Shown: one piece after another, positions 1 through 64,000 of the stretch | Layout of the letters: each line of letters opens with the position of its first letter | Position numbering within the stretch: the stretch's first letter is position 1 | Origin: Acidimicrobiales bacterium | GTDB taxonomy: Bacteria > Actinomycetota > Acidimicrobiia > Acidimicrobiales > Poriferisodalaceae | Direction of reading: 5' to 3' | DNA length: 64,000 nt | Assembly: GCA_009843525.1 (NCBI GenBank) | Contig: VYDH01000031.1 | Location: 1 to 64,000 of the forward strand | Notes under the pieces: model-generated | What the model saw: only the letters and a program-made list of their open reading frames with translations | The model's database searches: none | What the model was told of the DNA's origin: nothing | Program-made: the position numbers and the translations under genes

Positions 1-50
1 ATCTTCGACACCATGGCCGCATATATGCAACAAATTCCCCACTCAGGACA

Positions 51-395
51 CTAGAAGCGCTTCTCGGGAATACGCGCTGCCTTGCCGACGCGGTCGCGCA
101 GGTAGTACAGCTTCGCTCGGCGCACATCGCCGATCGCTACACGCTCGATCTTGGCAATGGTGGGAGCGTGCAGCGGAAATGTCCGCTCGACCCCGACGCC
201 GAAGCTGAGCTTGCGAACTGTGAAAGTTTCGCTGATGCCCGACGAGTGCCGTGCGATCACGTACCCCTCGAATACCTGGGTGCGCTGCCGGTTGCCCTCG
301 ACGACGCGCACGTGGACGCGCACGGTGTCACCTGGGCCGAAGTCGGGATGATCGTCTCGAAGACGAGCCTGGTCGACAAGATCGGTGCTGCCCAT
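51..395 (-). CDS. rplS: 50S ribosomal protein L19
   Basis: Structural protein of the large ribosomal subunit that lies at the subunit interface. The 114-residue product has the usual length of bacterial L19. It shows the family core, including [14 protein letters not shown], the [13 protein letters not shown] stretch and the basic end [18 protein letters not shown]. The ATG at 395 gives a normal N-terminus. It is the last gene seen of the minus-strand run trmD-rimM-khpA-rpsP and lies 51 bases after trmD, the classical arrangement. Bases 1-50 downstream hold nothing I can recognise. Confidence 0.97.
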
Positions 396-446
396 GGCGA
401 TCCGACTCCCGTGATCGGCGTGACGACAAACACCGCAGGCTAGTGG

Positions 447-1250
447 TCAGTCCGCGGATTGCCGCAACGGGAGTTCGAGGCCGAACTCTGTGAGGAGCTC
501 TCGGTCCGCCTCGCTCACGCCTCGTGCGGCCAGCAGATCGGGGCGCTCTGCCGCAGTGCGGACCAGCGCCATCGCCCGACGCCAACGGCCGACACGAGCG
601 TGGTCGCCGCTGCGCAGCACCTCGGGCGCGTCGAGTCCGCGGAATGATGCGGGGCGCGTCCACTGCGGGTGTTCCAGCAGCCCGGCGGCAAAGCTCTCGT
701 CTGCGCTGGAAGCCTTGTTGCCCAGCACACCGGGCACGAGCCTCCCGACCGCCTCCACGACGACCATGGCGGCGATTTCGCCGCCGGCCAGCACAACATC
801 GCCGATGGAAACCGAGCCATCGGCCAGCTCAGTGCGTATGCGCTCGTCCACGCCTTCATATCGGCCGCACAGCAGGCTGAAGCCGCCGGAGGTTGCCAGC
901 TCAGCTGCCATCGCCTGATCGAACCGCCGGCCTCCGGCGTCGAGCAACAGCAGCGGCCGTGGCGGCACCACCGCCTCGACGGCGGCGAAGACCGGCTCAG
1001 GCATCAGGATCATGCCCGGCCCGCCTCCGAACGGAGCATCGTCGACCGTGCGATGGGCGTCGGCCGTCGCCAGCCGCAGGTCCCAGCAGCGGATGTCGAG
1101 CAAGCCGCTCTCTCGGGCTCGCCCGAGAATGCTCAGCTCGCACATGGCATCGAGCTCGGCTGGGAAGATAGAGAACAGATCGATGCGCAGTGCTGCCTCC
1201 GGCCCCTGCGCCGGAGCGGATTGGGCGCTACCCGAGTTCGAAGAGGCCAT
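447..1250 (-). CDS. trmD: tRNA (guanine37-N1)-methyltransferase TrmD
   Basis: Methylates N1 of G37 next to the anticodon, using S-adenosylmethionine, which prevents +1 frameshifting. The 267-residue product has the SPOUT trefoil-knot motifs GRYEGVDER (about 129-137), SIGDVVLAGGE (148-158) and GVLGN (174-178), then HPQWTRP. I chose the ATG at 1250 because GGAGG lies six bases upstream, inside the end of rimM, so the genes overlap by 23 bases and are probably translationally coupled. A further in-frame ATG at 1274 has no comparable ribosome binding site. The first about 20 residues are an Ala/Ser-rich extension before the canonical LRIDLFSIFP start of the fold. Confidence 0.96.
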   Translation of the reverse strand: MASSNSGSAQSAPAQGPEAALRIDLFSIFPAELDAMCELSILGRARESGLLDIRCWDLRLATADAHRTVDDAPFGGGPGMILMPEPVFAAVEAVVPPRPLLLLDAGGRRFDQAMAAELATSGGFSLLCGRYEGVDERIRTELADGSVSIGDVVLAGGEIAAMVVVEAVGRLVPGVLGNKASSADESFAAGLLEHPQWTRPASFRGLDAPEVLRSGDHARVGRWRRAMALVRTAAERPDLLAARGVSEADRELLTEFGLELPLRQSAD

Positions 1251-1737
1251 CGGGCACCTCCACGTGGACGGCACCGGGTTCGCTGCGCACCACGAAGGTC
1301 AGCGGCACGAGGTGCCCCGTGTCGAGTTCGAGCAGGTCCGCGGCAGGATTAGCCACGACACTCGTGATCACACCGGCGTCGAAGCCGTGCTGATCGATGA
1401 GCGAGCTTCCGCACAACTCGTGCACCCACAGCTCGTCGGGATCGTCCAACGGCTCAGCGAAGACTGTCGTGCCCGTCAGCGCTGCCGCGGCATCGCGATC
1501 ATCGATGCCCTCGAATCTGACGAGCCATCGATTCCCGTCGAAGCGGGCACGGGACACCACTCGCTCCCCTGCTGCGGTGATGAGTCTCGAGCCGATGTCG
1601 AATCGCTCCAGCCGGTTGGTGACCGGGTGCATCACGACATCGCCGCGCACACCGTGGGCGCGTCCGACAGTTGCGATCTCCAGCAAGGCTGCTGGTTCCC
1701 GCTCTTGTTCGCTCCGCTCACGGGCCGCTCGGGCCAC
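1228..1737 (-). CDS. rimM: 16S rRNA processing protein RimM
   Basis: Assembly factor for the 30S subunit that helps 16S rRNA maturation and binds S19. The 169-residue product has the two expected beta-barrel domains: an N-terminal half starting near EIATVGRAHGVRGDV and a PRC-barrel C-terminal half around DELWVHELCGSSLID and HLVPLTFVV. Length is normal. It follows khpA by 21 bases and its 3' end overlaps the trmD start, matching the conserved rpsP-khpA-rimM-trmD-rplS order. An Arg/Glu-rich 15-residue leader precedes the fold, so a later start cannot be excluded. Confidence 0.95.
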   Translation of the reverse strand: MARAARERSEQEREPAALLEIATVGRAHGVRGDVVMHPVTNRLERFDIGSRLITAAGERVVSRARFDGNRWLVRFEGIDDRDAAAALTGTTVFAEPLDDPDELWVHELCGSSLIDQHGFDAGVITSVVANPAADLLELDTGHLVPLTFVVRSEPGAVHVEVPDGLFELG

Positions 1738-1758
1738 GGCTTCGCCTCTGGACGGGAC

Positions 1759-2031
1759 TCAGTCCCGGAAGTCGACTTCGACCTGGACGCCATCGCGATG
1801 GGCTGCGGCGCGTACCAGCGTTCGGATGGCGTTCGCGACGCGACCACGCTTGCCGATGACCCGGCCGATGTCATCCGAGCTCACCGTCGCCGTCAGGCTC
1901 AGTTTCGAGCCTGACTCCGCGATCTCCACTTCCACCTGGTCGGGATGTTCGACAAGCTGAGCGATGAGATACAGCAAGACCTCTTCAGCGGTGGTGGTGT
2001 CCGTGTCTGCGCCGGTGTGACCGTCGGTCAC
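1759..2031 (-). CDS. khpA: KH-domain RNA-binding protein KhpA
   Basis: Small single-KH-domain RNA-binding protein. In Gram-positive bacteria its family acts with KhpB in RNA regulation of cell division and envelope synthesis. The 90-residue product carries the KH GxxG loop as GKRG at about residues 60-63, within the VIGKRGRVANAIR helix-turn-helix. Its ATG overlaps the rpsP stop by four bases (ATGA), which suggests coupled translation. The position between rpsP and rimM is the conserved one in actinobacteria and firmicutes. Confidence 0.93.
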   Translation of the reverse strand: MTDGHTGADTDTTTAEEVLLYLIAQLVEHPDQVEVEIAESGSKLSLTATVSSDDIGRVIGKRGRVANAIRTLVRAAAHRDGVQVEVDFRD

Positions 2032-2498
2032 TGGGCCTCCCCAGGATCAGGAGACTTCGGCTCAGATGCCCCGTTCTGGAGCGCTGGCTCATCGGCAGGC
2101 ACTTCTGCGGAAGCCTCTGGTGAGTCGTCTGCGCCCGTCTCGGGGGTATCGAGCACCAGATCGGGCGTGGGTGCGGGTGCGGGCTCGGAAGGTGCAGCTT
2201 GCGCAGCCTCCGCATTGCTGTCTGCGGACCCCGAGGAACCCTGAGTGCGGAATTCGTCCCACGCGCCAGAGATCGTCAGCAGCTTGGAGACGGTGTCACT
2301 GGGCTGAGCCCCGTGACTGAGCCAATGGACAGCGCGCTCATTGGCGATCGAGATCGCAGAGGGCTCCTGTCGAGGGTCGTAGGTGCCGATGATCTCCAGC
2401 ACGCGGCCATCGCGTGGCTTGCGACTGTCGACCGCCACGACGCGATAGCTGGGCTGCTTCTTCTTGCCGGTGCGCTTGAGGCGCAGACGAACGGCCAT
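2028..2498 (-). CDS. rpsP: 30S ribosomal protein S16 with long acidic tail
   Basis: Small-subunit ribosomal protein. Residues 1-85 are a standard S16 starting MAVRLRLKRTGKKKQPSYR, so I use the ATG at 2498 rather than an in-frame ATG at 2603 that would add 35 unrelated residues. From about residue 87 to 156 the chain continues as an Ala/Pro/Glu/Ser-rich low-complexity tail, which nearly doubles the protein. Actinobacterial S16 proteins often have extensions of this kind, but their role is not known to me. First gene of the rpsP-khpA-rimM-trmD-rplS cluster, 141 bases downstream of ffh. Confidence 0.95.
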   Translation of the reverse strand: MAVRLRLKRTGKKKQPSYRVVAVDSRKPRDGRVLEIIGTYDPRQEPSAISIANERAVHWLSHGAQPSDTVSKLLTISGAWDEFRTQGSSGSADSNAEAAQAAPSEPAPAPTPDLVLDTPETGADDSPEASAEVPADEPALQNGASEPKSPDPGEAQ

Positions 2499-2639
2499 GT
2501 TGCTCCCGGTTGGGTGAATTCGGATGGGGGCTCGTTGGGGATCGGCGATCCACTGGGCCGCCGCGCCGACGAACGATCCTAACGGGCCGCTGCTCGCTAT
2601 CACCTTGGAGACGCGCCCGCCGAGGGAGCGGATGAGCGC

Positions 2640-4124
2640 TCAGCGGCCGGGCAGCTTCAGGTCGAGTGCATCCCAGTCAATGTCGGCGACGGACGGTTTG
2701 CCTGCCGGTTTGCCCGTTCGGGACGTTCCCTTGGGCGTGGCCCTGCCTCCCCCGCCGGTACGCGAGCCGCCCGCCGCACGGCCGGCGCCCTTCGGGCGCT
2801 TGCGGGCAGCCTTGCGGCTGGCCGGTCGGCGCTTCGAGCCCAAACCCATCATGCCGCCCATCATCTTGCGCATCTGCGTGAACTGCTTGAGCAGGTTGCT
2901 GACCTGCGCTGATGATGTACCGCTGCCGGCGGCGATGCGGGCCCGGCGGGAGGCATCGATGATCTCCGGCGACACACGCTCCGCCGGCGTCATAGACAGC
3001 ACGATGGCTTCAGCGGTGGTGATGCGATCATCATCGATCTCGGCATTGCGGACCTGGTCGGAGACGCCCGGCATCATCGAGACGATGCTCTGCAGGTTGC
3101 CCATCTTGCGGAGCTGACGAAGCTGATCCACGAAGTCATCGAGCGTGAATGTGCCCTCGACGAGACGCTGAGCGGCCGCCTCCGCCTCTTCCTGCTCGTA
3201 GACGCGCTCTGCCTTCTCGATGAGCGTCATCACGTCGCCCATGCCGAGAATCCGGCTCGCCATACGGTCCGGATGGAACTGCTCGAAGTCATCGATCTTC
3301 TCCCCGACCGACGCGAAGGCCACGGGGCGGCCGACAACCTCGGCAACTGACAGAGCCGCACCGCCGCGGGCATCACCGTCGAGCTTGGTCAGGATGATCC
3401 CGTCCACTTCGAGCGTTGCGTGGAAGGCCTCAGCGGTTGCAACAGCGTCCTGGCCCACCATGGAGTCGACGACGAGGAAGGTGTAGTGGGGTTCGACGAC
3501 GTCCGAGATGCGGGCGACCTCGGTCATCAGCTCGGCATCGACCGCCAGCCGGCCTGCCGTGTCCACGATGAGCACATCGCGGCCGGCATGGCGGGCGCGG
3601 GCGAGTCCGCCTGCCGCACAGGCCACGGGGTCGCCCGGCTCGCTCCAGACCTCCACATCGATGCTGCGGGCAAGCGTCCGCAGCTGCTCGACGGCTGCGG
3701 GGCGCTGCAGGTCGGCTCCGACCAGCAGGGGGTTGCGGCCCTGGGATTTGCACCACTGGGCCAACTTGGCTGCAGCGGTCGTCTTGCCGGAGCCCTGGAG
3801 TCCGGCCAGCAGCACCACCGTGGGCGGCTTCGACGCGAACTGGACGTTCAGAGGGCTGGTGCCCAGGATGTCGATGAGCTCGTCGTTGACGATCTTGGTG
3901 ACCTGCTGGCCGGGTGTGAGGCTGGCGGTGACCTCGCCGCCGACGCTGCGCTCGCGGACCCGCTCCACGAAGCGGCGCACGACCGCAACATTGACGTCAG
4001 CTTCGAGCAACGCCAACCGGATCTCGGCCAGTGCCTCCTCGACGTCGGCAGGACGCATGCGTCCGCGACCTCGCAGGCCCCGCAAAGTTCCGGACAGGCG
4101 TTCAGTCAGCGTGTCGAACATCAC
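2640..4124 (-). CDS. ffh: Signal recognition particle GTPase Ffh
   Basis: Protein subunit of the bacterial signal recognition particle: it binds signal sequences on nascent chains together with 4.5S RNA and docks on FtsY at the membrane. The 494-residue product has the N domain helices, the G domain with P-loop GLQGSGKTT (about 108-116), DTAGRL and TKLDGDARGG, then the methionine-rich M domain with the MRKMMGGMMGLGSKRR segment. After that comes a Lys/Arg/Gly-rich C-terminal tail of about 60 residues, longer than in most relatives. Its start abuts the ftsY stop with no gap, so the SRP protein and its receptor are co-transcribed. Confidence 0.97.
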   Translation of the reverse strand: MMFDTLTERLSGTLRGLRGRGRMRPADVEEALAEIRLALLEADVNVAVVRRFVERVRERSVGGEVTASLTPGQQVTKIVNDELIDILGTSPLNVQFASKPPTVVLLAGLQGSGKTTAAAKLAQWCKSQGRNPLLVGADLQRPAAVEQLRTLARSIDVEVWSEPGDPVACAAGGLARARHAGRDVLIVDTAGRLAVDAELMTEVARISDVVEPHYTFLVVDSMVGQDAVATAEAFHATLEVDGIILTKLDGDARGGAALSVAEVVGRPVAFASVGEKIDDFEQFHPDRMASRILGMGDVMTLIEKAERVYEQEEAEAAAQRLVEGTFTLDDFVDQLRQLRKMGNLQSIVSMMPGVSDQVRNAEIDDDRITTAEAIVLSMTPAERVSPEIIDASRRARIAAGSGTSSAQVSNLLKQFTQMRKMMGGMMGLGSKRRPASRKAARKRPKGAGRAAGGSRTGGGGRATPKGTSRTGKPAGKPSVADIDWDALDLKLPGR

Positions 4125-5237
4125 TCATCCCTGCTCGTCAGCATCGACACCGAGCAGCGCATTGACGTAGCTTTCGGCGTCGAAGTCGACGAGATCGTCG
4201 GGGCCCTCGCCGAGCCCCACCAGCTTCACCGGCAGGCCCAGCTCGGCCTCGATGGCGAAGACAATGCCGCCTTTGGCCGAGCCGTCCAGCTTGGTGAGCA
4301 CCACGCCCGTGACATCGGTGGCCTCGGCGAAGGCCCGAGCTTGGCTCAAGCCGTTCTGGCCAGTCGTGGCGTCGATGACGAGCAGCGTCTCGGCAACCGC
4401 GCCCGGTTCACGATCAGCGACCCGTCGGACTTTCGCGAGCTCGTCCATCAGATTCTTGCGGTTCTGCAGCCTGCCGGCAGTGTCAGCAAGGACCACGTCG
4501 GCACCGCGGGCCGCCGCCGCACTGACGGCGTCATGCACCACCGAGCTGGGATCCGCCCCAGAGCTGCCCGAGATCAGCGCCGCCCCGCATCGATCCGCCC
4601 ACGTCTGGAGCTGAGAGGCCGCAGCTGCGCGGAAGGTGTCGGCGGCCGCCATCACCACAAGCTGACCGTCCGCCGAGAGCCGGGCGCCCACCTTGCCGAT
4701 CGTGGTGGTCTTGCCCACACCGTTGACTCCCACGAACAGCCAGACGGGCGTGGCGCCCTCCCGGTCCGGTGCGGTCGCGTGCAGCGTGCGATCCGCATCA
4801 AGCGCCGCGCGCATCTGGTCAGCCAGCGCTTGCACCAGTTCGTCGGCATCGACGATGTCCTGATCAGCGGCAGTGCTGCGCAGGCGTTCCAGTGTGGCCA
4901 TCGTGGTCTCCACGCCGACATCGGCACCGAGCAGGGCCTCTTCCAGGGTCTCCCACGCCGTCTCGTCAGGTCGCCGTCGGTTGATCGACGCCAAGCGCTC
5001 GCGCAGCGTGCGGCGCGATGAGGCCAGTCCCGAGCTGAAGGTGGCTGGGGTCGGCACCCGCACCGCGACCGGCTCATCGATCGTCCGTACCGCAGGTGGG
5101 GACACGGCGACAGGCGCGTGCGGTGACGCCGCTCCCGAACGCCGCTGCCTTGCACGATGAACGAACGGAAGGGAGCCGAGGAGCACCGTCGCCACGAAAA
5201 AGATGACAATGACGATGAGAACTGTCGTGGTGCTCAC
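4125..5237 (-). CDS. ftsY: SRP receptor GTPase FtsY
   Basis: Membrane-associated receptor for the signal recognition particle. The 370-residue product begins with one hydrophobic segment (about residues 5-25, VLIVIVIFFVATVLLG), so here the receptor is anchored by a transmembrane helix, a layout known in actinobacteria, rather than only by an acidic A domain. The NG domain follows, with P-loop GVNGVGKTTT (170-179), DTAGRLQNRKNL and the TKLDGSAKGG motif. It is 11 bases downstream of smc and directly precedes ffh. Confidence 0.97.
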   Translation of the reverse strand: MSTTTVLIVIVIFFVATVLLGSLPFVHRARQRRSGAASPHAPVAVSPPAVRTIDEPVAVRVPTPATFSSGLASSRRTLRERLASINRRRPDETAWETLEEALLGADVGVETTMATLERLRSTAADQDIVDADELVQALADQMRAALDADRTLHATAPDREGATPVWLFVGVNGVGKTTTIGKVGARLSADGQLVVMAAADTFRAAAASQLQTWADRCGAALISGSSGADPSSVVHDAVSAAAARGADVVLADTAGRLQNRKNLMDELAKVRRVADREPGAVAETLLVIDATTGQNGLSQARAFAEATDVTGVVLTKLDGSAKGGIVFAIEAELGLPVKLVGLGEGPDDLVDFDAESYVNALLGVDADEQG

Positions 5238-5248
5238 TGGTCGGCAGG

Positions 5249-8200
5249 CTACCGAGGCGCCGTCGCGGGCTCCCTGCCGTACTCCGAGGGGGGCTGTTCC
5301 GCCATGGGCTCGTCGGGGCCGGGTGAGCCGCCAGCAGCGATGAGTGCGGCCGCTTGGGAAGGCCGCTCCGAAACGACCACACTCGAGCCGCCAGGCGGCA
5401 TGGACACGCCGTACAGGACGTCAGCGGATTCCATCGTGCGTCGCTGGTGGCTCACGATGATCAACTGCGATTCCCGCCGAAACTCAGCCACGAGATCCAG
5501 GAAACGCTGCAGGTTGAGGTCGTCGAGCGCTGCTTCGACTTCGTCGAGGACGTAGAACGGCGACGGCCGGCTGCGGAAGACAGCAAAGAGGTAGGCCAGC
5601 GCCACCAGCGAACGCTCGCCGCCTGACAGCAGCGACAACCGCCCGATCCGCTTGCCGGCTGGCCGAACATCAAGTTCCACACCGCACGTAAGGAGCTCTT
5701 CGGGATCGGTCAGCGAGAGCCTGCCCGTGCCGCCCGGGAACAGCGTGCTGAAGAGCTGGGCAAAGTTCCGGGCGACATCTTCGAATGCGTCCGCGAATGT
5801 GGCGATGATCTCTGCGTCGATGGCACGGATGACCTTGTGCAGCTCTCGGCGGCTGTTGCGCACATCCGCGAGCTGAGTGGCCACGAATTCGAAACGCTCC
5901 GAAGCCTCCTCGTACTCCGACAGCGCCAGCGGGTTCACCGGGCCCAGACGGTTCAGATCCGCACGCAGCGCCCGTTCGTGTGCCGAGGCGGTAACGCCGT
6001 CGGGCAACCGCGGCGGCGATGCAGCAAGCGCCATCGCGGGGTCTGCGTCGAAGTCCGCACGCAGCGCCGAGATCAGGGCGTCCCGCTTGGTGCGACGTTC
6101 TGCCTCTGCCACGTCGAGAGCCGCCAGCTCAGTGCGCGACTGCTCCTGGCGGGAAGCAGCAGCATCACGCTCGTGTCGGAGTGCATCGAGGCGTTCCGTG
6201 AGCTGCCGAATGAGCTCGGTGCGGGCCTCGTGGCGAGAACGCAGGTGCCGCGCCTCGGCATCGAGGCGTTGACGGTGCTGCGAGAGCAGCAGCGCAAGAC
6301 GATCCAACCCCGACACGATGACCTCGGCCCTGTCCAGCCGAGCGACAGCGGCTGCGTGGGAGCTCTCGTGACCTGCAAGACGCTGCGAAATGGCACCGAG
6401 CCGCTCGGCGAGCGCCGACCGGCGCTGCTGCTGCGCGGCGGCCCGGTCGTGGGCAGCCTGAACCTGAGCGGACTGCCGGGCGGCAGCAGTGGCGATGCGG
6501 CGTCGCAGTGTCTCCGCTGTGCGCTGAGCCTGCTGGAACGCATCGAGCGCGGCCCCGTGCGCCTGCTGTGCCGAGGCCCATGCTGCGGCAGCCTGACGAT
6601 GGTCGTGGGTCAGCTCGTCAATCCGTCCGCGTGCATGATCGAGCGCCGCGGTCGCCGCAGCCGGACCCGTGCTGCCGATGCGCCAACGTCGAGGCCCGAA
6701 CCGGTCGCCGTTTGCCGTCACGAAGACCGCGTCGCGGTCGGCCTGCGCGCGGTCGTACGCACTGGACCAATCACCTGGAACACAGATCGCTGCACCGACA
6801 ATTGCGTCCAGCAACGTCTCGAGCTCGTTGCGGCACCACTCCGGAGCGTCGGCAGCCACCTGCAGATGCGGCCGCACGAACTCGCCGTCCGCTGCCTGGT
6901 GGCTCGATTCGCGAGCGGCTGGCAGCTTGTCGAGCGAGATCACCGAGCCGCTCGTGTCGCCATCGGCAAGCACTGCAAGCGCCGCTGCAGCCGCGCTGTC
7001 ATCGCGAACGACGACTGCCGACATTGCTCCGTCCGCGGCAGCCTCGACGGCAGCCTCCCAGCCGCCATCGACCGTTACCAGATCGTCGAGCACACCGACT
7101 ACTCCGGCCACGCCATCCAGCGCAGCGATGCCGGAATCGGTGCGTGCAGCGGCTACCGCCGACGCCAACGCCTCGAACCGCCCGATCCAGTGCTGCAACT
7201 CCTCTGCGGCGCCTCGCTGATGCTCGTCGGCATGTGACAGCGTTGCGGCTGCGGCGGCGAGACGCGCCTCGGCCCCGGCTCTGGCCTCTTCGGCTGCATT
7301 CACCGCCGCATCGTCGCCGGTCTCCAAGCTCGCTTCGTCCGGCTGTTCCTTCGAAGGCACAGCCTGCGCGGGGGCTGCGTCGATCTCTGCCAGTTCGGCT
7401 GAGACGCGTGCGTGCTCGTCGGTCAGCGTTACCACCACGTCGGAATCCAGCAGGGCGTTGCGCTCTCGCTCGACTGAGCGCATTCGCTCATACGTCTGGC
7501 CGATCAAGCCGCGCGCCCGCTCCGACAGCGACACCGCCCGCGGCAGCCGATCAGCCGGCTCGGCTGACAGTTGTGCGAGCTGTGACTGCGCGTCGTCGAT
7601 CGCCCCGTCGATGTCGGAGATCGATGCCGCCGCCGCTTCCTGCCGGGCCGCGAAGGTGACCCGCCGAGCGTCGGACGTGCTCTGCGCCTCCTGATGTGCT
7701 GCCAGCTCACGTCCCGCGTTGTAGAGCTGGACCTCGACCAGTTCTGCGCTGATCTCCTGATGCCGCCGGGCAGCGGTGGCCTGCCGCTCCAGCGGCCGAA
7801 GCTGGCGACGCAGCTCACGCTGCAGATCCACCAGGCGAGTCACATTTGCCTCGGTGCTCTCCAGCCGCCGCTCGGCCCGCTCCTTGCGGCGACGGAACTT
7901 CAGCACTCCGGCCGCTTCCTCGATCAGCGCGCGCCGTTCTTCGGGACGGGCTGCCAGGACCTGCTCGATCTGGCCTTGCGCCACAATGATGTGCTGCTGG
8001 CGACCCACCCCGGCGTCGTTGAGCAGTTCCTGCAGGTCGAGCAGCCGGCAGGGCGTCCCATTGAGTGCGTATTCGGACTCGCCCGAGCGGAACAGCGTGC
8101 GAGTGATGGCTACTTCTGCTGTCTGCGTGGGCAGCGTCTGCGACTCGTTGTCGATGATCAGGGTCACCTGTGCTCGGCCCAGGGCCGTCCGGCGATCGGT

Positions 8201-8404
8201 GCCTGCGAAGACGACGTCGTCCATCCGCTGGCCTCGCAATGCGCGCGGCCCCTGCGCACCGAGCACCCACGCGATGGCGTCGACGACGTTCGACTTGCCG
8301 CTGCCGTTCGGGCCCACCACCACCGTGACGCCTGGCTCGAAGGTGAGCGTGGCCGTGTCTGCGAACGACTTGAAACCGGACAGTGTCAGGGAGCGAAGGA
8401 ACAC
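5249..8404 (-). CDS. smc: Chromosome segregation protein SMC
   Basis: ATPase of the condensin complex, acting with ScpA and ScpB to organise and segregate the chromosome. The N-terminal head has FKSFAD and P-loop GPNGSGKSN (31-39). Two Ala/Arg/Glu-rich coiled coils flank a hinge at roughly 430-600. The C-terminal head carries LSGGERSLVAL near 925 and Walker B YVLDEVEAALDD near 955. At 1051 residues it is about 100-150 shorter than typical bacterial SMC; the missing length appears to be in the coiled-coil arms. It lies between the fpg-family gene and ftsY, as usual in actinobacteria. Confidence 0.96.
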   Translation of the reverse strand: MFLRSLTLSGFKSFADTATLTFEPGVTVVVGPNGSGKSNVVDAIAWVLGAQGPRALRGQRMDDVVFAGTDRRTALGRAQVTLIIDNESQTLPTQTAEVAITRTLFRSGESEYALNGTPCRLLDLQELLNDAGVGRQQHIIVAQGQIEQVLAARPEERRALIEEAAGVLKFRRRKERAERRLESTEANVTRLVDLQRELRRQLRPLERQATAARRHQEISAELVEVQLYNAGRELAAHQEAQSTSDARRVTFAARQEAAAASISDIDGAIDDAQSQLAQLSAEPADRLPRAVSLSERARGLIGQTYERMRSVERERNALLDSDVVVTLTDEHARVSAELAEIDAAPAQAVPSKEQPDEASLETGDDAAVNAAEEARAGAEARLAAAAATLSHADEHQRGAAEELQHWIGRFEALASAVAAARTDSGIAALDGVAGVVGVLDDLVTVDGGWEAAVEAAADGAMSAVVVRDDSAAAAALAVLADGDTSGSVISLDKLPAARESSHQAADGEFVRPHLQVAADAPEWCRNELETLLDAIVGAAICVPGDWSSAYDRAQADRDAVFVTANGDRFGPRRWRIGSTGPAAATAALDHARGRIDELTHDHRQAAAAWASAQQAHGAALDAFQQAQRTAETLRRRIATAAARQSAQVQAAHDRAAAQQQRRSALAERLGAISQRLAGHESSHAAAVARLDRAEVIVSGLDRLALLLSQHRQRLDAEARHLRSRHEARTELIRQLTERLDALRHERDAAASRQEQSRTELAALDVAEAERRTKRDALISALRADFDADPAMALAASPPRLPDGVTASAHERALRADLNRLGPVNPLALSEYEEASERFEFVATQLADVRNSRRELHKVIRAIDAEIIATFADAFEDVARNFAQLFSTLFPGGTGRLSLTDPEELLTCGVELDVRPAGKRIGRLSLLSGGERSLVALAYLFAVFRSRPSPFYVLDEVEAALDDLNLQRFLDLVAEFRRESQLIIVSHQRRTMESADVLYGVSMPPGGSSVVVSERPSQAAALIAAGGSPGPDEPMAEQPPSEYGREPATAPR

Positions 8405-8431
8405 GGCAGCTCGAAGCGTGAGGGTTGGCGT

Positions 8432-9262
8432 CTACACCTGATAATCGCAGTAGTGGTGCGTCACACCCCGGATGACCGTGGTGAGAACATCGCCCCGGCC
8501 ATTGCGACATCGCTCTCCCGCCCGCCCGAATACTTCGAGGTAGGGATCGAAGCCCCCTGACTTGCCGAAGATGTCGAGATGGCCGCTAGTGCCCGAACCC
8601 CGGTACTTGATGGAGTTGTGAACCGTTTCGACAATGGCGCGGTAGAGCCGCCGCACTTCTTGGGTGTTCAGTTCGCTGGCAACTCGTGCATGGGAGAGGC
8701 GCGCTGCATGCAGCACCTCGTCGGAGTACATCGGTCCGAACCCCACGACGAAGGTTGCGTCCAAGAGCAGATCGCGGATGGTGTCGGAACGACCGCGCAG
8801 CATGAAGGCGAAGTCGGTCCAGGGCATCGGCATGTCAACCGGGTCGAAGCCGAGATCGACCTGGTCCGGGAACACCTTGTGGTAGCGGTTCTTCGCGATC
8901 ACGCGCAGCGTCGCCTCAGCACCCGAGTCAAGCAGGCGCAGCTGTCCGCCCTTGGTGAACGTCAGCACGACCTTCGTGTCGGGATCCTGGGGCGTTCTGG
9001 ACGTGGCCCGCCGCAGTGATCCCGTAGCTCCGAAGTGCGCCACCATGACCTCGTCCGGCCCGAGGTCGAACAGCAACAACGTGCCGTCGCGAGACACCGA
9101 CAAGATCTTCTTGCCCTCGAGCAGGTCGGCGAACTGCTGCTTCGATCGCATGGCCGGCAGCGCCTTCTTGGTGCCGGGGACATCGACCGTTTTGACCCGG
9201 CGGCCCGTGATTTCCTTGTCGAGATCGCGTCGGGCGATCTCGATCTCCGGCAGTTCAGCCAT
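8432..9262 (-). CDS. mutM: Divergent Fpg/Nei-family protein at the mutM locus
   Basis: By fold and position this is the MutM/Fpg glycosylase expected between rnc and smc, which removes 8-oxoguanine from DNA. The 276-residue product aligns along the family, but key residues differ. It starts MAELPEIE, where Fpg has Pro-Glu with Pro as the catalytic nucleophile. The RRGKY-type lysine position reads VSRDGTLLLF. The GMSG loop reads GATG. The helix-two-turn-helix motif GxGNxY reads GFGPMY. The C-terminal zinc finger keeps only two of four cysteines (ERCRNG and YCDYQV). Classical glycosylase/lyase chemistry therefore looks unlikely. The ATG at 9262 overlaps the rnc end by eight bases. The symbol is given by locus, not proven function. 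Confidence 0.8.
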   Translation of the reverse strand: MAELPEIEIARRDLDKEITGRRVKTVDVPGTKKALPAMRSKQQFADLLEGKKILSVSRDGTLLLFDLGPDEVMVAHFGATGSLRRATSRTPQDPDTKVVLTFTKGGQLRLLDSGAEATLRVIAKNRYHKVFPDQVDLGFDPVDMPMPWTDFAFMLRGRSDTIRDLLLDATFVVGFGPMYSDEVLHAARLSHARVASELNTQEVRRLYRAIVETVHNSIKYRGSGTSGHLDIFGKSGGFDPYLEVFGRAGERCRNGRGDVLTTVIRGVTHHYCDYQV

Positions 9263-10019
9263 GAGCGGGCTCCTCCGCATCAACAGGTGGATCGTCGAGG
9301 TCTTCCAGGCGAGTGCACGCTGCTTGTGCCGCGCGGCGCTCGGCAGCACGCTTGGTGGAACCCTCGCCGCGCCCCCAGACCTCATCGAGAATGCGCGCCG
9401 CAGCAACGAAGCGAGGGCGATGCGCGGGTCCCGAGCTCGATACGTCGTAGGTGGGCTCGGCGCCGAATTGCCGTGCCACGAGTTCCTGCAGCCGGTTCTT
9501 TGATTCACGCGTGCCCGGCTCGCTCGCCGCTTCGGCGAGACGCTCGCCCATCAGCCGCTCGACGATGTCGCGAGCAGCAGCGAGGCCGCCGTCGAGGAAC
9601 ACCGCGCCCAGCACCGCTTCGAGCCCATCGGCCAGGATCGACTCCTTGTCGGCGCCACCGGTCGCAGCCTCACCCTTGCCGAGCAGCAGCGCCGGTCCGA
9701 GCTCGCAGCGTCGAGCGGCTTCGGCCAACGCGCCCGCGTTCACCACGGCGGATCGCACCGCACTCAGGTCACCTGGTCCGAGATCAGGCCAGCGCGTCAC
9801 GGCAAGCTGGCAAACGCAGAGACCGAGCACGGCGTCGCCGAGGAACTCCAAGCGTTCGTTGGAGGCCGCCTGCGAGCCCGTCTGCTGTTCAACGCTGCGC
9901 TCATGGCACCAGCTCCGGTGCGACAGCGCCTCGGTCAGAAGTCCGGCGTCAGCAAAGCGATATCCGACACGCCTCTCAAAGCTGTCGTGCTCAGCGAGTT
10001 CGGCGACAGCGGCCTCCAC
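9255..10019 (-). CDS. rnc: Ribonuclease III
   Basis: Double-strand-specific endoribonuclease that processes rRNA precursors and structured mRNAs. The 254-residue product has the nuclease signature ERLEFLGDAVLGL, with the acidic catalytic residues, and a C-terminal double-stranded RNA-binding domain beginning KNRLQELVARQFG and ending KRAAERRAAQAA. Length is normal. The gene begins one base after acpP ends and overlaps the fpg-family gene at its 3' end, as part of the plsX-acpP-rnc-mutM-smc run. Confidence 0.95.
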   Translation of the reverse strand: MEAAVAELAEHDSFERRVGYRFADAGLLTEALSHRSWCHERSVEQQTGSQAASNERLEFLGDAVLGLCVCQLAVTRWPDLGPGDLSAVRSAVVNAGALAEAARRCELGPALLLGKGEAATGGADKESILADGLEAVLGAVFLDGGLAAARDIVERLMGERLAEAASEPGTRESKNRLQELVARQFGAEPTYDVSSSGPAHRPRFVAAARILDEVWGRGEGSTKRAAERRAAQAACTRLEDLDDPPVDAEEPAHG

Positions 10020-10020
10020 G

Positions 10021-10320
10021 TCAGCCGACGCGCTCCATCACATAGTCGATGGCATCGCGCACGGTCTTGAGGTCTTCGAGGTCTTCGTCTTCGATACGAA
10101 AGCCCACCGTGCGGTCGGACAGCTCCTCTTCCAGCGCCTCGACCAGTTCGATCAGTGCCAGCGAATCGGCACCGAGGTCATCTGCAAACGAGGACGACTC
10201 GGCGATCGCAGAAGGCTCCAGCTCCAAGATGTCGGCGAGCTGGTTGCGGATGAGATCGAAGACCTCCTCACGCTCGGGGGGACTCTGGCGCACATGAGTT
10301 TCGGCGGGCATGGCGGCCAC
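10021..10320 (-). CDS. acpP: Acyl carrier protein
   Basis: Carrier that holds growing fatty-acyl chains on a 4'-phosphopantetheine arm. The 99-residue product has the attachment motif GADSLALIELVEALEEE, with the DSL serine as the modified residue, in a four-helix acidic protein. It is about 20 residues longer than usual because of an N-terminal leader; a second ATG at 10311 would trim three residues. It lies four bases after plsX, so an acyl-carrier and an acyl-phosphate enzyme are made together. Confidence 0.94.
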   Translation of the reverse strand: MAAMPAETHVRQSPPEREEVFDLIRNQLADILELEPSAIAESSSFADDLGADSLALIELVEALEEELSDRTVGFRIEDEDLEDLKTVRDAIDYVMERVG

Positions 10321-10324
10321 GAGC

Positions 10325-11317
10325 CTACCGGTGGTCCCTAGGAGGCGACGGGAGGCTGACGGCCGCCAGCTCGCCCAGCAAGTCAGCCGCGACCAAACGA
10401 TGAGCGGCCCTGACGGCGCTCGTGATGGCTTTCGGGCTCGACGAACCGTGCGCGATCACACAGACTCCCCGCACACCGAGCAGCACCGCGCCGCCGATGT
10501 TGTCGGCGCTCATTTCGTCGGCGAGCGGTGCCAGCAGTCGAAGCGCTGCGGCGCCCGCCTCCCCGCCTTCGGCGAGACGCTCGAGAATCAGGCGCACGAA
10601 GAACGATGCCGTGCCTTCGAGCGACTTCAGCAGCACGTTGCCGGTGAAGCCGTCGGTGACCACGACATCCACGGGGCCGTCGAGGAGGTCGCCACCTTCG
10701 ACGTTGCCATAGAAATCGATCTCGTCGTCGGCCGCTAGCAGCTTGTGGGTCTCCTTGATGAGCAGGTTGCCCTTCTCGGGTTCCTCGCCGATCGAGAGCA
10801 AGCCGACGCTCGGCACCGCCACGCCGAAGCGGATGCGGCTGTAGGCCGAGCCCAGACGGGCGAACTGATGCAGCCATTGGGCGTCGCAGTCGGCCATCGC
10901 GCCCGAATCGAGCAGGACGCGGGCTGTGCGGCCGCCCGGCACGGGGAACGCAGTAGCTATGGCCGGCCGGGCAACGCCGGGCAAGCGCTTGAGCCTCAGC
11001 AGCGCCGCTGCCGCCACGGCACCGGTGTTTCCGGCGCTCACCACCGCAGAGGCCTCGCCGTCACGCACGGCGTTCGCAGCTCGGCTGATCGACGAGTCTC
11101 TCTTGGTCCGCACCGCGCGGCTCGGCTCCTCGGACATCTCGATGACCTCGGAAGCCTCGATGATGGGGAGCGACTCGCCGCCGGCAGCGGCAATGGCGTC
11201 ACGGCGGCCTACGAGGACGACATCGAGGCCCTCGCGCACGGCCTCCAGCGCCCCCTCCACGACAGCGGCGGGGGCGTCGTCGCCGCCCATTGCGTCCACG
11301 GCGACCGGCAGCGTCAT
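10325..11317 (-). CDS. plsX: Phosphate acyltransferase PlsX
   Basis: Converts acyl-ACP and phosphate to acyl-phosphate, the donor for PlsY in glycerophospholipid synthesis. The 330-residue product opens PVAVDAMGGDDAPAAVVEGAL and has the family's NTGA motif in VVSAGNTGAVAAAALLRL and VVTDGFTGNVLLKSLEG, with LLGVRGVCVIAHGSS near the end. Length and start are normal. It sits 34 bases after rpmF, giving the widespread rpmF-plsX-acpP order. Confidence 0.96.
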   Translation of the reverse strand: MTLPVAVDAMGGDDAPAAVVEGALEAVREGLDVVLVGRRDAIAAAGGESLPIIEASEVIEMSEEPSRAVRTKRDSSISRAANAVRDGEASAVVSAGNTGAVAAAALLRLKRLPGVARPAIATAFPVPGGRTARVLLDSGAMADCDAQWLHQFARLGSAYSRIRFGVAVPSVGLLSIGEEPEKGNLLIKETHKLLAADDEIDFYGNVEGGDLLDGPVDVVVTDGFTGNVLLKSLEGTASFFVRLILERLAEGGEAGAAALRLLAPLADEMSADNIGGAVLLGVRGVCVIAHGSSSPKAITSAVRAAHRLVAADLLGELAAVSLPSPPRDHR

Positions 11318-11351
11318 CAGCCCGGCCCCGAGGTCGCCATCCGGCCCAGCC

Positions 11352-11531
11352 CTAGGCGATATCGAGGGCCTGGCGACCGCCGTACCAACCGCACTGCCCG
11401 CAGACTCGGTGGGGCAGCTTTGCTGCGCCGCAGCGGGGGCACAGACTCCGTGGCGCCTCGGCGAGACGCCACGCCGCAGCGCGGCGCGAACGAGTCTTGC
11501 TCTTGGATGTCTTCTTCTTGGGGACTGCCAC
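11352..11531 (-). CDS. rpmF: 50S ribosomal protein L32
   Basis: Large-subunit ribosomal protein. The 59-residue product starts with a GTG at 11531, giving MAVPKKKTSKSKTRSRRA, the canonical L32 N-terminus. An in-frame ATG at 11573 adds 14 residues unlike any L32 and was not used. Two CxxC pairs, CPRCG and CGQCG, make it the zinc-binding form. It is 87 bases downstream of the DUF177 gene and 34 upstream of plsX. Confidence 0.95.
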   Translation of the reverse strand: MAVPKKKTSKSKTRSRRAAAWRLAEAPRSLCPRCGAAKLPHRVCGQCGWYGGRQALDIA

Positions 11532-11618
11532 CGTTCGGGCTCCTCGATCGGATCGACTCCACGAGCGGACCACGCAGCCTATCCATTAGCGCTCCCAAGC
11601 CGACCCCTCACGTCGAGT

Positions 11619-12179
11619 TCAGGACGGTTCGTCCATGCGGCCCCGCAGCGCCTCCAGCGCCTCCCAGCGCGGATCTGCGAGCTCCGCCGGGTCGCCTTCG
11701 GCCGCATCTTCGCGGGCCTCGGCGAGCTCTGCAGGAAGGTTCGGGCACGGCTCGGGATGCGGGCACCGGATGGCCTCGATGGGCAGCTGCAGCAGCACCG
11801 CCTCTCGCACCATCGGAGTGAGATCTGCATATTCGGGCCCGAGCCCATATTGCTCGCCTTCGCGAGGTTCGGCGGTGAATACCTCGCGGACCGCCGTCCG
11901 CACCTCCCCGTCGAGCGGCAGCCAGCAACGAGCGCACGGACCGGTCCAGGCAGCCGTGACCTCACCAGCGACGCTGAGGCCGCCGCCGATCAGTTCCAGC
12001 GCCAATGCCACCTCGACATCACTGTCGAGCGGCACTTCGACATCGGCAATGCACAGGGGGTCTCGTGATTCGGGGTCGAGCAGTTCTGACGCTGGCACGG
12101 TCGCAGACCACGCGAGCTGACCATCCGAAATCAACCGCAGGGGAACAGACAGGGACCGCTGGCGGTCCCTCTTGCTCAC
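11619..12179 (-). CDS. DUF177/YceD family protein
   Basis: Member of the YceD family, found almost always directly upstream of rpmF; in plants and E. coli relatives are linked to 23S rRNA accumulation. The 186-residue product shows the diagnostic cysteine pairs, GPCARCWLPL near residue 80 and CPHPEPCPNL near 145, and the central acidic EVFTAEP strand. It overlaps the preceding coiled-coil gene by four bases. The exact biochemical role is not established. Confidence 0.9.
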   Translation of the reverse strand: MSKRDRQRSLSVPLRLISDGQLAWSATVPASELLDPESRDPLCIADVEVPLDSDVEVALALELIGGGLSVAGEVTAAWTGPCARCWLPLDGEVRTAVREVFTAEPREGEQYGLGPEYADLTPMVREAVLLQLPIEAIRCPHPEPCPNLPAELAEAREDAAEGDPAELADPRWEALEALRGRMDEPS

Positions 12180-12949
12180 ATCTGATCCTGGTCGAACACC
12201 ACTGGATGAGTGTCGGGCGGACGGGTGTCGGGACCGCGGCCAGCCGGTCCGGATGCTCCACTGGCTACGGCATCTCCCCCGGCGTGCGGAAGCGGAGCGC
12301 TCGATGACGCAGGCGCCACGGGCGTCGCGGCACGCTTGCCGAGCTTTCGCCGAGCAGCCTGTACCGCGATCTGGACTTGGTCGACTGCGCTGGCGAACTG
12401 GGCGAGCTGCCGCTCGCAGTACTCGTCGACCTCGTGGCGGCGGCGACGGGTCTGGATTCGGGCATCGTCGAGCAGCTGGCGCGCACGGCGCTCGGCTGCA
12501 CGCACGACTTCGGTTCGCTGCACCATCTGCGCGACGCGGCTGCGCGCCTCATCGATGACCAGATTGGCGTCGACACGTGCCTGGGCAAGCACTTCATCAC
12601 GCTCGCGAAGCAGCCAGCGAGCTTGGCGCGTCTCGTCGGGCACGGCCGCCAGCGCAGACTCGAGCAGGGTCATCACCTCGTCCCGATTGATCATGACCGA
12701 GGTGGACAGTGGCATCGGGCGAGCGGCGTCGATGATCTCCATGGCCTCATGGATGAACTGCTCGGCCGTCACCGAGGCAGGGCGCGGAGCGAGCGTTGCC
12801 GGGCCACGAGCGTGCGGTGATATCGGCGTCTCCTCAGTGGTCGCCGCAGTCTCGAACGACGGCTGTCCGAACGGAGCCTGCGGCTGGGGCACTGCGGGGT
12901 GAACCCCCGACTGGGGCGGCGCCTCGACGCCCCCCTCGGACATGCTCAT
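12176..12949 (-). CDS. DivIVA-like coiled-coil protein
   Basis: Unnamed actinobacterial protein of 257 residues that resembles DivIVA/ATP-synthase-b-like coiled-coil proteins encoded next to coaD and the DUF177 gene, such as M. tuberculosis Rv2927c. Residues 1-55 are Pro/Ala-rich. Residues 60-200 form a long helical coiled coil, visible in RDEVLAQARVDANLVIDEA and RAAERRARQLLDDARIQTR. The tail is Pro/Gly/Asp-rich and probably disordered. There is no signal peptide or membrane segment. It overlaps both neighbours by four bases. A role in division or envelope organisation is inferred from the family only. Confidence 0.75.
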   Translation of the reverse strand: MSMSEGGVEAPPQSGVHPAVPQPQAPFGQPSFETAATTEETPISPHARGPATLAPRPASVTAEQFIHEAMEIIDAARPMPLSTSVMINRDEVMTLLESALAAVPDETRQARWLLRERDEVLAQARVDANLVIDEARSRVAQMVQRTEVVRAAERRARQLLDDARIQTRRRRHEVDEYCERQLAQFASAVDQVQIAVQAARRKLGKRAATPVAPASSSAPLPHAGGDAVASGASGPAGRGPDTRPPDTHPVVFDQDQM

Positions 12950-13437
12950 GTGCCCGCCTCCTGCGTGATGTGCTGTTGCAGTCGAGCGGCCACCGCGGGC
13001 GGGACGAGGTGCGAGCAGTCGCCGCCGAACTTGGTGATCTCCCGGATGTAGTTGGAAGCGATGAAGAGATGCTCGGTCCGCGGGGGGACGAAGACGGTCT
13101 CGATACCGGTGACCGATTGATTCATGTGCGCCATGCGCAACTCGGACTCGAAGTCGCTCTGGCTGCGAAGCCCCTTCACGATGACATCGGCACCGAGGCG
13201 CTGAGCAAGGTCCACGACCAGTTCTCCGAACTGCACCACCGAGACGTTGCCGAGATGGCGCGTCGCTTCGACGATCATGGCGACGCGCTCGTCATCGGAG
13301 AACAGGGGCGTGGCCTTGGCCGGATTCCGCATGGCCGCGACCGTGACCGAATCGAACAGCCGGGACGCCGCCGATATCACGTCGAGATGCCCGTTGTGCA
13401 CAGGATCGAACGAGCCTGGATACATCGCCATGACCAC
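12946..13437 (-). CDS. coaD: Phosphopantetheine adenylyltransferase
   Basis: Fourth enzyme of coenzyme A synthesis: transfers AMP from ATP to 4'-phosphopantetheine to form dephospho-CoA. The 163-residue product has the nucleotidyltransferase motif YPGSFDPVHNGHLD near the N-terminus and the second signature FIASNYIREI near residue 127. Length is normal. A second ATG two codons in (13431) is an equally possible start. Its 3' end overlaps the coiled-coil gene by four bases. Another CoA-pathway gene, coaA, lies at 57283. Confidence 0.96.
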   Translation of the reverse strand: MVMAMYPGSFDPVHNGHLDVISAASRLFDSVTVAAMRNPAKATPLFSDDERVAMIVEATRHLGNVSVVQFGELVVDLAQRLGADVIVKGLRSQSDFESELRMAHMNQSVTGIETVFVPPRTEHLFIASNYIREITKFGGDCSHLVPPAVAARLQQHITQEAGT

Positions 13438-13547
13438 CGAAAACGGTCCCTCCGGATCGATCCGTGTCCAGTGGGGCGACCGTACCGCGCCACGGTCGCG
13501 AATCGAGGGACCCTTCCCGCTGAGCCGAGGGTGAAGCGTGGCCCGGC

Positions 13548-13751
13548 TCAGCCTGCGGATTCGGTGTCGGGCACGATGAGATCCCAGCGGTCGCCGCAGT
13601 CAGCACAGCGGTAGGCGACGACATCTCCGGGCTGGAAGCCCCAGTCCGGCTCCGGCACGCTCAGCAGGCCGCAGCGGCCTCCGCAGTCGATGCAGGTGAT
13701 CTCGGCCGGTACGTCGGCTTCCCCTTCGCTGCTGCCCCCCGACGCCGTCAC
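13548..13751 (-). CDS. Small zinc-ribbon protein
   Basis: Unrecognised 67-residue acidic protein with two cysteine pairs, CIDCGGRCG (about 20-28) and RCADCGDRW (about 48-56), spaced as a zinc ribbon around the stretch PDWGFQPGDVVAYR. The layout suggests a small zinc-binding fold that might bind nucleic acid or a partner protein. It stands alone between coaD and a divergently transcribed membrane-protein gene. Two clear knuckles and a sensible ATG support a real gene, but no function can be assigned. Confidence 0.6.
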   Translation of the reverse strand: MTASGGSSEGEADVPAEITCIDCGGRCGLLSVPEPDWGFQPGDVVAYRCADCGDRWDLIVPDTESAG

Positions 13752-13829
13752 CTCCGCAGTGTCGCATCCCCCTGCACTGTGCGGACGGAGTGCCGGAAGT
13801 TGTCACACCCCCCTGCAAGAGTGCTGGAC

Positions 13830-14447
13830 ATGAGTTCACGAAGGCGAGGGCCGTGGGGATCCGACATCGTCGGCGTCGGAGTCTGCGTCGTCCTGTTCGG
13901 GCTGCTGCGAGGGTCGCCGCTCGGGTTCACCGAAGACCCGCAGGGCTTCTTGGCGTTCGCAGGTATCGCCGGCGGGCTCGTCGGCTGCCTCCAAGGCAGG
14001 CCCGACCGGCAACAGCGCACCGTCCGATTCTTCCAAGAGGTCCTCAACGGCGCCGGGGTGTTCATCGGCGTCTTCATCGCGGTGCTGTTGCAAGAGCCGC
14101 TGGGCGTGATCTTGGCGTCCGGCTTGATCGGCGGTGCAATCGCCCGCTACTACCAACTGCACCCAGGTCGGCACCACCAGCGTCTCGTCGCATGGAGTCG
14201 CACCCGCTTGGCCTGGGTGCACACCCGCTGCAGCATTCCCGCCTCGATCGTCGCTGCGGGCATCGCCCTGATGCTGGGGCTGCCGTCCGGTTCGATACTC
14301 GCGTTCGCACTCGCGACGGGCGTGGCAGTTCGCTTGCTCGGCAACCGATCAGGACGGCTCGGCGGCATCGCCGACTCCGTCGGCTACCGCGCTGGTGGCA
14401 CAGCGCGATGGCTCAAGGGCCAGGCAGTCCGACGAGAACGCCAGTGA
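13830..14447 (+). CDS. Multi-pass membrane protein, unknown
   Basis: The 205-residue product from the ATG at 13830 (MSSRRRGPWG) is strongly hydrophobic, with about five or six membrane segments, for example IVGVGVCVVLFGLL, FLAFAGIAGGLVGCL, GVFIGVFIAVLL and IVAAGIALMLGLPSG. Short basic loops and an Arg-rich C-terminus suggest an inner-membrane protein with a cytoplasmic tail. An in-frame ATG at 13779 would add 17 polar residues and is less likely. It precedes rsmD by under 50 bases. I do not recognise the family. Confidence 0.65.
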   Translation: MSSRRRGPWGSDIVGVGVCVVLFGLLRGSPLGFTEDPQGFLAFAGIAGGLVGCLQGRPDRQQRTVRFFQEVLNGAGVFIGVFIAVLLQEPLGVILASGLIGGAIARYYQLHPGRHHQRLVAWSRTRLAWVHTRCSIPASIVAAGIALMLGLPSGSILAFALATGVAVRLLGNRSGRLGGIADSVGYRAGGTARWLKGQAVRRERQ

Positions 14448-14495
14448 GTCTCGCCAAACCCAAGAATGCCGATTGGCAGGGCCTACGGTCATGGG

Positions 14496-15041
14496 GTGCG
14501 CATCGTCGGCGGCACGCTGGGCGGCCGCAAGCTGGAGTCACCCAGAACTGGTGCGAGTTCGATCCGACCTACCTCTGAGCGGGCTCGCGAGGCGATCTTC
14601 AACATGCTCACGAGCCTGCAATCCATGGACGGCATCGTGGTGCTCGACTTGTTCGCGGGCACCGGCGCCCTCGGCATGGAGGCACTTTCACGGGGCGCCG
14701 CACACGCCACGTTCGTAGACGCTGACGCCGCTGCTTGCCGGACTGTCACCTCGAACCTCGAGGCGCTCGACATAGCCGATAACGCCGCCGTCGTTCGATC
14801 CGATGTCTGGGGATTCTTGGCGAGGCACTCCAGCCCTGCTGATCTGGCTTTCGCCGACCCGCCCTATGTCTTCGATCGTTGGCGCGAGCTGCTCGAGTCC
14901 GTACCGGCTGACGTGCTGGTGTGCGAATCGGACCGCGAGATCGCACCCGGCATGCACACTGGCTGGCAGACCCACCGGGTCCGGCGTTACGGCACACCCG
15001 TCATCACGGTCCTGACCCGACGCATCGCCGACGGCGACTGA
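14496..15041 (+). CDS. rsmD: 16S rRNA (guanine966-N2)-methyltransferase RsmD
   Basis: Methylates G966 of 16S rRNA. The product has the RsmD start RIVGGTLGGRKLESP, the RPTSERAREAIFNML motif, the SAM-binding loop DLFAGTGALGMEALSRGA and the catalytic motif ADPPYVF. I place the start at the GTG at 14496, where homology begins; an in-frame ATG at 14466 adds ten residues and cannot be excluded. rsmD and coaD are usually adjacent, and here they are separated by about 1.1 kb with coaD on the other strand. Confidence 0.93.
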   Translation: MRIVGGTLGGRKLESPRTGASSIRPTSERAREAIFNMLTSLQSMDGIVVLDLFAGTGALGMEALSRGAAHATFVDADAAACRTVTSNLEALDIADNAAVVRSDVWGFLARHSSPADLAFADPPYVFDRWRELLESVPADVLVCESDREIAPGMHTGWQTHRVRRYGTPVITVLTRRIADGD

Positions 15042-15066
15042 CCGCCCAGCTCATGCGACCGGAGCG

Positions 15067-15507
15067 TCACGTATCGCCAAGGTGCTCGGGGTTCGCATTG
15101 AGGATTGCCTCGATGCGCGAGAGACGCTCTGCGTGATCCAGCAGGGTCGCGTTGACCTGCTCGAACCTCTCATCCATCCGTGCGAACCGCTCATCGAGGT
15201 CGTTGCGAACATCGGCGAGGCCGGTTTCAATCTTGTCGTCGAGGGCTCTGACGTCGCCGCGAACCTCGTGACGCAGTGAGTCGATGTCGTCGCGCAGCGA
15301 GTTGAAGTCGTCGCGCAGTGTGTTGAAGCCGATCACGGCCAAGGCGAATACGCCAGCGATGAGGGCTGCCACAACGGTGGACAGCATCGGGACCACCAAT
15401 GAGCGACGCTCGCGTTCAGCGGGCACTGCGGCAGGGCGAGTGGCCGCCTGCGGTTCTGCTGCCTCGGCCTCGTCGGGCGCAGCGTCGGCCTCGGCCTCGT
15501 TGGTCAT
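15067..15507 (-). CDS. Membrane-anchored coiled-coil protein
   Basis: Unrecognised 146-residue protein when read from the ATG at 15507 (MTNEAEADAA); an in-frame ATG at 15540 adds 11 residues. It has an acidic Ala-rich N-terminal region, one membrane segment near residues 40-60 (PMLSTVVAALIAGVFALAVIG), then a continuous coiled coil with heptad repeats such as LRDDFNSLRDDIDSLRHEV. The layout is that of a single-pass protein with a long C-terminal rod, possibly a self-associating scaffold. It ends tail to tail with rsmD. Proteins of this shape are common next to defence and surface genes, but no role can be assigned. Confidence 0.65.
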   Translation of the reverse strand: MTNEAEADAAPDEAEAAEPQAATRPAAVPAERERRSLVVPMLSTVVAALIAGVFALAVIGFNTLRDDFNSLRDDIDSLRHEVRGDVRALDDKIETGLADVRNDLDERFARMDERFEQVNATLLDHAERLSRIEAILNANPEHLGDT

Positions 15508-15636
15508 TGCTGCGATCGTACCCACGGCAACTCCTCGCATCGGTCAGCGCACACGCGCAGCCCTCCGCGGCGAACCTATGGACCCACCGTCGGCACGTTC
15601 AAGCTGTTTTCTCCGCCAACTACGATCCGCTGCGGC

Positions 15637-18600
15637 ATGGACGACTTCCTGATCGACCGCGATCCGCAGACATGGTCAGCGTTGTCAGGGCACCCGGCCT
15701 CGCTCGTGCCCTCGCACCTGTTCGTCCAGCCGGCGCCCGGCGGATTGGAGATCGCGGTCGTCACCGCAACTCGCAAGCCGACGGTCGGCGACCTGCGGAC
15801 GGCTTGGGCGACCAGGCGGCAGAGGCGCGCCACGCCGGTGCTGCTGATCGCGTTCTACCCGTCACCCGAGGCACCAGGCGGCGAGCGGGTGGCGTTGTGC
15901 GGACCGGTGGGCGAGCAACCGGTGGTGCATCTCGACGTCGAGACTTCCCAGGCCGAGCGCTTGGCCGAGGTCGCGCTGCGCGAGCCGAGCCACCATGCCG
16001 CGACCCGATTGCTGCTGGCCGCGCTGCCCGAGTTGGACTCGCCTATTGCAGGCTTGCGGAACTCGGGCCTGCTCGCGACACAGGAGCTCACCGCCGGTGT
16101 GCCGATGCGTGCCGACTGGGCATCTGCGCGCACCGCCTCGGGACGCTTGCTCGCTCATCGAGGTCGCCGGCTGATCGAAGGACTGGGCTACGGGATCGCC
16201 ACGCTCGCGACCAACGCGTCGGTGCTGACCGTTGCCGGCCGGCGCGAGGCCATCGCCGTGTTCTGCGACGACGGCGAGCCATTCGAGGCGCCTTCTGACC
16301 GGTTCGACGGCATGTCGCCCGTGTCACGGGCGCTGGCGCTCGCTGACCGCGAGAACGTCGACTGGGTGCTGCTCACCCGTGCCTCGGAGATCCGGCTGTA
16401 CTCAGCCCGACCCGGCGTCGGAGTGGGACGCAAGGGACGGGCCGAGACGTTCGTGGAGCTGAACCTGTCGCTGCTGGCATCTGAGCAGGCCGGCTATCTG
16501 AGTCTGCTGTTCGCTGCTGAGGCTGTCTCGGCAGGCGGCTCGCTGCACGACATCCTCAGCGACTCTGAGCGGTTTGCTGCTGATCTAGCCGAGCGACTGC
16601 GCAAGCGCGTCTACTTCGAAACCGTCCCCGCGCTGGCACGCGCGGTCTCCCGACGGTTGGGTGAGGGACAACGCGCCGGAGCGACCGATGCCGAGATCGG
16701 GGAAGGCGAACTCGACAACGCCTATGAGCAAGTGATGGTGATCTTGTTCCGGCTGCTGTTTGTGGCATATGCCGAGGACAAAGACCTGCTCCCCTACCGC
16801 AGCAACGGCCGCTATGCCGACCATTCCCTGACGCGCCTCGCGCAACGCCTTGCCGAAGCCGAACGCAGTGCCGCAGTGTCCTTCGACGACCGCGCCACCG
16901 ACCTGTGGGACGACGTGCGGGCGCTCTGGGATGCCGTCAACGGCGGCAACGACGACTGGGGCGTGCCGGCCTACAACGGCGGGCTGTTCTCCGACGACCC
17001 GGCAGTCAGCCCGACCGGCGCCGCCATTGCGGCGTTGCGGCTCACCAACGCCGAGTTCGGCCCTGCGCTCGCAGCCGCACTGGTGGACGACGGCCCGCAG
17101 GGGCTCGGCCCGGTGGATTTCCGCTCGCTGTCGGTCCGCGAGTTCGGCACGATCTATGAGGGACTGCTGGAGTCGAAGCTGTCGGTCGCTGCCGACGACC
17201 TGACCGTCAAGCAGGTCAGAGGCGCCGACCAGTACGTTCCCGCCGGCCCCGACGACGAGGTCGAGGTGGCCGCCGGCGCGGTCTACTTCGGCCACCGCTC
17301 CGGCGCCCGCAAGGCGACTGGGTCGTACTTCACCAAGCCGTTCGCCGTAGAGCACCTGCTCGACCACGCGCTCGAGCCGGCCCTCGATGACCACCTTGCC
17401 CGCCTCGACGTGCTGCGGGACGCCGACGACGACGCGGGTGTCGCATCAGCGTTCTTCGACTTCCGCTGCGCCGACATCGCCATGGGCTCGGCCCACTTCC
17501 TGGTGGCAGCGGTGGACCGGATCGAGGCGCGCCTGTCTGCGTGGCTGTCGTTGCACCCCGTGCCCGCTGTCACCGCCGAGCTGAGCCGGCTGCGAGACAC
17601 CGCCATGGATTCGCTCGGCGACCTCAGCGACGGTGTCGAGATCGAGACCGGCTCGCTGCTGCGACGGCAGATCGCGCGCCACTGCGTCTACGGCGTCGAC
17701 AAGAACCGCGTCGCCGTCGAGCTGGCGCGCTTGGCGATCTGGGTGCACACCTTCGTGCCCGGCCTGCCGCTGTCGTTCCTCGACCACAACTTCGTCCACG
17801 GCGACAGCCTCACTGGTGTGGCGTCGGCCGATGACGCTGCACTCGCGGTGCGACCGATAGGCGACACGTCGCAGCCGTCACTGTTTGTGCATCAACTCGA
17901 GAACATGCTCGATGCCGTCGCGGGGCCGCTGGAGCGTCTCGCCCGGCTGAACGATGCCGACAAGGCCGAGGTGGCCGCTGCGCGCGAGGCACACGCTGCT
18001 GCACGAGCAGCCGTCCGGACCATCGACGAGGTTTTCGACGTGGCAACGGCAGTGCGGGCTGGGATGATCGAGATTCAACGCGACTTCGACTTCGCCCCCG
18101 ACACGATCGCCGCTCTCGCCCACGAACAGCGCGTGCGCGATGCCATCGAGCATCTGCAACCCGTGCACTACCCCACGACTTGGCCCGAAGTGTTCTCGCG
18201 CGACACACGCAGCGGCTTCGACTGCCTCTTGGGCAACCCGCCATGGGAGAAGGTGGTGGTCGACCGCGAGGTCTGGTACGGCATGCACCTGCCCGGCGTG
18301 CGGTCGCTGCCGGTCGCGCGGCGACGCGAACGCATCGACAACTTGGAGGCCCACCGACCCGATCTGGCGGAGGAGTTCGAACGCGAGCGCGAGCGAGCCG
18401 AATTCCTCAAGCTGATCCTGCGCGCTGCGTTTCCGCGGCTCGGGACGGGTCAGACCGATCTCTACAAGGCATTCGCTTGGGCGAACCTGAACCTGTGCCG
18501 CCCCGGCGGCATGCTCGGCGTCGTGCTGCCTCGCACTGCGGTGTCCGACGCAGGCATGGCGAACTGGCGGCGCGAGATCGTGCACGCCACGGCAGCATTG

Positions 18601-18870
18601 AGCGGGGGGGGGGGCAAACCCGTCGCCTCGCCGTCTCGACGCTCATCAACCACAAGGGCTGGGTGTTCGAGGGAGTGCACAATTCCTACACAGTCGTGCT
18701 GGCCACAGCCGCTCGTTGCTCACCGTCGTCAGCTGCCTCAACAGTCGACAGTGGACATTCGACGACGTCGACGGTCGCTACACCATCGCAATCGTCGCCG
18801 CCCACAAGCACAACCCGCGCAGCGAACCTCGGGGGTGGCTTTGAGGCCGAATCCACTGAACCGCACGTAG
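15637..18870 (+). CDS. Eco57I-class adenine-N6 DNA methyltransferase, N-terminal and catalytic part
   Basis: Part of a large PglX/Eco57I-like methyltransferase gene running to 20085. As the sequence stands, this frame encodes 1077 residues, of which the first 990 look genuine. An N-terminal module is followed by a helical linker (FETVPALARAVSRRLGEG), the SAM motif ADIAMGSAHF at about 612-621 and the catalytic motif GNPPW at 866-870. At 18604 the frame enters an 11-G tract, after which it reads about 85 unrelated Arg/Ser-rich residues to a TAG at 18868-18870. Homology continues in the next frame until an 11-C tract at 19066, then returns to the first frame. With G12 and C10 the gene would encode about 1482 residues. 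Family members modify adenines in defence or restriction systems. Confidence 0.85.
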   Translation: MDDFLIDRDPQTWSALSGHPASLVPSHLFVQPAPGGLEIAVVTATRKPTVGDLRTAWATRRQRRATPVLLIAFYPSPEAPGGERVALCGPVGEQPVVHLDVETSQAERLAEVALREPSHHAATRLLLAALPELDSPIAGLRNSGLLATQELTAGVPMRADWASARTASGRLLAHRGRRLIEGLGYGIATLATNASVLTVAGRREAIAVFCDDGEPFEAPSDRFDGMSPVSRALALADRENVDWVLLTRASEIRLYSARPGVGVGRKGRAETFVELNLSLLASEQAGYLSLLFAAEAVSAGGSLHDILSDSERFAADLAERLRKRVYFETVPALARAVSRRLGEGQRAGATDAEIGEGELDNAYEQVMVILFRLLFVAYAEDKDLLPYRSNGRYADHSLTRLAQRLAEAERSAAVSFDDRATDLWDDVRALWDAVNGGNDDWGVPAYNGGLFSDDPAVSPTGAAIAALRLTNAEFGPALAAALVDDGPQGLGPVDFRSLSVREFGTIYEGLLESKLSVAADDLTVKQVRGADQYVPAGPDDEVEVAAGAVYFGHRSGARKATGSYFTKPFAVEHLLDHALEPALDDHLARLDVLRDADDDAGVASAFFDFRCADIAMGSAHFLVAAVDRIEARLSAWLSLHPVPAVTAELSRLRDTAMDSLGDLSDGVEIETGSLLRRQIARHCVYGVDKNRVAVELARLAIWVHTFVPGLPLSFLDHNFVHGDSLTGVASADDAALAVRPIGDTSQPSLFVHQLENMLDAVAGPLERLARLNDADKAEVAAAREAHAAARAAVRTIDEVFDVATAVRAGMIEIQRDFDFAPDTIAALAHEQRVRDAIEHLQPVHYPTTWPEVFSRDTRSGFDCLLGNPPWEKVVVDREVWYGMHLPGVRSLPVARRRERIDNLEAHRPDLAEEFERERERAEFLKLILRAAFPRLGTGQTDLYKAFAWANLNLCRPGGMLGVVLPRTAVSDAGMANWRREIVHATAALSGGGGKPVASPSRRSSTTRAGCSRECTIPTQSCWPQPLVAHRRQLPQQSTVDIRRRRRSLHHRNRRRPQAQPAQRTSGVALRPNPLNRT
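18604..18614. repeat. 11-G homopolymer tract in methyltransferase gene
   Basis: Eleven consecutive G residues follow the codon for Ser after the conserved WRREIVHATA region. With 9 or 12 G the upstream frame joins the frame that holds the conserved QTRRLAVSTLINHKGWVF stretch. With 10 or 13 G it joins a frame that reaches a second related module and stops at 18842-18844. With the observed 11 it stops at 18868-18870. Tracts of this length in coding sequence are classic slipped-strand contingency sites; a homopolymer read error is the alternative. Confidence 0.9.
18621..18814 (+). repeat. Two diverged copies of one methyltransferase module in different frames
   Basis: Copy A (18621-18710) encodes RRLAVSTLINHKGWVFEG... 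and copy B (18713-18814) encodes LLTVVSCLNSRQWTFDDV..., each matching the single segment with pattern N..x.W.F..V...YT that related methyltransferases carry once. Their Trp codons are at 18660 and 18752, 92 bases apart, so the copies lie in different frames. Nine of 28 aligned residues are identical and many others similar, so the duplication is old or the copies came from different homologues. Confidence 0.6.
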
Positions 18871-19050
18871 CGATCTATCCGGGGCCAGCCCGCTCGGAAG
18901 CTCACTTCCGAGAACTGGTCGATGGCAAACCCGAGTTGATCGGCGTCTCGGAATTCCTCGGCTGGTCCAACACTGCGGCATTCCCGCAGATTCCCACCCG
19001 TGAAGCGTTCCGCGTGTGGCGTCGCATGAAGCTGCACCCGCGGTTCGACG

Positions 19051-20085
19051 GTGCTGATGCAGCGACCCCCCCCCCCGCGCGCGAGATCGCGCACTGGAGA
19101 TTCCGGCCGATCCAAGGAGATCTCAACGCCACGACAGACAGGTGGCGCTTCGCGAACGACGACGGACATGGGGCTTCCGCCCAGTCGCAGAGCTCCACGC
19201 GACACACGACCGGCACCGGTTCATGAACGACGATGGCGCCACCGCCCGATCCGCGAATTCGACGCCACCGGAGATCGGAAGCGATTCGTGAACGACGACG
19301 GCGCCTCCGCCTCGGGCAACGAGATCGCTCAGGCGACGACGGACGGTGGCCTCTGGCCGGTGTACAAGGGTTCGTCGTTCAACCTGTGGGAGCCCGACAC
19401 CGGCATCTACTACGACAGCGCACTCGCCGCGGAAATGATCTCGCACCTCCACAACAAGCGGCTATCGCAACGAAAGAAAGCATCGTCGGCCTTCGCGGAC
19501 CAGCCCACCGAGATCACCGACGATCCCGCAACGCTGCCATGTCGCCACCCACGCATCGCATTTCGCAATGTCACCAATCCAACCAACACACGATCGTTCA
19601 TCACTGCGCTTGTGCCGGGCGAACTCGTCATCGTTCACCATGCGCCCTATCTGGTGCGGGTCGAGGGCACACCTGCAGATGAGGCGTACACGCTCGGAGT
19701 CCTGTCCTCCATGCCGCTGGACTGGCAGGTCCGCCGAACCGTTGAGCTCAATATGACCTTCGAACAGCTGAACTTGCTGTCGATACCCGATCCGGGACTA
19801 GGTCATCCGGTGCGGGACAGGGTGGTGGAGGTCGCTGGGCGGCTGGGCGCGGTCGATGATCGGTTCGCTGAATGGGCGGCCGAGGTCGGACTGCCCGTCG
19901 GCTCAGCCAACGACGCGGCCGCCAAGCAGGACCTGATTCACGAGCTCGATGCCTGCGTCGCCCACCTGTACGGACTCGACGAAGACGACCTCGAAGTCAT
20001 CTACACGACCTTCGACGGGAAGCGGCCCGACCGTTACCGGCACCGTCTCGCTGCTGTCCTCGATCACTTCAGGAGGCTGCCATGA
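19051..20085 (+). CDS. C-terminal part of the Eco57I-class DNA methyltransferase
   Basis: This frame, the same as that of the N-terminal part, is open from 18871 to a TGA at 20083-20085. Genuine homology begins at module copy 3 (19234). It continues with GLWPVYKGSSFNLWEPDTG, CRHPRIAFRNVTNPTNTRS, a SSMPLDWQVRRTVELNMTF segment and the terminal KQDLIHELDACVAHLYGLDE, which together form the usual C-terminal target-recognition region of this family. Possible internal starts at 19051 (GTG) and 19057 (ATG) precede the C tract, so a separately translated half is conceivable. Otherwise it is reached only when both tracts are in register. Confidence is for the region being methyltransferase sequence. 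Confidence 0.8.
   Translation: MLMQRPPPPRARSRTGDSGRSKEISTPRQTGGASRTTTDMGLPPSRRAPRDTRPAPVHERRWRHRPIREFDATGDRKRFVNDDGASASGNEIAQATTDGGLWPVYKGSSFNLWEPDTGIYYDSALAAEMISHLHNKRLSQRKKASSAFADQPTEITDDPATLPCRHPRIAFRNVTNPTNTRSFITALVPGELVIVHHAPYLVRVEGTPADEAYTLGVLSSMPLDWQVRRTVELNMTFEQLNLLSIPDPGLGHPVRDRVVEVAGRLGAVDDRFAEWAAEVGLPVGSANDAAAKQDLIHELDACVAHLYGLDEDDLEVIYTTFDGKRPDRYRHRLAAVLDHFRRLP
19066..19076. repeat. 11-C homopolymer tract in methyltransferase gene
   Basis: Eleven consecutive C residues follow the conserved FRVWRRMKLHPRFD segment. Entering from the frame open between the two tracts, 11 C leads through module copy 1 to a stop at 19224-19226. With 9 or 12 C the reading passes through module copy 2 and stops at 19289-19291. 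With 10 or 13 C it passes through module copy 3 and continues to 20085. This is the second such tract in the same gene, 451 bases from the G tract. Confidence 0.9.
19095..19302 (+). repeat. Three diverged tandem copies of one module, one per reading frame
   Basis: Copy 1 (19095-19166) encodes WRFRPIQGDLNATTDRWRF and NDDG. Copy 2 (19169-19237) encodes WGFRPVAELHATHDRHRF and MNDDG. Copy 3 (19234-19302) encodes WRHRPIREFDATGDRKRF and VNDDG. The Trp codons are 74 and 65 bases apart, so each copy is in a different frame. Related methyltransferases have this WxxRPxxExxAT.D element once. Copies 2 and 3 share 14 of 23 residues, with many synonymous codon differences between them. Confidence 0.75.
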
Positions 20086-20125
20086 ACCCCGCCAGCAACG
20101 CCGCGGCCTCCGCCTGCCGATGAAC

Positions 20126-20287
20126 TCAGCGAGCGCTGTCGGAATCTCCGAACTTGCGGGCGTCTCTGCCGGGAACGGGACGTGTGAGGTGCCAGAAACG
20201 CATCGCATCGGCTACGCCGGGCTTGGACAGCGCCTGCTCAAGGATGCGGTCCGCTGTCTCCGAATCCACTGGCGGGCGTTTCCTCAT
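20126..20287 (-). CDS. Small protein between methyltransferase and helicase, unknown
   Basis: A 53-residue protein starting MRKRPPVDSETADRILEQAL and ending in a charged tail, with a helical, amphipathic central part (SKPGVADAMRFWHL). GAGAGG lies just upstream of the ATG at 20287; a GTG at 20290 is also possible. It runs against the flanking genes and fills most of the only gap in the island. The good ribosome binding site and helical composition favour a real gene. I do not recognise the family; a small regulator or antitoxin-like partner is a guess from context. Confidence 0.45.
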   Translation of the reverse strand: MRKRPPVDSETADRILEQALSKPGVADAMRFWHLTRPVPGRDARKFGDSDSAR

Positions 20288-20378
20288 CACGTTCCTCTCT
20301 CGCATGTCGAACATTACCGAGTGACAGCAGCATCGTGGACAACCTGTCGCCAGCAGCCCGTGGCTTGCGGAGGGCGCC

Positions 20379-23300
20379 ATGAACGTTGAGCCGAAGCCGG
20401 AGCTGGCGCTCAATCGGGACGGGCGAACGGTGGCTGATGCGCTGAACGGGTTCATCAGCCATGCGGCGACGGGCTTCGTGGGTGGGGCGTCGGTCGACAT
20501 CGCCACTGCCTACTTCAACGTCGGCGGGTACTCGCTGCTGGCCGACGCGCTGGACCAAGCCACAGGTGTGCGGCTGCTGCTGGGGGCCGAGCCGCTGCCG
20601 CCCGAGAACCGTCGGCGGGCGCTGCGCTCAGAGCCGGCGCACCCGACGCGAGCCGCCCGTTCGCGGATGCGCAGCGCGCTCGACGAACAAGAGCAGCACC
20701 TTCGCTTCGAGCGCGACCACTTCGGATTCACCCACGCAAACCACGACGCCGCACGGCGGTTGGTGGCGTGGCTCGGCTCACCCGGCGTGGAGGTGCGCCG
20801 ACTCGGCGACCGATTTCTGCACGGCAAGGCGTTCCTGGTGGGCGACCGCAGCCATGGCGTCGTGGCCGGCTCGTCCAACTTCACGTACGCGGGCTTGGTC
20901 ACCAATCTGGAGCTGAACCTCGGGAACTATGCGCCCCACGTGGTGAGCGGTGTGAAGGAGTGGTTCGAGGAGCTGTGGGAGCAGGCAGCGCCGTATGACT
21001 TGGCCGCCCTGTTCGCGGCGCGCTTCGAGCCTCACTCGCCGCAGCTCATCTACCTGCGAATGCTCGCCGAGCGCTATGGCAACGAGCTGGCCGCCGAGGC
21101 CGAAGCGGACGGGGCGCCGCAGATCCATCTCACCGCGTTCCAGACCGACGGGCTGTGGCGGGCGCGCCGCATCCTCGACGAACGTCACGGCGTGCTCGTG
21201 GCCGACGAGGTCGGGCTGGGCAAGACGTTCTTGGCGGGCGAGCTGATCCGCGAGGCGGCGCTGGAGCGGCGTCAGAAGGTGCTGGTGATCACGCCGGCGA
21301 TGCTGCGTGACGGCCCGTGGCGCGCATTCCGTGCAGAGCACAACCTGTCGATGGAACTCGTGTCATTCGAGCAGCTCATGGCCGATCAGCGGCTCAACCC
21401 CGAGCACGCTGCGGGTACCACGCTCGAACAGCGCTATGTCAACGATTACGCCATGGTGGTGATCGACGAAGCCCACAACTTGCGCAACCCGGCCACGCAA
21501 CGGGCGCAGGCATTGCGCCGGCTGCTGGCCGGGTCGCCGCCGAAGCAACTCGTGATGCTGACCGCAACACCGGTGAATAACAGCCTGTGGGATCTGTACC
21601 ACCTGCTGGGCTACTTCCTGCGCAATGACGCCGCATTCGCGGACGCGGGCATCGGCTCGCTGCGTGACCACTTCGCGCGCGCAGTTGCGCTCAACCCCGA
21701 CGACCTCACGCCCGAGCACCTGTTCGACGTGCTCGACGCCGTTGCAGTGCGGCGTACCCGATCGTTCGTGAAGCGGTTCTACGCTCACGACACTGTTCGC
21801 ATCGGCGGAACTGAACTGCCGATCATCTTCCCGACCCCGCGGGTACGCAGAGTCAGCTACGACCTCGACGCTGTGCTGCCCGGTTTCTTCGACCGCTTCG
21901 CCGCTGCCCTCGACGCCGACGACAGCAACGGCGCCGACGGCAACGTGGGTGACGATGACGCAGCAGACATGGCCGCAAGCGGAGTCGAGAGCGGCACCAG
22001 TCAATCGGCCGCAGCCGAGGGCACGGCGATGCTGACGTTGGCCCGATACGCACCGTCGCGCTACCGGTGGGACCACGAGATCGACTCCTACGAACTGCAG
22101 CTCATCGGACTGCTGCGCTCGGGCCTGCTCAAGCGCTTCGAGTCGTCGCCGCACGCGTTTGCCGAGACCTGCGAGCGGATGGCCCGCAGCCATGACGCCT
22201 TCGTGTCGCTGCTCGACGGCGGCCGGGTGGGCACCGGCGACGTGCTGGCGGACTGGATCGCGGCCGACAGCGACGATCTCGACGACAAGCAGCGCGATGC
22301 TGTCTTGGACCACTTGGTCGACGTCACCGACGACGCCGCCGAATTCGACGTCGAGCAGCTGCGTCGGGACACCGAGCGCGACAGCGACCTGTTGCGAGCA
22401 CTCGCTGCCGAAGCCCGCAGCGTGACGCGCGACACCGACCCGAACCTCGCCGCCCTCGTCGACGAGCTTGCGGAGATCGCTGCGCAAGCGCAGACCCACG
22501 GCATCGGCCCCGATGACATCCGCGACCGGCGCAAACTACTGGTCTTCAGCTACTACGCCGACACTGTCGACTGGATCTTCGAGCACCTCGAAGCCGTCTC
22601 CCACACTGACGAACGCCTCTCCCCCTACCGGGGGCGCATCGCTTCGGTTACCGGCAATTCAGGCGCCGACGACAAGGAGCATGCGCTGTGGGGTTTCGCG
22701 CCTCGCACCACCGACGCGCCCGAAGGCCACGACCGAGACCGGTACGACATCGTCGTGGCCACCGACGTGCTGGCTGAAGGCGTGAACCTGCAGCAAGCCT
22801 GCAACATCGTCAACTACGACCTGCCATGGAATCCGATGCGGCTGGTGCAACGCCACGGGCGCATCGACCGTATCGGCTCGCGACACCCAGAGGTGTTCCT
22901 GCGGTGCGTCTTTCCCGACAGCAGACTCGACGATCTGCTCGGACTCGAAGAGCGGCTGCACCGCAAGATCGCGCAAGCCGCTGCCAGCGTCGGGGTCGGC
23001 GAGATTCTGCCCGGCCAAGGCGCCGGCCACGAGATCAACTTCACCGAGACACGCGAGGAGATCGAGCGCATCCGGGCTGAGGACGCGTCGATCTTCGAAC
23101 GCGGCGGCACCTCGGGGGGCGCCCTGTCGGGCGAGGAATTCCGCCAAGAGCTGCGCCGAGCACTGGAGGACCCGGCACTCGCCGCCCAGATCTCCTCGCT
23201 GCCGTGGGGCTCGGGGTCGGGCCTGGCCGCCGCAGCGGCCGGAGGGCGCACGGGCCACGTGTTCTGCGCCCGAATCGGTGATCACCCCTCACCGGTGTAC

Positions 23301-23798
23301 CGCTTCGTCGAGAGCGAGGCCGCAGACGCCATCTTCGACGACACGCTGGCCTGCCTTCACCTTGCGCGCCCGCCCGACGGCTTCGACACCCCGCGAGCGC
23401 TGAACGAGGACAGCATCGAGGCCGCCTTCGACGCCTGGAAGATCGCCCGCGCCGACATCGTCCAGAAATGGAACGCGATGGCCGACCCCGCAAACCTCCA
23501 GCCAACCGTGGCACCGCGACTCGCCAGAGCCGCCGAGGCGGTGAGAGAGCACCCGCCGCCACACCTGACCCAGGACGAGATCGACCGCGCCGTCGACACC
23601 ATCACCGCGCCCTATCCCGAACGCACCATCCGAACGCTCGCAGCCGCGCTCCGCAGTTCCGAAGACCCCGCAGAACAAGCCGTCGAGATCCTTCGAGTCA
23701 TCGGCGAACTCGGCCTCGAGCCATACGTCCCGCCCGAGCCGCTGCCCGAGATCACTCCCGACGACGTCTACTGCGTCACCTGGCTCGCGCTCACCTGA
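20379..23798 (+). CDS. Phospholipase D-like/SNF2 helicase fusion protein
   Basis: The 1139-residue product joins two modules. Residues 30-185 form a phospholipase-D-like domain with one HxK motif (FLHGKAFLVG, H148/K150) and GSSNFT (164-169). From about 250 on there is an SNF2-type helicase: DEVGLGKT (276-283), VIDEAHNLRN (DEAH at 363-366), LTATPVNN, and the C-terminal lobe with VATDVLAEGVNL and QRHGRIDRIG (824-833). A poorly conserved acidic insert lies near 510-550. GGAGGG is correctly placed before the ATG. Such fusions move on DNA and may cut it with the PLD domain, which would make this the effector partner of the upstream methyltransferase. DISARM and BREX use related parts, but their other core genes are absent. 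Confidence 0.85.
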   Translation: MNVEPKPELALNRDGRTVADALNGFISHAATGFVGGASVDIATAYFNVGGYSLLADALDQATGVRLLLGAEPLPPENRRRALRSEPAHPTRAARSRMRSALDEQEQHLRFERDHFGFTHANHDAARRLVAWLGSPGVEVRRLGDRFLHGKAFLVGDRSHGVVAGSSNFTYAGLVTNLELNLGNYAPHVVSGVKEWFEELWEQAAPYDLAALFAARFEPHSPQLIYLRMLAERYGNELAAEAEADGAPQIHLTAFQTDGLWRARRILDERHGVLVADEVGLGKTFLAGELIREAALERRQKVLVITPAMLRDGPWRAFRAEHNLSMELVSFEQLMADQRLNPEHAAGTTLEQRYVNDYAMVVIDEAHNLRNPATQRAQALRRLLAGSPPKQLVMLTATPVNNSLWDLYHLLGYFLRNDAAFADAGIGSLRDHFARAVALNPDDLTPEHLFDVLDAVAVRRTRSFVKRFYAHDTVRIGGTELPIIFPTPRVRRVSYDLDAVLPGFFDRFAAALDADDSNGADGNVGDDDAADMAASGVESGTSQSAAAEGTAMLTLARYAPSRYRWDHEIDSYELQLIGLLRSGLLKRFESSPHAFAETCERMARSHDAFVSLLDGGRVGTGDVLADWIAADSDDLDDKQRDAVLDHLVDVTDDAAEFDVEQLRRDTERDSDLLRALAAEARSVTRDTDPNLAALVDELAEIAAQAQTHGIGPDDIRDRRKLLVFSYYADTVDWIFEHLEAVSHTDERLSPYRGRIASVTGNSGADDKEHALWGFAPRTTDAPEGHDRDRYDIVVATDVLAEGVNLQQACNIVNYDLPWNPMRLVQRHGRIDRIGSRHPEVFLRCVFPDSRLDDLLGLEERLHRKIAQAAASVGVGEILPGQGAGHEINFTETREEIERIRAEDASIFERGGTSGGALSGEEFRQELRRALEDPALAAQISSLPWGSGSGLAAAAAGGRTGHVFCARIGDHPSPVYRFVESEAADAIFDDTLACLHLARPPDGFDTPRALNEDSIEAAFDAWKIARADIVQKWNAMADPANLQPTVAPRLARAAEAVREHPPPHLTQDEIDRAVDTITAPYPERTIRTLAAALRSSEDPAEQAVEILRVIGELGLEPYVPPEPLPEITPDDVYCVTWLALT

Positions 23799-23802
23799 GG
23801 CG

Positions 23803-23829
23803 CTGCACCGCTGCTCAGCTGCGGTGCAG
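23803..23829. terminator. Hairpin between convergent helicase and recG genes
   Basis: A perfect 9-bp inverted repeat (CTGCACCGC, loop of nine, GCGGTGCAG) begins four bases after the helicase stop and covers the recG stop codon. There is no T-run. Position between convergent genes suggests a two-way terminator or mRNA end stabiliser. Confidence 0.5.
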
Positions 23830-25983
23830 GTAGTCGGGGTCGCGACGGCTGGCGAACCAGTCGACTTCATCGGCGAGCGCCGGGTGCGCATCGAGATCAC
23901 CGTCGGCTGCGATGAGGTCGGCAGCCGCGTCGCGGGCGGCCTTCACCCAGTCGAGATCGCGGACCAGCGACGCCAGCTTCAGATCGCTGCGACCTGACTG
24001 CCGCTCGTCGAACAGCGTTCCCTCGCCGCGGAGCTCGAGGTCGCGCTCGGCCAGTTCGAACCCGTCGTTCGTGGCTACCAGCGCCGCGAGACGCTCCTCG
24101 GCAAGTGGCGTGGGATCGTCGTCGCTCACCAGGTAGCACTTCGAGGCGTGAGCGCCGCGACCCACTCGGCCACGCAACTGGTGCAGCTGCGCGATGCCGA
24201 AGCGATCTGCCGACAGCACCACCATCACCGTCGCATTGGGCACGTCGATCCCGACTTCGATGACGGTCGTCGCCACCAGGGCATCGACGCGGCCCGACCG
24301 GAAGCTGGTCATCATCGCTTCCTTGTCGGCCGGCGGCAGGCGGCCGTGGAGCAGGCCGACCCGCACGCCCGCCAAAGATCCGGCGGCCAGTTCTGCGTGA
24401 ACCTGCTCAGCCGAACGCGCCTCGAGACCCTCGCTCTCGCTGATCAGCGGGCACACCACATAGGCCTGACGACCGGCTTCGATCTCGCGACCCACCTCGG
24501 CCCACATCACCTCAGCCGCAAGCGGGCCGCGGACCCACTCGGTCGTGATGGGCGTGCGGCCGGGCGGGAGTTCGTCGAGCACCGAGACGTCGAGGTCGCC
24601 GTACACCGTCATTGCCGCCGTGCGAGGAATGGGCGTGGCCGTCATCACCAGCAGGTGGGGAATGCGACGGTCGTCGCGACCGCTCTCGCGCAGCCGCGCT
24701 CGCTGCGACACGCCGAACCGATGCTGCTCATCGACCACGACGACACTGAGCGAGCCGAACTTCACCGACTCCTCCAGCAGGGCGTGCGTGCCCACAACGA
24801 TGTCCGCGGCGCCGGTGGCGGTCTCCACCAGCACCTCGCGACGCTCGGTCGCCGAACTCGAACCGGTCAGCAAGCGGAGGCAGAGCGGACGGCGGCCGTC
24901 GAGCCGGGCGTCATCAGCTACCTCGAACTCGTGAAGCAATGCCCGCAAGGCGATGTAGTGCTGCTCGGCCAGCACCTCGGTCGGCGCCAGAAGGGCACCT
25001 TGGTGGCCGTTCTGGACGGCGACCAGCAGCGCGTGCAGCGCCACCAGGGTCTTGCCGGCCCCGACATCGCCCTGCAGCAGCCGGTGCATCGGTCGCTGCG
25101 TGCTCACGTCGGCGTCGAGCTCGGCCATCGCACGCTGCTGTGCCCCCGTGAGCGCATAGGGCAGCCGTCGCTGAAAGGCCTCGATCAGGCTGCCGGCCGG
25201 ATCGTGCGCGAGGCCCAATTCGTGCGCCTCGCGGGCCAAGCGCTGAGAGCGCAGCAGCAGCTGCACCCGCAGCAATTCGTCGAACACCAGCCGGTCACGC
25301 GCCGCCCACCGGTCCGACATCGACCGCGGTTCGTGGATGTCAGTGAACGCCCGGGCCCGTCCGGCGAGCCCGAGCCGCTTGCGCAGCCGGGCCGGAACCG
25401 GATCGGCGATGCCGCGGCGCTCGCATCGGCGTCGCGCCTCCGCGACCCAGTTGGCCACATCCCACGTCACAATGCCCGCCGTCTCCGACTGCGGGTAGAT
25501 CGCCACGATCTTGCCCGTGCGTTCCGCCGTGGAGCCGTCGCCCAGCACGTCGACCACAGGATTGGTCATCTGCTTGCTGCCCCGATAAGTCTCGACTTTT
25601 CCGAACAGCGCCACGGTCCGGCCCTCAGTGAGCTGACGCTCGCGCCAAGCCTGATTGAAGAACACCGCGCCCAGTACGCCAGTGGCATCACCCAGCTCGA
25701 CGCTGACCAACCGCCGCCCTCCCCGCAGGCGGCGGCTCGACACCGACAGCACATCGGCGACGACGGTGATCTCTTCGCCGACGACAGCCTCGCTGATCGG
25801 CGCCTGGGCGGTGCGGTCGACGTAACGCCGCGGGTAGTAGGTCAGCAAGTCGAACACAGTCTCGACGCCGACATCGCCGAGCGCCTTGCGGCGCTGACGG
25901 CCGACCCCGTTGAGCCGCTCGACGCCGATGGCATCGAGCTCACGCAGCGTCAGCGGGGCCGTCGATGTCGCGGCTGGGTTCAC
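23815..25983 (-). CDS. recG: ATP-dependent DNA helicase RecG
   Basis: Helicase that reverses stalled replication forks and branch-migrates Holliday junctions. The 722-residue product has the N-terminal wedge/OB region (YYPRRYVDRT), P-loop GDVGAGKT (305-312), Walker B VVVDEQHRFG, TATPIPRT and the C-terminal RGRVGRG motif. The GTG at 25983 overlaps the stop of the DAK gene (GTGA), which fits operon coupling and removes an Arg-rich upstream extension unlike RecG. The DAK-recG pair is the usual actinobacterial order. Confidence 0.95.
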   Translation of the reverse strand: MNPAATSTAPLTLRELDAIGVERLNGVGRQRRKALGDVGVETVFDLLTYYPRRYVDRTAQAPISEAVVGEEITVVADVLSVSSRRLRGGRRLVSVELGDATGVLGAVFFNQAWRERQLTEGRTVALFGKVETYRGSKQMTNPVVDVLGDGSTAERTGKIVAIYPQSETAGIVTWDVANWVAEARRRCERRGIADPVPARLRKRLGLAGRARAFTDIHEPRSMSDRWAARDRLVFDELLRVQLLLRSQRLAREAHELGLAHDPAGSLIEAFQRRLPYALTGAQQRAMAELDADVSTQRPMHRLLQGDVGAGKTLVALHALLVAVQNGHQGALLAPTEVLAEQHYIALRALLHEFEVADDARLDGRRPLCLRLLTGSSSATERREVLVETATGAADIVVGTHALLEESVKFGSLSVVVVDEQHRFGVSQRARLRESGRDDRRIPHLLVMTATPIPRTAAMTVYGDLDVSVLDELPPGRTPITTEWVRGPLAAEVMWAEVGREIEAGRQAYVVCPLISESEGLEARSAEQVHAELAAGSLAGVRVGLLHGRLPPADKEAMMTSFRSGRVDALVATTVIEVGIDVPNATVMVVLSADRFGIAQLHQLRGRVGRGAHASKCYLVSDDDPTPLAEERLAALVATNDGFELAERDLELRGEGTLFDERQSGRSDLKLASLVRDLDWVKAARDAAADLIAADGDLDAHPALADEVDWFASRRDPDYLHRS

Positions 25984-27794
25984 TCGAGGCCGAACAGGTA
26001 CGGGTAGTGGTCTTGGCCGCCGACGTGCCGCTCGACCTCGACATCGGGCCAGTGCTCGGCGAGCCACGACGCCACTTCACGGGTATGCGCGTCATCAGCC
26101 CCGGCGCCTTCGATCATGGTGAGCAGTTCATGCCCCGGCCTGAGCATGTGTGCGAGCAGCCTCACAGCTGCGATGGCCGGGTTCTCACCCGAGGCCGCGA
26201 TGCCGTCGCTGGTCAAACCGATCCACTCCCCAGCGGCCACATTGCCGATCGGACTGCTCGTCGCCCGCACCGCTTGAGTCACCTCGCCCGCGAGCACTGC
26301 GTCCGCGGCATCGCCCATCGACGCTGCGTTGGCATCAGCACTCGCATCGGGGTCATACCCGATGAGGGCGGCGAGGCCCGCTGGCACCGACATGGTGGGC
26401 ACGACCTGCACCTGCTTGGCCGTCTGCGCACCGACTTGGCGGGCGACCGGGACGATGTTGGAGTTGTTGGGCAGCACCACCACTTGCTGGGACGGTGCGA
26501 AAGTCACCGCTGCGAGCAGTTCCGCTGTCGAGGGATTCATCGTCTGGCCGCCGGTGACGATCTCCTGAGCGCCTAGCGCCGTGAAGAGCCCGTCGAGGCC
26601 CGTCGCAGGCGAGACCGCGACGATTGCGCATTCGACCTGCGGGCGATCCGCGGTCGCCGTGCTGCGACCCGTGTGCATACCAGCGCCCGCGTGCGCCTCG
26701 TGCGCCCCGAGCTCGGCGACCTGCTCATGCAGGTCGGTGATCTGGATGCGATGCGGCCGTCCCACGTCGATGCCGGCTTCGATGACAGGGCCGATGTCAT
26801 CGGTGTGAATATGGCAGTTCCACAGCCCGTCACCGCCCACCATCACGATCGAATCGCCCAACCCATCCCACGCAGCCTTGAATCGATCGATGTTCTCGTC
26901 GGGCGCATCGAGCAGGAACATCACCTCATATCGGGTGCCCGAGGGATCGTGCGCATCGTGACCGTCGCCATCGCACCGATCAAGGTGGCTGTGCAGTTCA
27001 GCGTGTTGCTCCGCGACAGGATCGACGGGATCACCGCGGAGACTGCCGCCCGCGTTCCCGTGTGCGATCACGGCTGCCACCTCCGCGGGCAACTCGACCT
27101 CATCCGGCACAGAGCGACCGTCGACCACGCACAGCAGTGCGTCGAGCAGCAGCAGATAGCCCGCAGCGCCTGCGTCGACCACGCCGGCGTCGGCCAGCAC
27201 CGAAAGCTGCTGCGGCGTAGCCTCCAACGCCGCCTGCCCAGCCCGCCTGGCGCGCTCGAGCACCGTGGCCAGTGCCGCATCGTCGTCGTTCGCAAGCGTG
27301 CCCAGCGCGCCCTCGGCTGCCTGTGCCGACGCACGCGCCACGCTCAGGATCGTTCCCTCGACCGGCTGCATGACAGCGTTGTCCGCCGCCGTGCTCGCGG
27401 CGGCGAGGCCACTGGCGAGCGAGCAGGCATCGATCGGCGGCTCGGTCTCGGGATCGTCGTCACTCGGGGCGAGCGCTGCGGTCAGCCCGCGCAGAAGCTG
27501 GCTGACGATCACGCCGCTGTTGCCACGCGCACCCATGAGCGCGCCGTGGGAGATGGCCCGGCAGACGTCGGCGCGGCCTGTGCCAGCTCGCCCGAGTTCC
27601 TCGCTGACCGCCGCGAGCGTGAGGGCCATGTTGGTGCCGGTGTCGCCGTCGGGCACCGGGTACACGTTGAGGCGATCGATCGTGACCCGGTGCTGGTCCA
27701 GTGCGGCGCGGTAGGTCCGAATGGCCTCGGCAAGCGCGTCCGAATCGAGCGTGGCAAGCGGACCTGCTGCCGTGCGTGGTTCGCCGTCGCTCAT
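25980..27794 (-). CDS. DAK2-domain, FakA-like kinase subunit
   Basis: Member of the YloV/FakA family, whose best known member phosphorylates fatty acids bound by a FakB (DegV) protein. The 604-residue product starts with a DhaL/DAK2 nucleotide-binding domain showing NVYPVPDGDTGTNM and GARGNSGVIVSQLLRG. A middle domain (YEVMFLLDAPDENIDRFK) and a C-terminal DegV-like region (VVLPNNSNIVPVARQV) follow, the layout of full-length FakA. It overlaps recG by four bases. A FakB partner gene is not in this window, so substrate is inferred only. Confidence 0.87.
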   Translation of the reverse strand: MSDGEPRTAAGPLATLDSDALAEAIRTYRAALDQHRVTIDRLNVYPVPDGDTGTNMALTLAAVSEELGRAGTGRADVCRAISHGALMGARGNSGVIVSQLLRGLTAALAPSDDDPETEPPIDACSLASGLAAASTAADNAVMQPVEGTILSVARASAQAAEGALGTLANDDDAALATVLERARRAGQAALEATPQQLSVLADAGVVDAGAAGYLLLLDALLCVVDGRSVPDEVELPAEVAAVIAHGNAGGSLRGDPVDPVAEQHAELHSHLDRCDGDGHDAHDPSGTRYEVMFLLDAPDENIDRFKAAWDGLGDSIVMVGGDGLWNCHIHTDDIGPVIEAGIDVGRPHRIQITDLHEQVAELGAHEAHAGAGMHTGRSTATADRPQVECAIVAVSPATGLDGLFTALGAQEIVTGGQTMNPSTAELLAAVTFAPSQQVVVLPNNSNIVPVARQVGAQTAKQVQVVPTMSVPAGLAALIGYDPDASADANAASMGDAADAVLAGEVTQAVRATSSPIGNVAAGEWIGLTSDGIAASGENPAIAAVRLLAHMLRPGHELLTMIEGAGADDAHTREVASWLAEHWPDVEVERHVGGQDHYPYLFGLE

Positions 27795-27850
27795 GGGTGC
27801 CGAAGCTACAACGCGCGCCGTCGGCGGTTGCTAGCTTTCGGTAGCCGCGC

Positions 27851-27868
27851 AGCCTGCCGCCGCAGGCT
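27851..27868. promoter_or_regulatory. Hairpin in the divergent DAK/cold-shock-like intergenic region
   Basis: AGCCTGC and GCAGGCT flank a four-base loop about 28 bases before the cold-shock-like gene. Closer to the DAK gene, CCGAAGCTA (27800-27808) and TAGCTTTCGG (27832-27841) form a second imperfect inverted repeat. Both lie where promoters for the two divergent genes are expected. No clear -35/-10 pair was recognised. Confidence 0.3.
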
Positions 27869-27895
27869 CACGACTTCCAGCCACGGGAGGCGCAC

Positions 27896-28147
27896 ATGCA
27901 AGGCGTCATCAAGTCATATGACCCTGCATCGGGAGTCGGCGTCGTCACCGACGACGTCACGCGCGCTGAGCACGAGCTGGCCCCGAATGCCTTGGAGGGA
28001 TCCATCTTCCGGATGGTGCGGCAGGGCCAGCGAGTGATCTACGACCTGGACGAACGGGGGCTCGCCACGCGGCTTCGTCTGGGGTCCGAAGTGGACCTGG
28101 GAACACCCGACTGGATCACCGCCGGGGGGGGAGACTGCGTGATCTGA
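27896..28147 (+). CDS. Cold-shock-domain-like small protein
   Basis: An 83-residue protein with a cold-shock/OB-fold pattern: MQGVIKSYDPASGVGVVTDD resembles the start of CspA-like domains, followed by a hydrophobic strand (RMVRQGQRVIYDL) as in the C-terminal half. The aromatic RNP motifs of true cold-shock proteins are weak, so RNA binding is uncertain. GGGAGG precedes the ATG. An 8-G run (28124-28131) lies in the last codons; indels there would change only the final few residues. It is transcribed towards pckG with two hairpins in between. Confidence 0.7.
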   Translation: MQGVIKSYDPASGVGVVTDDVTRAEHELAPNALEGSIFRMVRQGQRVIYDLDERGLATRLRLGSEVDLGTPDWITAGGGDCVI

Positions 28148-28149
28148 GG

Positions 28150-28186
28150 CCGGTGCGCCGCACCGGTCGAAGAGCGAGATCTTCGA
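28150..28186. promoter_or_regulatory. Two tandem hairpins before pckG
   Basis: Stem 1 pairs CCGGTGC (28150-28156) with GCACCGG (28160-28166). Stem 2 pairs TCGAAGA (28167-28173) with TCTTCGA (28180-28186). They directly follow the cold-shock-like stop and precede the pckG ribosome binding site by about 35 bases. They could terminate the first gene or structure the pckG leader. Confidence 0.4.
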
Positions 28187-28229
28187 CTCGACATGAGAAC
28201 GAGTACGAGGCTCGGACCCGGAGGACATC

Positions 28230-30017
28230 TTGCCTGCGACTGACAACCGCCACTTGATCGATTGGGTCGATCATTGGGCCCGCGTGCTGGTACCCGACGC
28301 CGTCCACTGGTGCGACGGCTCGGCAGCCGAGTACGAGCTGCTCTGCAGTCGGATGGTGGAATCGGGGACGCTCATCCCGCTCGATTCCGACGCGCGCCCC
28401 AACAGCTACCTCGCCCGTTCCGATCCGGGCGATGTCGCGCGCGTCGAAGATCGCACGTTCATCTGCAGCGAGCACGAGGTCGATGCAGGCCCGAACAACA
28501 ACTGGCGCCAGCCCGACGAGATGCGCGAGGAGCTGCTGAAGCTCCTCGAAGGCTCGATGCGGGGCCGGACCATGTATGTCGTGCCGTTCTCGATGGGGCC
28601 GCTCGGCAGCCACATCGCCCACATCGGGGTCCAGCTCACCGACTCGCCGTACGTGGCAGCCTCCATGCGGATCATGACCCGCATGGGCACCGCAGCGCTC
28701 CACGTGCTCGGCGACGGCGACTTCGTGCCGTGCATTCACTCGCTCGGCGCGCCATTGAAGTCGGGTCAGGCAGATGTGCCGTGGCCGTGCGACGCGGATC
28801 GCAAGTACATCGTCCACTTCCCCGAGACACGCGAGATCTGGTCATACGGCTCCGGCTACGGCGGCAATGCCCTGCTCGGCAAGAAGTGCTTCGCCCTGCG
28901 AATCGCGTCGACCATGGCCCGCGACGAGGGCTGGCTGGCAGAGCACATGCTCATCGTGGGCGTGACACCGCCGCAAGGCGAGACCGTCTACGTGGCTGCA
29001 GCGTTCCCGTCCGCCTGCGGCAAGACGAACATGGCCATGATGATCCCCACGCTTCCCGGCTGGAAGGTGCGGACCATCGGCGACGACATCGCCTGGATGA
29101 AGTTCGGCGACGACGGCCGCCTGCACGCCATAAATCCCGAGGCCGGCATCTTCGGCGTCGCTCCGAATACGGGTCCCGACACCAATCCGAATGCACTCGG
29201 CACGATGTGGGGCAATTGCGTATTCACCAACGTGGCGCAGACCCCCGACGGTGACGTCTGGTGGGAGGGCCTCACGCCGGAACCGCCGCAGGGCCTCATC
29301 GACTGGCGCGGCAACGACTGGTCGCCGTCGGGCGGCACGCCCGCAGCCCACCCCAACGCCCGCTTCACGGCGCCCGCCGAGCAGTGCCCTTCGATTGCCC
29401 CCGAATGGGAGGACCCTGTCGGCGTGCCGATCTCGGCGATCCTGTTCGGCGGTCGACGGGCTACCACGGTCCCCCTCGTGGCCGAAGCCTTCGACTGGGA
29501 GCACGGCGTGTTCCTGGGCTCGCAGATGTCCTCGGAGAAGACCGCAGCTGCGGCCGGGACGGTGGGCGAAGTGCGGCGCGACCCGTTCGCGATGCTGCCG
29601 TTCTGCGGCTACAACTTCGGCGACTACTTCCAGCACTGGCTCGACATCGGCGCGAAGCCCGGCACCCAGCTGCCGAAGCTGTTCTATGTCAACTGGTTCC
29701 GCAAGGATGCCGACGGCAAGTTCATCTGGCCGGGCTTCGGCGACAACGCCCGGGTGCTCAAGTGGATCGTGGAGCGCATCGCCGGCCACGGAGAGGCCGT
29801 GCCGACGGCGATCGGCTTGGTGCCCCCGCCGGAGGCGTTGGACACCAGCGGACTCGACCTCACCGACGCCGAGATCGAGACATTGCTCGGGGTCGACGAG
29901 GACGACTGGCGAGCCGAGATCGACATGATCGAAGCGCACTACCAGGAGCTGGGCGAGCGTCTGCCGCCCGAGATGCGCAAAGAACTCGACCGGCTCTCCC
30001 AGCGGCTCGGCTTCTGA
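28230..30017 (+). CDS. pckG: Phosphoenolpyruvate carboxykinase (GTP)
   Basis: Interconverts oxaloacetate plus GTP and phosphoenolpyruvate plus CO2 plus GDP, the entry step of gluconeogenesis. The 595-residue product has the GTP-type signatures: [13 protein letters not shown], with the reactive cysteine at about 263, then [15 protein letters not shown] and [15 protein letters not shown]. The start is a TTG at 28230, chosen because GGAGG lies seven bases upstream and the N-terminus then has the normal length; no ATG fits. The weak TTG and the two hairpins in the leader suggest control of translation level. Confidence 0.96.
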
Positions 30018-30052
30018 GTCCCTATCCACCGACTGAGTTCGCGAGCCGTCTT

Positions 30053-30436
30053 CTACGGCGAGTCCTCTGAGCTGTGCCGGTAGAGCGCCAACAGCTGCAG
30101 GCCAAGCACAGGGGCGAGCAGTATTCCCAAGCGCAGAATGGTCGCCAAGAGGCCAACTCCGACGACCATTGCGCTGATGCGTAGAGCGAATACAAAGACT
30201 CGAACCGGGAACAGGAGAGGGAGTCCTATGACAACACCGATGATCCCGAATACGACCACGACAGCATCAGGCGGATTGAGCGGGGTGGGCTCCGAGGAAA
30301 CCGTCACCCCGTGTCCTTGTCCGGTGAACGGAAGAACACTGTCTGAGTCGAGTTCGGCGCCAAGGGTCAACAACACCAGGATCGACAGAAGAATCCAGTA
30401 GACGAGTCCAGCGAGTACGATCAAGCGCACGCTCAT
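30053..30436 (-). CDS. Small membrane protein, unknown
   Basis: Hydrophobic protein of about 127 residues when read from the ATG at 30436 (MSVRLIVLAG). An ATG at 30457 overlaps the transposase stop as ATGA and would add seven residues. It has three membrane segments (VLAGLVYWILLSILVLLTL, VVVVFGIIGVVIGLPLLF, and a stretch from ISAMVVGVGLLATIL on) and a short polar loop between the first two. I do not recognise it. It lies at the edge of the IS256 scar, so its own promoter region may have been altered. Confidence 0.5.
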   Translation of the reverse strand: MSVRLIVLAGLVYWILLSILVLLTLGAELDSDSVLPFTGQGHGVTVSSEPTPLNPPDAVVVVFGIIGVVIGLPLLFPVRVFVFALRISAMVVGVGLLATILRLGILLAPVLGLQLLALYRHSSEDSP

Positions 30437-30453
30437 CAGGCCGGAATTCCACC

Positions 30454-31146
30454 TCATCGAAGTCCGCGTTTGAGGTCGTCGAGGAAGCCTGACCAAGCGT
30501 CGTGGGACTCCGAGCCGCCGGGCTCGACGGCCACCAGCACCGACTGGCCGAGTGTGGTGAGTCCGTAGGCGACCAGCACCGGCTCAGCCCGCGAGCCGTC
30601 GTGCATCTTGAAGTGGCTGGCATCGAGGAACAGGTAGTCCAGATCGACGCTGGACGGATCCCGGTCCCGGAACGCCTCGAACTCGGCGCGCAGCCGGAGA
30701 GTGTCAGGTTCTCTGTGTAAGGGGGGTGGTCTGAGAGAGTCGGCGAGCAGCGCCTCGATGTCGCGGTCGGACAGGCCCCGCACCCACGCCGAGATCACCA
30801 GCGCCTCAAGCGGCTCGGAACGCACCACGCCCTTGCCCAACAGCTGCGAAGCGAACGCCTCGGTCGTGTTGCACAGCTTCGGCCGCTTCAGGGCGACCGG
30901 GCCGGCGGTGGTCTTGATCGTCAGGTCGCCATAACCGTTGCGTTGACCTTCGCGCTCACCTCCGGACCGACAATTCCACCCCCGACCCAGCCAAGACGTG
31001 ATCTCCTCCTCGAGGACCTGCTGAAGCACCAGCCGAGCCGACAACCCCATCACCTCCTCCAGAACCTCCCCAATCGGCCGGCCCGACCCGAACAAATCTT
31101 CGATCTCAGCACGGACAGCATCAATGGGCAATACTCGCAACGGCAC
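30454..31146 (-). pseudogene. Chimeric, truncated IS256-family transposase
   Basis: The open frame encodes 230 residues, where IS256-family (mutator) transposases have about 400. Residues 1-145 are a normal N-terminal part, including GERNGYGD-like EREGQRNGYGD and WVRGLSDRDIEALL. Then about a dozen residues are translated from an IS terminal repeat (30696-30720). Next comes a middle catalytic piece with YLFLDASHFKMH, which includes the first DDE aspartate. The frame ends after LDDLKRGLR, before the second Asp and Glu. It therefore joins pieces of two transposase copies and cannot be an active enzyme. Confidence 0.85.
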
Positions 31147-31297
31147 AGGCGCAGGCCTCCTTCGTAAGTCAGCAGCCCGCTGAAGGAACCCACGCCCACG
31201 CCTCCATTACACCGCCGATGAGACGCCATCGCCGCCTCGTCGGCAGCCTCGCTCGCCGGCACCGCCGGCCTGTCAAGATCAGTCACAGACATGATCC
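30696..31297 (-). mobile_element. Internally deleted IS256-like element
   Basis: The left boundary is the repeat-like sequence GGAGAGTGTCAGGTTCTCTG (from 30696), typical of IS256-family ends. A weaker counterpart, ending GACATGATCC at 31288-31297, reads inward from the other side; the two share GGA...TGTC. The enclosed 600 bases hold only the transposase N-terminus, against about 1.3-1.4 kb in complete elements. The right end lies about 60 bases before a truncated methyltransferase gene. Between 31147 and 31358 no other gene is seen. Confidence 0.5.
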
Positions 31298-31358
31298 TCC
31301 CTGGCCCACAGCAGCACACTGCGGACCCTCAGACCACATCCGGATACACAAACTTTCT

Positions 31359-31558
31359 GACAGGCCTCGGGTTCCGGCACGACCGGTGCCGTGGCACAGC
31401 AGCTCGGTCGCCGCTTCGTACTCGTAGACAGCAACCCTGAGGCAATCGAGGTGATGCAGACTCGCTTGCTCGGTGACGAGGTTGCATGGATCGACAAGAC
31501 GGGCGCAGCGATCGAACCCGAGACCAGCGACCGCCGTCGCGAATCTACGTTGATTTGA
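31359..31558 (+). pseudogene. Decapitated DNA methyltransferase remnant
   Basis: Reading forward after a TGA, one frame encodes ASGSGTTGAVAQQLGRRFVL, then VDSNPEAIEVMQTRLL and a short tail ending TLI and TGA at 31556-31558. This is the SAM-binding motif I (FxGSGTTG) and following strand that form the C-terminal end of beta-class DNA methyltransferases. The catalytic NPPY/SPPY half is missing upstream, where the IS256-like element lies, so the enzyme is dead. It stands 37 bases before a restriction-nuclease-like gene, as in a type II restriction-modification pair. Confidence 0.7.
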
Positions 31559-31595
31559 TGCATGGGCACGGCCTCCGCAGCCAGAGAAGATCGCG

Positions 31596-32150
31596 ATGAG
31601 CCTCGACGATGCGCTCTCGCGTCGATTCGCAGAGATCACTGAGGAGATCCACGGCCTCTACAGTGCGGCAGACGACGAGGAGTGGTCCAGCAGTCCCTTC
31701 GGCTGGATCAAGACGAAGGCATCCCGGACGGTAGACGCGATCGGCGAGAAGCTTGTGTCCGCATGGTGCGATGATCTCGGGCTGGATGTCGTGCGCACTG
31801 GCGACACCGAGGCGGACCGGCTCGTGGAGGGCCATCGTGTTGAGATCAAGTTCTCCACTCGCTGGCAGAACGGCGAGTACCGGTTCCAGCAGATCAGAGA
31901 CCAGCGGTATGACTTCCTCTTCGCACTCGGTCTGTCTCCGAGCAGCGTCCACGGGTGGATGATCCCCAAGTCGGTCCTGCTTGAACACGTCATCGGACAG
32001 ATGGGCCAGCACACCGGTGCGGGTGCTGCCGACACGGACTGGCTCGCAGTCGTTCCTGGTGAGGAGCCTCCATGGCTTCGTGCCTGCGGAGGTTCGCTCG
32101 GAGATGTCACGGTCATCCTTGAAACTCTGCGACGGCCGGTTCGAGACTGA
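31596..32150 (+). CDS. Putative type II restriction endonuclease (PD-(D/E)XK)
   Basis: A 184-residue protein with a probable nuclease core: D74 in EADRLVEGH, then E83 and K85 in RVEIKFSTRW, fitting D-x8-E-x-K. QFQ-like EYRFQQIRDQRYDFLFALGL follows, as in several restriction enzymes and HpaII-like nucleases, and HGWMIPKSVLLEHV resembles their late strand/helix. A helical N-terminal part precedes the core. Its neighbour is the dead methyltransferase remnant, so in its host it would be an unprotected endonuclease unless silent, inactive, or protected by another enzyme. Target sequence unknown. Confidence 0.65.
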   Translation: MSLDDALSRRFAEITEEIHGLYSAADDEEWSSSPFGWIKTKASRTVDAIGEKLVSAWCDDLGLDVVRTGDTEADRLVEGHRVEIKFSTRWQNGEYRFQQIRDQRYDFLFALGLSPSSVHGWMIPKSVLLEHVIGQMGQHTGAGAADTDWLAVVPGEEPPWLRACGGSLGDVTVILETLRRPVRD

Positions 32151-32249
32151 AGCAGCGTGCGACACAACGCAGCGCATCCCCGTTAGGCGGGTGAGCTTCC
32201 TCATCGATGTCCTAGCGACATAGCTTCCGGTCGTCAGCGCTGGGCAGGC

Positions 32250-32621
32250 TCAGCTGCCGAGGAACATGGCTCGGATGGCGAGCCCCATGATGAACAGCGC
32301 TCCGAGGCCGAACAACTCGTAACGACGGTGCTCCAGCTGCTGGCGGTAGGCGTAGGCGAACAGGACCGCCACTGCACAGCAGGCCCCGTAGAACACATGG
32401 AATGCCGGGGCATCGACCGCGGCAACTCGCATGAGGACAACCCCCGCAGTGAGCTGCACGAATACCAAGACCCATGCGCCGCCCAAGAACCACCACAGGC
32501 TGCGGTGACGCAGCGGCGCCCAGCGCCTCGCCCCGAGCGCCCACAGCCCGGCCACGCCGTTCGACAGCACCATCGCCCAGCCGATTGCAGTGTGGACCGT
32601 CGCCCAGACCTCAGCGCTCAT
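32250..32621 (-). CDS. Four-helix membrane protein, unknown
   Basis: A 123-residue protein with four membrane segments: VHTAIGWAMVLSNGVAGLWAL, LWWFLGGAWVLVFVQLTAGVV, FHVFYGACCAVAVLFAYAY and LFGLGALFIMGLAIRAMFL. Histidines in the first and third helices (HTAIGW, FHVFYGA) are reminiscent of haem-binding four-helix bundles, but this is only a resemblance. The start overlaps the end of the next upstream gene by 11 bases, which suggests a two-gene operon. Confidence 0.65.
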   Translation of the reverse strand: MSAEVWATVHTAIGWAMVLSNGVAGLWALGARRWAPLRHRSLWWFLGGAWVLVFVQLTAGVVLMRVAAVDAPAFHVFYGACCAVAVLFAYAYRQQLEHRRYELFGLGALFIMGLAIRAMFLGS

Positions 32622-33030
32622 ACGGCGAGACGTGCTGCGTGAACAGGTGGATGAACATCAGCAGGTTCTGGGCGTCTCCGTGGCCATTGGCGAGGTTCAG
32701 TTCGCCGGGACGGCGTGCCTCGGTGTCGCTGAGCTTCATGACGTCGAGCGCGCGCAGCAGCCCCACCGGGGCCCCAGCCGAAACCAACTCGCCGATGTCG
32801 CGCACGATGTGACGGCCCCGAAGCCCCTGAGACTGGATGAGGCTGCGCAGCAATAGGCGGGCCAGTGCGCAGGCGCTCGCCGGGGACACGTCGGCGACGG
32901 CGACAGCCTCGGCATACAGCGGCACGAGCTTGCGATCGAGCCCCGGAGGTGCGTCGCTCGGTTCTCGGCCCTCCTGCTCGCCGGCGCTGGCCGATCCCGC
33001 AGCGTCGGCTTCTGCGTCAGGCGACGGCAC
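32611..33030 (-). CDS. DUF4145-like soluble protein
   Basis: A 139-residue protein with an acidic, Ala-rich first 30 residues and then a helical domain: [33 protein letters not shown] and [19 protein letters not shown]. The pattern resembles DUF4145-type domains, in which a helical pair precedes a conserved turn before a final helix, but the match is moderate. It overlaps both the CoA-transferase end (14 bases) and the membrane-protein start. Function unknown. Confidence 0.55.
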
Positions 33031-34168
33031 CGGTGTCGCGCAGCTTTGCGATGTCGTCGAGGTCGTAACCGGCGATGGTCAGCACGTCGTCGGTGTGCTG
33101 GCCGGGATGCGCGGGCGGCCCCTGAACGGCCTGAACCGTACGGCTGAAGCGAGGCGATGGGCTCGGCTGGATCACGCCGGCCACCTCGCAGAACACGTCA
33201 CGGTGAACGTTGTGAGGATGCTGCGGGGCCTCCTCCAGCGTCAGCACCGGGGCGAAGCACACATCGGTGGCATCCATGATCTCGCACCACTCGTCGCGCG
33301 TCTTCGACCTGAAGACCTCGGCGATCCGATCCTTGAGCTCCGGCCACCGGCTGCGCGAGTGCTGCTTGGCGAACTCCGGATCGCCCTCGAGACCGGTGAG
33401 CCGCAGCAGCTCGGCGTAGAACTGCGGCTCGATCGACCCGACCGAGATGTAGTTGCCGTCGGCGCACTCATACACGTCGTAGAAGTGGCTGCCAGTGTCG
33501 AGCAAGTTGGTGCCCCGCTCGTCGTTCCACACGCCTAGTGCCCGCATCGAGTGGAACATGGCCATGAGCGTTGCCGCGCCGTCGACCATGGCTGCGTCGA
33601 TCACCTGGCCTTGGCCCGACCGCTGCGACTCGAACAGCGCGCAGGCCACGCCGAACGCCAGCAGCATGCCCCCGCCGCCGAAGTCACCCACCAGATTGAG
33701 CGGCGCGATCGGCGGCTCGCCCTTGCGGCCGATGGGATCGAGCGCACCGGCCAGTGCGATGTAGTTGATGTCGTGCCCGGCACCCATGTGGTAGGGGCCC
33801 TCCTGGCCCCAGCCGGTCATGCGGCCGTAGACGAGCCGCGGGTTGCGTGCCAGACACTCGTCGGGCCCGATGCCGAGCCGTTCCATCACGCCGGGCCGGA
33901 ATCCCTCGATGAGCGCGTCGGAATGCTCTATCAAGCGCAGCAGCGCCTCGACGCCGTCGGGGTTCTTGAGATCAAGCCCGATGGAGGCACGTCCGCGGGC
34001 GAGCACGTCGATCGGCGGCCTCGCAGGGTCACGGTCTCGCACGTTGGCCGAGCGGTCGACGCGGATGACCTCCGCACCCATGTCGGAAAGCATCATCCCG
34101 CAGAATGGCCCCGGGCCGATGCCCTGCAGCTCGATCACTCGCACGCCTGCCAGCGGTCCTGTGCCCAT
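33017..34168 (-). CDS. CaiB/BaiF (type III) CoA-transferase, racemase-like
   Basis: The 383-residue product from the ATG at 34168 belongs to the family of alpha-methylacyl-CoA racemase and formyl-CoA transferase. It opens [20 protein letters not shown] and has [14 protein letters not shown], the [15 protein letters not shown] motif, [11 protein letters not shown] and [14 protein letters not shown], whose Asp matches the catalytic aspartate of the family. The sequence leans to the racemase branch, which epimerises 2-methylacyl-CoA during branched-chain degradation. GGAG precedes the start. A longer upstream in-frame ATG was not used. Confidence 0.9.
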
Positions 34169-34270
34169 CGTCACTCCTGTCCTTGTCGTGCGGTAGCCGG
34201 TTGACCTGCGGGTCACGCTACTGCGCGCCGTTGTGGAATTCCCCGAGCCACCGACGGGGCCGGGTCGCAT

Positions 34271-34984
34271 TCAGGCCAACGCCCGCGCGATCGTCTGTGC
34301 CACGCGGGTCACGGCTGCAGGCGTGCGTGTCCCCCACCAGAAGAGATCCTGGCCGTCGATGAGATGGGCGGGCCCGATTGCGGTGAGTTCGTCGAAGTGC
34401 CGGCGGTGCCACTCGTATGGCTCGGTGGGAGCGAGGACCAGATCGACTGGCTCGCTGCGGAGGTCCTCCTCGCTCAGGGTGGGGTATGTCTCGGGCCGGT
34501 CGGCGAAGGCCACCTGCACGCCGCAGTACTCCAGCAGCGAGACCCCGTACGTGGCGGCGCCGACAGTCATGTACGGCCGCCGCCAGATCGGCACGAACAC
34601 ACGAACTGTCCGGGCACTGCCCGACGGGTGAGGCAGCGGCGGCAGTGCGGCGCGGTCAGGCAGCGGCTCGGGCTGCCAGTCGACGCCGATGCGACCTGCC
34701 AGCCGGGCCAGTTCCGGCGCGACATCATCGAGCGCGGCAATGTGCAGCACCTCGACTTCGAGGCCGGCCGCCAGCAGCGCGTCGTAATCGTCACGCCGAT
34801 TCTCTTCGCGGTCCACGACGACAAGATCGGGTTGCAACGCGGTGATGGCGGCGATGTCCGGATTCTTCGTGCCGCCGACGTGCTCCAAGTCGGGCCGCCC
34901 GCAGAAGCGGGTGCAGGCCACCGGATCGGCCCCCCAAGTCGCCAGCGTCTCCGTAGCGCTCGGGACAAGGCTGACAACTCGCAC
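34271..34984 (-). CDS. BtuF/TroA-like metal or cobalamin receptor domain protein, no signal peptide
   Basis: A 237-residue protein of the helical-backbone metal receptor superfamily. It starts with SLVPSATETLATWG, then FCGRPDLEHVGGTKNPDI and LQPDLVVVDREENR, all typical of BtuF-like substrate-binding proteins. Using the GTG at 34984, where homology starts, leaves no signal peptide or lipobox, so the protein should be cytoplasmic. Upstream in-frame codons do not supply one either. No ABC transporter is nearby. It may bind a corrinoid or metal in the cytoplasm; that is inference. It is divergent from the UvrD-like gene with 54 bases between. Confidence 0.75.
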   Translation of the reverse strand: MRVVSLVPSATETLATWGADPVACTRFCGRPDLEHVGGTKNPDIAAITALQPDLVVVDREENRRDDYDALLAAGLEVEVLHIAALDDVAPELARLAGRIGVDWQPEPLPDRAALPPLPHPSGSARTVRVFVPIWRRPYMTVGAATYGVSLLEYCGVQVAFADRPETYPTLSEEDLRSEPVDLVLAPTEPYEWHRRHFDELTAIGPAHLIDGQDLFWWGTRTPAAVTRVAQTIARALA

Positions 34985-35038
34985 CTTCAGCAGCGTATGG
35001 CTGCCAACCCCAGGGTCAGAGGGGTCTAGGTTCGCCCC

Positions 35039-36997
35039 GTGAGCGATGCGGCGCCCGCGACGGATCCCGGCGAGGCTCTCCCGCCCGACGACAGACTCGA
35101 TTCTGCCCAGCGCGCCGCAGTTCGTTCCCCAGCGGCGGCGTTGCTCGTGGTGGCCGGTCCGGGAAGCGGCAAGACCCACGTGCTCACGCAGCGAATCGCG
35201 TGGCGAGCTGCCACCGAGTCGATGCAGCCACAGCGGGCGATGGCCGTGACGTTCACTCGCCGGGCTGCGAGGGAGCTCCGGTCGCGGCTGCGGCTAGCCG
35301 ATGTCGACGACATGGGGCCGGTCGGCACGTTCCACTCCATTGCGCTTGCACAGGTCCGGCAGTACGACACAGACCACGGCCGGGCCGAACGAAAGATCCT
35401 GCCGAGCCGGGCTGCGCTCAGCGGCGAGCTGTCGGAGCAACTCCAGCGTTCGTTCGGCCCGCGGCCGCCGATCACCGTCGCCACCGCGCTGCGCGAGATC
35501 GACTGGGCCAAGGCGAGCGACCTGTCGGTCGCCGAATATCGCGACGGGCCGGCGCCGCGCCGGCTCGGGCCAGCCGCAGCCGAAGCAGCCGCAGCGCTCT
35601 TCGGACACTTCGAGCGCACCAAGTCGCGCCGCCGGCTGCTCGACTTCGATGACTTGCTCTCCGAATGCACGCGCCTGATGCGCTCCGACGAGGACTTCGC
35701 GGCCGCTCGGCGCTGGCTCCACCGGCACTTCTTCGTCGACGAGTTCCAGGATCTCAACCGGCTGCAGTGGAACCTGCTGCAGGAGTGGATCGGCGGCGCC
35801 ACAGCGGTGCACGACGGGACCGCCGACATCTGCGCCGTCGGCGACGCCGACCAGGCGATCTACGGATGGAACGGCGCCGACAGTCGCTACATCACCGGGT
35901 TCGGGCGCCATTTCGAAGGGGCGCAGATCGTCAGGCTCGAGCTCAACTATCGCAGCCACCCATCGCTGGTCACCGCGGCTCAGGCGGTGATGGAAGGAGA
36001 CGGCGACCGAGAGGCTGAGCCCTGGGCCCGAGCGGCCGGCGAGCCCGCGTCGGTCGAAGGCGGGAGGCAAGAGCAGGAAGCGACAGGATCCGGCGGAAGG
36101 GCGCAAGCATCGGCGCGTCCGCACGAGACGGGTCCCGCGCCGACGGTGACAGCGTTCGACGATGCCGCAGCCGAGGCCGCCGGCATCGCTCGGTGGGTCG
36201 CTGATCGCCACGTCGGCCGGGTGCGCTGGGATTCGTTCGGTGTGCTCGCTCGTACGAACGCCCAGCTCGGTGACATCGCGACCGCTCTGGATGCCCGCGG
36301 CATCCCCTGCCGACTCAGCGGGCAGCGAAGCCCATTCCTGCAACTGCCCGCCACCCAGCAGCTGCTGGAGCGCCTTCGCGTCACCGGCGATCAGTTCTCG
36401 ACCGCAGTCGCCGACATGCGGGCCGACGCGCTGGATGCCGAGCCGGACAACCGGCCTGAGCCGGCGCTGGAACGAGTGCTCGACCTCGCCGACGCCTATC
36501 TCAGCGAGATGTCCCGCATGTCCGGCCGCAGGTCACATCGCAGCGGCCCCACCGGAGAGGGCTTCGCAGCCTGGGTCAGCCTGCTGTCGGCCAGCGACCG
36601 TGAGCTCACTGCGGATCTATTCGACAGCGACCGCTCGGGCGCCCGCTTCGATCTGCGGGACGGGGCCGTGACACTGGCGACCTTTCATGCAGCGAAGGGC
36701 TTGCAGTGGCATCACGTCGTGATCGCCGGCGTCGAGGACGGCCTTGTGCCCCTGCGCCGCAACGATCCCGAGGAACGGCGGCTGTTCTATGTCGCCGTCT
36801 CGCGAGCGGCACGCACGCTGCACTTCACGTGGGCACGACATCGATCCGGGCACGCGGCGGGCGGGCCTCGCAGCCCCTCACCCTGGCTGGCACAGATCGC
36901 AGCCGCCACCGCCGAGCCACCCCCGCTGTCGCCAGACGACGCCGCCGCCCGGCTGGCCGCCGCCCGAGCTGTTCTCGACAGTTCGCGCGAGCGCTGA
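35039..36997 (+). CDS. UvrD/PcrA-like superfamily 1 DNA helicase
   Basis: ATP-dependent 3'-5' DNA helicase of the UvrD family. The 652-residue product has the Q-motif LDSAQRAAV, Walker A VAGPGSGKTHVLTQR, AVTFTRRAARELRSRL, Walker B FFVDEFQDLNRLQ, GDADQAIYGWNGA and the late motifs LATFHAAKGLQWHHV and FYVAVSRAART. It is shorter than PcrA (about 720-780) and lacks a C-terminal Tudor or HRDC domain, closest in outline to actinobacterial UvrD2. A low-complexity insert near 325-355 interrupts domain 2A. Start is a GTG at 35039. Confidence 0.92.
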   Translation: MSDAAPATDPGEALPPDDRLDSAQRAAVRSPAAALLVVAGPGSGKTHVLTQRIAWRAATESMQPQRAMAVTFTRRAARELRSRLRLADVDDMGPVGTFHSIALAQVRQYDTDHGRAERKILPSRAALSGELSEQLQRSFGPRPPITVATALREIDWAKASDLSVAEYRDGPAPRRLGPAAAEAAAALFGHFERTKSRRRLLDFDDLLSECTRLMRSDEDFAAARRWLHRHFFVDEFQDLNRLQWNLLQEWIGGATAVHDGTADICAVGDADQAIYGWNGADSRYITGFGRHFEGAQIVRLELNYRSHPSLVTAAQAVMEGDGDREAEPWARAAGEPASVEGGRQEQEATGSGGRAQASARPHETGPAPTVTAFDDAAAEAAGIARWVADRHVGRVRWDSFGVLARTNAQLGDIATALDARGIPCRLSGQRSPFLQLPATQQLLERLRVTGDQFSTAVADMRADALDAEPDNRPEPALERVLDLADAYLSEMSRMSGRRSHRSGPTGEGFAAWVSLLSASDRELTADLFDSDRSGARFDLRDGAVTLATFHAAKGLQWHHVVIAGVEDGLVPLRRNDPEERRLFYVAVSRAARTLHFTWARHRSGHAAGGPRSPSPWLAQIAAATAEPPPLSPDDAAARLAAARAVLDSSRER

Positions 36998-37002
36998 GCA
37001 AC

Positions 37003-37776
37003 TCAGAGCGTGAGATCGGCAAAGACGGGGGTGTGGTCCGAGGGCTTGGTTCCCTTGCGGGCGTTGCGGTCGATGAGGCAGAACTGCGTGGCCGCGACCA
37101 CCGGCGCGGTGCCCAGCAGCAGGTCGATGCGCAGGCCGTGGCGCTTGTAGAACGCGCCGTCTCGATAGTCCCACCAGCTGTACAGGCCGTCCGCGTCGTA
37201 GTGCTCGCGGAAGATGTCGGTCAGCCCCCAATCGCACACCTCCGCGATGGCATCTCGCTCAGGATCGGTGACGTGGGTGCGCGGCTCAGGGTTGTCGGGA
37301 TCCCACACGTCTCGGTCGTCGGGGCACACGTTGAAATCGCCGCCGACCAGCACCGGCTCGGCCGGATCGCACGTGGCCTCGAGGTGAGCGCGCAGGCGTC
37401 CCAGCCAGTCCAGTTTGTAGTGGTAGTGCTCGTGTTCGACGGCGCGGCCGTTGGGCACGTACACCGAACTCACCGTGACGCCACCGCAGCGGGCCGAGAT
37501 GATGCGTGCATCGGGGTCGGGCTCACGGCCGTCGGCGAAGCCAGCGACCGGATCCTCTATCCCGACGCTCGACAGGATGGCCACACCGTTCCAGCGGCCT
37601 TCGCCATGATGCACCGAGGCATAGCCCTGCGCGTCGAAGTGCTGGTGCGGGAACTGCTCGTCGGACATCTTGGTCTCTTGCAGCAGCAGAACGTCCGGCT
37701 CGGCGTAGTCGAGCCATTCATCGACCCGTTCCAGCCTGGCGTTCAGGCTGTTGACATTCCACGTGGCAATCCGCAC
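37003..37776 (-). CDS. xth: Exodeoxyribonuclease III
   Basis: Apurinic/apyrimidinic endonuclease and 3'-5' exonuclease of base-excision repair. The 257-residue product shows the exonuclease III landmarks: RIATWNVNSLNARL, LLLQETKMSD with the metal-binding Glu, VGGDFNVCPDDRDVWD, and the final SDHTPVFADL with the catalytic Asp-His. It ends five bases from the convergent UvrD-like gene and lies 24 bases after ettA, probably in one operon. Confidence 0.95.
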   Translation of the reverse strand: MRIATWNVNSLNARLERVDEWLDYAEPDVLLLQETKMSDEQFPHQHFDAQGYASVHHGEGRWNGVAILSSVGIEDPVAGFADGREPDPDARIISARCGGVTVSSVYVPNGRAVEHEHYHYKLDWLGRLRAHLEATCDPAEPVLVGGDFNVCPDDRDVWDPDNPEPRTHVTDPERDAIAEVCDWGLTDIFREHYDADGLYSWWDYRDGAFYKRHGLRIDLLLGTAPVVAATQFCLIDRNARKGTKPSDHTPVFADLTL

Positions 37777-37800
37777 CGGTTCGACGCTAACGGCTCAGCC

Positions 37801-39525
37801 TCAGCGGGCGAGCGGCTTGTAGGTGAGCCGAGTCGGATGCGCCGCGGCAGAGCCGCGGCCAGTGGATCCCGCATCGGCGCCCAGCTCGCGCTTGCGGAAA
37901 GCCTCGTAGTCGGTGAAGTTGCCTGCGAACCAACGCACCACGCTGTCGCCTTCGAAGGCCAGCACGTGGGTCGCAATCCGGTCCAAGAACCAGCGGTCAT
38001 GGCTGATGACCACGGCGCAGCCGCCGAATGACTCCAAGGCCGCCTCGAGCGCACGCAGCGTGTCCACGTCAAGGTCGTTGGTGGGCTCGTCGAGCAACAG
38101 CACGTTGCATCCGCTGGTCAGCGTCCGGGCCAAGTGCACCCGGTTGCGCTCGCCGCCTGCGAGGTCGCCCACACGCTTCTGTTGATCTGAGCCGGTGAAG
38201 TTGAACGATGCGACGAAGGCCCGGCCGCTGACCTCGTGGGCACCGTCCAAGCCAGTGATGCGCAGCGTGTCGTGCCCACCGGTGATCTCTTCGTAGACCG
38301 TGCGGTCGGGGTCCAGCACCGCGCGTGACTGGTCCACGTACGCAATGTCGACCGTCTCGCCGATGGTGATGCTGCCCGCGTCGGGCTGCTCGTTGCCGAC
38401 CAGCAGCCGGAACAGCGTGGTCTTGCCGGCACCGTTCGCGCCGACCACCCCGACGATGCCGCCCGGCGGCAAACGGAATGCAAGATCGTCGAACAGCAGC
38501 TTTTCGCCATAGGCCTTCACAAGACCCTCGGCCTCGATGACCTGCGAGCCGAGACGACGTGACATCGGGATCGTGATCTGCAGCGCATCTGCTCGGCGCT
38601 GCTCGTCAGCAGCCTTGCGGTGCGTCGCCAGCAGTTCCTCGTACGCGCTGACGCGTGCCCTGCTCTTCGCTTGCCGGGCCCGCGGCGACATGCGCACCCA
38701 CTCCAGTTCCTGTGCCAGCGTGCGGGCGCGGGCGTCGGACTGACGCTGCTGCGAGACCAGCCGAGCGTTGCGGTGCTCGAGCCACGCGCTGTAGTTGCCT
38801 TCGAACGGATGCGTGCGGCCGTGATCGATCTCGAGAATCCAGCCGGCGACGTTGTCCAGGAAGTAACGGTCGTGGGTGATCGCGACAACTGTCCCTGAAT
38901 AGTCGGCCAGGAACCGCTCCAGCCATGAGACCGATTCCGCATCGAGGTGATTGGTCGGCTCGTCGAGAAGCAGCAGGTCTGGGTGGGACAGCAGCAGGCG
39001 GCACAGCGCCACGCGCCGTCGCTCCCCTCCCGACAGCATGGTCACGTCGGCATCGCCAGGCGGCAGACGCAGGGCGTCCATCGCGATGGCAACCTGGCGA
39101 TCCAGGTCCCAGGCATTGGCCGCCGCGATCCGATCCTCTAGCTCGGCTTGGCGGGTGCCGAGCGCGTCGAAATCAGCATCGGGCTCGGCCCAGCCGGCCA
39201 TCACCTCCTCGTAGGCCGTCAGCAGGGCAGCAGTCTCGGCAACACCCGCCAACACGTTGCCCTCGACATCAAGGGCAGCGTCGAGTTCCGGCTCCTGGGG
39301 CAGCAATCCCACCGACGCCTCGGGCGCCAGCCTCGCGTCGCCGACATAGCCGTCGTCGAGGCCGGCCATGATGCGCAGCAGCGTGGACTTGCCCGAGCCG
39401 TTGTGGCCGATCACGCCGATCTTCGCACCCGGCAGGAACGCCAGCGTGACGTCGCGCAGAACTTCCCGGTCGGGCGGGTAGAAACGCCCGAGCTTGTGCA
39501 GCGTGTAGATGAACCCTGAATCCAT
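37801..39525 (-). CDS. ettA: ABC-F ATPase EttA
   Basis: Energy-dependent translational throttle: binds the ribosomal E site and gates entry into elongation according to ATP/ADP ratio. The 574-residue product has two ABC domains without membrane segments. The first has P-loop GHNGSGKST and LSGGERRRVALCR with DEPTNHLD; the second has GANGAGKTT, LAGGERNRVHLAR and DEPTNDLD. Between them lies the P-site tRNA-interaction linker rich in Arg/Lys. Length is slightly above the usual 555, with a short C-terminal Ala/Gly tail. The ATG at 39525 is normal. Confidence 0.95.
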   Translation of the reverse strand: MDSGFIYTLHKLGRFYPPDREVLRDVTLAFLPGAKIGVIGHNGSGKSTLLRIMAGLDDGYVGDARLAPEASVGLLPQEPELDAALDVEGNVLAGVAETAALLTAYEEVMAGWAEPDADFDALGTRQAELEDRIAAANAWDLDRQVAIAMDALRLPPGDADVTMLSGGERRRVALCRLLLSHPDLLLLDEPTNHLDAESVSWLERFLADYSGTVVAITHDRYFLDNVAGWILEIDHGRTHPFEGNYSAWLEHRNARLVSQQRQSDARARTLAQELEWVRMSPRARQAKSRARVSAYEELLATHRKAADEQRRADALQITIPMSRRLGSQVIEAEGLVKAYGEKLLFDDLAFRLPPGGIVGVVGANGAGKTTLFRLLVGNEQPDAGSITIGETVDIAYVDQSRAVLDPDRTVYEEITGGHDTLRITGLDGAHEVSGRAFVASFNFTGSDQQKRVGDLAGGERNRVHLARTLTSGCNVLLLDEPTNDLDVDTLRALEAALESFGGCAVVISHDRWFLDRIATHVLAFEGDSVVRWFAGNFTDYEAFRKRELGADAGSTGRGSAAAHPTRLTYKPLAR

Positions 39526-39560
39526 CAGTGCATCGCCATCAGCACGTCACTGGCTGACGG

Positions 39561-40274
39561 TCACCGCAGCTCGAAGCCGACGAGTGCTTCCAGCTCGCGC
39601 AGGGCCTCGTCGGGATCGGTCACCTTGATGGCCGCCATGCCCATTGCTGCAGCCGGTTTGCAGTTGATGCCGAGGTCGTCGAGATATGCCGTGCGGGCCG
39701 GGTCGATGCCGAGCCGGTCACAGGCCAGCTCGTAGATCCGCGGATCGGGCTTGCGCAGGCCGACTGCCGACGACTCGATCACCACGCCGAACAGCTTCAT
39801 CACTTCGGCGATCGCCGCAGCGGTGCCGGCATCCCGGGACATGCCGGCGCCGTGGCCTGTTCTCACATTGTTCGTGATGCAGCCCACGGGCAGGCGCGCC
39901 GCGAGGACCTCCAGCGCACGCACCATCCGCGGGCGCAGCCCGCCGCTGAGGCACGCCAGTACCTGCGCGCCCGACATCTCGTATCCCCGGTCGGCAGCCT
40001 CTGCCTCGAACAGCTCAGCGAATTCGTCGACGCTGACCTCGCTGCGCTCGAGTCGCGCCCACGCATTGGTGTCGGGATCGGTGGCGTTGATCTGCCGGAT
40101 GGTGTCGCGGGGCACACCGATGCGATCCTCGTAGCGGTTGAACGCTTCGAATGGGCTCTCGGTGATGACTCCGCCGAAGTCGAACAGCACGGCGTCCACT
40201 GCCGCTGGCCCAAGCCGGCTGCCTGCAGCGGCGCCTGGCCGTCGCACGTCTGTGGCGGGCAATTGCTCGGGCAC
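39561..40274 (-). CDS. HAD-superfamily hydrolase
   Basis: A 237-residue haloacid-dehalogenase-like hydrolase of the subfamily related to the epoxide-hydrolase N-terminal phosphatase. It has the nucleophile motif VLFDFGGVITESP, the cap around VSVDEFAELFEAEA, the threonine-like motif ITNNVRTG, the lysine in GLRKPDPRIYE and the acidic motif LDDLGINCKPAAAMG. The substrate is probably a small phosphate ester. The first 25 residues are a polar leader; a GTG near VDAVLFD may be the true start. It is 35 bases upstream of ettA. Confidence 0.88.
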   Translation of the reverse strand: MPEQLPATDVRRPGAAAGSRLGPAAVDAVLFDFGGVITESPFEAFNRYEDRIGVPRDTIRQINATDPDTNAWARLERSEVSVDEFAELFEAEAADRGYEMSGAQVLACLSGGLRPRMVRALEVLAARLPVGCITNNVRTGHGAGMSRDAGTAAAIAEVMKLFGVVIESSAVGLRKPDPRIYELACDRLGIDPARTAYLDDLGINCKPAAAMGMAAIKVTDPDEALRELEALVGFELR

Positions 40275-40356
40275 GGCCCCGCACGCTATCCGCGTCGTGC
40301 TGCAGCCGATGTGCGCGTCTGCAACGACGCCCGCACCCGGTAAGAGCCGTCACAAA

Positions 40357-40394
40357 TCGCGCGCATAGCGCGACTACTCGCGCTCTATGCGCGA
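40357..40394. promoter_or_regulatory. Inverted repeat upstream of a small zinc-protein gene
   Basis: TCGCGCGCATAGCGCG and CGCGCTCTATGCGCGA form a long imperfect palindrome with a six-base centre, 41 bases before the ATG at 40436. A third partial copy, GATAGCGCGCGAGCG, follows at 40404. The absence of a T-run and the position in front of a gene favour an operator over a terminator. Confidence 0.45.
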
Positions 40395-40435
40395 ATATCC
40401 ACCGATAGCGCGCGAGCGTTCGCTAGGGTGCCGCC

Positions 40436-40714
40436 ATGGCTACGGACACCTCGGCGCGGTCACCTGCTGTCTCGGCATCAGATGCTTCCACAGAACGCAA
40501 GGCATGGAAGAGCAGGGCAGTGTCACGGAGCGTGGACGCTGGGAACTCGGCCTATTGCGCTGTGTGCGACGAGCTCATCAAGTTCCGAGCACGCGTCCGG
40601 GCTGAGCAGATCATCTGCAACGTGTACGTGAAGAACCGCTGGGACCGCGTCGAGCACTACCACCCGGAGTGCTACGAGCAGGCGGGCAGTCCTTACGGCG
40701 AACCCAAGGGCTGA
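40436..40714 (+). CDS. Small zinc-binding protein, unknown
   Basis: A 92-residue protein. The first 35 residues are Ser/Ala/Thr-rich and probably disordered. The rest carries SAYCAVCDELIKFRARVRAE and HYHPECYEQ, a CxxC plus HxxxC set that would hold one zinc ion, as in PARP-type or LIM-like small fingers. The basic loop between them could contact nucleic acid. It is monocistronic and preceded by the palindrome at 40357-40394. I do not know a name for this family, which I believe occurs in other actinobacteria. Confidence 0.65.
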   Translation: MATDTSARSPAVSASDASTERKAWKSRAVSRSVDAGNSAYCAVCDELIKFRARVRAEQIICNVYVKNRWDRVEHYHPECYEQAGSPYGEPKG

Positions 40715-40753
40715 GCCGAGCGCGCCGTGGCGCCTGAGCAGCGGGCGCAGCGG

Positions 40754-41533
40754 CTACAGGACCTGGCTCAAGAACAGCTTGGTGCGCTCTTCTTCGGGTT
40801 CTGTGAAGAAGTGCTCCGGCGTGCCGACCTCGACGATCTCGCCGTCCTCCATGAAGATGATGCGGTCGGCCACCTCGCGTGCGAAGCCCATCTCGTGCGT
40901 CACGACCATCATCGTCATGCCCGTGCGCGCCAACTCCTCCATCACATCGAGCACTTCCTTGATCATCTCGGGGTCGAGCGCCGAGGTGGGCTCGTCGAAC
41001 AGCATCACGCGCGGCTCCATCGCGAGCGCACGCGCGATGGCCACACGCTGCTGCTGGCCGCCTGAGAGCTGTCCGGGGAACTTCTGGGCCTGCTCGGGAA
41101 TGCCGACACGCTCCAGCAGTGCCAACGCCTGCTCTTCGGCCTCGGACCGCGACTTGCGGCGCACCCAGATGGGGGCCAGCGTGATGTTGTCCATCACCGT
41201 CAGATGGGGGAACAGGTTGAACTGCTGGAACACCATCCCGACCTCGGAGCGGATCTTCTCGATGTTGCGAAGATCGTTGGACAGCTCGATGCCGTCCACG
41301 ATGATCTGGCCGCTCTGATGGACCTCCAGGCGGTTGATGCAGCGGATCCAGGTGCTCTTGCCCGAACCCGAGGGCCCCAGCACCACCACGATCTCCTGCT
41401 CCTTGATGGTCGCGCTGATGCCGCTGAGCGCCTGGAAGTCGCCGAACCATTTGTCGACCTCACGACAGACGATCATGTCGTCACGCGCCGCCAGCTCGTC
41501 CGACACTGCAACCGTTGCGTCGCTGATGCTCAC
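40754..41533 (-). CDS. Polar amino-acid ABC transporter, ATP-binding protein
   Basis: ATPase of an Aap/Bzt/Gln-type uptake system. It has Walker [14 protein letters not shown]-loop [13 protein letters not shown], signature [13 protein letters not shown], Walker [13 protein letters not shown] and the switch histidine in [15 protein letters not shown] place the start at the GTG at 41533 because AAGGGAAG lies six bases upstream, giving 259 residues, near the family's usual 250. An ATG at 41614 would add 27 polar residues and overlap the permease gene by 32 bases. Last gene of the transporter operon. Confidence 0.93.
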
Positions 41534-41582
41534 GTCATGCTTCCCTTTGCCGTCCCTGCCTTGCTTGGCGTCCCTGCTGTCA

Positions 41583-43514
41583 CTATCGCTCCCCCACACC
41601 GAGCCGCCGTTCAAGCCGCTGGCTCCACTTCGACAGCGTGTAGGCGAACACCCAATAGACCAGCGAGACGAACAGCAGACCTTCTCGCTTGATGCCCAGG
41701 AACTGGGTCTGGGCCGGAATGACGCTGTTGGCCATGCGCAGAATGTCGAACACGCCGATGATGGCCAGCAGCGAAGTCTCCTTGAAGGTGGCGATGACCT
41801 GACCCACCAAGGGCGGAATAGACGCCCGCAGCGCTTGGGGCAGGATGACGAAGGTCGTTCGCAGGCTCGTGCTGAGGCCGACAGCGTCCGAGGCCTCGTA
41901 CTGCCCCCGGCGGATCGACTGCAGGCCGCCGCGCACGTTCTCGGCCAGATAGGCCGCGGAGAACAGCGTGTACCCCAGCGTGGCGGAGGCGAACAGGCTG
42001 ATCTCCATATTCGCCGGAAGGAACAGCGGCAGGATCACCACGAAGAAGATGAGGATGGTGATGAGGGGAACGCCCCGCACCACCTCGATGTACGACGTCG
42101 CCATCACGCGGAAGATCGGCAGCCGCGAGGTGCGCGCCAGCGCCAGCAGCACGCCCAGCGGGAACGAGAGCATCAGGGTGAACACCGCCACCACCAGCGT
42201 GACGGCGAATCCGCCGATCAATGCCTCCGTCGGGGTCTCCACCGTCGAGGGGGTGTTCATGATGGTGGCGAAGTAGTGGAAGACCGCCATGATCGCGAGC
42301 CAGGCCGCCAACAGTCGCCGCCGCTTCTGGGTCTCTCCCGAGAAGTTGTGCGCCAGAAGGGCTACCACTGCCAGCAGCAGGAAGCTGATGCGCACCTTCT
42401 GCAGCATCGGGTACCAGCCCATGAACGCAGCCAGCCAGTTGAAGGCGGCGAGACCCAGCAGCGCCAACGCAGCAATGCGGCCGAGCTCGCCGATGCCGTC
42501 GCTCGTCAGCCACCACAGCACGATTCCGCCCGCGACGCCGAATGCCAGCGCCAGTGGCACATCCACCTGGGTGATGCGGGCCCAGTCCAGGTCGGGGTCG
42601 CGCAGCACCACCCAGTACAGGACGAACGGCACCGCCAGCCAGACAAGGTTCACGGCGATGCGCAGCCGCGACAGCGATTGCTCGCCGATGCGTGAGCGGA
42701 CCCAGCGGCCCACGAGCAGCGACGCGACCGCCAGCACCCACATGACAGTCCATGGCAGCTTGGTGGATATGGCCACGGTGCGGCCGGGTTCGGCGATGAA
42801 CTCGCCTTCGGCGAAGGCGTAGTGGCCCCACGGATAGATCCAGGCCGACAGGACGGGCAGGGCCAGCGCTATGGCAGCCAAGTTGAACGCCTGGATCGTG
42901 CGCAGCGATCCGTCGCCGAGCGCAGGCACCCGCCGCAAGCCCAGCGCGATCACAGCCAGGACCGCGGCCGTCAGCCACCACCCCCACCGATCTGACATCG
43001 CGTCGGCGAAGGACTGCCGGACCACGGCGTCGTCGGTGCGGACGACTTCGCCATCGGCACCGATCAGCACCGACGGCTCCCGCAGCACGACGCCGACGGC
43101 GACGGCCACAGCCGCGGCCACCAGCGCGTTGGAGATCTTGCGCAGCGGCACGCCGTCGCCTCGGGCGGCGAACAGGCCGAGCGACAGCCCCGCGAGTGCC
43201 ACCATGACGCCGACGCACACCCACACGCGCACGTACTGCTCTTCTGGGTAGGCATGGGTGAAGATCAGCCGCAGGTTGGTGCGAACCGCATCCCAGCCCC
43301 GCTCCTCGCTGAACACGAAGTTCAGCAGCCCCCGAACGGTGAGCAGCACGAAAAGGCCGAACGCGACGGTCAGGAACGAGTTGAACGGGCTGGGGAACAG
43401 GTTCTTGCGGACCCATTCCGCAGGCGAGCGGTAGGTCTCCTCGACGGGACGAGTCGCCACCCGTTCGATGACGGGCTTGTCGGCCAAGGTCGGCAGGGCG
43501 TCGCCTTGGTTCAT
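41583..43514 (-). CDS. Amino-acid ABC transporter permease (AapM/BztC-like, enlarged)
   Basis: Inner-membrane subunit of the amino-acid importer. The C-terminal about 230 residues are a HisM/GlnP-type domain with the ATPase-contact EAA loop ([19 protein letters not shown]) and [16 protein letters not shown]. The N-terminal about 400 residues add a variable set of membrane segments. The 643 residues exceed the usual AapM/BztC length of about 380-430. It starts one base after the partner permease ends. Substrates of Aap/Bzt systems are polar and acidic amino acids; the exact one here is unknown. Confidence 0.9.
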
Positions 43515-43515
43515 C

Positions 43516-45060
43516 TCAGCGCTCCACGATCCGCATGCGGACGTTGAAGAAGTTGACGACCACCGAGATCGTCAAGGAGCACGCCAAGTAGAACAGCATC
43601 CAGATGGAGACGACCTCCAGGGTCTTGCCCGTCTGGTTGTAGACGGTCTGGCCGACTTGGACAACGTCGCTGTAGCCGATGGCGATGGCCAGCGAGGTGT
43701 TCTTGGTGAGGTTGAGGTACTGGTTGCCCAGCGGCGGCAGGATCACCCGGAACGCCTGGGGCAGGATCACCCGCCGCAGCATGGTGGTGCGCCGCAGGCC
43801 CAGCGCCTGGGCTGCCTCGCTCTGGCCCTTCGGCACAGCCAGGATGCCTCCCCGCACCACCTCGGCGATGAACGCCGCTGTGTACAGCACCACGCCGAAG
43901 TAGACAGCCGCCAGCGCTTGGATCAGGTTGAGCCCGGCTGGGCCGTAGTTGGGAAAGTTGCCGAGTTGCTCGATGTCGGGCCGGTAGGCAGCGATCGGGC
44001 TGCCCGTGCGGCCGTCGCCGAACTTGTCGGCAATGACTTCGAACAGATCGCGGCCGGAGTTGATGACCCAGCTCGACAGCCCAGGCCATCCGAGCGTCAC
44101 GAACAAGATCACAAGCACTGCCCCGGCGCCAGCGAAGATGATGCGGAACCAGTCGTCGTCGATGAGCTTGGTGAGTCCGGCCGGTGTGCGATGGCTCGCG
44201 AGGAAGCGCCTGATCCACTGCACCGCCGCTGCAATGGCGAGCAGCGAGATGACCACCTGCACGATGGGTGGCGTCAGCGCGTCGATGCCAGAGGCGATGG
44301 CGTCGAAGATGGCCCCCACCCAGCCCAGCGCCGGATGTGCGAACCAGCCGACCGCGGCGAAGGCGAGCACCACGCCCGCAAACGACAGCCATGGGTAGGT
44401 CTGCTGGCCGGTGAGGTCGTGACGACGCTCCTGTCGGCGCATCGCCCACCGTCCCAGCGCCGCGCCCGCGATCACGAAGATGATCCACTGGTAGAAGCCG
44501 TCGCCGATGGTCACCCGGGGAATCGACACGCCCGTGTTGGAGACATGGAGCCAGCCGTGAATCGGTCCCTGGTCAGTGGTTACCCGAGGCAGGCTCGCGA
44601 TGACGACGAAGATCAGGATGATCTGAACCAGCAGAGGGATGTTGCGCAGCGTCTCCACGAACACGCTGCTGGTGCGGCTCACGATCCAGTTGCGCGACAG
44701 CCGACCGACGCCGACCAGCACGCCCAGGATCGTTGCCAGCGCGATGCCGGCGATCGCGAGGCGGATCGTGTTGACCATGCCCGCCCACAGTGCCCGTCCG
44801 CTGGTGTCCGGGTTGGTGTCGATGCCCGAGCCGAGGTCGCTGCCCAGCGCGGTGCCCAAGAAGTCGTACCCGGTGGCGATGTCGCGTTCCTCGAGGTTGT
44901 TCTGTGCCTGCGAGGCCAAGAAGAACAAGCCCAGCAGCACCAGGACGAGCCCGACGACCTGCGAGAGCCACTTGACCACCGTGGCGTCGCGGTAGAAGGG
45001 CGGGCGCGCGCCCAAGGTGCCCAGCGACGCTGTTTCCCCCGCGCCCCGCTCATCGCTCAC
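43516..45060 (-). CDS. Amino-acid ABC transporter permease (AapQ/BztB-like)
   Basis: Second membrane subunit of the importer, 514 residues. It opens with a polar stretch and a first membrane segment, VVGLVLVLLGLFFLASQ, followed by NNLEERDIATGYDFLG, which is typical of AapQ/BztB. The permease domain is split: an early TIRLAIAGIALATILGVLVG part, then an insert of additional helices, then the C-terminal part with the EAA loop (GQSEAAQALGLRRTTMLRRV) and ILPQAFRVILPPLGNQ. It is about 100 residues longer than usual. Separated from the upstream binding-protein gene by 194 bases with a strong hairpin. Confidence 0.9.
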   Translation of the reverse strand: MSDERGAGETASLGTLGARPPFYRDATVVKWLSQVVGLVLVLLGLFFLASQAQNNLEERDIATGYDFLGTALGSDLGSGIDTNPDTSGRALWAGMVNTIRLAIAGIALATILGVLVGVGRLSRNWIVSRTSSVFVETLRNIPLLVQIILIFVVIASLPRVTTDQGPIHGWLHVSNTGVSIPRVTIGDGFYQWIIFVIAGAALGRWAMRRQERRHDLTGQQTYPWLSFAGVVLAFAAVGWFAHPALGWVGAIFDAIASGIDALTPPIVQVVISLLAIAAAVQWIRRFLASHRTPAGLTKLIDDDWFRIIFAGAGAVLVILFVTLGWPGLSSWVINSGRDLFEVIADKFGDGRTGSPIAAYRPDIEQLGNFPNYGPAGLNLIQALAAVYFGVVLYTAAFIAEVVRGGILAVPKGQSEAAQALGLRRTTMLRRVILPQAFRVILPPLGNQYLNLTKNTSLAIAIGYSDVVQVGQTVYNQTGKTLEVVSIWMLFYLACSLTISVVVNFFNVRMRIVER

Positions 45061-45167
45061 CGCTGGTCACCCTACGCGACGCGCACCGAGGCAGTGCGAT
45101 TCATCTCGTCGTCGGAAGGCAGCGCGGCGGATCCAGGCCGGCGGCGACGACATGGCCGAGCGGCCAG

Positions 45168-45214
45168 GAACGCGCAACGGCCCCCGATCGAGCCGGATCG
45201 GGGGCCGCGCGTTC
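45168..45214. terminator. Strong hairpin between binding-protein and permease genes
   Basis: CGGCCCCCGATC (45178-45189) pairs perfectly with GATCGGGGGCCG (45196-45207) around a six-base loop. GAACGCG and CGCGTTC extend the stem after a small bulge. There is no T-run. Between the first and second genes of the operon it may cause partial termination or protect the binding-protein mRNA end. Confidence 0.6.
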
Positions 45215-45254
45215 GCTCATGGCCGCCGGGCAGAGCCCGGCGAGGCCTGTTGGC

Positions 45255-46403
45255 TCAGCGTGCAGGCGGTGCGTAGATCAGGCCGCCGTCGAGCCAGCCT
45301 GCGTTGGCGGAACCCTCGCGCGTCAATCCCACGGGATTCAGGTGACGAGAGTAGATCTCGTCGTAGTTCCCGACTTGGCTGATCACCTGGTAGAAGGCGT
45401 CGGCCGACAGGCCCATGGCCGACTGCAGCTCGCCGTCGCCGCCGAGCAGCCGGACCGCCTCGGCGTCGAGCGAGCCGCCCGACAGCATCGAGTCGACGTT
45501 GCTTGAGGTGATGCCCTTCTCATCGGCGATGATCGTGGCGTACACGGTCCAGTTGACCACATCGGCGAAGCGCGACTGATTCTGGCCGTAGGTCGGTCCC
45601 AGCGGCTCCTTGGAGATCGGCGTCGGCGGGAAGATCACCCACTCCTCGCCGTCGGGCTGCTGGTTGGCCTTGCGGCCGACCAAGGCCGAACCGTCAGTGG
45701 TCACGATGTTGCACGCACCCTCGATGAAGTTGGTCGTGACGATGTCGAAATCCTCGAACGTATTCAGCTGGATCGACACGCCAGCCGCGTCGGCCGCATC
45801 GGCGATGTTCTGCTCGGTCGTGGTGCCGGAGTTGGTGCACACGATTGCGCCGCCGATGTCGGCAACGGTCGAGCTGCTGCTGAAGCCGTCGCTCGCACGG
45901 GCCATCAGCTGCTGGCCGTCGTAGTAGGTAGTGGGACCGAAGTCCATGCCGACTTCGGTATCACGCCCCTGAGTCCAGGTGGTGTTGCGCATCAGCACAT
46001 CGACTGCGCCGGTCTGCACTGCCGTGAACCGCTCAGCAGCAGTCAGCGGTGTGAACTCCACCGCTTCGGCGTCACCGAAGATGGCGGCGGCAACTGCACG
46101 GCAGTAGTCGGCGTCGAAGCCGGTCTGCGAGCCGTCAGGCTGCGTCTCGGAGAATGCCACGGCCGCGCCGGACACGCCGCACTTGAGCTCGCCGCGGGCA
46201 AGGACGGTGCCCAGCAGGTCGTCGCCGGCCTGCGTCAGTTCGACCTCGGTGGCATCTGTCGCTTCCGCTTCCGCTTCCGCCTCCGTCGTCGCTGCCGGCT
46301 CGTCGGCGACATCCTCATCGCCGTCGTCGCTGCCGCATGCTGCGCCGAGCAGCGCCAGTGCCACGAGCACACCGCCGAGGCGATACGCGATTCGTCTGTT
46401 CAT
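45255..46403 (-). CDS. Amino-acid ABC transporter substrate-binding lipoprotein
   Basis: Extracytoplasmic receptor of the importer. The 382-residue product has a signal peptide with lipobox LLGAACGS, so it is membrane-tethered, then an acidic Glu/Ala/Thr linker of about 30 residues. The periplasmic-binding fold follows, with VLARGELKCGVSG, GFDADYCRAVAAAIFGDAE, VQTGAVDVLMRNTTWTQGRD and a late GNYDEIYSRHL segment, the pattern of AapJ/BztA. GGAGGG stands upstream of the ATG. First gene of the transporter operon, transcribed away from cysQ. Confidence 0.94.
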   Translation of the reverse strand: MNRRIAYRLGGVLVALALLGAACGSDDGDEDVADEPAATTEAEAEAEATDATEVELTQAGDDLLGTVLARGELKCGVSGAAVAFSETQPDGSQTGFDADYCRAVAAAIFGDAEAVEFTPLTAAERFTAVQTGAVDVLMRNTTWTQGRDTEVGMDFGPTTYYDGQQLMARASDGFSSSSTVADIGGAIVCTNSGTTTEQNIADAADAAGVSIQLNTFEDFDIVTTNFIEGACNIVTTDGSALVGRKANQQPDGEEWVIFPPTPISKEPLGPTYGQNQSRFADVVNWTVYATIIADEKGITSSNVDSMLSGGSLDAEAVRLLGGDGELQSAMGLSADAFYQVISQVGNYDEIYSRHLNPVGLTREGSANAGWLDGGLIYAPPAR

Positions 46404-46505
46404 CGGGTTCTTCCCTCCATTTGGAATACATGAGAAGCAGGCAGCACGGGCGTGACTTCGGCCGTGATCACGCCTGCTCGCAGAGTGAGGCTAGTTGCCG
46501 CCGCT

Positions 46506-46556
46506 CGCGGTCTCGGTGTTTCATTGCTGCTGTAACAGAAACGTAGTGAGACCGCG
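46506..46556. promoter_or_regulatory. Nested inverted repeats between transporter operon and cysQ
   Basis: CGCGGTCTC (46506-46514) and GAGACCGCG (46548-46556) are perfect inverted arms, and GTTTC and GAAAC lie inside them. A further pair, GGCGTGA and TCACGCC, lies at about 46448-46475. The 171-base divergent gap must hold both promoters, so these are candidate operators; a folded leader is the alternative. Confidence 0.4.
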
Positions 46557-46574
46557 AACGGGCACACTTGACCG

Positions 46575-47342
46575 ATGGCCCGACCCGACGACCATGCGCT
46601 GGCCGCAAGCGTGGCCACCGAGACCGGAGTTCTGCTGGTGGAGACCCGTGAACGGCTCTTCGCGGCGGGCGCCGGCACCTGGGTGGTCCGTGACACGGGT
46701 GATTCCGAGGCCCACCGGCACATCGTGAGCCGGCTCGCCGAAGCCAGACCTGCCGACGCCGTCCTGTCCGAGGAAGGGCGCGACGATCCCGCCCGGCTGT
46801 CCGCGGACCGGGTCTGGATCGTGGACCCGCTGGACGGCACCCGCGAATTCTCCGAGCCAGGCCGCTCGGACTGGGCGGTACACGTCGCGCTCGTCGAGAA
46901 CGGCGTGCCCACTGCGGGGGCCGTGGCGCTGCCCGCCGTCGGCCGGACGCTGTGCACCGAGCCCGAGCCGTCCCTGCCCGAGCCCCACCACGGCCGTCCC
47001 CGTCTCGTCGTCAGCCGGTCGCGCCCACCTGCGGCCGCCGTCATCATTGCGCAAGCCCTCGACGCCGAGCTCATGACGCTGGGCTCGGCCGGCGCCAAGG
47101 CCATGGCTGTCGTGATGGGAATGGCCGACATCTACGCCCATTCGGGAGGCCAATTCGAATGGGACAACTGCGCACCTGTGGCTGTGGCGCGAGCGGCCGG
47201 CCTGCACGCGAGCCGCTGCGACGGATCGGAACTGGAGTACAACTTCGCCGACCCGTGGCTCCCCGATCTGCTCATCTGCCGCCCCGAGTACGCAGATGAT
47301 GCACTGGAGGCGCTGCGGCAGGCGATAGAGGGCGAAGCCTGA
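46575..47342 (+). CDS. cysQ: 3'(2'),5'-bisphosphate nucleotidase CysQ
   Basis: Inositol-monophosphatase-family phosphatase that removes the 3' phosphate of PAP or PAPS during sulfate assimilation and recycling. The 255-residue product has the metal-binding signatures VLSEEGRDD, WIVDPLDGTREFSEPG and QFEWDNCAPVAVARAAG. The DGT-REF form of the second motif is characteristic of CysQ rather than inositol phosphatases. Length is normal. Divergent from the amino-acid transporter; followed by an enoyl-CoA hydratase gene after 34 bases. Confidence 0.9.
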   Translation: MARPDDHALAASVATETGVLLVETRERLFAAGAGTWVVRDTGDSEAHRHIVSRLAEARPADAVLSEEGRDDPARLSADRVWIVDPLDGTREFSEPGRSDWAVHVALVENGVPTAGAVALPAVGRTLCTEPEPSLPEPHHGRPRLVVSRSRPPAAAVIIAQALDAELMTLGSAGAKAMAVVMGMADIYAHSGGQFEWDNCAPVAVARAAGLHASRCDGSELEYNFADPWLPDLLICRPEYADDALEALRQAIEGEA

Positions 47343-47376
47343 GCTTGGTCGTCGACGTGCATTCGAGGAGGGACAC

Positions 47377-48198
47377 ATGGATCTGAAGGCAACGAAATAC
47401 TCGGTCGAGGGTCCGGTCGCGACGCTGACGCTGTCGCGCCCGCATCGCCGCAACGCGTGGACCGGCCGGATGCATACTGAGCTGCGCTGGATGCTGGAAC
47501 AAGCCGAGCGAGACCCGAAGGTCCGCGTGGTGGTGATTACCGGCGAGGGTCGCGACTTCTGTGTCGGCGCCGACACCCAGGCACTGGAGGGTCACGGCGA
47601 GCGCGGCGGCTACGACTCGGGCACTGGAGCCGATCTGGCGATGCCCGGCTATGGCGTGGCACCCGAGTTCGATCAGAACTTCGCGTTCATGATGGCGCTG
47701 GAGACGGTGACGATCGCGGCGGTGAACGGAGCAGCAGCTGGCGCTGGGCTCGTGCTGGCCTGCTATTGCGACCTGCGGTTCGCGGCGCCTGATGCCAAGC
47801 TCACCGCCGCCCACGGGCCGCTGGGGCTGCCCGCAGAGTTCGGTCTCTCATGGGTGCTCCCCCGTCTCGTCGGCATCACGCGGTCCAACGACCTGCTGCT
47901 GTCGAGCCGCAAGTTCCTGGCCGCCGACACCGACGGCTGGGGCCTGTTCAACGAGATCGTCGAGGCGTCCGAGCTCATGGATCGCGTGTACGAGTACGCG
48001 TATGACATGGCCGCCCGGGTCGCGCCCAGCTCGCTGGCCACGACAAAGCGGCAGATCTACCTGGACCAGCACCGGGACGTGGGCACCGCCGTCTCCGAAT
48101 CGGATCGGCTGCTCAACGAGATGATCCCCAGCCCGGACTACCTCGAAGGCGTCCGGGCACTGACCGAGCGGCGGCTGCCCGACTGGCCTGAACGCTGA
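47377..48198 (+). CDS. Enoyl-CoA hydratase/isomerase family protein
   Basis: Crotonase-fold enzyme acting on acyl-CoA. The 273-residue product has the N-terminal LTLSRPHRRNAWTGRMH, an oxyanion-hole segment GRDFCVGADTQALEG and INGAAAGAG-like AAVNGAAAGAGLVLACYCDL. The active-site region AAHGPLGLPAEFGLSWVLPR places Glu in the second catalytic position. An insert of about 25 residues follows the first oxyanion loop. GGAGGG precedes the ATG. Substrate unknown. It may be co-transcribed with cysQ. Confidence 0.9.
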   Translation: MDLKATKYSVEGPVATLTLSRPHRRNAWTGRMHTELRWMLEQAERDPKVRVVVITGEGRDFCVGADTQALEGHGERGGYDSGTGADLAMPGYGVAPEFDQNFAFMMALETVTIAAVNGAAAGAGLVLACYCDLRFAAPDAKLTAAHGPLGLPAEFGLSWVLPRLVGITRSNDLLLSSRKFLAADTDGWGLFNEIVEASELMDRVYEYAYDMAARVAPSSLATTKRQIYLDQHRDVGTAVSESDRLLNEMIPSPDYLEGVRALTERRLPDWPER

Positions 48199-48231
48199 GC
48201 GACTACAGCTCCGGCGCAGCGACGCCGCGCG

Positions 48232-50031
48232 TCACAGCTCCAGCACGGTGATCATGCCGGTGTCGCCATTCACTTCGATGAGGGCGCCATCGGGGATGCG
48301 TCCTGTCGCCCCGGTTGCCGAGATGACACACGGCAGTCCGAGTTCGCGGCTCACGATCACCGAATGGCTGAGCGCTGCGCCGACGTCGACGACGACCGCG
48401 CCCGCGCTGACGAACAACGGCGTCCACGATGGATCGGTGAGCGGCGCCACGAGCACATCGCCGGGCGACAGCGCGGTCGGGTCGCTGCTGTCGAGCACCA
48501 CTCGGGCCCGCCCGCGGGCGATGCCCGGGCAGCCCGGCAAGCCCGCGAGCGTCTCGCCCGCCGAGAGCTGCGGCAGCTCGGATGCACCCCGGCGAGGCCA
48601 CTCTGACATCGGCGGCGGGTCGCCCACGATGACGAACGGCTCTTGACGCGACGCGGCATCGTCCCACTGGGCCTGACGCTCCGCGATGACCTCTGCCCAG
48701 CCGGTTGGGTCGTCGAGCATCTCGTGGATCTCGGACAGCCGCAGCATGCCGAACTCGGTCTGCCCGCTGAACTGCCCACGCTCGACGAGCCGCTCGCCGA
48801 CCACCCGTGAGGCGATGCGGCACTCGTTCACAAAACGCACGCAGTTGGTCTTGGTGCGCTCACGCCCCGGCAGGTACACCGCTGCCGCACCGAGGGCCAG
48901 GTTGAACTGCATCTGGGTGTCGGCGTCGGCCTCGAGCAACGCGGAGATCTCTGCTGCCAGCGCCTCTCGCTGGGCAGCCAGCTCGGCCCGCCGCCGCGCG
49001 GGCTCGGCATCGGCAGGCGCCAAGCGCATGCGGTCGATGGCCGCCAGCGCAATGTCGGGGTCGGTCTCCCAGGTGGGGCAGCTCATCTCCCACTCATTCG
49101 GCCCCCGCGAGCCGAACTCATACGCGAACGAGTCGAAGGCATCGTTGAAGGCCGCAGCGTCGCCTGACGGTTCCGCGGCACCGGCCGCTGCCAAGCGCTC
49201 GGCCAATCCCGCGGGACCCTCGTCGAACAGCGCGCCTAGCGCGCTCGACGCGGCAACCTGGCGCCCGAGCTGCCACATCGCATCGGACGGCGCAGCGGAT
49301 GCCACATCCCCGAAGCCGGCCACCAGCTTGAGGGTGTCCTCTGGCCGGCCCAGCGCCGTGCACACCTGCTCGAGCACGCCCAACGGCACCGCCGCCAGGA
49401 ACGACACCTTCAGGTGACGTGCGAACAGCAGCCGGAAGCCGTCGCCGTCGCCGTAGCCCGACTCGAGGAAGTCGCTGATCCAATCGATGATCTCGTGATC
49501 GCCCATCTGGGTGAAATCAGGCCGCTGGGCACGCAGCTCGGCGATGTTCTGCTCGTCTTCGTGCACCTCGGGCAATGCCGGCGCCGCGAACAGCATCAGG
49601 AAGGTTTCGCCGATCCGCTGCTCGGCGTCGGGGCTGGCGTCGTCGGGATGCGGTTCGTACGGCGGAATGCCCGGCTGCTCCCCGAAGAAGGTCCGATCAA
49701 CGGTGTCGACATCGATTCCCGGTGCGCGAGCACCGAAGACGCGCCCCACCGCGGCGTTCAGGTACGTGTAGCCGCCGAAGACGCCCAAGAAGACGCAGTT
49801 GTCGGGATCGAACTCGTCGTAGTCGAACGCGCCCATCTCCACATACGCATCGCGGAATCCCCACTCGGACATGCGAATGCCGTCGTCGTTCTGGAACGCG
49901 AAGTCGAAGGTGCTCATCCTCACCGGATCGGGGAACACCTCGCCCACGTTGGCGCGCGTCCAGATGGGATAGCGCTCCGAAGGCTTGGTGCCGACGAAGT
50001 AGCCGCCGCTCCGGTCTGTCAGATCCGCCAT
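48232..50031 (-). CDS. PEP-utilising mobile-domain protein without ATP-grasp
   Basis: A 599-residue protein whose last about 90 residues are the phosphohistidine swivelling domain of PEP-utilising enzymes: GDVLVAPLTDPSWTPLF, then GAALSHSVIVSRELGLPCVI with the histidine that carries phosphate, and DGALIEVNGDTG. The preceding 500 residues are mainly helical and acidic, for example RTKTNCVRFVNECR, and resemble the middle regions of rifampicin-phosphotransferase-like proteins. No ATP-grasp P-loop is seen. It may accept phosphate from another protein or have lost catalysis. Ends tail to tail with the hydratase gene. Confidence 0.8.
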   Translation of the reverse strand: MADLTDRSGGYFVGTKPSERYPIWTRANVGEVFPDPVRMSTFDFAFQNDDGIRMSEWGFRDAYVEMGAFDYDEFDPDNCVFLGVFGGYTYLNAAVGRVFGARAPGIDVDTVDRTFFGEQPGIPPYEPHPDDASPDAEQRIGETFLMLFAAPALPEVHEDEQNIAELRAQRPDFTQMGDHEIIDWISDFLESGYGDGDGFRLLFARHLKVSFLAAVPLGVLEQVCTALGRPEDTLKLVAGFGDVASAAPSDAMWQLGRQVAASSALGALFDEGPAGLAERLAAAGAAEPSGDAAAFNDAFDSFAYEFGSRGPNEWEMSCPTWETDPDIALAAIDRMRLAPADAEPARRRAELAAQREALAAEISALLEADADTQMQFNLALGAAAVYLPGRERTKTNCVRFVNECRIASRVVGERLVERGQFSGQTEFGMLRLSEIHEMLDDPTGWAEVIAERQAQWDDAASRQEPFVIVGDPPPMSEWPRRGASELPQLSAGETLAGLPGCPGIARGRARVVLDSSDPTALSPGDVLVAPLTDPSWTPLFVSAGAVVVDVGAALSHSVIVSRELGLPCVISATGATGRIPDGALIEVNGDTGMITVLEL

Positions 50032-50167
50032 GTTTCCTCCCGACGGTGCCGAACGTGAAAGAACAGCGGGCCGGGCAGCCGCCTCCCCCTCATGGCGTCT
50101 GCCCGGCCAGGCCGTGGTGCGATGCTAGACCGTCACGCACACGTTGCGACCAACCGGGAGGCGGCCG

Positions 50168-51187
50168 ATGCCGGTCACCATCGAGCACTATCGAGATCTC
50201 GGCGAGTTCGACTATGGCGCCTGCGACCAAGTGTCGCCGCTGATCCGGCGCGTCATCTGCAAGAACCCGACGCCGTTTACCTACCGCGGCACCGGCACCT
50301 ACATCATCGGGCGCGGCGAGGTCGCCGTGATCGACGCAGGCCCACCGCTCGCGAGCCATCTCGACGACGTCCTTGCGGCACTCGAGCCCGGCGAGACGGT
50401 CGGTGCTGCTCTCGTGACGCATACCCACAGCGATCACTCGCCCCTCACGGGTGATCTGGTCGCCGCCACCGGCGCCCTCAGCTACGGCTACGGCCCGCAC
50501 GCCAGCGTGTGGAAGCTCGATCCCGACGATCGTGTCGACTTCTCCGGCTACATCAGCGCGCAGGAGCAGGAGAAGTACCAGGCCGAGTTCGACGAACTGC
50601 CCGAGGAACTGAAGCGGGAAGGCGCCGATACCGGGTTCGTCCCCGATGTCGCGCTGGTCGACGGCGACATCGTGGCCGGTGACGGCTGGACACTGCGTGC
50701 GGTGCACACGCCGGGTCACTGCTCGAACCACCTGTGCTACGAGCTGCTCGAGGAGAACTCGCTCTTCTCGGGCGACCACGTCATGGGCTGGGCAACGAGC
50801 GTCGTGGGGCCTCCCGACGGCTCCATGCAGGACTACCTCGACTCGCTGGCGAAGCTGCTCGAATTCGACCACGAGCGGTACTGGCCGACCCACGGCCCTC
50901 CGATTCCCGAACCCACGGCATACGTGCGCTCGTTCATCGCGCACCGCAGCGACCGCGAGCAGCAGATCATCGAGCACCTCCGGCCGGGACCGTGCCGCAT
51001 CGCGGACTTCGTGCCGAAGATGTACGAGGCCTACGACAAGCGGCTGTGGTATCCCGCGGCGAGCTCGGTCTACGCGCACATGCTCCATCTCGTCGAGAGC
51101 GGTCGCGCCCGGGTGCTCGATGCAGACGGTAGCGATGGGGGCGAACCCAAGCTCACCTCGATCTACGAGCTGACCGACGCTGCTTGA
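50168..51187 (+). CDS. Metallo-beta-lactamase-fold hydrolase (LACTB2-like)
   Basis: A 339-residue MBL-fold protein from the ATG at 50168, which has GGGAGG seven bases upstream. Metal ligands are visible as VTHTHSDHSPL (HxHxDH), the HTPGHCSNHL histidine, FSGDHVMG and WPTHGPPIP. A C-terminal winged-helix-like region (CRIADFVPKMYEAYDKRLW, then SSVYAHMLHLVESGRARVL) follows, as in LACTB2, a ribonuclease/hydrolase. An insert of about 40 residues (QEQEKYQAEFDELPEELKRE) lies between the two metal motifs. Substrate unknown. Confidence 0.88.
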   Translation: MPVTIEHYRDLGEFDYGACDQVSPLIRRVICKNPTPFTYRGTGTYIIGRGEVAVIDAGPPLASHLDDVLAALEPGETVGAALVTHTHSDHSPLTGDLVAATGALSYGYGPHASVWKLDPDDRVDFSGYISAQEQEKYQAEFDELPEELKREGADTGFVPDVALVDGDIVAGDGWTLRAVHTPGHCSNHLCYELLEENSLFSGDHVMGWATSVVGPPDGSMQDYLDSLAKLLEFDHERYWPTHGPPIPEPTAYVRSFIAHRSDREQQIIEHLRPGPCRIADFVPKMYEAYDKRLWYPAASSVYAHMLHLVESGRARVLDADGSDGGEPKLTSIYELTDAA

Positions 51188-51190
51188 GCT

Positions 51191-51850
51191 GTGCGCCTCG
51201 TCATCGCACGCTGCACGGTCGACTACTCGGGACGGCTTGACGCGCACCTGCCCGAGGCCGTCCGACTGATCATGGTGAAGGCCGACGGATGCGTGGCCAT
51301 TCATGCCGACGGTGGTGCCTACAAGCCGCTGAACTGGATGAATGCACCCAACCGGCTCGTCTGCGAACCCGATCTGTGGCGCGTCACGAACGACAAGGGC
51401 GAGCGTCTCGAGATCCGCCTCGCCGAGGTGATCAGCGACACCGCCCATGACATGGGCATCGATCCCGGCCTCGAGCGGGACGGCGTCGAAGCCCATCTGC
51501 AAGAACTGGTGGCCGCGCATCCCGAGACGCTGGCCGACGGCGCGGAGCTGGTGCGGCGCGAGTATCCGACCGACATCGGTCCCGTGGATCTGCTGTGCCG
51601 CGGCCGCGACGGCGCGACGCTGGCCGTGGAGATCAAGCGGCGGGGCGAGATCGACGGGGTCGAGCAGCTGTGCCGCTATCTCGAGTACCTGAACCGGGAT
51701 GCCCGCTTGGCGCCCGTGAGCGGCGTCTTCGCCGCGCAGGAGATCAAGCCCCAAGCGCGTGTGCTCGCGGCCGATCGGGGCATCCGCTGTGTCGTGCTCG
51801 ACTACGACGAGCTGCGCGGCATCACCAGCGACACTCTCAAGCTGTTCTAG
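51191..51850 (+). CDS. nucS: Mismatch-specific endonuclease NucS
   Basis: Endonuclease that cuts mismatched DNA and replaces MutS/MutL mismatch repair in most actinobacteria. The 219-residue product starts at the GTG at 51191, [16 protein letters not shown], the family's usual opening. It has the N-terminal DNA-binding domain with [10 protein letters not shown], and the RecB-like nuclease with [26 protein letters not shown] and CRYLEYL. A final LF matches the tail that binds the sliding clamp in relatives. It follows the MBL gene by three bases, so the two are co-transcribed. Confidence 0.95.
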
Positions 51851-51862
51851 CGCTGTCGCAGA

Positions 51863-52744
51863 TCAGTCGTAGGTGCACAGGCCGTTGTCGATGACCACGC
51901 GCTGCTCGTCGGTGCCCTTCTGGGCGACTGTGCGGTAGATCGCACGGCCCTCGCCGTCATCCCACACCTGGATGGTCAGCTCGTCACCGGGAAACACCGG
52001 TGCAGAGAACCGCGAGTCCATTGACCGGAAGCGGGCGGGATCGCCCTCGCACAGTGTGTGCAGCAGCGCCCTGCCGGTGAAGCCATAGGTGCACAGGCCG
52101 TGCAGGATCGGCTTGGGGAAGCCTGCGAGCTCGGTCGCGAACCACGGGTCGCTGTGCAGCGGGTTGTAGTCGCCGCTCAGCCGGTAGGTGAGGGCCTGAT
52201 CGGGGCGGGTCTGGTACGAGATCTCGTAGTCGGGGTCGCGGTCGGGCGCGCTGACCAGCGGCGCAGTGCTGCCCGCCTCGCCCCCGAAACCGCCTGAGCC
52301 GCGGATCACCACCGAGCTCCGAAGCTCGAAGATGACGTCGCCGGAATCAGGATCGACCGCGCTGGCCTCGGTGTCGATGATGGCGTTGCGGCCCTCGCCC
52401 TTGTCCCACATACCAGCGATGCGATCGGTGATCTCGACGGATCCCTCGGTCGGGATCGGCTGATGCACGGTGATCCCTTGACTGCCGTGCAGCAGCTTGC
52501 CCCAGTCGAGATCACCGGCATTGGCCATGGCACCGCCGGCGCCGAATCCGATGACGACGCCCTGGGTCGGGAACGCCTGATGGGCGATGTCCTTGGAGTT
52601 GTGGGTGGTGAACTCCAGCTCGGATCCGAACGGATCCTCCGCGCCGGCGCCGATGCCGACGGCATACAGCAGCGAATCGCGGAAAGTCCACGACCGCTTG
52701 GTCGGTGTGCCGGTGGCGCCGACTGCTTCCGGATTGAGTCCCAT
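51863..52744 (-). CDS. MaoC-like (R)-hydratase
   Basis: Two-hotdog-domain enoyl-CoA hydratase of the MaoC family, 293 residues. The N-terminal half is a substrate-binding hotdog (LYAVGIGAGAEDPFGSELEF). The C-terminal half has the hydratase-2 signature LSGDYNPLHSDPWFA and PILHGLCTYGFTGR, with catalytic Asp and His. Such enzymes hydrate trans-2-enoyl-CoA to (R)-3-hydroxyacyl-CoA; with the adjacent SDR they resemble the parts of peroxisomal multifunctional enzyme type 2 made as separate proteins. 52 bases downstream of the SDR gene, same strand. Confidence 0.9.
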   Translation of the reverse strand: MGLNPEAVGATGTPTKRSWTFRDSLLYAVGIGAGAEDPFGSELEFTTHNSKDIAHQAFPTQGVVIGFGAGGAMANAGDLDWGKLLHGSQGITVHQPIPTEGSVEITDRIAGMWDKGEGRNAIIDTEASAVDPDSGDVIFELRSSVVIRGSGGFGGEAGSTAPLVSAPDRDPDYEISYQTRPDQALTYRLSGDYNPLHSDPWFATELAGFPKPILHGLCTYGFTGRALLHTLCEGDPARFRSMDSRFSAPVFPGDELTIQVWDDGEGRAIYRTVAQKGTDEQRVVIDNGLCTYD

Positions 52745-52796
52745 GATTGATGGCCTCTCTTGTTCTTGTGGTGTGCGGGTTCTTGGAGCGTACGGT

Positions 52797-53714
52797 TCAG
52801 TCGGCCACGCCGCCGTCGGCCGGCGCGCCGCTCATGCCGCTGTTGAGGCGGGCATCGCGCACGAGCTGTCGGGCTGCATCGCCGATCTTCGTCGGGTCGT
52901 CGATGGCGTCGATGGTGGGGCCGCGCTCCCAGCCCTCGGCAATCGCCAGCATGCGTCCGGAGGCCTCGAATACACGGCCGGACACGCCGGCTGCTTCTTC
53001 CGAGCACAGCCAGGTGACAATCGGCGCGATATAGCGGGGGTGCATCATGGCCTGGTCTTCCTCGGAGGCTTCGCCCATGCCCAGGTCCTCGGTCATGCGC
53101 GTGAGCGCGCCCGGCGCCACTGCGTTCACCCGCACGCCATAGCGCGCCAGTTCACGCGCGGCGATGATCGTGAACGCCGCAATGCCCATCTTCGCGGCGC
53201 CGTAGTTGGTCTGGCCCGGATTGCCGTAGATGCCTGACACCGATGTCGTGTTCACGATCGATGCGTTCACCTGCTCGCCGGCCTTCGATTTCTCCCGCCA
53301 GTAGGAACTGGCCCAGCGCGCCGGAGCAAACGTGCCCTTGAGGTGAACCTTGATCACCGCATCCCATTCGGCCTCGGTCATGTTCACCAGCATCCGGTCG
53401 CGCAGGATGCCGGCGTTGTTCACGACGCCATGCAGGTCGCCGAAGGTCTCGATGGCCTGATTCACGAGGCGCTGGGCGCCTTCCCAGTCGGAGACATCGT
53501 CGCCGTTCGCCACCGCCTCGCCGCCCATCGCTGCGATCTCGTTGACGACCTCGTCGGCGGGGCCGATGTCGGCGCCGGTGCCGTCGCGCGCACCGCCCAA
53601 GTCGTTGCAGACCACCTTCGCGCCGTGCTCGGCGAGCATCAGGCAGTGCTCACGCCCGATGCCCCGGGCACCTCCGGTCACGATGACGACCCGACCTTCG
53701 CACAGCTTGCTCAT
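52797..53714 (-). CDS. Short-chain dehydrogenase/reductase
   Basis: NAD(P)-dependent oxidoreductase, 305 residues from the ATG at 53714. It has the cofactor motif VTGGARGIGREH (12-23), NNAGIL, catalytic Ser in NTTSVSGIYGN and YxxxK in QTNYGAAKMGIAAF. The NDLGG after the second strand, in CNDLGGARDGTG, is the hallmark of (3R)-hydroxyacyl-CoA dehydrogenases of the multifunctional enzyme 2 type. That agrees with the MaoC-like hydratase next to it. A C-terminal extension of about 40 residues follows the core. GGAAGGG precedes the start. Confidence 0.9.
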   Translation of the reverse strand: MSKLCEGRVVIVTGGARGIGREHCLMLAEHGAKVVCNDLGGARDGTGADIGPADEVVNEIAAMGGEAVANGDDVSDWEGAQRLVNQAIETFGDLHGVVNNAGILRDRMLVNMTEAEWDAVIKVHLKGTFAPARWASSYWREKSKAGEQVNASIVNTTSVSGIYGNPGQTNYGAAKMGIAAFTIIAARELARYGVRVNAVAPGALTRMTEDLGMGEASEEDQAMMHPRYIAPIVTWLCSEEAAGVSGRVFEASGRMLAIAEGWERGPTIDAIDDPTKIGDAARQLVRDARLNSGMSGAPADGGVAD

Positions 53715-53857
53715 GATGTTGTGAATCCCTTCCACTTGCCGACGACGGGCCTTACTCGGCGCCGCCGCACAGCCTCGTATGCGGTGATGACGGCTCGGAG
53801 TATCGCACGCTCGACGCGCCGCCCGCAGCCCGCAAGTGACCCGTACGATCAACCCTC

Positions 53858-56005
53858 GTGCACTGGCCGACGTGGGCCCCTCGCTGGTCGATCATCACGG
53901 CGGCCGCCATCCTGGCCGCGTCCATCGGTGGGACGGCTGTGCTGGCGATCCGGAACTCGGATGACGCTCCCCCTCCGACTGCTCCGACGACGTCAGCCGC
54001 GCCTGCGGCTGCCAGTACGCCAATCGTCATTCCCACGACAGCTCCAGGCACGCCGACCCAAGTGAGCCCCGACACTGTGCACTTGCGGATTGCCGCGCTC
54101 GCAGCGGAGCTGGCGGCCACGCCTGTCGTCGTGCGCACCGACACCGGCGAGCAGACGCTCACGGTGGCCGACCTCGGCATTGCGCTGGAGCGAGACGCCA
54201 CGTTCGGGGCCGTTCGGGAGCTGCGAGCGGGCGATGCCGAAGAAACCGGCGGAAGCGCTGAGTCGTGGGTTGCGTGGTCCACAGACCCCCAGTTCACCGA
54301 GCGCCGGTACCTCGTCGATCGGTCGAGGGCTCGAACCGTGCTGGCCAACGCCACTGACCTCGGTGTCACGGCGACTCCCCCATCAGTGGTCGTCGTCAAT
54401 GACACGCTGGCGGTCGACCTCGGCCTGCCCGGTCAGGTCGTCGACGCAGATGCCATCGTCGACCAAGTGCTCGAGGGCATCGCACGCTCGTTCACCCGCA
54501 TCGAGATCGCCGCAGAGCTGACGCAGAGCGAACCGATCCCGTACACACCCGAATTGCAGCAGGCCGTCAATGCGGCACACCAGAACTACGGGCGAAGCCT
54601 GCTCGTGGCGTACGGCGAAGCAACCCACGACCTCACCATCGAGACAATCGCTGGCTGGCTCCGGCTCGACCCCGGGGCAACACCCCCGGAGATCGCTTTC
54701 GATCATGAGCAGGTCGGGCCGTACCTCGAGGAAGCATTTGCCGCAGCATCGGCACCCTTCACCACCGGCGCGATGGCCGTTGCCAGCGGCGTGCCGACGG
54801 TGGTGGCGAGCGATGGCAGCGTCGCGTGCTGTGCGGACGATGTCGGCGCCCTGATCGAAGAAGCGCTGCTGGCGCGCATCGAAGGACCACTGGCGCTGCC
54901 GTCGCGCCCTGCGGTGAGCCGGGAGGAGCAGGCGCACCTGGAAGCGCTGGGCATCATCGAGCTCGTCGGCACCTTCACCACGAAGCATGCGTGCTGCCAG
55001 GGACGCGTCGAGAACATCCACCGTTTCGCGGAGCTGATGCGCGGCGCGATGGTCGAGCCCGGCCAGAGCCTCTCGCTGAACGGACATGTCGGCCGGCGAA
55101 CCGAAGAAAAGGGCTTCGTGGAGGGCGGGTTCATTGAGAAGGGCGTGCTGGTCGACGACATCGGCGGCGGAGTGTCGCAGTTCGCCACCACCATCTTCAA
55201 TGCGCTGATCCGGGCCGGTATGACTATCGACGAGTACCAGACGCACTCGCTGTACCTGAGCCGTTACCCGTTCGGCTTGGATCCCACCATTTCGTACCCG
55301 AAGCCCGATCTGACGTTCACCAATCCCACGCCGTACGGCCTGCTCATCTGGCCGACATACACCGACACGTCGATAACCGTCGAGCTGTACTCCACGCGCA
55401 ATGTTCAGGTGACCATTGGCGAGCCCGAGGAGGAAATGCAGGAATTCTGCCGACGGGTCCGCACAGAGCGGACACGGGTGTTCTCGGATGGCACCGTCGA
55501 CACGGACACATTCCATGCCCGCTACCGGCCCGAAGAAGGGCGCGACTGCGACGGTGCGCGTTCGGTGCCGCGGCAGTGCATGGATCCGCTGCTGGCACCC
55601 TCGGATGCACCGGGCGACGGACCGGCGGCCGACGGCGAGGCGCTGGAGGATGCTTCCGGCACTGCCGATGCCGAAGGGGCTGAGCCAGAGCTGGTCGAAG
55701 ACGGCAGCGAGCGTGCAGACGGGTCGATCGTGGAGTGCCCGCCGCTCGAATGCGTTGAACAGCCCGGCGAGCGCGACTCGGAACTGCCGCGCTATCCCGA
55801 CGATCCCTGTCTCGGTGTCGATCTGAGCACGCTGAGAGCCGACGAAGGGACGGAATCCGGCGAAGGCGACGCAGCCCAGGGCGAGGGCGGCTCGACCGAG
55901 CCTGACGACACCGGCAGCACCGGCGAGGAAGGTCACGACGCCGAGGGCGGGCAGTCCGCCACGGATGGTGGGGTCACCGAAACCGGCGAGCCCGAGAGGT
56001 CATGA
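53858..56005 (+). CDS. VanW-family cell-wall protein with acidic tail
   Basis: Secreted or membrane-anchored protein of the VanW family, 715 residues from a GTG. Residues 12-30 are a membrane segment (IITAAAILAASIGGTAVLAI), then a Thr/Pro/Ala linker. Two peptidoglycan-binding-like regions lie at about 70-170 and 200-330. The VanW domain lies at about 360-530, with HACCQGRVENIHRFAELMRG, EPGQSLSLNGHVGRR, GGGVSQFATTIFNALIRAG and YPFGLDPTISYPKPDL. From about 560 on the chain is Glu/Asp/Gly-rich and low complexity. A four-cysteine set (PLECVEQ and DPCLG nearby) may form disulfides. The biochemical function of VanW is not known. It abuts the reductase gene. Confidence 0.88.
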   Translation: MHWPTWAPRWSIITAAAILAASIGGTAVLAIRNSDDAPPPTAPTTSAAPAAASTPIVIPTTAPGTPTQVSPDTVHLRIAALAAELAATPVVVRTDTGEQTLTVADLGIALERDATFGAVRELRAGDAEETGGSAESWVAWSTDPQFTERRYLVDRSRARTVLANATDLGVTATPPSVVVVNDTLAVDLGLPGQVVDADAIVDQVLEGIARSFTRIEIAAELTQSEPIPYTPELQQAVNAAHQNYGRSLLVAYGEATHDLTIETIAGWLRLDPGATPPEIAFDHEQVGPYLEEAFAAASAPFTTGAMAVASGVPTVVASDGSVACCADDVGALIEEALLARIEGPLALPSRPAVSREEQAHLEALGIIELVGTFTTKHACCQGRVENIHRFAELMRGAMVEPGQSLSLNGHVGRRTEEKGFVEGGFIEKGVLVDDIGGGVSQFATTIFNALIRAGMTIDEYQTHSLYLSRYPFGLDPTISYPKPDLTFTNPTPYGLLIWPTYTDTSITVELYSTRNVQVTIGEPEEEMQEFCRRVRTERTRVFSDGTVDTDTFHARYRPEEGRDCDGARSVPRQCMDPLLAPSDAPGDGPAADGEALEDASGTADAEGAEPELVEDGSERADGSIVECPPLECVEQPGERDSELPRYPDDPCLGVDLSTLRADEGTESGEGDAAQGEGGSTEPDDTGSTGEEGHDAEGGQSATDGGVTETGEPERS

Positions 56006-56009
56006 GCGG

Positions 56010-57278
56010 ATGACCATCGTCGATGTCTTGATCGTCGGTGCCGGTCCGGCGGGTGCATCCGCAGCCGTGTGGGCACGGCGCGCGGGACTCGGAGTCATGC
56101 TCGTCGACCGGGCGGCGCCAGGACGCGACAAGTGCTGCGGCGACGGCCTCACAGCGCTCGCGCTGCGCGAGCTCGAATCACTCGGCCTGCAGCCGGAGCG
56201 GATGAACTCGTGGATGCCGGTGGCATCTGCGTGCGTGCGCACGCCGCGCGGGCGCGTTATGAGGCTGCCCCTCCCCGACGGGCGCGGGCAGTTTGCGAGC
56301 GTGTGCCGGCGCACCGAGCTGGATGCGGAGCTCGTTGACCTTGCGGCGGCAGCGCAGGCTGACGTGCGTCTCGGCATCGCATTCGACGGCTTCGAAGACT
56401 CCGGTGAGCGGGCGAGCTCGGCGTCCGTCCGGCTCAGCGACGGCAGCGTCGTGCAAGCCCGCTTCGTGGTGGCTGCTGACGGCGTGTATTCCGCCGTGCG
56501 CAAAGCGCTCGGCATCGGCCCAGATCGCTACCGGGGCGATTGGCATGCGTTTCGCGGCTATCTGCACGCAAGCGGCCCCGCTGCGCGCGACATGTGGGTC
56601 TGGTTCGAGCCCGACCTGCTGCCGGGTTACGCCTGGTCGTTCCCGTTGGGTGATGGGCGAGTCAATGTCGGCTTCGGGGTGCCCCGAAACCGCCGCGGCC
56701 ACAACGCTGCTGGCGGTGCGGGCACCCTCGCGGGCAGCGAGATTGCCACCATCTGGGCGGGCCTCACCGAGCGCCAGCACATCGCGAGTGTGCTCGGCCC
56801 TCACCAAACCGACGGCCCGACACGGGCGTGGCCGATACCGGCACGGCTGGGAGAGGTGGAGCTGGCGCAAGGTCGCACACTGCTGTGCGGCGACGCCGCT
56901 GCGGCCGCCGATCCGCTCACCGGCGAGGGAATCGGCCAGGCCCTGCAAATGGGGCGCATGGCGGCAGCCGCGATTGCGCGCGGCGGCCCACCGCACAGCG
57001 TGGCGGCTCGCTACGTGCGCGAGGCACGAGCCGAGTTCACGCTGGATCACCGGCTGGCGCGCGGGCTCAGCCGCGTCCTGGCGCACGAACGTCTGGCCGA
57101 ACTCTCGCTTCGAGCCGTCGACTGGTCCGGATGGACCCGCCGGCAATTCGCCCGCTGGATGTTCGAGGACTACCCGCGAGCCGCCGTCGCGACACCGCGT
57201 CGCTGGCATCGGGGCATGGCGACAGCACAAGGCGCGTACGACCCGGTTGCGGTCAGTGCCATAAGTTCGCCAAGCTAA
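56010..57278 (+). CDS. Geranylgeranyl-reductase-family FAD oxidoreductase
   Basis: FAD-dependent reductase, 422 residues from the ATG at 56010. It has the dinucleotide fold VLIVGAGPAGASAAVWARRAG, CCGDGLTALALREL after the first strand, ADGVYSAVRKALG, and GDAAAAADPLTGEGIGQAL for FAD binding. Family members reduce isoprenoid double bonds, as in menaquinone or phytol chains, or act as monooxygenases. Which applies cannot be told here. Only four bases separate it from the VanW stop, and coaA follows within five bases, so the three are probably one operon. Confidence 0.88.
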   Translation: MTIVDVLIVGAGPAGASAAVWARRAGLGVMLVDRAAPGRDKCCGDGLTALALRELESLGLQPERMNSWMPVASACVRTPRGRVMRLPLPDGRGQFASVCRRTELDAELVDLAAAAQADVRLGIAFDGFEDSGERASSASVRLSDGSVVQARFVVAADGVYSAVRKALGIGPDRYRGDWHAFRGYLHASGPAARDMWVWFEPDLLPGYAWSFPLGDGRVNVGFGVPRNRRGHNAAGGAGTLAGSEIATIWAGLTERQHIASVLGPHQTDGPTRAWPIPARLGEVELAQGRTLLCGDAAAAADPLTGEGIGQALQMGRMAAAAIARGGPPHSVAARYVREARAEFTLDHRLARGLSRVLAHERLAELSLRAVDWSGWTRRQFARWMFEDYPRAAVATPRRWHRGMATAQGAYDPVAVSAISSPS

Positions 57279-57282
57279 GCGG

Positions 57283-58242
57283 GTGACGGACGCCACCACC
57301 TTCGACAGAAGGCTCGAGCCGGGCATCGACGATCGGCATTGCAGGTTCACCCGCGAGCAGTGGGCGAAGCTGCGAGACGCCACGCCGTTGTCGTTGACGG
57401 AGGCCGAGCTCGAGGCGCTGGCGGGTCTCGTGGAGCCTGTGACGCTCGACATGGTGCGCGACATCTACCTGCCCCTGTCGCGCCTGTTGAACCTGCGTGT
57501 GGCGGCCAAACGCCAACTGCGCGCCGCCACCGAGGGCTTCTTCGGCAGGGTGCTGCCGCCGCGCCCGTACCTGATCGGCATCGGCGGAAGCGTCTCGGCC
57601 GGCAAGAGCACCACGGCACGCATTCTGCGAGCTGTCTTGGCCTCGTGGCCGGATCACCCGGAGGTGGATCTGGTGACGACGGACGGGTTCCTGCTGCCGA
57701 ATGCCGAGCTCACCGCGCGCGGCATCCTCGGGCGCAAGGGCTTTCCCGAGTCGTACCGCCGCGGCGACCTGCGCGATTTCCTCCAGCGGATCTCGAGCGG
57801 CGAGCCCGACGTGGCCGCGCCGCTCTACTCGCACAGCCTGTACGACGTGACCGACGAGGTGCAGCTCATCAACCAGCCCGACGTCCTCATCGTCGAGGGT
57901 CTGAACGTGCTGCAGACCGGGCCGCCGTCGAGCACGCCCTTCGTGTCGGACTTCTTCGACTTCACGATTTACGTCGACGCCGAAGCTGAAGATCTTGAGG
58001 AGTGGTACGTCGAGCGCTTCCAGCAACTGCGCAAGACGGTGTTCCGCGAGCAGACCGCCTATTTCGCTCAGTTCGCCGATCTGCCGCCTTCAGCGGCCGA
58101 CGCGGTCGCACGCACGATCTGGCGCTCGATCAACCTCGTCAATCTGCAGGAGAACATCCTGCCGACACGGGCTCGAGCCGACCTAGTGCTCGCAAAGGGG
58201 CACGATCACGTCGTTGACCACGTCGAGCTCCGGTATCACTAG
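57283..58242 (+). CDS. coaA: Type I pantothenate kinase
   Basis: First enzyme of coenzyme A synthesis: phosphorylates pantothenate with ATP and is feedback-inhibited by CoA in the classical family. The 319-residue product begins at the GTG at 57283. It has P-loop GIGGSVSAGKSTTARIL (about 93-109), VDLVTTDGFLLPNAEL, GFPESYRRGDLRDF and LIVEGLNVLQTG, all typical of CoaA rather than type III CoaX. Length is normal. Confidence 0.96.
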   Translation: MTDATTFDRRLEPGIDDRHCRFTREQWAKLRDATPLSLTEAELEALAGLVEPVTLDMVRDIYLPLSRLLNLRVAAKRQLRAATEGFFGRVLPPRPYLIGIGGSVSAGKSTTARILRAVLASWPDHPEVDLVTTDGFLLPNAELTARGILGRKGFPESYRRGDLRDFLQRISSGEPDVAAPLYSHSLYDVTDEVQLINQPDVLIVEGLNVLQTGPPSSTPFVSDFFDFTIYVDAEAEDLEEWYVERFQQLRKTVFREQTAYFAQFADLPPSAADAVARTIWRSINLVNLQENILPTRARADLVLAKGHDHVVDHVELRYH

Positions 58243-58262
58243 GCACCGCACGCCCTCGACTT

Positions 58263-58748
58263 ATGGCGAATTCCGCTGCGAATGATCCGCCGGCTGCGGG
58301 CCGGATGCCGGGCTGCACGTTCTGTTCGATCGTGGCAGGTGACATCCCGGCACTGCGTATCTACGAAGACGATCACGCCGTGGCTTTCATGGATCGACTG
58401 CCCATGACCGTCGGTCACTGTCTGGTCATTCCCCGCAGGCACGTGACCGACATCTGGGAACTCACCGATGACGATGCGGCACACGTGATGCAGGCGGCGC
58501 GCCGGGTGGCAAGCCTGGTGCGCGAGCGGCTCAAGCCGGCAGGCGTGAACTTGCTCAACAACAACGGCGCCGCCGCAGACCAGACGCAGTTTCACTTCCA
58601 CATCCACGTGATCCCGCGCTACGGGCGGGACCGGCTGCTGCACCCCTGGGAACGGATCTTCGCGCCCGCAGGCGAGATCGAATCGGCGTACCGGTTGCTC
58701 AGCGCGCCCAGCTCGCAGGCCCCGGCGGCTGCCACCCCGAACAACTAG
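58263..58748 (+). CDS. HIT-family hydrolase
   Basis: Histidine-triad nucleotide hydrolase, 161 residues. It has [20 protein letters not shown], the signature HLVIP-like [12 protein letters not shown] and the HIT loop [12 protein letters not shown] with catalytic histidines. Bacterial relatives act on AMP-lysine or dinucleotide substrates. The N-terminal leader of 15 residues is polar. It sits between coaA (20 bases) and an enoyl-CoA hydratase gene (11 bases). Confidence 0.92.
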
Positions 58749-58759
58749 CTTCGGGCGCC

Positions 58760-59557
58760 ATGAACGACCGCTACGCCCCCTTCTCCGCGCTCCAGATCAC
58801 CGGTCCCGACGACGACGGCGTGCTCGAGATCGTGATCGACACGCCAGGTCGGCTGAATTCGGTGGACGCGCCGAAGCACCTGGCGCTGGCCGACGTCTGG
58901 CGGGCAGTCGACGAAGACCCCGACACCCGGGTGGCCGTCATCCGGGGCGCCAACGGCACGTTCTCCGCCGGCGGCGACCTCGACATGATCCAGGAGATCA
59001 TGGACGACTTCGAGACGCGCCAGCGGGCGCTGCGCGAGGCGCGAGACATCGTCTACAACATGATCAACTGCTCCAAGGTCATCGTGTCGGCGATCGAGGG
59101 TGTTGCCGTCGGGGCCGGTTTGGCGGCGGCGCTGATGGCCGACATCTCCATCGCCGGGCGCAGCGCGCGGATCGTGGATGGGCACACCAAGCTCGGCGTG
59201 GCCGCCGGCGATCACGCGGCGATCGTGTGGCCGATCCTGTGCGGCATGGCCAAGTCGAAGTACTACCTGCTGACCTGCGACACGATCACGGGCGAAGAGG
59301 CCGACGACATGGGCCTCGTCAGCAAGGTTGTCGACGACGATGCCGTGCTCGACGAGGCATTCGCCGTCGCCCGCAGGCTGGCGGGAGGCAGCCAGAGCGC
59401 CATCCGCTGGACGAAGTACAGCCTCAACAACTGGATGCGGATGGCAGGGCCCATCTTCGACACCTCTGCTGCCTTGGAGATGCTGGGCTTCACGGGCGCT
59501 GATGTGCGCGAGGGCCACGCCGCCATCGTCGAGAAGCGCCGTCCGAATTTCGCCTGA
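58760..59557 (+). CDS. Enoyl-CoA hydratase/isomerase
   Basis: Crotonase-family enzyme, 265 residues. The oxyanion loop is [16 protein letters not shown] and the central helix [19 protein letters not shown]. The second catalytic region is [19 protein letters not shown]. Here Asp-His replaces the usual Glu at the second position, a variant seen in some actinobacterial crotonases, so the reaction may be isomerisation or another crotonase chemistry. GGC... upstream gives no strong ribosome site; the ATG follows the HIT stop by 11 bases. Confidence 0.88.
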
Positions 59558-59586
59558 CCCGGGCAGAGAATCGAAGAGACGAAGAC

Positions 59587-60834
59587 ATGACGAAGCTGGA
59601 TCCCCCCGACGAAGACCATCTCACCGCTCATGAGCGGGCTGCGCCGATGGCTGCCCAGAACTCGGGCCCGCTCCAAGGTGTTCGCATCATCGACTGCACC
59701 CATGCGCTGGCAGGCCCGTGGTCGACGATGATGCTTGCCGACCTCGGCGCCGATGTGATCAAGGTGGAGCCGCCGCGGGGCGAGCTGGCCCGCAAGATGC
59801 CGCCGTTCACCCGCGAGGACACCGAACGGAACTTCGGCGCCGGGTTCGCCAACTACAACCGCAACAAGCGAGGCGTGGCTCTCGACCTCACCGACGATGA
59901 CCAGCGGGAACAGTTCCTGCAACTCGTCGACACAGCGGATGCACTCGTCGAGAACATGCGCGCGGGCGTGATGGATGCGCTCGGAGTGGGCTGGGAGGTG
60001 CTCCACGAGCGCAATCCCCGGCTCGTGTACGGCGCCATCCGGGGCTTCGGCGACCCCCGCTCAGGCGAGAGCCCCTATGTCGACTGGCCGGCGTACGACG
60101 TCGTGGCCCAGGCGATGTCGGGCATGGTCTCGGCCACCGGCAGCGGTCCCGACGACCGGCACGTCGTGGGTCCCTACATCGGCGACACCTACCCCGGCAC
60201 GATCGGCGCCATGGGAGTGCTGGCAGCGCTGTTCCATGCGCAGCGGACCGGCGAGGGACAGTTCGTGGATGTCTCGATGGTGGATGCCGTGATGGCGCTC
60301 AGCGAAGTCGGCGTCACCCGCTACAGCGTGATGGGCCAGCCCGATACGCCCCCCAGCGGCAACAAGAACCAGTACATCGTGCCGTTCGACATCTTCGACA
60401 CCATCGACGGGGCCATCGCCATCGGCGCCCCCACCGACAACCACTGGCGCGAGCTGGCGGTTGCGATGGGCCGACCCGAGTGGGCCACCGCAGAAGAGAC
60501 CCGCACCTTGCGAGCGCGCTACCACCATCGCGACGAGATCATCACGGCACTGACCGAGTGGGCCGCAACTCTCACCAATGCGGAGGTCATCGCGGCGATC
60601 GGCGGCAAGGTGCCGTGCGGCCCGGTCAACCACCCCGGCGACCTGTTCAGCGATCCCCATGTCGCGGCCCGCGACATGCTGGTGGCGGTCGAGCAACCGG
60701 TGGGCCGGCCCATCGTCCAGATCGCGCCGCCGATTCGCATGAGCGCCACGCCGCCGGGCATCTACCGCCGCGCTCCCAAGCTCGGCGAGCACAATGACGA
60801 AGTGCTCGGTGAGCTCGGCGACGACGCTGACTGA
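59587..60834 (+). CDS. CaiB/BaiF (type III) CoA-transferase
   Basis: A 415-residue CoA-transferase. Family marks are PLQGVRIIDCTHALAGPWST, MLADLGADVIKVEPPRGE, NRNKRGVALDLTDDD, LVYGAIRGFGDPRSGES and GEGQFVDVSMVDAVM with the catalytic Asp. It fits the frc-like branch that moves CoA between carboxylic acids. The N-terminal 25 residues are a polar leader. It follows the hydratase gene by 29 bases and is the second family member in the window. Confidence 0.92.
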   Translation: MTKLDPPDEDHLTAHERAAPMAAQNSGPLQGVRIIDCTHALAGPWSTMMLADLGADVIKVEPPRGELARKMPPFTREDTERNFGAGFANYNRNKRGVALDLTDDDQREQFLQLVDTADALVENMRAGVMDALGVGWEVLHERNPRLVYGAIRGFGDPRSGESPYVDWPAYDVVAQAMSGMVSATGSGPDDRHVVGPYIGDTYPGTIGAMGVLAALFHAQRTGEGQFVDVSMVDAVMALSEVGVTRYSVMGQPDTPPSGNKNQYIVPFDIFDTIDGAIAIGAPTDNHWRELAVAMGRPEWATAEETRTLRARYHHRDEIITALTEWAATLTNAEVIAAIGGKVPCGPVNHPGDLFSDPHVAARDMLVAVEQPVGRPIVQIAPPIRMSATPPGIYRRAPKLGEHNDEVLGELGDDAD

Positions 60835-60889
60835 TCGCGTCCGCCGGCGAGGCGACACGATCACAGAGCACCCCTGACCCACGGGTAGC

Positions 60890-61900
60890 GTGACGACGAT
60901 GGGCAGGCGCAAGCGTCGAGTGCCAGCATCGCGCACGAGGCCTTCTGGCTTCGAGCCAGTGGTCGCCGGCATGGTCTCGCCCCGGCGAGCCGTGCCCGCG
61001 CACATCGAACTGCCCCCGTACGCGCTCAGCGGCAAGTCCTCACCGGCCCCGAGCGGCGTGGAACCCTCCGACGGCGCCACGATCGACGCCATGCGGTCGG
61101 CAGGCTCGGCGGCACGGCGCGTGCTGAGGGCCGTGGCAGCCGAGATCGCACCGGGCGTCACCAGCGATCATCTCGACGAGGTCTGCCACGAGACATGCAT
61201 TGCCGAAAGCGGCTACCCGAGCCCGCTCAACTACAACGGCTTCCCGAAGTCGCTGTGCACCTCGGCCAACGAGATCATCTGCCACGGCATCCCCGATGAC
61301 CGGCGGCTGCGCGACGGCGACATCGTGAACTGCGATGTGACGATCTTCGTCGGCGGCGTGCACGGCGACCACTCCGAGACGTTCTTGGTGGGCGATGTTG
61401 ACGAGGCCTCGCGGCGGCTCGTCGAGGTCACCCGCGAATCCATGTATCACGGCATAGCTGCGGTACGGCCGGGAGCCCAGGTGTGCGACATCGGGCGCGC
61501 CATCCAGGCGCGGGCAGAGTCCGAGGGCTACGGCGTCGTGCGCGAGTTCGTCGGCCATGGCATCGGGCAGATCTTCCACCGGCTGCCCAACATCCCGCAC
61601 TACTTCGACCCCTCTGCGCGGACCGAGCTGGTCGAGGGCATGACCTTCACGGTGGAGCCCATGATCACGGCAGGCACGCCACGCGCGCAGCTGTGGCCTG
61701 ACGGCTGGACTGCCATGACGGCCGATCGCAGCCGCACCGCGCAGTTCGAGCACACGGTGCTGGTCACCGCTGACGGCGCCGAACTGCTGACCGTGACCGA
61801 CGACGAGCCACAGCCGTTTCTCTCCGCCAGCGCCGCTAGCCGACTCAACCCCGACAACTGGCCCCGGCAGCTCCCCACGGCGGCCGTGAGAACCGGCTGA
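60890..61900 (+). CDS. map: Methionine aminopeptidase
   Basis: Removes the initiator methionine from nascent proteins. The 336-residue product from the GTG at 60890 (or ATG at 60899) has an N-terminal extension of about 70 residues before the pita-bread fold, with a PPYALSG-type SH3-binding-like motif known in actinobacterial type Ic enzymes. All five metal ligands are seen: Asp in VNCDVTIFVGG, Asp in GDHSETFLVG, His in VGHGIGQIFH, Glu in TVEPMI and Glu in FEHTVLVT. A late insert, LWPDGWTAMTADRSRTAQ, is normal. Confidence 0.95.
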   Translation: MTTMGRRKRRVPASRTRPSGFEPVVAGMVSPRRAVPAHIELPPYALSGKSSPAPSGVEPSDGATIDAMRSAGSAARRVLRAVAAEIAPGVTSDHLDEVCHETCIAESGYPSPLNYNGFPKSLCTSANEIICHGIPDDRRLRDGDIVNCDVTIFVGGVHGDHSETFLVGDVDEASRRLVEVTRESMYHGIAAVRPGAQVCDIGRAIQARAESEGYGVVREFVGHGIGQIFHRLPNIPHYFDPSARTELVEGMTFTVEPMITAGTPRAQLWPDGWTAMTADRSRTAQFEHTVLVTADGAELLTVTDDEPQPFLSASAASRLNPDNWPRQLPTAAVRTG

Positions 61901-61903
61901 GCC

Positions 61904-62263
61904 ATGCCTCGACCGCCTGCCGCTGGTGCCGCATGCGCCGGCCGGCTCGCCGCGGCCCTGGTGGCCGTGGTTGCGATCGGCGGCGCCTGTGCCTCCGAGC
62001 CGGAAGCAGAGCCGATCCCGACGACCCTTCCCGTGCTCACGACGCTGCGCCCGCAGCTCACCACGACCACCATCGCCGCGCCGCCTCCGCAGCGCCGCAT
62101 CTACGTGGTGCAGCCGGGAGACACGCTCAGCAAGATCGCCAACGGATTCGGCGTCTCCGTCCAGGCGCTCATGGAAGAGAACGGCAAGGAGGACACGCTG
62201 CTGCGCATCGGGGAGCAGCTGGTCATCCCGCCGACCGTCGTCGGCGCCAACAGCTCACAGTGA
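61904..62263 (+). CDS. LysM-domain lipoprotein-like protein
   Basis: A 119-residue exported protein. A hydrophobic signal segment ends in AIGGACAS, a lipobox-like site, followed by a Thr/Pro linker. One LysM peptidoglycan-binding domain follows: YVVQPGDTLSKIANGFGVSV, then LMEENGKEDTLLRIGEQL and VIPP. It lies three bases after map and its stop overlaps the start of a second LysM gene (GTGA), so the pair is translationally coupled. Confidence 0.85.
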   Translation: MPRPPAAGAACAGRLAAALVAVVAIGGACASEPEAEPIPTTLPVLTTLRPQLTTTTIAAPPPQRRIYVVQPGDTLSKIANGFGVSVQALMEENGKEDTLLRIGEQLVIPPTVVGANSSQ

Positions 62264-62706
62264 CGAAGGTCAGTGGCTGCTCCTGCTCACGACGCCGGCG
62301 AGTGATGACCGTGGCGATCGCTGTTGCGGCTTCGGGCATGGCGATCGGGTGCACGCTGCTGCCGGGCGAGTCCCGAACCGAGGCCTCTGCTACGACGGTT
62401 CCTGCGCCCACGGTGGCACCGGCCACCACGACCGAACCGCCGGTGCTGACCCCGTACACGGTGGTGCGCGGCGACACGCTCATCCAGATCGCCGACCGGT
62501 ACGGCATTCACCTGAACGACTTGGTGCGGGTCAACAACATCGCCGACCCCACCAAGATCTTCGTCGGCCAGATTCTTCTGATCCCGCCGCCGCCCGACCC
62601 CGATGCCGGGCCCGCGCTCACCATCCCTCCCGCCACCGACCCTGTCCTCCCGCCGCTGCTGCCAACCACGACTGCGCCGCCGATCACGCTCGCGGGGACC
62701 GGATGA
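62260..62706 (+). CDS. Second LysM-domain lipoprotein
   Basis: A 148-residue exported protein. Read from the GTG at 62260 it has an Arg-rich n-region (CSRRRR), a hydrophobic segment and lipobox GMAIGC; an ATG at 62305 would give a shorter n-region. A Thr/Ala/Pro linker precedes one LysM domain (YTVVRGDTLIQIADRYGIHL, then LVRVNNIADPTKIFVGQILLIPP). The C-terminus is Pro-rich. It overlaps the previous gene by four bases and the PAP2 gene by four. Confidence 0.83.
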   Translation: MTKVSGCSCSRRRRVMTVAIAVAASGMAIGCTLLPGESRTEASATTVPAPTVAPATTTEPPVLTPYTVVRGDTLIQIADRYGIHLNDLVRVNNIADPTKIFVGQILLIPPPPDPDAGPALTIPPATDPVLPPLLPTTTAPPITLAGTG

Positions 62707-63290
62707 TGTCTGCATCGCCGCTGGGTGACTTTGAGCCGGCCGAGCCGCACGATCCGCTGTCGGCGGCTGCGCAACAGATCGCTCGCTTTGATCGTGCCGT
62801 CGACAGGTGGTGGGAATTCTTGCGAGGCCGCAAGCTGATGGACCGGGTGATGTACGGGGCCTCAGACATCGGCGAGTTCAGCCAGATCTGGCACGTGCTG
62901 GGTGCCGTTCGAGCCTTGGGGCCACGCCGGGAAGCCTCCGACGCACTGCGCTTCAGCGCACTCATGGCGCTCGAGTCGCTGGTCGTGAATCAGGGCGTCA
63001 AGCGGTTGTTCGCGCGGCGCAGGCCCGGCACGGCCGCAGAGAATCCGACCGACCACCGGCTCCGGCAGCCGATCACGTCCAGCTTCCCCTCCGGCCACGC
63101 CTCGGCAGCCTTCTGTGCCGCGGTGGTGCTGTCGCGCGGGTCGCGACTGGGGCCCATCTACCGCCTGGCGGCAGCCATCGTGGCCGTCTCACGCGTCCAC
63201 GTGCGCTTGCATCACGCGAGCGACGTCATTGCGGGCGCCGCCGTCGGCGAGGCAATCGGGCGTCTGGCGTCGCGGCTGATGCGGCGCTGA
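62703..63290 (+). CDS. PAP2-family phosphatase
   Basis: Membrane-type acid phosphatase of the PAP2 superfamily, 195 residues. All three motifs are present: KRLFARRRPG, SFPSGHASAAF and SRVHVRLHHASDV. The N-terminal about 80 residues are mainly polar and helical. Substrates in the family include phosphatidate and undecaprenyl pyrophosphate; the LysM neighbours point to the envelope. ATGA overlap with the second LysM gene suggests one operon map-LysM-LysM-PAP2. Confidence 0.88.
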   Translation: MMSASPLGDFEPAEPHDPLSAAAQQIARFDRAVDRWWEFLRGRKLMDRVMYGASDIGEFSQIWHVLGAVRALGPRREASDALRFSALMALESLVVNQGVKRLFARRRPGTAAENPTDHRLRQPITSSFPSGHASAAFCAAVVLSRGSRLGPIYRLAAAIVAVSRVHVRLHHASDVIAGAAVGEAIGRLASRLMRR

Positions 63291-63299
63291 GCCGGCGCT

Positions 63300-63524
63300 T
63301 CAGGCTCGGGCGACGTCCTGATCGGCCTTGGTGATCGCGGGCAGTTCTGCGGCTTCGTCGCCCCGACGCAGCAGTGTCCGCACGTCGAGCAGCACATCGG
63401 TGACCTCGACCGACGAGACCAGTTCGCGGCTGAAGAAGTCACCCAGCGCACTGTCGATGACTTCGAGTGCGTCGGAGATGATCCGGGGCTCAGCTGTCCG
63501 AGTCGGTTCCGTTGTCTCGGTCAT
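63300..63524 (-). CDS. Small acidic protein, unknown
   Basis: A 74-residue protein from the ATG at 63524, with GGAGGG seven bases upstream. It has a Thr/Glu-rich start and a helical core (IISDALEVIDSALGDFFSRE, then VEVTDVLLDVRTLLRR). There are no cysteines and no membrane segment. The good ribosome site and helical composition favour a real gene, but I do not recognise the family. It faces the PAP2 gene tail to tail. Confidence 0.6.
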   Translation of the reverse strand: MTETTEPTRTAEPRIISDALEVIDSALGDFFSRELVSSVEVTDVLLDVRTLLRRGDEAAELPAITKADQDVARA

Positions 63525-63699
63525 CTCTGTTCCCTCCCCGCTCCCGACGTCTGTGCAGACGGCGTTGCTGGCTGTGAACCTCACCCTATCTCGCACCCGG
63601 CGCCGGCCACCGTCAGTTCACCAACACGTCACATGACTGCCCGCAAACGCGCGCAACGGCACCCCCGAACGGCGCGGTCGGCGGGTACGGTGCGCCGCC

Positions 63700-64000
63700 A
63701 TGAGCCTGAACGGACCATTTCCCTATGGTGTGACCTTCGGCAGCCTGGGTGTGCTGGGTCCCGCTGCGGTCACCGACATCGCCCGTGCGGCCGAGGCGCA
63801 GGGCTACTCGTCGATCTGGACGGTCGAGGCGACCGGGACCGATGCATTCTCGCTTCTGGGTGCCGTCGCCCACGCTGCCCCTGGCCTCGATCTGGCCACC
63901 GGCATCATTCCCATCCAGCTGCGCGCGCCCACGCTGGTGGCCATGACTGCCGCCACCCTGCAGTCGCTCAGCCCCGAGCGCGACGTGCTGGTAGGACTCG
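63700..64000 (+). CDS. LLM-class flavin-dependent oxidoreductase (partial)
   Basis: The first 100 residues of a luciferase-like monooxygenase/F420-dependent oxidoreductase, cut by the window end. It starts with a strand PYGVTFGSLGVLG. Then come AAEAQGYSSIWTVEATGTDA, with the helix-strand pattern of the TIM barrel, and LDLATGIIPIQLRAPTLVAM with SPERDVLVGLG-type SLSPERDVLVGL. Actinobacterial members often use coenzyme F420. The cofactor cannot be decided from this part. Confidence 0.85.
   Translation, partial: MSLNGPFPYGVTFGSLGVLGPAAVTDIARAAEAQGYSSIWTVEATGTDAFSLLGAVAHAAPGLDLATGIIPIQLRAPTLVAMTAATLQSLSPERDVLVGL

Follow-up and report, generated by a model that had tools for sequence, protein, structure and literature searches.

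More than two expression levels are obtained from a repeat in the Haemophilus lic genes, by multi-start graded phase variation, and in Helicobacter futC, by frameshifting; to our knowledge, neither has parallel module copies. According to the accessible portion of its report, Cj0031 of Campylobacter jejuni resembles the gene described here in being a single-chain type IIG enzyme with a homopolymer in the gene and conserved domains on both sides, and it restricts phage in the ON state (PMC4889913); it differs in having one G tract that leaves the gene ON or split/OFF, and that portion describes neither module copies in other frames nor frame-return signals. In NgoAV of Neisseria gonorrhoeae, a repeat-length change likewise acts in a restriction-modification gene, and the specificity subunit that results is truncated, remains active and has a different motif (PMC6789123, in excerpt), but the subunit is a type I HsdS and the alternative arises by truncation, not from parallel copies in other frames. 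For C-terminal phase variation in Helicobacter canadensis and gonococcus, excerpts of the reports describe a late repeat from which the three frames lead to different C-termini or fused coding sequences (PMC2823697, PMC5320596), whereas the tails described there are short or unrelated and are not homologous, separately selected module copies. The Pgl system of Streptomyces coelicolor, as summarized in part of PMC4365076, shares an actinomycete phage-defence methylase with a phase-variable G tract (in pglX), but it switches ON/OFF and comprises other system genes. Cj0031, NgoAV, C-terminal phase variation, the pglX tract and the prfB frameshift treated below thus have a single element each in common with the present gene, and none of the excerpts combines parallel-frame copies of a homologous module with signals for frame return. 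Homologous module copies in parallel frames combined with frame-return signals were searched for in open-licence PubMed Central literature, where titles and the beginnings of abstracts held no equivalent; novelty relative to published systems is provisional.

The source genome comprises 3.34 Mb in 43 contigs, and the window (the whole analysed stretch of 64,000 nucleotides, positions 1 to 64,000 of contig VYDH01000031.1) contains a methylase gene at 15637–20085. Its N-terminal part was matched by the PADLOC profile PDLC03620 (E value in Table 1) and its C-terminal part by the same profile at E = 4.3e-45; the matched pieces occupy profile positions 41–985, 1059–1128 and 1101–1370 and cover the catalytic and recognition parts, while a plain homologue (L090) matches as a single chain over positions 55–1370. 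A gamma-class adenine methylase fold with a recognition domain was recognized, as required for a type IIG-like enzyme; the gene product is a type IIG-like methylase and a putative defence-type enzyme. Searched by sequence, solved structures yielded only weak matches (CamA, E = 2.1e-6), and the structural look with Foldseek covered the top chains only, so that a family missing there carries no weight. In the model of a homologue, the module treated below lies at the junction between catalytic and recognition domains, its residue position being estimated from the alignment.

The downstream partner gene, present in most of the 74 sequences compared below, was scored by the DrmD models (DISARM) below the curated cut-off (185 of 610 bits). 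Together, the type IIG-like methylase and the HKD-SNF2 helicase would constitute a two-gene defence-like system. The genes of the C-terminal domain and the helicase stand further apart in many loci, among them L055, L065 and L084, where additional DNA of up to about 4.4 kb lies between them. Homopolymers of at least nine nucleotides occur in the window only as G11 at 18604 and C11 at 19066, both inside the methylase gene. Poly-C clusters elsewhere in the assembly (C5:41365-41409, C22:119003-119231 and C26:8188-8254; L009–L011) were considered as further cassettes and discarded: judged from ORF lists and sequence, they look like intergenic assembly junk, and one adjoins a run of N.

Table 1. 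Features of the methylase locus in the window (frames are numbered as position mod 3)
Feature	Position	Strand	Basis or observation
N-terminal and catalytic part, type IIG-like adenine methylase, frame 1	15637..18603	+	PADLOC PDLC03620 REase_MTase_IIG, E 1.5e-188; Pfam Eco57I, E 1.3e-11
First repeat tract SSR1, G11	18604..18614	+	In relatives G9-16, C13, (GA)n, (TC)n, 5-nt or 10-nt arrays at the same place
A1, first copy of the segment at the end of the catalytic domain, frame 0 (frame of the downstream part)	18618..18710	+	dN/dS 0.24, 24 loci
A2, copy 2 of that segment, frame 2, ends CTT TGA	18704..18844	+	dN/dS 0.35, 24 loci
Putative prfB-like +1 frameshift signal GGGGG TGG CTT TGA	18831..18844	+	Signal kept in 23/24 loci
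mid, segment common to the routes between the cassettes, frame 0	18843..19061	+	dN/dS 0.13, 24 loci
Second repeat tract SSR2, C11	19066..19076	+	In relatives C/G runs, CT/GA, 4-, 5-, 7-, 8- or 10-nt arrays at the same place
Module copy 1, type QGDLN, frame 0	19095..19166	+	Own-frame dN/dS 0.14, 23 loci
Module copy 2, type AELH, frame 2	19169..19237	+	Own-frame dN/dS 0.33, 23 loci
ATGA, where the TGA that ends the copy 1 frame overlaps a start codon of the copy 2 frame	19223..19226	+	
Module copy 3, type REFD, frame 1; in the window it is joined to the C-terminal domain	19234..19302	+	Own-frame dN/dS 0.24, 23 loci
GTGA, where the TGA that ends the copy 2 frame overlaps a start codon of the copy 3/C-terminal frame	19288..19291	+	
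C-terminal (target-recognition) domain; own reading frame in many relatives	19303..20085	+	Piece 19234-20082 matches PDLC03620 1101-1370; relatives have C-terminal ORFs that are separate or in tandem
Partner gene, PLD (HKD) nuclease domain and SNF2 helicase	20379..23798	+	Pfam, PADLOC; NCBIfam below cut-off

After the C11 tract, a module of the pattern WxxRPxxE(F)DATxDRxRFxNDDG is encoded three times (copy 1, WRFRPIQGDLNATTDRWRFANDDG; copy 2, WGFRPVAELHATHDRHRFMNDDG; copy 3, WRHRPIREFDATGDRKRFVNDDG). As the original prediction had it, the copies stand in different frames (Trp codons at 19095, 19169 and 19234), and translation of the window confirmed that each frame is open from the tract up to its copy. 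The G11 tract with a cassette of its own had gone unnoticed: a segment LxNxxxWxFxxVxxxYT follows it twice, as A1 and A2. Behind each of the two repeats, the copies stand in successive -1 frames.

For comparison, genome contigs were scanned with an alignment of the C-terminal domain, which gave 73 loci, mostly from Acidimicrobiia metagenome assemblies; their frame anatomy was scored, and with the window 74 sequences were available. Spurious module matches, one each in L056, L063 and L108, were removed from the counts of copies, types and current frames. Two module copies were found in 13 sequences, at least three in 25 and one in 28, while the 8 without a scorable copy are short contigs or diverged. 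The expectation that family members hold this element once is therefore right for the homologues without repeats, i.e. the 28 one-copy loci, and wrong for the repeat-bearing relatives, since 38 of the 74 sequences have at least two frame-shifted copies. In the PADLOC profile, the copy 1 and copy 3 pieces both map near position 1100, so the element is present there once.

Copies and repeats occur together. An SSR2 array lies directly upstream of the copies in 34/34 scorable multi-copy loci (L108 set aside, L056 scored from frame anatomy) and in none of the 25 single-copy loci with a scorable gap, one of which has C7; SSR1 arrays were found in 18/20 scorable loci with two A segments vs 0/37 with a single one (one has a 7-mer twice). 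The arrays are G, C, CT or GA runs, 4-mers (GTCC, CAGC), 5-mers (GAGCC, CCCAG) and 7-, 8- and 10-mers, i.e. units of 1, 2, 4, 5, 7, 8 or 10 nt, and are non-triplet repeats within coding sequence as in SSR-mediated phase variation. Units of 3 and 6 nt were looked for in the SSR gaps and did not occur among the arrays listed, these being the two longest per gap; the search covered units other than 9 nt. In a tree of 52 rows, a branch with support 100/99 sets apart 30 rows, namely all 29 cassette rows and the plain row L082, and the arrangement is conserved across relatives of several families. Its presence in L079, L083, L087 and L113, on records of 2.3–3.3 Mb of which two bear the title chromosome, argues against collapse or chimerism.

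In L057, five full and one partial module copies lie 1214 to 854 bases before the C-terminal match, spaced by 62–77 nt (the later ones by 65 nt) and cycling through the three frames, the extra full copies being of the REFD type. A third repeat, SSR3 (G10-12; in L073 also G21), was observed in the C-terminal domain gene of L051, L052, L057, L063, L064, L065 and L073, right before a ELDACVAYLYGLDEDDI-like segment that is present there in a single copy; the same seven loci have a second tandem C-terminal ORF. In the single-copy loci L104 and L116, the reading frame is interrupted after the catalytic part, before the following segment, although the usual repeat array is absent; the L104 helicase is also in broken pieces, perhaps through decay or sequence error.

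Selection was estimated by the Nei–Gojobori method for each element in its own frame vs the two shifted frames. The comparison omitted pairs of more than 97% identity; the three-copy set excludes L075 and L057 and the two-copy set lacks L113, while L068, in which copies 2 and 3 are swapped, was kept and raises dN. Besides the values in Table 1, the two-copy loci gave own-frame dN/dS of 0.29 and 0.36 (12 loci), so that the copies range from 0.14 to 0.36 and are not near 1, and the same alignments read in shifted frames gave 0.83–1.87 for the copies and 1.90–2.55 for mid. Change in the copies is mainly at synonymous sites of their own frame (pS 0.45–0.62 vs pN 0.15–0.32); because of high synonymous divergence (pS up to 0.69), the ratios are rough, yet the contrast between frames is still large. 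From these alignments, purifying selection is seen to act on each copy in its own frame, and the claim that each copy keeps its protein pattern held, conservation being present in the own frame and absent in shifted ones. Furthermore, the frame is open back to the tract for 90/90 module copies and 36/36 A copies (loci with a scorable tract, at most three copies per locus), with an off-frame stop density of 2.3% per codon in the same genes.

Repeat length varies between otherwise identical sequences: L051 and L052 align over 1916 bases with 0 mismatches, yet all three tracts differ in length, SSR1 by 2 G, SSR2 by three CT units and SSR3 by 1 G. Gaps of 30 and 184 nt elsewhere in the alignment reflect extracts that begin and end differently; the two are separate assemblies and not one strain followed over time. 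Current frames are spread over the alternatives, with the qualification that most loci are metagenome-assembled and their homopolymer lengths may be wrong: after SSR1 (20 loci), 8 are in the A1 frame, 5 in the A2 frame and 7 in the third, and after SSR2, loci with at least three copies (n = 22) are in the frames of copies 1/2/3 in 8/7/7 cases. Among two-copy loci, the current frame is one without module in 9/12 scorable cases, which suggests that an OFF state is often present. In the window, SSR1 leads into the third, OFF-like frame and SSR2 into the frame of copy 1. With SSR1 lost, L060 is fixed in the A1 frame; a stop interrupts its A2, where the signal is weakened (AAG GGG TGG CCT TGA), as expected if an unused copy decays. 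L046, which has lost SSR1 as well, sits in the A2 frame and would depend on the A2 route. In L075, a TAG disrupts the middle (H) copy even though this copy is the one in the current frame.

Behind SSR1, the A2 frame is one step behind A1 and mid in 24/24 two-A loci (A1 and mid are +1 relative to A2), and A1 reads into mid without a stop in all 24. At the end of A2, the motif GGGGG-NNN-(CTT or CCT)-TGA was found in 23/24 loci (17 CTT, 6 CCT; the exception is L060), so that the layout known from the prfB +1 frameshift, as given in part of PMC12421855, with a G-rich, Shine–Dalgarno-like run followed after 3 nt by a slippery codon and TGA, is present in 23/24. The GGGGGNNNCYTTGA pattern occurs once in the whole genome, at this very place. 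Two features depart from prfB: the six loci with CCT in place of CTT, and the base following the TGA, where prfB prefers C and most loci have G (A in L064/L067, C only in L065/L071). The prfB gene of the source genome is itself open, with no internal stop. L071, binned as Gammaproteobacteria, comes nearest to the prfB consensus, with AGG GGG CAT CTT TGA C where A2 ends. The GGGGGNNNCTTTGA string was counted in 90/296 genomes of the class; as its reversed control is also widespread (control not summed), only the conserved position counts, and the string was dropped as a pointer to further genes of this kind.

A +1 shift at the A2 end is predicted to bring ribosomes into the downstream frame. 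It is preferred to re-initiation at the A2 stop, which was rejected since the overlapping TTG is in the wrong frame. Compared with prfB, the putative signal here is located in a methylase gene, is tied to a repeat switch and belongs to a phylum said to lack the prfB frameshift: according to the available text of PMC12421855, none of 2,658 Actinomycetota genomes examined there has it and its efficiency in Mycobacterium smegmatis is only ~6%, and the A2 route may consequently be weak. In the third frame after SSR1, stops vary among the 24 two-A loci (16/24 at TAG within the HVAIYPG codons) and no conserved return signal was visible in these loci, for which reasons this frame is treated as OFF. 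In the window, the TAG of the module-less frame at 18868–18870 within the HVAIYPG codons keeps a GTA valine codon in a GC-rich gene.

Behind SSR2, copies 1 and 2 are followed by stops (TGA at 19224–19226 and 19289–19291), and the copy 3 frame continues through the C-terminal domain to 20085, as had been predicted. That copies 1 and 2 are dead ends is probably not correct, because both TGA overlap a start codon in the frame of the next copy, a feature that had also gone unnoticed. Among non-fused module-copy frames, 77/81 end in ATGA, GTGA or TTGA, vs 384/846 (45%) of the off-frame stops of the same genes, so that the stop overlaps a start codon of the downstream frame as in translational coupling; wherever a next copy follows, the NTG is in its frame (64/64). 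The remaining 4 of 81 are L046–L048, with ATG 5 nt before the stop, and copy 2 of L075, the TAG exception. This count used a stricter match cut-off and comprised 37 loci, not 38 (L113 drops out), and copy 1 of L060, without a nearby stop, was uncounted.

The overlapping start codon belongs to the module itself (RF[M/V/L]N). NTG-A at the homologous codon was found in 0/24 first copies, which follow no earlier copy, in 39/49 later copies and in 1/15 single-copy homologues (L075 and L108 left out, 14 rows unparsed), and the overlap is also kept in diverged loci at another place in the module. Taken together, these overlaps make re-initiation towards the C-terminal domain likely. In L073, copy 3 has Trp at the start-codon position (RFWNDDG), so the copy 2 frame reads through there and stops later, within ATGAGTGA at the start of the C-terminal ORF. 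The last copy is also unfused to the C-terminal domain in 17 loci and several relatives have a second, tandem C-terminal ORF, which makes it plausible that the C-terminal domain is made as a separate chain.

Module types can be told by one residue: QGDLN (N), AELH (H) and RE[FL]D (D), with QELN and WEFD as looser variants. Single-copy homologues hold any one type (12 H, 8 D, 7 N and one unclassed), two-copy loci hold two different types in 13/13 cases (N-D 7, N-H 2, H-D 2, D-H 2), and all three types are present in 25/25 loci with at least three copies, in the order N-H-D in 23, N-D-H in L068 and with extra D copies and one unclassed copy in L057. That different types are kept per locus favours a functional difference between the module versions; we think that the versions do differ in function, this being the least certain step of the explanation given below, and the presence of different types per locus could also reflect one old triplication followed by losses. 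Module choice proper is for this reason taken to be about as likely as not.

The DNA architecture and the selection on it are likely, in our judgement, to belong to a multi-state phase-variable type IIG-like methylase, in which repeat length would pick the module version and frameshifting or re-initiation would restore the shared frame; these recoding events at the cassette ends are what we infer from the conserved signals. The protein segment after each repeat is present in two or three diverged copies; the length of the repeat would set the frame in which ribosomes arrive there and hence, to go by the open frames and own-frame selection, the copy translated. After SSR1, the A1 frame would lead straight on, A2 would return via a +1 shift at GGGGG-NNN-CTT TGA, and the third frame would be OFF; after SSR2, the NTGA overlaps would pass translation to the frame of the next copy and finally to the target-recognition domain. 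Changes of the presumably hypermutable tracts would then give several states, of which OFF would be one: the isoforms would carry different module versions, have methylase and recognition domain either joined or split, and come with different amounts of the recognition domain. The choice of a module by frame, as first proposed, is well supported by own-frame dN/dS, the conserved arrangement and the different types per locus; the shortened end products that had been proposed for copies 1 and 2 are what probably does not stand. That the copies are frame-parallel alleles, i.e. that the repeat is a three-position selector among module versions from which recoding returns the ribosome, giving isoforms with possibly different targets instead of ON/OFF, is a narrower statement that we make tentatively and hold slightly short of even.

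Equivalent copies acting as frame insurance, which together with the recoding signals would give graded enzyme levels despite an unstable repeat, are a rather unlikely alternative: the pieces of copies 1 and 3 share a profile position, the routes meet at the same recognition domain, and dose would be expected to fall stepwise with successive stop-start hops, but insurance alone needs none of the difference in type found in every two-copy locus and every larger one. If, instead, shortened proteins ending in copies 1 and 2 were functional and the recognition domain came from the copy 3 frame only, the locus would be a case of C-terminal phase variation without re-initiation, of the kind described in excerpts for Helicobacter canadensis and gonococcus (PMC2823697, PMC5320596). 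The stops after copies 1 and 2 agree with this, yet we regard it as improbable, as such stops almost always take the NTGA form that overlaps the frame of the next copy, even in diverged loci where the place of the overlap has shifted, and the last copy is unfused too in the 17 loci mentioned.

It is very unlikely that the extra copies are passive leftovers of tandem duplication in a gene with ordinary ON/OFF phase variation; a unit of about 65 nt would cycle through the frames by itself on duplication, and L057 has accumulated five to six copies, but own-frame purifying selection, the open frames throughout and the conserved signals are set against it. Little probability is likewise given to DNA-level roles of the copies, as recombination substrates or RNA structure, with incidental protein conservation: the copies are tandem DNA repeats whose number and order vary (L057, L067, L068), whereas their variation is mainly at synonymous sites of the own frame. 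An assembly artefact or a dead gene is hardly credible. The poly-C/G junk and the run of N elsewhere in the assembly and the out-of-frame state of the window at SSR1 would fit such an origin, but the same design recurs in independent assemblies with non-homopolymer arrays and on the four long records, and the flanking coding sequence is under selection.

Repeat-driven phase variation is already known; the coding principle of the multi-state methylase may itself be new in kind. If the proposed explanation is true, slipped-strand repeats can choose between functional protein variants and do not only switch a gene off, and bacteria have evolved means to stay productive in several translation frames. 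For Actinomycetota, said to lack the prfB frameshift, the locus would also be a natural setting in which to measure recoding. Seeming frameshifts and pseudogenes in phase-variable genes should be read with the warning that they may be multi-frame genes. For phage-defence methylases, such cassettes may be a new way to diversify within a clone.
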